A DNA stretch of 11,755 bases from assembly GCA_900554135.1 (NCBI GenBank), contig USFU01000038.1:1-11755 (forward strand), given 5' to 3'. The DNA is from an uncultured Collinsella sp. GTDB taxonomy: Bacteria > Actinomycetota > Coriobacteriia > Coriobacteriales > Coriobacteriaceae. Of this stretch, positions 1-11,755 are shown in pieces (positions within the stretch are counted from its first letter, which is position 1; each line of letters opens with the position of its first letter). The position numbers were made by a program, and so were the translations under genes. The notes beneath the pieces were generated by a model. It ran no database searches and was not told where the DNA came from. It saw nothing but the letters and a program-made list of their open reading frames with translations.

Positions 1-3000
1 GCGCTCGTCCACTCGCGCTACTCCACCAACACCACGCCCAGCTGGGAGCGCGCGCACCCCAACCGCTTTATCATCCATAACGGCGAGATCAACACCCTCA
101 AGGGCAACGTCAACTGGATCCGCGCCCGCGAGCCCAACCTGTACAGCCCCGTGCTGCAGCACGATCTTGAGCGCGTGATGCCTATCATCAACCGCGAGGG
201 CTCCGACTCCGCGATTCTGGACAATGTGCTCGAGTTCCTGGTCATGAACGGCCGTCCGCTCACGCGTGCCGCGTCCATGTTGCTGCCCGAGCCGTGGGAC
301 CACAACGACAACCTGAGTGAGGAGCGCCGCGCCTACGACGCTTACCAGTCCATGCTCATGGAGCCGTGGGATGGTCCGGCGGCCATCGCCTTTACCGACG
401 GTCGCACGCTGGGCGCCGCCCTCGACCGCAACGGCCTGCGCCCCGCTCGTTACTACGTGACGCGCGACGGTCGCTTTATGCTGGCAAGCGAGGTGGGCAC
501 CATCGAGGTGAGCCCCGAGAACATCCTGACGAGCGGCTGTCTGGGGCCGGGCCAGATGCTCGAGGTCGACTTTGCCCGCGGGCGCGTCATCTACAACGAC
601 GAGCTGCGAGCCCGCTATGCCAAGGAAAAGCCCTACCGCGACTGGATCGCCGAGGAGACGCTGACCGTCGACGTGCTCGATAGGCCTGCCGCGGCAACGC
701 CCGCCGGGGACGCCGAGGTACCCGCCGCCGTGCGCATGGCTAAGCTCGGGTATCACTGGGATGACGTCGACGAGGTCGTGCGTCCCATGGCCCAGCAGGG
801 CAAGGCCCCGCTCGCCTCGATGGGCATCGACGCGCCGCTGGCTTGTCTGTCCAAGAAGACGCGTTCGTTCTTCGACTATTTCTATCAGCTGTTCGCTCAG
901 GTCACGAACCCGCCGATCGATGCCCTTCGCGAGCATATGGTCACCTCGACCACGCTCTACCTGGGCAACCACGGCAACCTGCTCGAGGATTCCCGTACGG
1001 CCTGCCAGCTGGTTCGCCTGGAGCGCCCGTTGCTCAACGAGGAGGAGTTCGAGCGTATCTGCGCCATCGACCGCGTGGGCTTTAAGACCTGCCGTTTCCG
1101 TGCCGTGTACCGCCGCGATGCCGGCGAAGGCGCGCTGCAGGCTGCGCTCAAGCAGCTTGCAGAGGACGTTGAGGCTGCGGTCCGCGACGGCGTGAACATC
1201 GTGGTGTTGAGCGATCGTGCCGCTGCGGGCGAGGTGCCCGTGCCCTCGCTGCTCGCCGTGGGCTGCGTGCACAACCACCTGATCCGCGCTGGCGTGCGTA
1301 CCTTTGCCGACATCGTGGTGGAGTGCGGCGACGCCGTGTCCCCGCACGACTTTGCGGCACTGGTGGGTTACTCCGCGAGCGGTGTCTATCCGTACAACGC
1401 GCATGCGTGCATCCGCGATCTGGCGGCGCGCGGCGACCTGGACGTGACGGCCGGGCAGGGTATCGACAACTACAACAAGGCTGCGACCGCCGGCATCGTT
1501 TCCATCATGTCCAAGATGGGCATCTCCACGGTGCAGAGCTACCATTCGGCGCAGATCTTCGAGGCCGTGGGCTTTACGTCGGAGTTCGTCAACGCGTACT
1601 TCGCCGGCACGGTGAGCCGTGTGGGCGGTATGGGTGTCGAGGACGTCGAGCGCGAGCAAAACGAGCGCTACGACGCCGCGCTCGCTATCCTTAAGAGCCC
1701 GGCTCCCGATCAGCTGCCCACGCTGGGTCTGACCAAGTGGCGCCCGCTCGGCGGCGAGGATCACCTCATCGATCCGCAGGTTGTCTACTTGCTGCAGACC
1801 GCCTGCCGTGAGGACAGCTACGACACCTTTAAGGAGTACAGCGCCCGCCTGCACCGCACCGGTCGTGCCGTGCGCCTGCGCGACCTGCTGGACTTTAATG
1901 CCAGCGGCCGCACTCCGGTGGCACTCGACGAGGTCGAGCCCGCACTCAACATCGTCCGCCGCTTTAACACCGGCGCCATGTCGTATGGCTCCATCAGCAA
2001 AGAGGCACACGAGTGCATGGCCATCGCCATGAACCGCCTGCACGGCCGTTCCAACTCCGGCGAGGGCGGCGAGGACCCGCGTCGCGAGACCCCGCTGGCC
2101 AACGGTGACTCCAAGAACTCCGCCATCAAGCAGGTGGCAAGCGCACGCTTTGGCGTGACGAGCCGCTACCTGTGCAGCGCCTTCGAGATTCAGATCAAGA
2201 TGGCCCAGGGCGCCAAGCCCGGCGAGGGCGGCCACCTGCCCGGCAAGAAGGTCTACCCCTGGATTGCCGAGGTCCGTCAGTCCACGCCCGGCATCGGCCT
2301 GATCTCGCCTCCGCCGCATCACGACATCTACTCCATCGAGGACCTGGCAGAGCTGATCTTTGACCTTAAGAACGCCAACCCCGGCGCGCGCGTGTCGGTC
2401 AAGCTGGTCAGCGAAGCCGGCGTCGGCACCATCGCCACCGGTGTGGCCAAGGGTGCTGCCGACAAGATCTTGATCAGCGGCCACAATGGCGGCTCGGGTG
2501 CCGCTGCGCGCGACTCTATCTGGCATGCGGGTCTGCCGCTGGAGCTTGGCCTTGCCGAGGCCCAGCAGACGCTGCTGCAAAACGGCCTGCGCTCACGTGT
2601 GGTGCTCGAGGCCGACGGCAAGCTCATGGACGGCACCGACGTTGCCGTCGCCTGCTTGCTGGGCGCCGAGGAGTTTGGCTTTGCGACCATGCCGCTCATC
2701 TCCATGGGCTGCCTCATGCAGCGTGACTGCCAGCAGGACACCTGCCCGGCCGGCATCGCGACGCAAAACTGCCGCCTGCGTCGCGGCTTCCGCGGCAAGC
2801 CCGAGCACGTTGAGCACTTTATGCTCTTTGTAGCCGAGCAGCTGCGCGAGGTCATGGCGAGCCTGGGCTTCCGCACCGTCGATGAGATGGTTGGCCATCC
2901 CGAGTGTTTGCGCCAGATCGAGGTGCCGGGCAACCGCAAGGCCAACCTGCTGGATCTGTCGCCCGTGCTGGCAAGCGCGACCTGTGAGTTCGGTGCCCAT

Positions 3001-4023
3001 ATCCCAGGCGCCGACGGCCGCCACTTCCTGCCCCAGATGGCTGCCGACAGCGAGCTCGACAAGACGCTCGACTCCACGCTGTTTGTGCCCTATACGGCCG
3101 ATGCCCGTGCGCACCTGCGCCCGATTCGCTTCCGCGCCGATATCGCCAACGTCAACCGCTGCGTGGGTACCATCTTGGGCAACGCAGTGACCAAGGCGCA
3201 TCCCGAGGGTTTGCCCGCCGGCTCCATCACCATCGATTGCGATGGTTCGGCCGGTCAGAGCTTTGGCGCCTTCCTGCCGCGCGGCGTGACGCTCAACGTG
3301 TGCGGCGACGCCAACGACTACTTTGGCAAGGGCCTTTCGGGCGGCGAGGTGTCGGTGCGCCCCAACCCGCATGCGACCTACAAGTTCGACGAGAACATCA
3401 TCGTGGGCAACGTTGCGTTCTTTGGTGCCACGAGCGGTCGCGGCTTCATTAACGGCCTTGCCGGCCAGCGTTTTGCCGTGCGCAACTCCGGTGCCACCGT
3501 GGTGGTCGAGGGCTGCGGCAACCATGGCTGCGAGTACATGACGGGCGGTCTGGCGCTCATCCTGGGCGAGGTCGGGCAGAACTTTGCCGCCGGCATGACG
3601 GGCGGCGTGGCCTATGTCTTTGACCAATACGGCACGCTCGACGCCCGCGTGAACCACGAGAGCGTGGAGCTCAAGGCCCCGACGGCCGGCGAGCTGGCGC
3701 AGATTCGCGAGCTCATCCAGGAGCACGTGGACGCGACGCAGAGCCCGCGCGGCATTAAGTTGCTGTACAGCTTTGAGACGATGAGCAAGCACTTTGTGAA
3801 GGTCATTCCGACCGAGTACGAGCGCGTGCTGGCGATTGTCGCCGCGGGCGAGGCGGCCGGCAAGACGCATGCGCAGGCTGAGGAGCTGGCGTTTGACATT
3901 GTGACCGGTCGCGCGAGTGCCGCGGATGTCGCTCGCTTTGATGTCGCGGGCGGTGCTGCGGGCACGGGTGTTGCGCCCGTGGCCGCTACCGGTTCTGTTG
4001 CTTCGACCAAGAAGGAGGCGTAA
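1..4023 (+). CDS. gltB: Glutamate synthase large (alpha) subunit, 5' end cut off by the window edge
   Basis: This is the large subunit of glutamate synthase, which hydrolyses glutamine and passes the ammonia to 2-oxoglutarate to make glutamate. Frame 1 is open from base 1, giving 1,340 visible residues. Family members are about 1,500 residues, so roughly the first 150-200, including the catalytic N-terminal Cys of the class II amidotransferase domain, lie outside the window. The amidotransferase signatures HSRYSTNT (visible residues 4-11) and HNGEIN (26-31) are present, so the ATG at 151 is internal. The FMN/synthase domain begins near MSYGSIS (660) and includes PGEGGHLPG (about 740) and GHNGGSG (827-833). 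Cysteines 904, 910 and 915 fit the [3Fe-4S] ligand pattern. A glycine-rich beta-helix domain follows from about 1,100. The last 35 or so residues are an Ala/Gly/Val-rich tail that looks unstructured. It forms an operon with gltD. Confidence 0.97.
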   Translation, partial: ALVHSRYSTNTTPSWERAHPNRFIIHNGEINTLKGNVNWIRAREPNLYSPVLQHDLERVMPIINREGSDSAILDNVLEFLVMNGRPLTRAASMLLPEPWDHNDNLSEERRAYDAYQSMLMEPWDGPAAIAFTDGRTLGAALDRNGLRPARYYVTRDGRFMLASEVGTIEVSPENILTSGCLGPGQMLEVDFARGRVIYNDELRARYAKEKPYRDWIAEETLTVDVLDRPAAATPAGDAEVPAAVRMAKLGYHWDDVDEVVRPMAQQGKAPLASMGIDAPLACLSKKTRSFFDYFYQLFAQVTNPPIDALREHMVTSTTLYLGNHGNLLEDSRTACQLVRLERPLLNEEEFERICAIDRVGFKTCRFRAVYRRDAGEGALQAALKQLAEDVEAAVRDGVNIVVLSDRAAAGEVPVPSLLAVGCVHNHLIRAGVRTFADIVVECGDAVSPHDFAALVGYSASGVYPYNAHACIRDLAARGDLDVTAGQGIDNYNKAATAGIVSIMSKMGISTVQSYHSAQIFEAVGFTSEFVNAYFAGTVSRVGGMGVEDVEREQNERYDAALAILKSPAPDQLPTLGLTKWRPLGGEDHLIDPQVVYLLQTACREDSYDTFKEYSARLHRTGRAVRLRDLLDFNASGRTPVALDEVEPALNIVRRFNTGAMSYGSISKEAHECMAIAMNRLHGRSNSGEGGEDPRRETPLANGDSKNSAIKQVASARFGVTSRYLCSAFEIQIKMAQGAKPGEGGHLPGKKVYPWIAEVRQSTPGIGLISPPPHHDIYSIEDLAELIFDLKNANPGARVSVKLVSEAGVGTIATGVAKGAADKILISGHNGGSGAAARDSIWHAGLPLELGLAEAQQTLLQNGLRSRVVLEADGKLMDGTDVAVACLLGAEEFGFATMPLISMGCLMQRDCQQDTCPAGIATQNCRLRRGFRGKPEHVEHFMLFVAEQLREVMASLGFRTVDEMVGHPECLRQIEVPGNRKANLLDLSPVLASATCEFGAHIPGADGRHFLPQMAADSELDKTLDSTLFVPYTADARAHLRPIRFRADIANVNRCVGTILGNAVTKAHPEGLPAGSITIDCDGSAGQSFGAFLPRGVTLNVCGDANDYFGKGLSGGEVSVRPNPHATYKFDENIIVGNVAFFGATSGRGFINGLAGQRFAVRNSGATVVVEGCGNHGCEYMTGGLALILGEVGQNFAAGMTGGVAYVFDQYGTLDARVNHESVELKAPTAGELAQIRELIQEHVDATQSPRGIKLLYSFETMSKHFVKVIPTEYERVLAIVAAGEAAGKTHAQAEELAFDIVTGRASAADVARFDVAGGAAGTGVAPVAATGSVASTKKEA
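4012..4018 (+). promoter_or_regulatory. Ribosome binding site of gltD inside the gltB 3' end
   Basis: AAGGAGG lies in the last codons of gltB, 10 bases before the gltD ATG at 4029. Its position inside the upstream gene supports translation of both subunits from one mRNA. Confidence 0.8.
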
Positions 4024-4028
4024 GTGCC

Positions 4029-5510
<1,482 letters not shown>

Positions 5511-5934
5511 GGTAGCCGCGGAGTTATTCAACAATCGAATCGGCAAGGGCTGTCCCCAACGGCCGGCACATACGGAACGTCCCCAAGTGCCGGCAGCTGG
5601 GGACGTTCCTTATGTGTCGGCATCCGGGGACACTCCTTGCGAGTTCGCAGGCGACTTTGTCATTTGTCGACGTGCAAGTGTTCATTCGTTGACGTTTGCG
5701 ATTGTGCTACTCTGCTCTTTCTGTGGTGGCTGCGGGCATCTGGCTCAAAAGGGCGGGCTGGCTGTCCATGTCTACCTGCGGTTTCTTTGCGGTGCGCTCA
5801 TTCGGTCAAGTGTCCCGTCAAGTGTTTGGTTAGCATCTGGTTTGCGGTCGAAGGCCTATTTTGCCCGCGCTTGCCTCGGTTGCTCGCCCTCCTCGTAAGC
5901 TCAAAATGAGGTCCATCAGTTTGAGGAGGATGCC
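5511..5934. other. Intergenic region between gltD and the 235-residue protein gene
   Basis: This 424-base stretch is visibly less GC-rich than the flanking genes. It holds the 82-base hairpin at 5551-5632, a 13-base direct repeat with 22-base period at 5661-5695, and the ribosome binding site GAGGAGGA at 5923-5930 of the next gene. Open frames exist in it (for example 5637-5909), but they are Cys/Arg-rich, lack a convincing ribosome binding site and resemble no family I know. A promoter for the downstream gene should lie here, but I cannot point to a good -35/-10 pair. Confidence 0.6.
5551..5632. repeat. 82-base long inverted repeat (REP-like hairpin) ending in TGTCCCC/GGGGACA
   Basis: The arms 5551-5585 and 5598-5632 are 35 bases each and match at 29 positions when one is reverse-complemented. 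The loop is 12 bases and contains the palindrome TGCCGGCA. Both ends of each arm carry a CCCC/GGGG block next to ACGT or TGT (for example GGAACGTCCCCA). No T-run follows either side, so it is not a normal intrinsic terminator. I judge it to be a dispersed intergenic palindrome, though it could also protect the 3' end of the glt mRNA. Confidence 0.8.
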
Positions 5935-6642
5935 ATGACTGACCAAGTTTTTGACCGAGCACAGCTGGCCGAAGCCGTCGGCAACGATATTGCCGACATG
6001 GCTCACTTTTGGATGCTGCGGAAGTTTCAATTCCTGGAGCCGGCGCGCGAGCAGTTCGAGATTATCGTCGATCCGTGGCTCAGCTATTGCGAGGAACCTT
6101 CTCAAAACGAAATCATGGCCTACAACATGGCGTTTACCGATTGGCTGCTGTTTGAGCGCCCCTATTACCACGGCAAGACGCTGTTGGAGCTGTATGTGGA
6201 TGAGCCGCCAGCGTCAATTTCTCCTGCTTCGCTCGGGCGACTTAAGCAGGTGCGTGACACGCAGCATTTCTCGCGCTTTGGCATTTTGGACAAGGATCCC
6301 GCGACTGGCATGGTCGTGCTGAAAGACACGCGCACCGACCGTCGCTTTGACGTCTACGACCCACATATCGTGCAAAAGGAGCACTGGAACGATGGCGCGA
6401 TCGCGGTGCGACTCGCGTGCGTCGACGATGTCTGGCTGACGGCGGGGCAGCTCTACTTGTATGACATCGCGCGTCTGAGCGACACAGCGGTCGACGGGCC
6501 GGGCGCGGTGCATCCCGAGGACCTAGAGGACGGTTTCGACACCTCGTGCATCAGCTTCTTTTTGCGCCTGGTCCGTGACGTCATGGGCGCCCAGGGGCGG
6601 TACGTGAAGTCGCTCAATATTTACGAGCAGGAATGGGAGTAG
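5935..6642 (+). CDS. Hypothetical protein, 235 residues, possibly related to uncharacterised SEC-C-associated proteins
   Basis: I do not recognise a named family. The protein is soluble-looking, with no signal peptide or membrane segment, is rich in aromatic and acidic residues, and has many Trp/Tyr/Phe. Residues 63-90 (AFTDWLLFERP, then GKTLLELYV) followed by a segment of the type SPASLGRLKQ and then a beta-rich stretch (115-180) recall, from memory only, bacterial proteins that often end in an SEC-C zinc motif. No such Cys cluster is present here. The ATG at 5935 is well supported by GAGGAGGA ending 4 bases upstream. The gene is monocistronic by position: a 424-base gap precedes it and a palindrome array begins 38 bases after its stop. 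Coding potential is convincing from the codon pattern and clean start; function is unknown. Confidence 0.82.
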   Translation: MTDQVFDRAQLAEAVGNDIADMAHFWMLRKFQFLEPAREQFEIIVDPWLSYCEEPSQNEIMAYNMAFTDWLLFERPYYHGKTLLELYVDEPPASISPASLGRLKQVRDTQHFSRFGILDKDPATGMVVLKDTRTDRRFDVYDPHIVQKEHWNDGAIAVRLACVDDVWLTAGQLYLYDIARLSDTAVDGPGAVHPEDLEDGFDTSCISFFLRLVRDVMGAQGRYVKSLNIYEQEWE

Positions 6643-6679
6643 GGGATGGACTGTCTCCCGCCTTGCCTTCTGCCTTTAT

Positions 6680-6978
6680 GTCTCGATTTGTAACGTTTGG
6701 GGACAAAAAACCGGTCTACCTGTTACAGATCGAGACGAACGCTTGGGCGCCGCTGGTTTGTCTAAATCTGTAACGTTTGGGTGCCTGGAGAACGTCTTAC
6801 TGTTACGGATCGAGACGTTTGGCATCTGGCTGGGGGGAATGTCTCAATCTGTAACATCTAGCGGCCAAAAATCGGTCTTCCTGTTACAGATTGAGACAAA
6901 GAGGTGCAATGCTGCGCGAATGTCTCGATCTGTAACGTTTGGCGGCTGCTTGTGCCCGTAATTGTTACAGATCAAGAC
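6680..6978. repeat. Upstream palindromic array: four 57-base units, 23-24-base spacers
   Basis: Units 1-4 lie at 6680-6736, 6760-6816, 6841-6897 and 6922-6978. Each is exactly 57 bases: a 15-base left arm of the type GTCTCGATCTGTAAC, a 27-base centre and a 15-base right arm of the type GTTACAGATCGAGAC. Spacers are 23, 24 and 24 bases, so the period is 80-81. Unit 3 has perfectly matching arms, unit 1 has one G-T wobble, unit 4 has one mismatch and unit 2 has three. The centres of several units can pair a little further (GGCC with GGTC around an A-rich loop in unit 3). Spacer and centre sequences are related between units, unlike CRISPR spacers. No cas gene is present. The array lies directly before the nuclease-like gene, and unit 4 would overlap that gene if it began at the upstream TTG. 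Confidence 0.93.
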
Positions 6979-7031
6979 GTTTGTCGACAGTGGCAACGGT
7001 GGCAATGGTCCATTTGTCCGATGTGGTGGTG

Positions 7032-8075
7032 ATGGAAGTGTCTAATACCGTTCTTAAACACAAGCATGCAACACGTAACACCTTGGCGCGGAATAGGATG
7101 CTTGCCAGGCTCACGAAGGCGGCTGAACAAGGCGTGCTGCTTGTGACACACGACAATGCCGAGCTCATGTGGCTGCGGCGTCATGTGGGAATCGATGATA
7201 TTGCGGAGCCCGAGCCGTATCTGTTCTGTTTTCAACATGATTGGGATGCGTTGACGTCGGCGGAGCGAGCGCTGCGTACCATCAAAGGGCTTGTGGAGTT
7301 TCATCCCGATTGGGCGTTTTGGGGTTATGACGCGGCGCTTTTGTGGGGTCTGGAGGTGCCGAATGATCTGCTCGGGCCGCGATTTCTTGTTAAGACAGGT
7401 TGCTCGGTGCCGCTGAGTGCAGGATGCCGGCTGATGCGTCCGCAGGCGGCGGGTGCGCTTGAACAAGTCGACGGCGTGCGGGTGACGCCGTTTTGGCGCA
7501 CGGTAGAGGATTGCCTGCTGCGCGCGCCGTTTTCGTATGGCCTGGCGATTGCCGATTCTGCGTTGCGAACAAAGGGCGTATCGCGCGATGACCTGAGCGA
7601 GTGTCTCCGCTCCGATTGCGAGGGCAGGCGAGGGCATCGCAGAGCGCAGGTGATCGCGTCGTATGCGGACGGGCTGTCTGAAAACGGCGGCGAGTCTCGT
7701 TTTCGGGCGTTCTTTATTGCATACGGTTTTCCGGTGCCAGAGTTGCAGGTGGAGTTTCGTGATCCGCTCGATCTGAATCAGGTATTTCGAGTCGACTATT
7801 TCTGGAGGCTCGAGGACGGAACGTGCGTGATTGGCGAGCTGGACGGAAAGGGGAAGTATACCCTGCAGGATGGTGGGGGTCGGGAGTCGATCGACCCATT
7901 CGTGGCAGAACGTCAGCGAGAGTCTCATCTGACGATGCTCGGACACAAGGTGCTTCGGTTTACGTTTGATGAGCTCAAGAATCCGAGGAAGCTGGCTGAA
8001 AAGATGAGACTGGCGGGCATTCCGCAGCGGGTTGATCTGGCGGAGGAATGGAGGCGGCAGTGGTACGGACGCTGA
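7032..8075 (+). CDS. AbiEi-like protein with C-terminal DUF559-type nuclease-like domain, flanked by palindromic arrays
   Basis: The protein is 347 residues if it starts at ATG 7032. Residues 23-65 (RMLARLTKAAEQGVLLVTHD and following) look like the N-terminal helix-turn-helix region of AbiEi-type proteins common in actinobacteria. Residues 80-190 fit the AbiEi-like middle part (WGYDAALLWGL at 97-107). The C-terminal part has ESRFR (221-225), RVDYFW (253-258) and GELDGKGKY (268-276), which read as the E, D and E-x-D-x-K acidic/lysine set of the DUF559/PD-(D/E)xK fold. The late motif KVLRFTFDEL (306-315) is typical of the same fold. No AbiEii toxin partner is adjacent. The start is uncertain: the frame is open back to a TTG at 6939 inside palindrome unit 4, and ATGs at 7005 and 7098 are alternatives, none with a strong ribosome binding site. 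Codon use is less GC-biased than the glt genes, which hints at horizontal acquisition. Confidence 0.82.
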   Translation: MEVSNTVLKHKHATRNTLARNRMLARLTKAAEQGVLLVTHDNAELMWLRRHVGIDDIAEPEPYLFCFQHDWDALTSAERALRTIKGLVEFHPDWAFWGYDAALLWGLEVPNDLLGPRFLVKTGCSVPLSAGCRLMRPQAAGALEQVDGVRVTPFWRTVEDCLLRAPFSYGLAIADSALRTKGVSRDDLSECLRSDCEGRRGHRRAQVIASYADGLSENGGESRFRAFFIAYGFPVPELQVEFRDPLDLNQVFRVDYFWRLEDGTCVIGELDGKGKYTLQDGGGRESIDPFVAERQRESHLTMLGHKVLRFTFDELKNPRKLAEKMRLAGIPQRVDLAEEWRRQWYGR

Positions 8076-8116
8076 GGGGTGCAACTGACGCGGATGTGGT
8101 TGTTCCTGCCGAGTTT

Positions 8117-8414
8117 GTCTCGATCTGTAACAACAAGGAGCCGTTTGGCCACGTAACTGTTACAGATCAAGACAGAAGGTTGGCTACCGCTAAAAGATCT
8201 CAATCTGTAACATCTAGAGGCCGAAAACCTGTCTACTTGTTACAGAATTAGACGTTTGACGACAGGGCTGGAGAATATCTCAATCTGTAACATCTAACGG
8301 CCGAAATTCGACCCAACTGTTACAGATTGAGACAAAGGTTGGGCGCGGTGCCGAAAGATCTCGATCTGTAACATCTGGCTGCTAAAACCCGGTCTACCTG
8401 TTATAGATTGAGAC
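8117..8414. repeat. Downstream palindromic array: four more 57-base units, 23-24-base spacers
   Basis: Units 5-8 lie at 8117-8173, 8197-8253, 8277-8333 and 8358-8414, all exactly 57 bases with the same 15/27/15 layout as the upstream array. Spacers are 23, 23 and 24 bases. Units 6-8 begin ATCTC instead of GTCTC. Unit 7 has arms matching at all but the outermost base; unit 6 has a degenerate right arm (ending GAATTAGAC); unit 8 has GTTATAG in place of GTTACAG. The array starts 41 bases after the stop of the nuclease-like gene and ends 149 bases before the amidohydrolase start. It has no T-tracts, so it is not a set of intrinsic terminators. Confidence 0.93.
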
Positions 8415-8518
8415 ATTTCCCGGATGTCGCTGGGATGGGACTGCAACGCATTCCGTTCCCCGCATCTTCTCCTTTCTCCGTTAACCGATATGTCCGCAGC
8501 AACCCTGTCGCGCTGGGT

Positions 8519-8524
8519 GATAAT
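8519..8524 (+). promoter_or_regulatory. Possible -10 element upstream of the amidohydrolase gene
   Basis: GATAAT lies 39 bases before the ATG at 8564 and would give a short leader containing the ribosome binding site. No good -35 is visible at 16-18 bases upstream, so this is only a candidate. The rest of 8415-8563 shows nothing else clear. Confidence 0.25.
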
Positions 8525-8550
8525 GGACAAATGTTCAAGTTAATCGTGAG

Positions 8551-8557
8551 GGAGGAG
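8551..8557 (+). promoter_or_regulatory. Ribosome binding site that fixes the amidohydrolase start
   Basis: GGAGGAG ends 6 bases before ATG 8564. The frame is open further upstream to an ATG at 8408 inside palindrome unit 8, but that extension would encode 52 residues of repeat-derived sequence and has no such site. Confidence 0.8.
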
Positions 8558-8563
8558 CTCGAT

Positions 8564-9934
8564 ATGGCGACTGCCGATCGTCCCACGTTGTTTATCAATG
8601 CGACCGTCCTGGATGGCTCGGAGCATATGGAGCCGCAGCCCGATATGGCCGTGGCCGTTGAGCGCGGTGTCATCACCTGGATGGGACCGAGCGCCGTGGC
8701 CCAAGCTCCAGCGGGGGCCGAGGTCATTGACCTGGGCGGTGCGTATCTCATGCCGGGTCTCATCAATATGCACGTGCATCTGTGCGGTTCGGGCAAACCG
8801 GTCTCGGCGGGAGATGCCGGCGCGCTGATGAAGAAGCTCGACAATCCCGTGGGCCGCACCATCGTCCGCCATATCCTCAAAGGCAGCGCCCAGCAACAGC
8901 TGGCAAGCGGCGTGACCACGGTGCGCGGTGCAGGCGACCCGCTGTTTGCCGATCTGGCCGTGCGCAACGCCATCGACGCCGGCAAGTATCAGGGTCCGCG
9001 TCTGGTAGCACCGGGAACGGGTGTCACGGTGCCGGGTGGCCACGGTGCGGGCCTCTTTGCGCAGGTGGCCAATACTCCCGACGAGGCGGCCGAACAGGTG
9101 CGTGATTTGTATGCGCGCGGTGCCGACGTCATCAAGCTGTTCGTGACGGGTGGCGTGTTCGATGCGACCGAAGTAGGCGAGCCGGGCGTGCTGCGCATGC
9201 CGGTCGAGGTTGCCGCTGCGGCGTGCAAGGCGGCGCACGAGGTCGGCCTTCCGGTCATGGCCCATGTCGAGAGCACCGAAGGCGTGAAGGCCGCGCTTCA
9301 GGCCGGCGTCGATACGATCGAGCACGGCGCTCCGTTGACGCCTGAGATCCTGGAGCTGTACCGCGGCGCCGCGGGAACACAGCTCGAGGGACGCGTGCCG
9401 AGCGTGACCTGCACGATCAGTCCGGCGCTGCCGTTTGTGTTGCTCGACCCGGAGAAGACTCATTCGACCGACACGCAAAAGAAGAACGGCGACATCGTGT
9501 GCTCGGGCATTATCGAGAGCGCCTGTGCCGCACTGGAAGCTGGCGTTAAGGTGGGCCTGGGCACGGACTCAAGCTGCCCGTTCGTGACGCAGTACGACAT
9601 GTGGCGCGAGGTGGCCTACTTTGCCAAGTACGTCAAAGTGAGCAATGCCTTTGCACTGCACACGGCCACGCAGGCCAATGCCGAGCTGCTGGGGCTGGGC
9701 GGCGAGACCGGTGCGATCGAGTGCGGCAAGGCGGCCGACATTTTGGTGACGCGCGAGAACCCGCTCGATGACCTGTGTGCTCTGCGTGAGCCAATGCACG
9801 TGATGTGCCGCGGCAACCTGGTGCGCAAGCTGAAGGTCAAGCGCATCCCCGAGGTTGATACCGAGCTCGACGCGATTATGGCCATGCCGGTAGAAGCCCT
9901 GGCAGAGGAGCTTGCCCGCGATGGCGTAGCTTAG
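8564..9934 (+). CDS. Metal-dependent amidohydrolase (imidazolonepropionase/prolidase-like)
   Basis: The protein has 456 residues from ATG 8564, a normal length for the amidohydrolase superfamily. It begins with the small beta-sandwich (FINATVLDG, 10-18) and continues with PGLINMHVHL (64-73), whose H70-x-H72 pair binds the first metal. K191 in DVIKLFVTGG is in the position of the carboxylated bridging lysine. H234 (MAHVES), H254 (TIEHG) and D335 (GLGTDSS) complete the metal/catalytic set, and GGHG (158-161) is typical of the COG1228 branch. All expected ligands are present, so it is probably active as a binuclear hydrolase of a cyclic amide or X-Pro/X-Arg-type peptide. The substrate cannot be told from sequence. 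No histidine-degradation genes are nearby, which argues against a true HutI. No signal peptide is seen, so it is likely cytoplasmic. It stands alone on the plus strand and ends at a shared terminator. Confidence 0.93.
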   Translation: MATADRPTLFINATVLDGSEHMEPQPDMAVAVERGVITWMGPSAVAQAPAGAEVIDLGGAYLMPGLINMHVHLCGSGKPVSAGDAGALMKKLDNPVGRTIVRHILKGSAQQQLASGVTTVRGAGDPLFADLAVRNAIDAGKYQGPRLVAPGTGVTVPGGHGAGLFAQVANTPDEAAEQVRDLYARGADVIKLFVTGGVFDATEVGEPGVLRMPVEVAAAACKAAHEVGLPVMAHVESTEGVKAALQAGVDTIEHGAPLTPEILELYRGAAGTQLEGRVPSVTCTISPALPFVLLDPEKTHSTDTQKKNGDIVCSGIIESACAALEAGVKVGLGTDSSCPFVTQYDMWREVAYFAKYVKVSNAFALHTATQANAELLGLGGETGAIECGKAADILVTRENPLDDLCALREPMHVMCRGNLVRKLKVKRIPEVDTELDAIMAMPVEALAEELARDGVA

Positions 9935-9947
9935 GCGCTGGCGCGAC

Positions 9948-9979
9948 GGGGCGACAGCTTCATCGAATGATGTCGCCCC
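9948..9979. repeat. Stem-loop after the amidohydrolase gene
   Basis: A perfect 9-base stem, GGGGCGACA (9948-9956) with TGTCGCCCC (9971-9979), encloses a 14-base loop. It lies 13 bases after the stop codon and just before the main terminator. It lacks a T-tract of its own and may assist termination or protect the 3' end. Confidence 0.6.
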
Positions 9980-9984
9980 ATGCA

Positions 9985-10019
9985 AAAAGCCGAGGTCTCA
10001 ACACGAGGCCTCGGCTTTT
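9985..10019. terminator. Bidirectional intrinsic terminator between convergent genes
   Basis: AAAAGCCGAGG (9985-9995) pairs perfectly with CCTCGGCTTTT (10009-10019) around a 13-base loop. The GC stem is followed by a T-run on the plus strand and, because of the leading A-run, also on the minus strand. It sits between the amidohydrolase (plus) and the zinc-ribbon gene (minus) and should terminate both. Confidence 0.92.
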
Positions 10020-10041
10020 AATTTGTCCTATGGTGTAGCGG

Positions 10042-10515
10042 CTAGGAGCGCGTTTCCATCTTGGCGTGGCACTTGGGGCAGGTGACGCGGATCTTGCCCT
10101 TGCCCTTGGGAACAGAGAGCATCTGGCCGCAGTTGGGGCACTTGAGGTATGCCGTGGTTTTGCGGCCCTTCCACATCTTCTTGGCCGTACGCTTGGCACG
10201 CTCAAAGTCTTCCTTGCTCGTTCCAGCTGCGCGCGAGGTGCTGGCCGCTGCAGTTCCACCGCCCAAGCTGGCGACGAACTTGCCTAGGCCGGGGACGTTT
10301 GCGGTCGCCGTGACAAAAGCATCGTTCTCCTTGCGGCGGGCGTCGATGTTTTTGGACAGGCCGCGCAGCACGCCGAGTACGATTACGGCGACGGCGATCC
10401 AGCTGAGCCACTGGATGCGGGCCATCGATCCGATCATCGCGATGATAATGCCTGCGAAGCCCAGCACGACGGTGAGTTCGTCGGCGCCGTTGCGACCCTT
10501 CATAAAGTCATTCAT
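10042..10515 (-). CDS. Small membrane protein with two N-terminal helices and a C-terminal zinc ribbon
   Basis: The 157-residue protein has two hydrophobic segments near the N-terminus (about 14-32 and 35-51) separated by a short turn, so both ends probably face the same side. A basic, Ala/Gly-rich linker (about 55-120) leads to a zinc-ribbon: C126-x2-C129 and C146-x2-C149, in CPNCGQML and CPKCHAKM. The very basic segment around 105-120 and the K/R-rich ribbon suggest contact with nucleic acid or acidic lipids, but this is inference. I do not recognise a named family. The start at 10515 is supported by AAAGG at 10529-10525, 9 bases upstream. The gene follows csoR on the same strand after a 114-base gap that holds a palindrome, so it may have its own promoter (TATAAA, 10556-10551). 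It ends near the bidirectional terminator. Confidence 0.87.
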   Translation of the reverse strand: MNDFMKGRNGADELTVVLGFAGIIIAMIGSMARIQWLSWIAVAVIVLGVLRGLSKNIDARRKENDAFVTATANVPGLGKFVASLGGGTAAASTSRAAGTSKEDFERAKRTAKKMWKGRKTTAYLKCPNCGQMLSVPKGKGKIRVTCPKCHAKMETRS

Positions 10516-10550
10516 GCAGAACTGCCTTTCATTTCGCTATGCTGCACGCC

Positions 10551-10556
10551 TTTATA
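10551..10556 (-). promoter_or_regulatory. Possible -10 element of the zinc-ribbon gene
   Basis: On the minus strand TATAAA lies 35 bases before the start codon. A -35 at the usual spacing would fall inside the adjacent palindrome and matches consensus poorly (TGTCCC), so support is weak. Confidence 0.28.
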
Positions 10557-10562
10557 CCCGAT

Positions 10563-10629
10563 TTGGTGCAAAGGGGACAGGTCAATCTGCACCAAGGTGG
10601 TGCAAACGTACCCGTCCCCAATGCACCAA
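10563..10629. repeat. 67-base nested palindrome built from TTGGTGCA and GGGGAC motifs
   Basis: The outer arms TTGGTGCA (10563-10570) and TGCACCAA (10622-10629) pair. Inside them GGGGAC (10573-10578) pairs with GTCCCC (10614-10619), and the centre holds a second hairpin, TGCACCA (10588-10594) with TGGTGCA (10598-10604). The TGGTGCA word thus occurs four times in alternating orientation. The element ends exactly one base before the csoR stop codon (10630-10632) and has no T-tract. It looks like a dispersed intergenic palindrome. Confidence 0.85.
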
Positions 10630-10902
10630 TTACTTGGAGAGCTTGTCGACGACGCGTTCGATCTCGGCGAGCTTGGCGGCTTTGAGGTCTTCGTCGCCCG
10701 ATTCGATTGCCGAAGTCACGCAGCCCTCGATATGCGCCTTGAGCACGTCGGCGTTGATGCGGGCGATGAGCGCCTGCGTGGCCATGAGCTGCGTGGAGAT
10801 GTCGACGCAGTAACGGTCTTCCTCCACCATCCGCAGGATGCCGTCGATTTGCCCGCGCGCCGTCTTGAGCATGCGGGTCACCGATTTATGGTCTGCCATC
10901 AT
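10630..10902 (-). CDS. csoR: CsoR-type copper-sensing transcriptional repressor
   Basis: This 90-residue all-helical protein belongs to the CsoR/RcnR/FrmR family. The N-terminal SVTRMLKTARGQIDGILRMV (7-26) is the conserved first helix. C32, H57 and C61 keep the C-x24-H-x3-C spacing of the Cys-His-Cys Cu(I) site of CsoR, which separates it from the nickel and formaldehyde sensors of the same family. Members bind operator DNA as tetramers and let go when Cu(I) binds; here the likely target is the copper operon itself. Two ATG codons are adjacent (10902 and 10899). GAGGA ending 6 bases upstream of the first supports either. The gene is downstream of copZ with a 48-base gap, so it is probably the last of the copper genes on the same transcript and makes the response self-limiting. 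Confidence 0.93.
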   Translation of the reverse strand: MMADHKSVTRMLKTARGQIDGILRMVEEDRYCVDISTQLMATQALIARINADVLKAHIEGCVTSAIESGDEDLKAAKLAEIERVVDKLSK

Positions 10903-10950
10903 GGCGGGTCCTCGTTTCTGGTCGATGGGGTCGAATGTCTCTGGTAGCTG

Positions 10951-11172
10951 CTACGCGGCGGTTACGGACAGGGCGTGGAACTTCTCGCCGGCGCCCTCGA
11001 CGGCGGCAGTAAGCTGCTCGGCGGTCACGGTGTCGGCGCACTCTACCTGTACGGTCTGAGTCTCGTGATCGGCATCGGCGTCGGTCACGCCGGCCACGTT
11101 GAGCAGCGCGGTCTCGACAGTAGCGTCGCAGTGGCCGCACATAAGGCCAGACGTTTTAACGATGTAGTTCAT
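10951..11172 (-). CDS. copZ: Copper chaperone, heavy-metal-associated (HMA) domain
   Basis: The 73-residue protein is a single HMA (ferredoxin-like) domain. The metal-binding loop GLMCGHCDATVE has the M-x-C-x-x-C pattern with cysteines 12 and 15, which binds Cu(I). The second half (VTAEQLTAAVEGAGEKF) fits the last helix and strand of the fold. Such proteins carry Cu(I) in the cytoplasm to the exporting ATPase or to the CsoR repressor. The start at 11172 is secure: AAAAGGAG ends 6 bases upstream. The gene lies 79 bases after the copA stop, with an inverted repeat between them, and 48 bases before csoR, all on the minus strand. Confidence 0.94.
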   Translation of the reverse strand: MNYIVKTSGLMCGHCDATVETALLNVAGVTDADADHETQTVQVECADTVTAEQLTAAVEGAGEKFHALSVTAA

Positions 11173-11200
11173 GATTATCTCCTTTTCGTTGAGTACCTAA

Positions 11201-11267
11201 AGTTGCGGTGGAATACGGACTAAATAGCGGTTTAGCTAAGCATGTTACGCCTTATTTCACCGCAACT
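11201..11267. repeat. Inverted repeat spanning the copA stop codon
   Basis: AGTTGCGGTG (11201-11210) is the exact reverse complement of CACCGCAACT (11258-11267). Pairing continues inward to 15 positions a side with one G-T wobble. The 37-base interior holds CTAAA/TTTAG and the palindrome TTAGCTAA. One arm includes the copA stop codon (11252-11254). There is no U-run on the copZ side, so it is more likely an mRNA processing or stability structure, or a dispersed repeat, than a terminator. Confidence 0.75.
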
Positions 11268-11755
11268 GATGGCTTAAAGGTTCGCAGGCGCAGCGCATTG
11301 CTCACAACGCAGACACTCGACAGGCTCATGGCCGCGGCGCCAAACATCGGCGAGAGCTGCCATCCGGTGAGCGGGAAGAACACGCCCGCCGCCAGCGGAA
11401 TGCCGATGCCGTTGTAGAACAGTGCCCAGAACAGGTCCTGTTTGATGTTGCGGATCGTGGCGCGCGACAGCTCGATGGCCCGCGCAACATCCATAAGGTC
11501 GCTGCGCATGAGCACCACGTCGGCACCCTCCTTGGCGATATCGGCGCCGGTGCCGATGGCAAGGCCCACGTCGGCGCGCGCCAGGGCGGGGGAGTCATTG
11601 ATACCGTCGCCCACCACGGCGACCTTGCCGCCCGCATTCTGCAGTTCGCGCACGTGGCGTTCCTTGTCGGCGGGGAGGACGTCGGCGATAACCTGCTCGC
11701 TGGTGAGTTCCACACGGCGGGCGATGGCCTCGGCCGTCACGCGGTTGTCGCCGGT
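11252..11755 (-). CDS. copA: Cu+-exporting P-type ATPase, C-terminal part; 5' end beyond the window
   Basis: The frame is open to the right edge, so only the last 167 residues are visible. They begin with TGDNR, the nucleotide-domain motif that precedes the hinge, and continue with DVLPADKE and [16 protein letters not shown], the hinge motif closing the phosphorylation domain. Two membrane helices follow. The seventh carries ALFYN and the eighth carries MSLSS, then [10 protein letters not shown]. The Tyr-Asn and Met-x-x-Ser-Ser residues are the Cu(I)-coordinating marks of the P1B-1 group, so this is a copper (or silver) exporter rather than a zinc or cadmium pump. The GTG at 11740 is internal and not a start. 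The gene leads the copA-copZ-csoR series on the minus strand. Confidence 0.95.

Follow-up and report, generated by a model that had tools for sequence, protein, structure and literature searches.

The window, that is the whole stretch of 11,755 nucleotides of Collinsella DNA analyzed here, contains one gene bordered on both sides by arrays of palindromic units. The gene (7005..8075, + strand) encodes a protein of 356 amino acids from the ATG at 7005; this start is uncertain, there being a further in-frame ATG at 7032 and a frame open from a TTG at 6939, with the end at 8075. The upstream array (6680..6978, no strand assigned) consists of four units at 6680-6736, 6760-6816, 6841-6897 and 6922-6978, separated by spacers of 23, 24 and 24 bp. 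The downstream array (8117..8414, likewise without strand) consists of four units at 8117-8173, 8197-8253, 8277-8333 and 8358-8414, with spacers of 23, 23 and 24 bp. Each of the eight units is 57 bp long (15-bp arm, 27-bp centre, 15-bp arm), and the two arm starts of a unit are 42 bp apart. The preliminary description, which had reported eight such units in a four-and-four arrangement and six inner spacers of 23 or 24 bases, was exact in lengths and coordinates.

On the left, the locus is adjoined by a gene for a 235-amino-acid protein without Pfam match (5935..6642, +), which also forms the left border of the gene-less locus in the genomes G009, G010 and G014. On the right lies an amidohydrolase gene (8564..9934, +; Pfam Amidohydro_1, E 1e-36), which served as a handle for locating gene-less loci. 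With these two neighbours, an AbiEii toxin gene is absent beside the window gene. Further downstream, the region 10630-11755 includes a metal-sensing repressor (Pfam Trns_repr_metal), close to what we take to be a copper chaperone and the end of a P-type ATPase.

The protein is predicted to combine an AbiEi-like front (7083..7670, +; residues 27-222 counted from the 7005 start, winged helix first) with a Vsr/PD-(D/E)xK-like nuclease domain (7683..8024, +; residues 227-340). The acidic active site of the nuclease domain, with its lysine, is kept in 41/41 or 40/41 family members. The closest structural relative of this domain was the catalytic domain of a homing endonuclease of the I-Bth0305I type, the comparison covering the listed structure matches and leaving room for folds outside that list; Foldseek returned no match to the window protein at E<=0.001. 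The DUF559 (PF04480) match of the window protein reached 13.4 bits, below the curated cut-off of 20.6, and DUF559 was found at E<=0.01 in one of the 41 members. None of the 41 gave a Pfam match to the HUH/Y1 family Transposase_17 at E<=0.01. A sequence search of the PDB gave two chance-level matches only (E 0.75 and 0.89), a phage protein family search gave none, and a defence-library search gave one match, a weak one. The predicted folds thus support the earlier assignment of an AbiEi-like front and a PD-(D/E)xK-like end, and the view that the protein is not a Y1 transposase also held.

Allowing <=2 mismatches, 16 copies of the arm GTCTCRATCTGTAAC were counted in the window, always inside the two arrays, while 200 shuffles of the window contained 0.01 copies on average and one at most. 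Three of the eight units, folded as single-stranded DNA, were more stable than their shuffles (z -6.4, -3.8 and -7.3). Searches of the window for Rfam families at gathering score and for tRNAs gave no hit. Among 169 distinct units of this palindrome, hereafter family A, a centre of 27 nt was found in 167, the centre lengths searched being 26 to 28 nt only, and 12 of the 15 arm positions were at least 96% identical. Comparing left and right arms, position 1 varies independently, position 5 shows weak covariation, and position 6 co-varies with 108 matches against 88 expected. The arms of family A therefore appear to be kept as sequence, with a hint of covariation at positions 5 and 6 only.

A regular repeat array beside a nuclease gene resembles CRISPR or other guide arrays. 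The units differ from those in that they form, centres included, one alignable family. With related centres and no cas-like gene noticed among the ORFs of the window, CRISPR was rejected, as the preliminary description had anticipated.

The units were described at first as occurring only beside this one gene. This is true inside the window but fails beyond it: G001, the nearest genome among those compared, carries 86 arms (<=1 mismatch) spread over 19 places, of which one adjoins the orthologue, with none in a reversed control, and confinement to one gene is thereby ruled out. In a comparison of 98 relatives, 44 to 114 family A arms were detected in 22 of the 43 genomes of the same genus and 0 to 3 in the remaining 21; each of the 55 genomes outside the genus had at most one. 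Of the 22 palindrome-rich genomes, 19 contain an orthologue of the window protein (>=78% identity), compared with 0/21 of the other genomes of the genus and 0/76 of all others. Searching the unit across Collinsella and its relatives thus showed that arrays co-occur with the orthologue. The 22 palindrome-rich genomes probably form one clade, so that the co-occurrence of gene and palindrome counts as about one origin.

One of the 19 orthologues is broken (G024) and two are cut by contig ends. Wherever both flanks of the orthologue were available (17 loci), family A units lay on both sides, and the two cut loci have them on the available side; the number of units per side varies among loci. The genomes G009, G010 and G014 contain the palindromes without the gene; at the site of the gene, one unit lies in G010 and G014 and two in G009. 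Comparison of G042 with G014 revealed differences in arrays and in units of a second palindrome (C, see below), but these adjoin gene-content changes and IS elements, and therefore neither an insertion footprint nor a target duplication of single units was resolved.

We located 25 family A array clusters in 24 loci of G042 and G001. Twenty-three of these are free of an overlap of more than 60 bp with a called ORF (two are not), and 15 lie between tandem, seven between convergent and three between divergent ORFs; control gaps in other loci were 107 tandem, 50 convergent and 64 divergent. These positions bear on the possibility that the system is a regulon, in which the AbiEi-like front would be a repressor, the palindromes its operators and the dispersed copies a regulon or chromosome-organising sites, with the nuclease being secondary. 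The near-invariant arms, the fixed step of 42 bp (about four helical turns) and the scarcity of covariation are what protein half-sites would show, and the upstream array takes up the sequence preceding the start codon. Nevertheless, we regard autoregulation as unlikely, since palindromes stand on both sides of the gene, the upstream copies in other families are often separated from the matched coding region by 200-350 bp, seven of the 25 clusters lie between convergent genes, and the nuclease active site is kept.

A role in defence was also weighed. Tandem repeats beside a nuclease gene resemble type III toxin-antitoxin systems, and by analogy the palindromes or their transcripts might restrain the nuclease or mark self DNA, release of the enzyme leading to attack on phage. 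The AbiEi-like fold would suit such a role. The presence of arrays on either side of the gene and far away from it, as well as the single weak match in the defence library, speaks against it, and a consensus scan of 6600-8560 found no sigma-70-like promoter, although such a scan proves little. This explanation appears improbable to us.

Several distant homologues proved to have other palindromes at their flanks. To determine how general the association is, the two 800-bp flanks of each homologue were compared and scored by their best ungapped match, a score of 20 or more being taken as positive. Forty loci of Coriobacteriia, hand-picked for diversity among the matches listed, had matching flanks in 22 cases, compared with 3/291 neighbouring ORFs; with 700-bp flanks the counts were 22/40 and 3/276. 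The flanks of ten of these 40 loci (L051-L060) had been inspected beforehand, and the score was reached in 4/10 of them and in 18/30 of the others. Among 20 loci from other Actinomycetota, hand-picked among the matches listed and mostly from the stronger ones, 13 were positive, in contrast to 0/131 controls. A further set of 68 loci (the best 80 of 293, less 11 repeats of earlier loci and one with a short flank) gave 48/68 against 2/160. In this set, loci from Collinsella, Olsenella, Bifidobacterium (3/3) and Gordonibacter scored, while those from Slackia and Raoultibacter and three from Enorma remained below 20.

Pooled, a matching repeat was present on both flanks of 83/128 homologues and 5/582 control ORFs, the loci being related to one another so that any p-value would overstate the difference. 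With stricter controls, defined as ORFs with at least 100 bp free of called ORF on both sides, the comparison was 83/128 against 3/126. Palindromes (score >=14) on both sides were detected in 38/128 homologues and in 3/126 of the stricter controls, and where both flanks were read, these usually had whole palindromes rather than half-sites. The other 45/128 homologues had no repeat in common between their flanks at the threshold of 20. In a broader sample of DUF559 (PF04480) proteins, from which 4/30 loci were dropped for short flanks, a score of at least 20 was obtained for 5/18 long and 2/8 short proteins; this lower rate indicates that the trait is most pronounced within the family delimited by alignment A1.

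The specific pairing of palindrome and nuclease gene proposed from the window thus gained support from these counts. Arrays at many sites were indeed found, as in G001, but a link to the gene family is present as well, and the idea that the family usually lacks flanking palindromes failed. It is accordingly very improbable that ordinary REPs or terminators stand beside the gene by chance, with nothing specific involved: the many arrays elsewhere are compatible with chance, but the controls contradict it and so does the private pairing described next.

Comparison of repeats and proteins showed that protein clusters have their own repeats. The 89 flanked loci fell into 66 repeat groups, compared with 64 protein clusters at 70% identity or 66 at 80%. 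A common repeat was shared by 78 of the 83 protein pairs with at least 80% identity and by none of the 3,833 other pairs. All five non-sharing pairs at >=80% belong to a group of 333-amino-acid paralogues with variable arrays. In a single genome, G007, the palindromes A, C and D are found beside three paralogues. As a separate observation made by eye, the paralogues at L063, L065, L066 and L090, whose palindromes differ, have a doubled TTTGGTCAGC-like motif upstream, possibly the operator of those paralogues.

Dispersal within genomes was seen for four repeat families (A, C, L067 and G238). In G028, the genome of the L067 gene, the L067 repeat is found at nine places with 14 arms in total, and the 97 other genomes have none; the four arms beside the gene are exact, and the ten elsewhere all have two mismatches. 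Palindrome C, which lies beside a paralogue of 360 amino acids, is confined to the 22 genomes rich in family A, with 1 to 32 arms in each; the 76 others have none. The segment composed of palindrome C, the 360-amino-acid gene and palindrome C has the same neighbour gene, presumably encoding 5-formyltetrahydrofolate cyclo-ligase, in G007 and G014, and is shortened in G039. All eight further loci with the 360-amino-acid gene are at the same place. Of the 11 searched genomes without this cassette, ten join the neighbours by a short spacer and one (G012) retains remnants of the outer flanks, while 7 to 22 C arms are located elsewhere in these genomes. The one shared locus and the empty sites indicate that the C gene cassette has been inherited at a single site, being acquired or lost as one piece. 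In the compared loci, no jump of the 360-amino-acid gene, no transposition and no clean single-unit insertion were seen.

Three other observations concern palindrome C. In G042 and G007 (L107, L108), another gene is flanked by it on both sides; judging from a motif we take this gene to encode a Fic protein, and a gene nearby is presumably pyrE. A stretch of about 11 kb that is present in G042 and absent from G014 (L149 compared with L143) has C palindromes bordering gene blocks. In G039 (L154), C half-sites (TCCACGCTCG) occur in a run, roughly 20-30 bp apart, beside the shortened paralogue.

The fourth repeat, from a second genus, lies beside the gene of L214; its arms number 179 in G238, and three congeners contain 4 to 12. 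The closest orthologue (>=79% identity) was identified in seven of the 98 genomes of this genus, with 36 to 202 arms. At least 36 arms were present in 7/7 genomes with this orthologue and in 3/91 others (G379, G394 and G421). In two of the seven (G427, G430) the orthologue is split in two and was added by the identity of its pieces after the counts had been seen; with unsplit orthologues only, the counts were 5/5 and 5/93. Two of the three exceptions, G379 (64 arms) and G394 (60 arms), have distant homologues only, and no gene match was obtained for G421, which has 82 arms. Three genomes with a gene of 78% identity contained 2, 2 and 13 arms. Over the 98 genomes, arm count and match strength gave a Spearman coefficient of 0.38, uncorrected for the tree.

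Fourteen of 17 G238 units were aligned, three with another centre length being excluded. Over 28 pairs, 89.8% of the cells pair, compared with 34-48% in slid controls, and 12 of the 28 pairs have both members changed (mean in shuffles 6.2; 0/500 as high). Such both-sided changes indicate that the palindromic symmetry itself is kept, as expected for hairpins or for two-fold binding. In three G238 loci (L313, L314 and L315), an IS of about 1.7 kb, whose transposase looks to us ISL3-like, sits in the centre of a palindrome, flanked, as judged by eye, by a repeat of about 8-9 bp; the arm list of this genome includes at least seven arm pairs 1.67-1.69 kb apart.

These insertions are relevant to another explanation, namely that the palindromes are the target of a homing-like nuclease gene, which inserts into them or is kept between them while they spread by other means. 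The kinship of the nuclease domain with a homing endonuclease and the persistence of palindromes without the gene would agree with it, as would the IS inside the G238 palindromes. Yet the flanks are usually whole palindromes and not half-sites, the repeats are private to protein clusters, and the eight further family C gene loci share one inherited locus. We consider an insertion target to be rather doubtful, slightly more so than the regulon.

The nearest parallel, as proposed from the window sequence, is the REP/REPIN-RAYT system ('REPtron', TnpA-REP), and the flanks, the dispersal and the pairing of repeat and protein supported this comparison. According to the respective papers, RAYT genes are flanked by two inverted REPs, with BIME arrays and REP/RAYT co-evolution (PMC2817692), REPINs have conserved arms, conserved spacer length and compensatory changes (PMC3116915), and RAYTs are the dedicated enzymes of REP/REPIN repeats (PMC2817692, PMC8266576). 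The present system likewise has a gene between palindrome copies (17/17 orthologue loci; 83/128 homologues), dispersed palindromes, whose intergenic position was checked for family A (23/25 clusters), alternating and regularly spaced BIME-like arrays, repeats and proteins that co-vary as pairs (78/83 versus 0/3,833), and compensatory changes in the inner hairpin. However, the enzyme is a predicted AbiEi-like plus Vsr-like nuclease instead of an HUH/Y1 transposase, and the window system is therefore not a RAYT system. The TIRtrons (TIRYT), as described in PMC3733652, also have inverted repeats on either side of a gene, part of them recurring in the genome, but their enzyme is a RAYT-like tyrosine transposase.

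With the AbiE type IV toxin-antitoxin systems, the protein shares the predicted fold of its winged-helix front; it differs in the fused nuclease, in having no toxin-like neighbour noticed here, and in the palindromes on both sides and dispersed. With Vsr, I-Bth0305I and DUF559 nucleases, the end part shares the fold and the acidic active site, whereas the AbiEi-like fusion and the palindromes are distinctive, the short DUF559 proteins having matching flanks in 2/8 cases. No report of palindromes flanking AbiEi/DUF559 genes was found in the literature within our coverage, which stopped short of preprints and most subscription journals. To our knowledge, the HUH RAYTs are the only dedicated enzyme class for dispersed bacterial palindromes. 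Palindromes without a known dedicated enzyme are noted in PMC3733652. The RepRanger paper (PMC12306157) counts palindromes in three Actinomycetota, and the words RAYT and nuclease are absent from it.

Matching flanks across a phylum, a separate repeat for each protein cluster, dispersal in four families, palindromic pairing kept in one and a conserved active site were observed. We favour, with moderate confidence, the explanation that these belong to a two-part system working like REPIN/RAYT with an unrelated enzyme. It would consist of a single gene, encoding the predicted winged-helix/AbiEi-like front and Vsr-like PD-(D/E)xK nuclease, placed between copies of its own palindrome, and of further copies of that palindrome, which form a population of short elements at other genomic sites. 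The protein may bind its cognate palindrome, as a dimer or on an extruded hairpin, and may cut there; repair or replication would then copy the palindrome to new places and keep the palindromes homogeneous, and the arrays beside the gene would keep enzyme and substrate linked. Palindromes without the gene, as in G009, G010, G014, the eleven family C genomes and G421, fit slow decay after gene loss and equally a gene-independent role.

More tentatively, and with somewhat less than even confidence, we suggest that the Actinobacteria possess, across the phylum, a categorically new class of repeat systems, either selfish or domesticated, in which an AbiEi-Vsr-like nuclease that evolved independently of RAYT recognises and propagates a private palindrome. 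Its specificities would have diverged in Collinsella, Olsenella, Bifidobacterium, Gordonibacter and one genus that is maybe mycobacterial, with several independent pairs in some genomes. If true, the same architecture would exist with two unrelated enzyme classes, showing that repeat-enzyme pairs evolve convergently. Such a finding would also point to a function for many AbiEi/DUF559-like proteins, and would offer dozens of natural protein-palindrome pairs for recognition tests by partner swapping.
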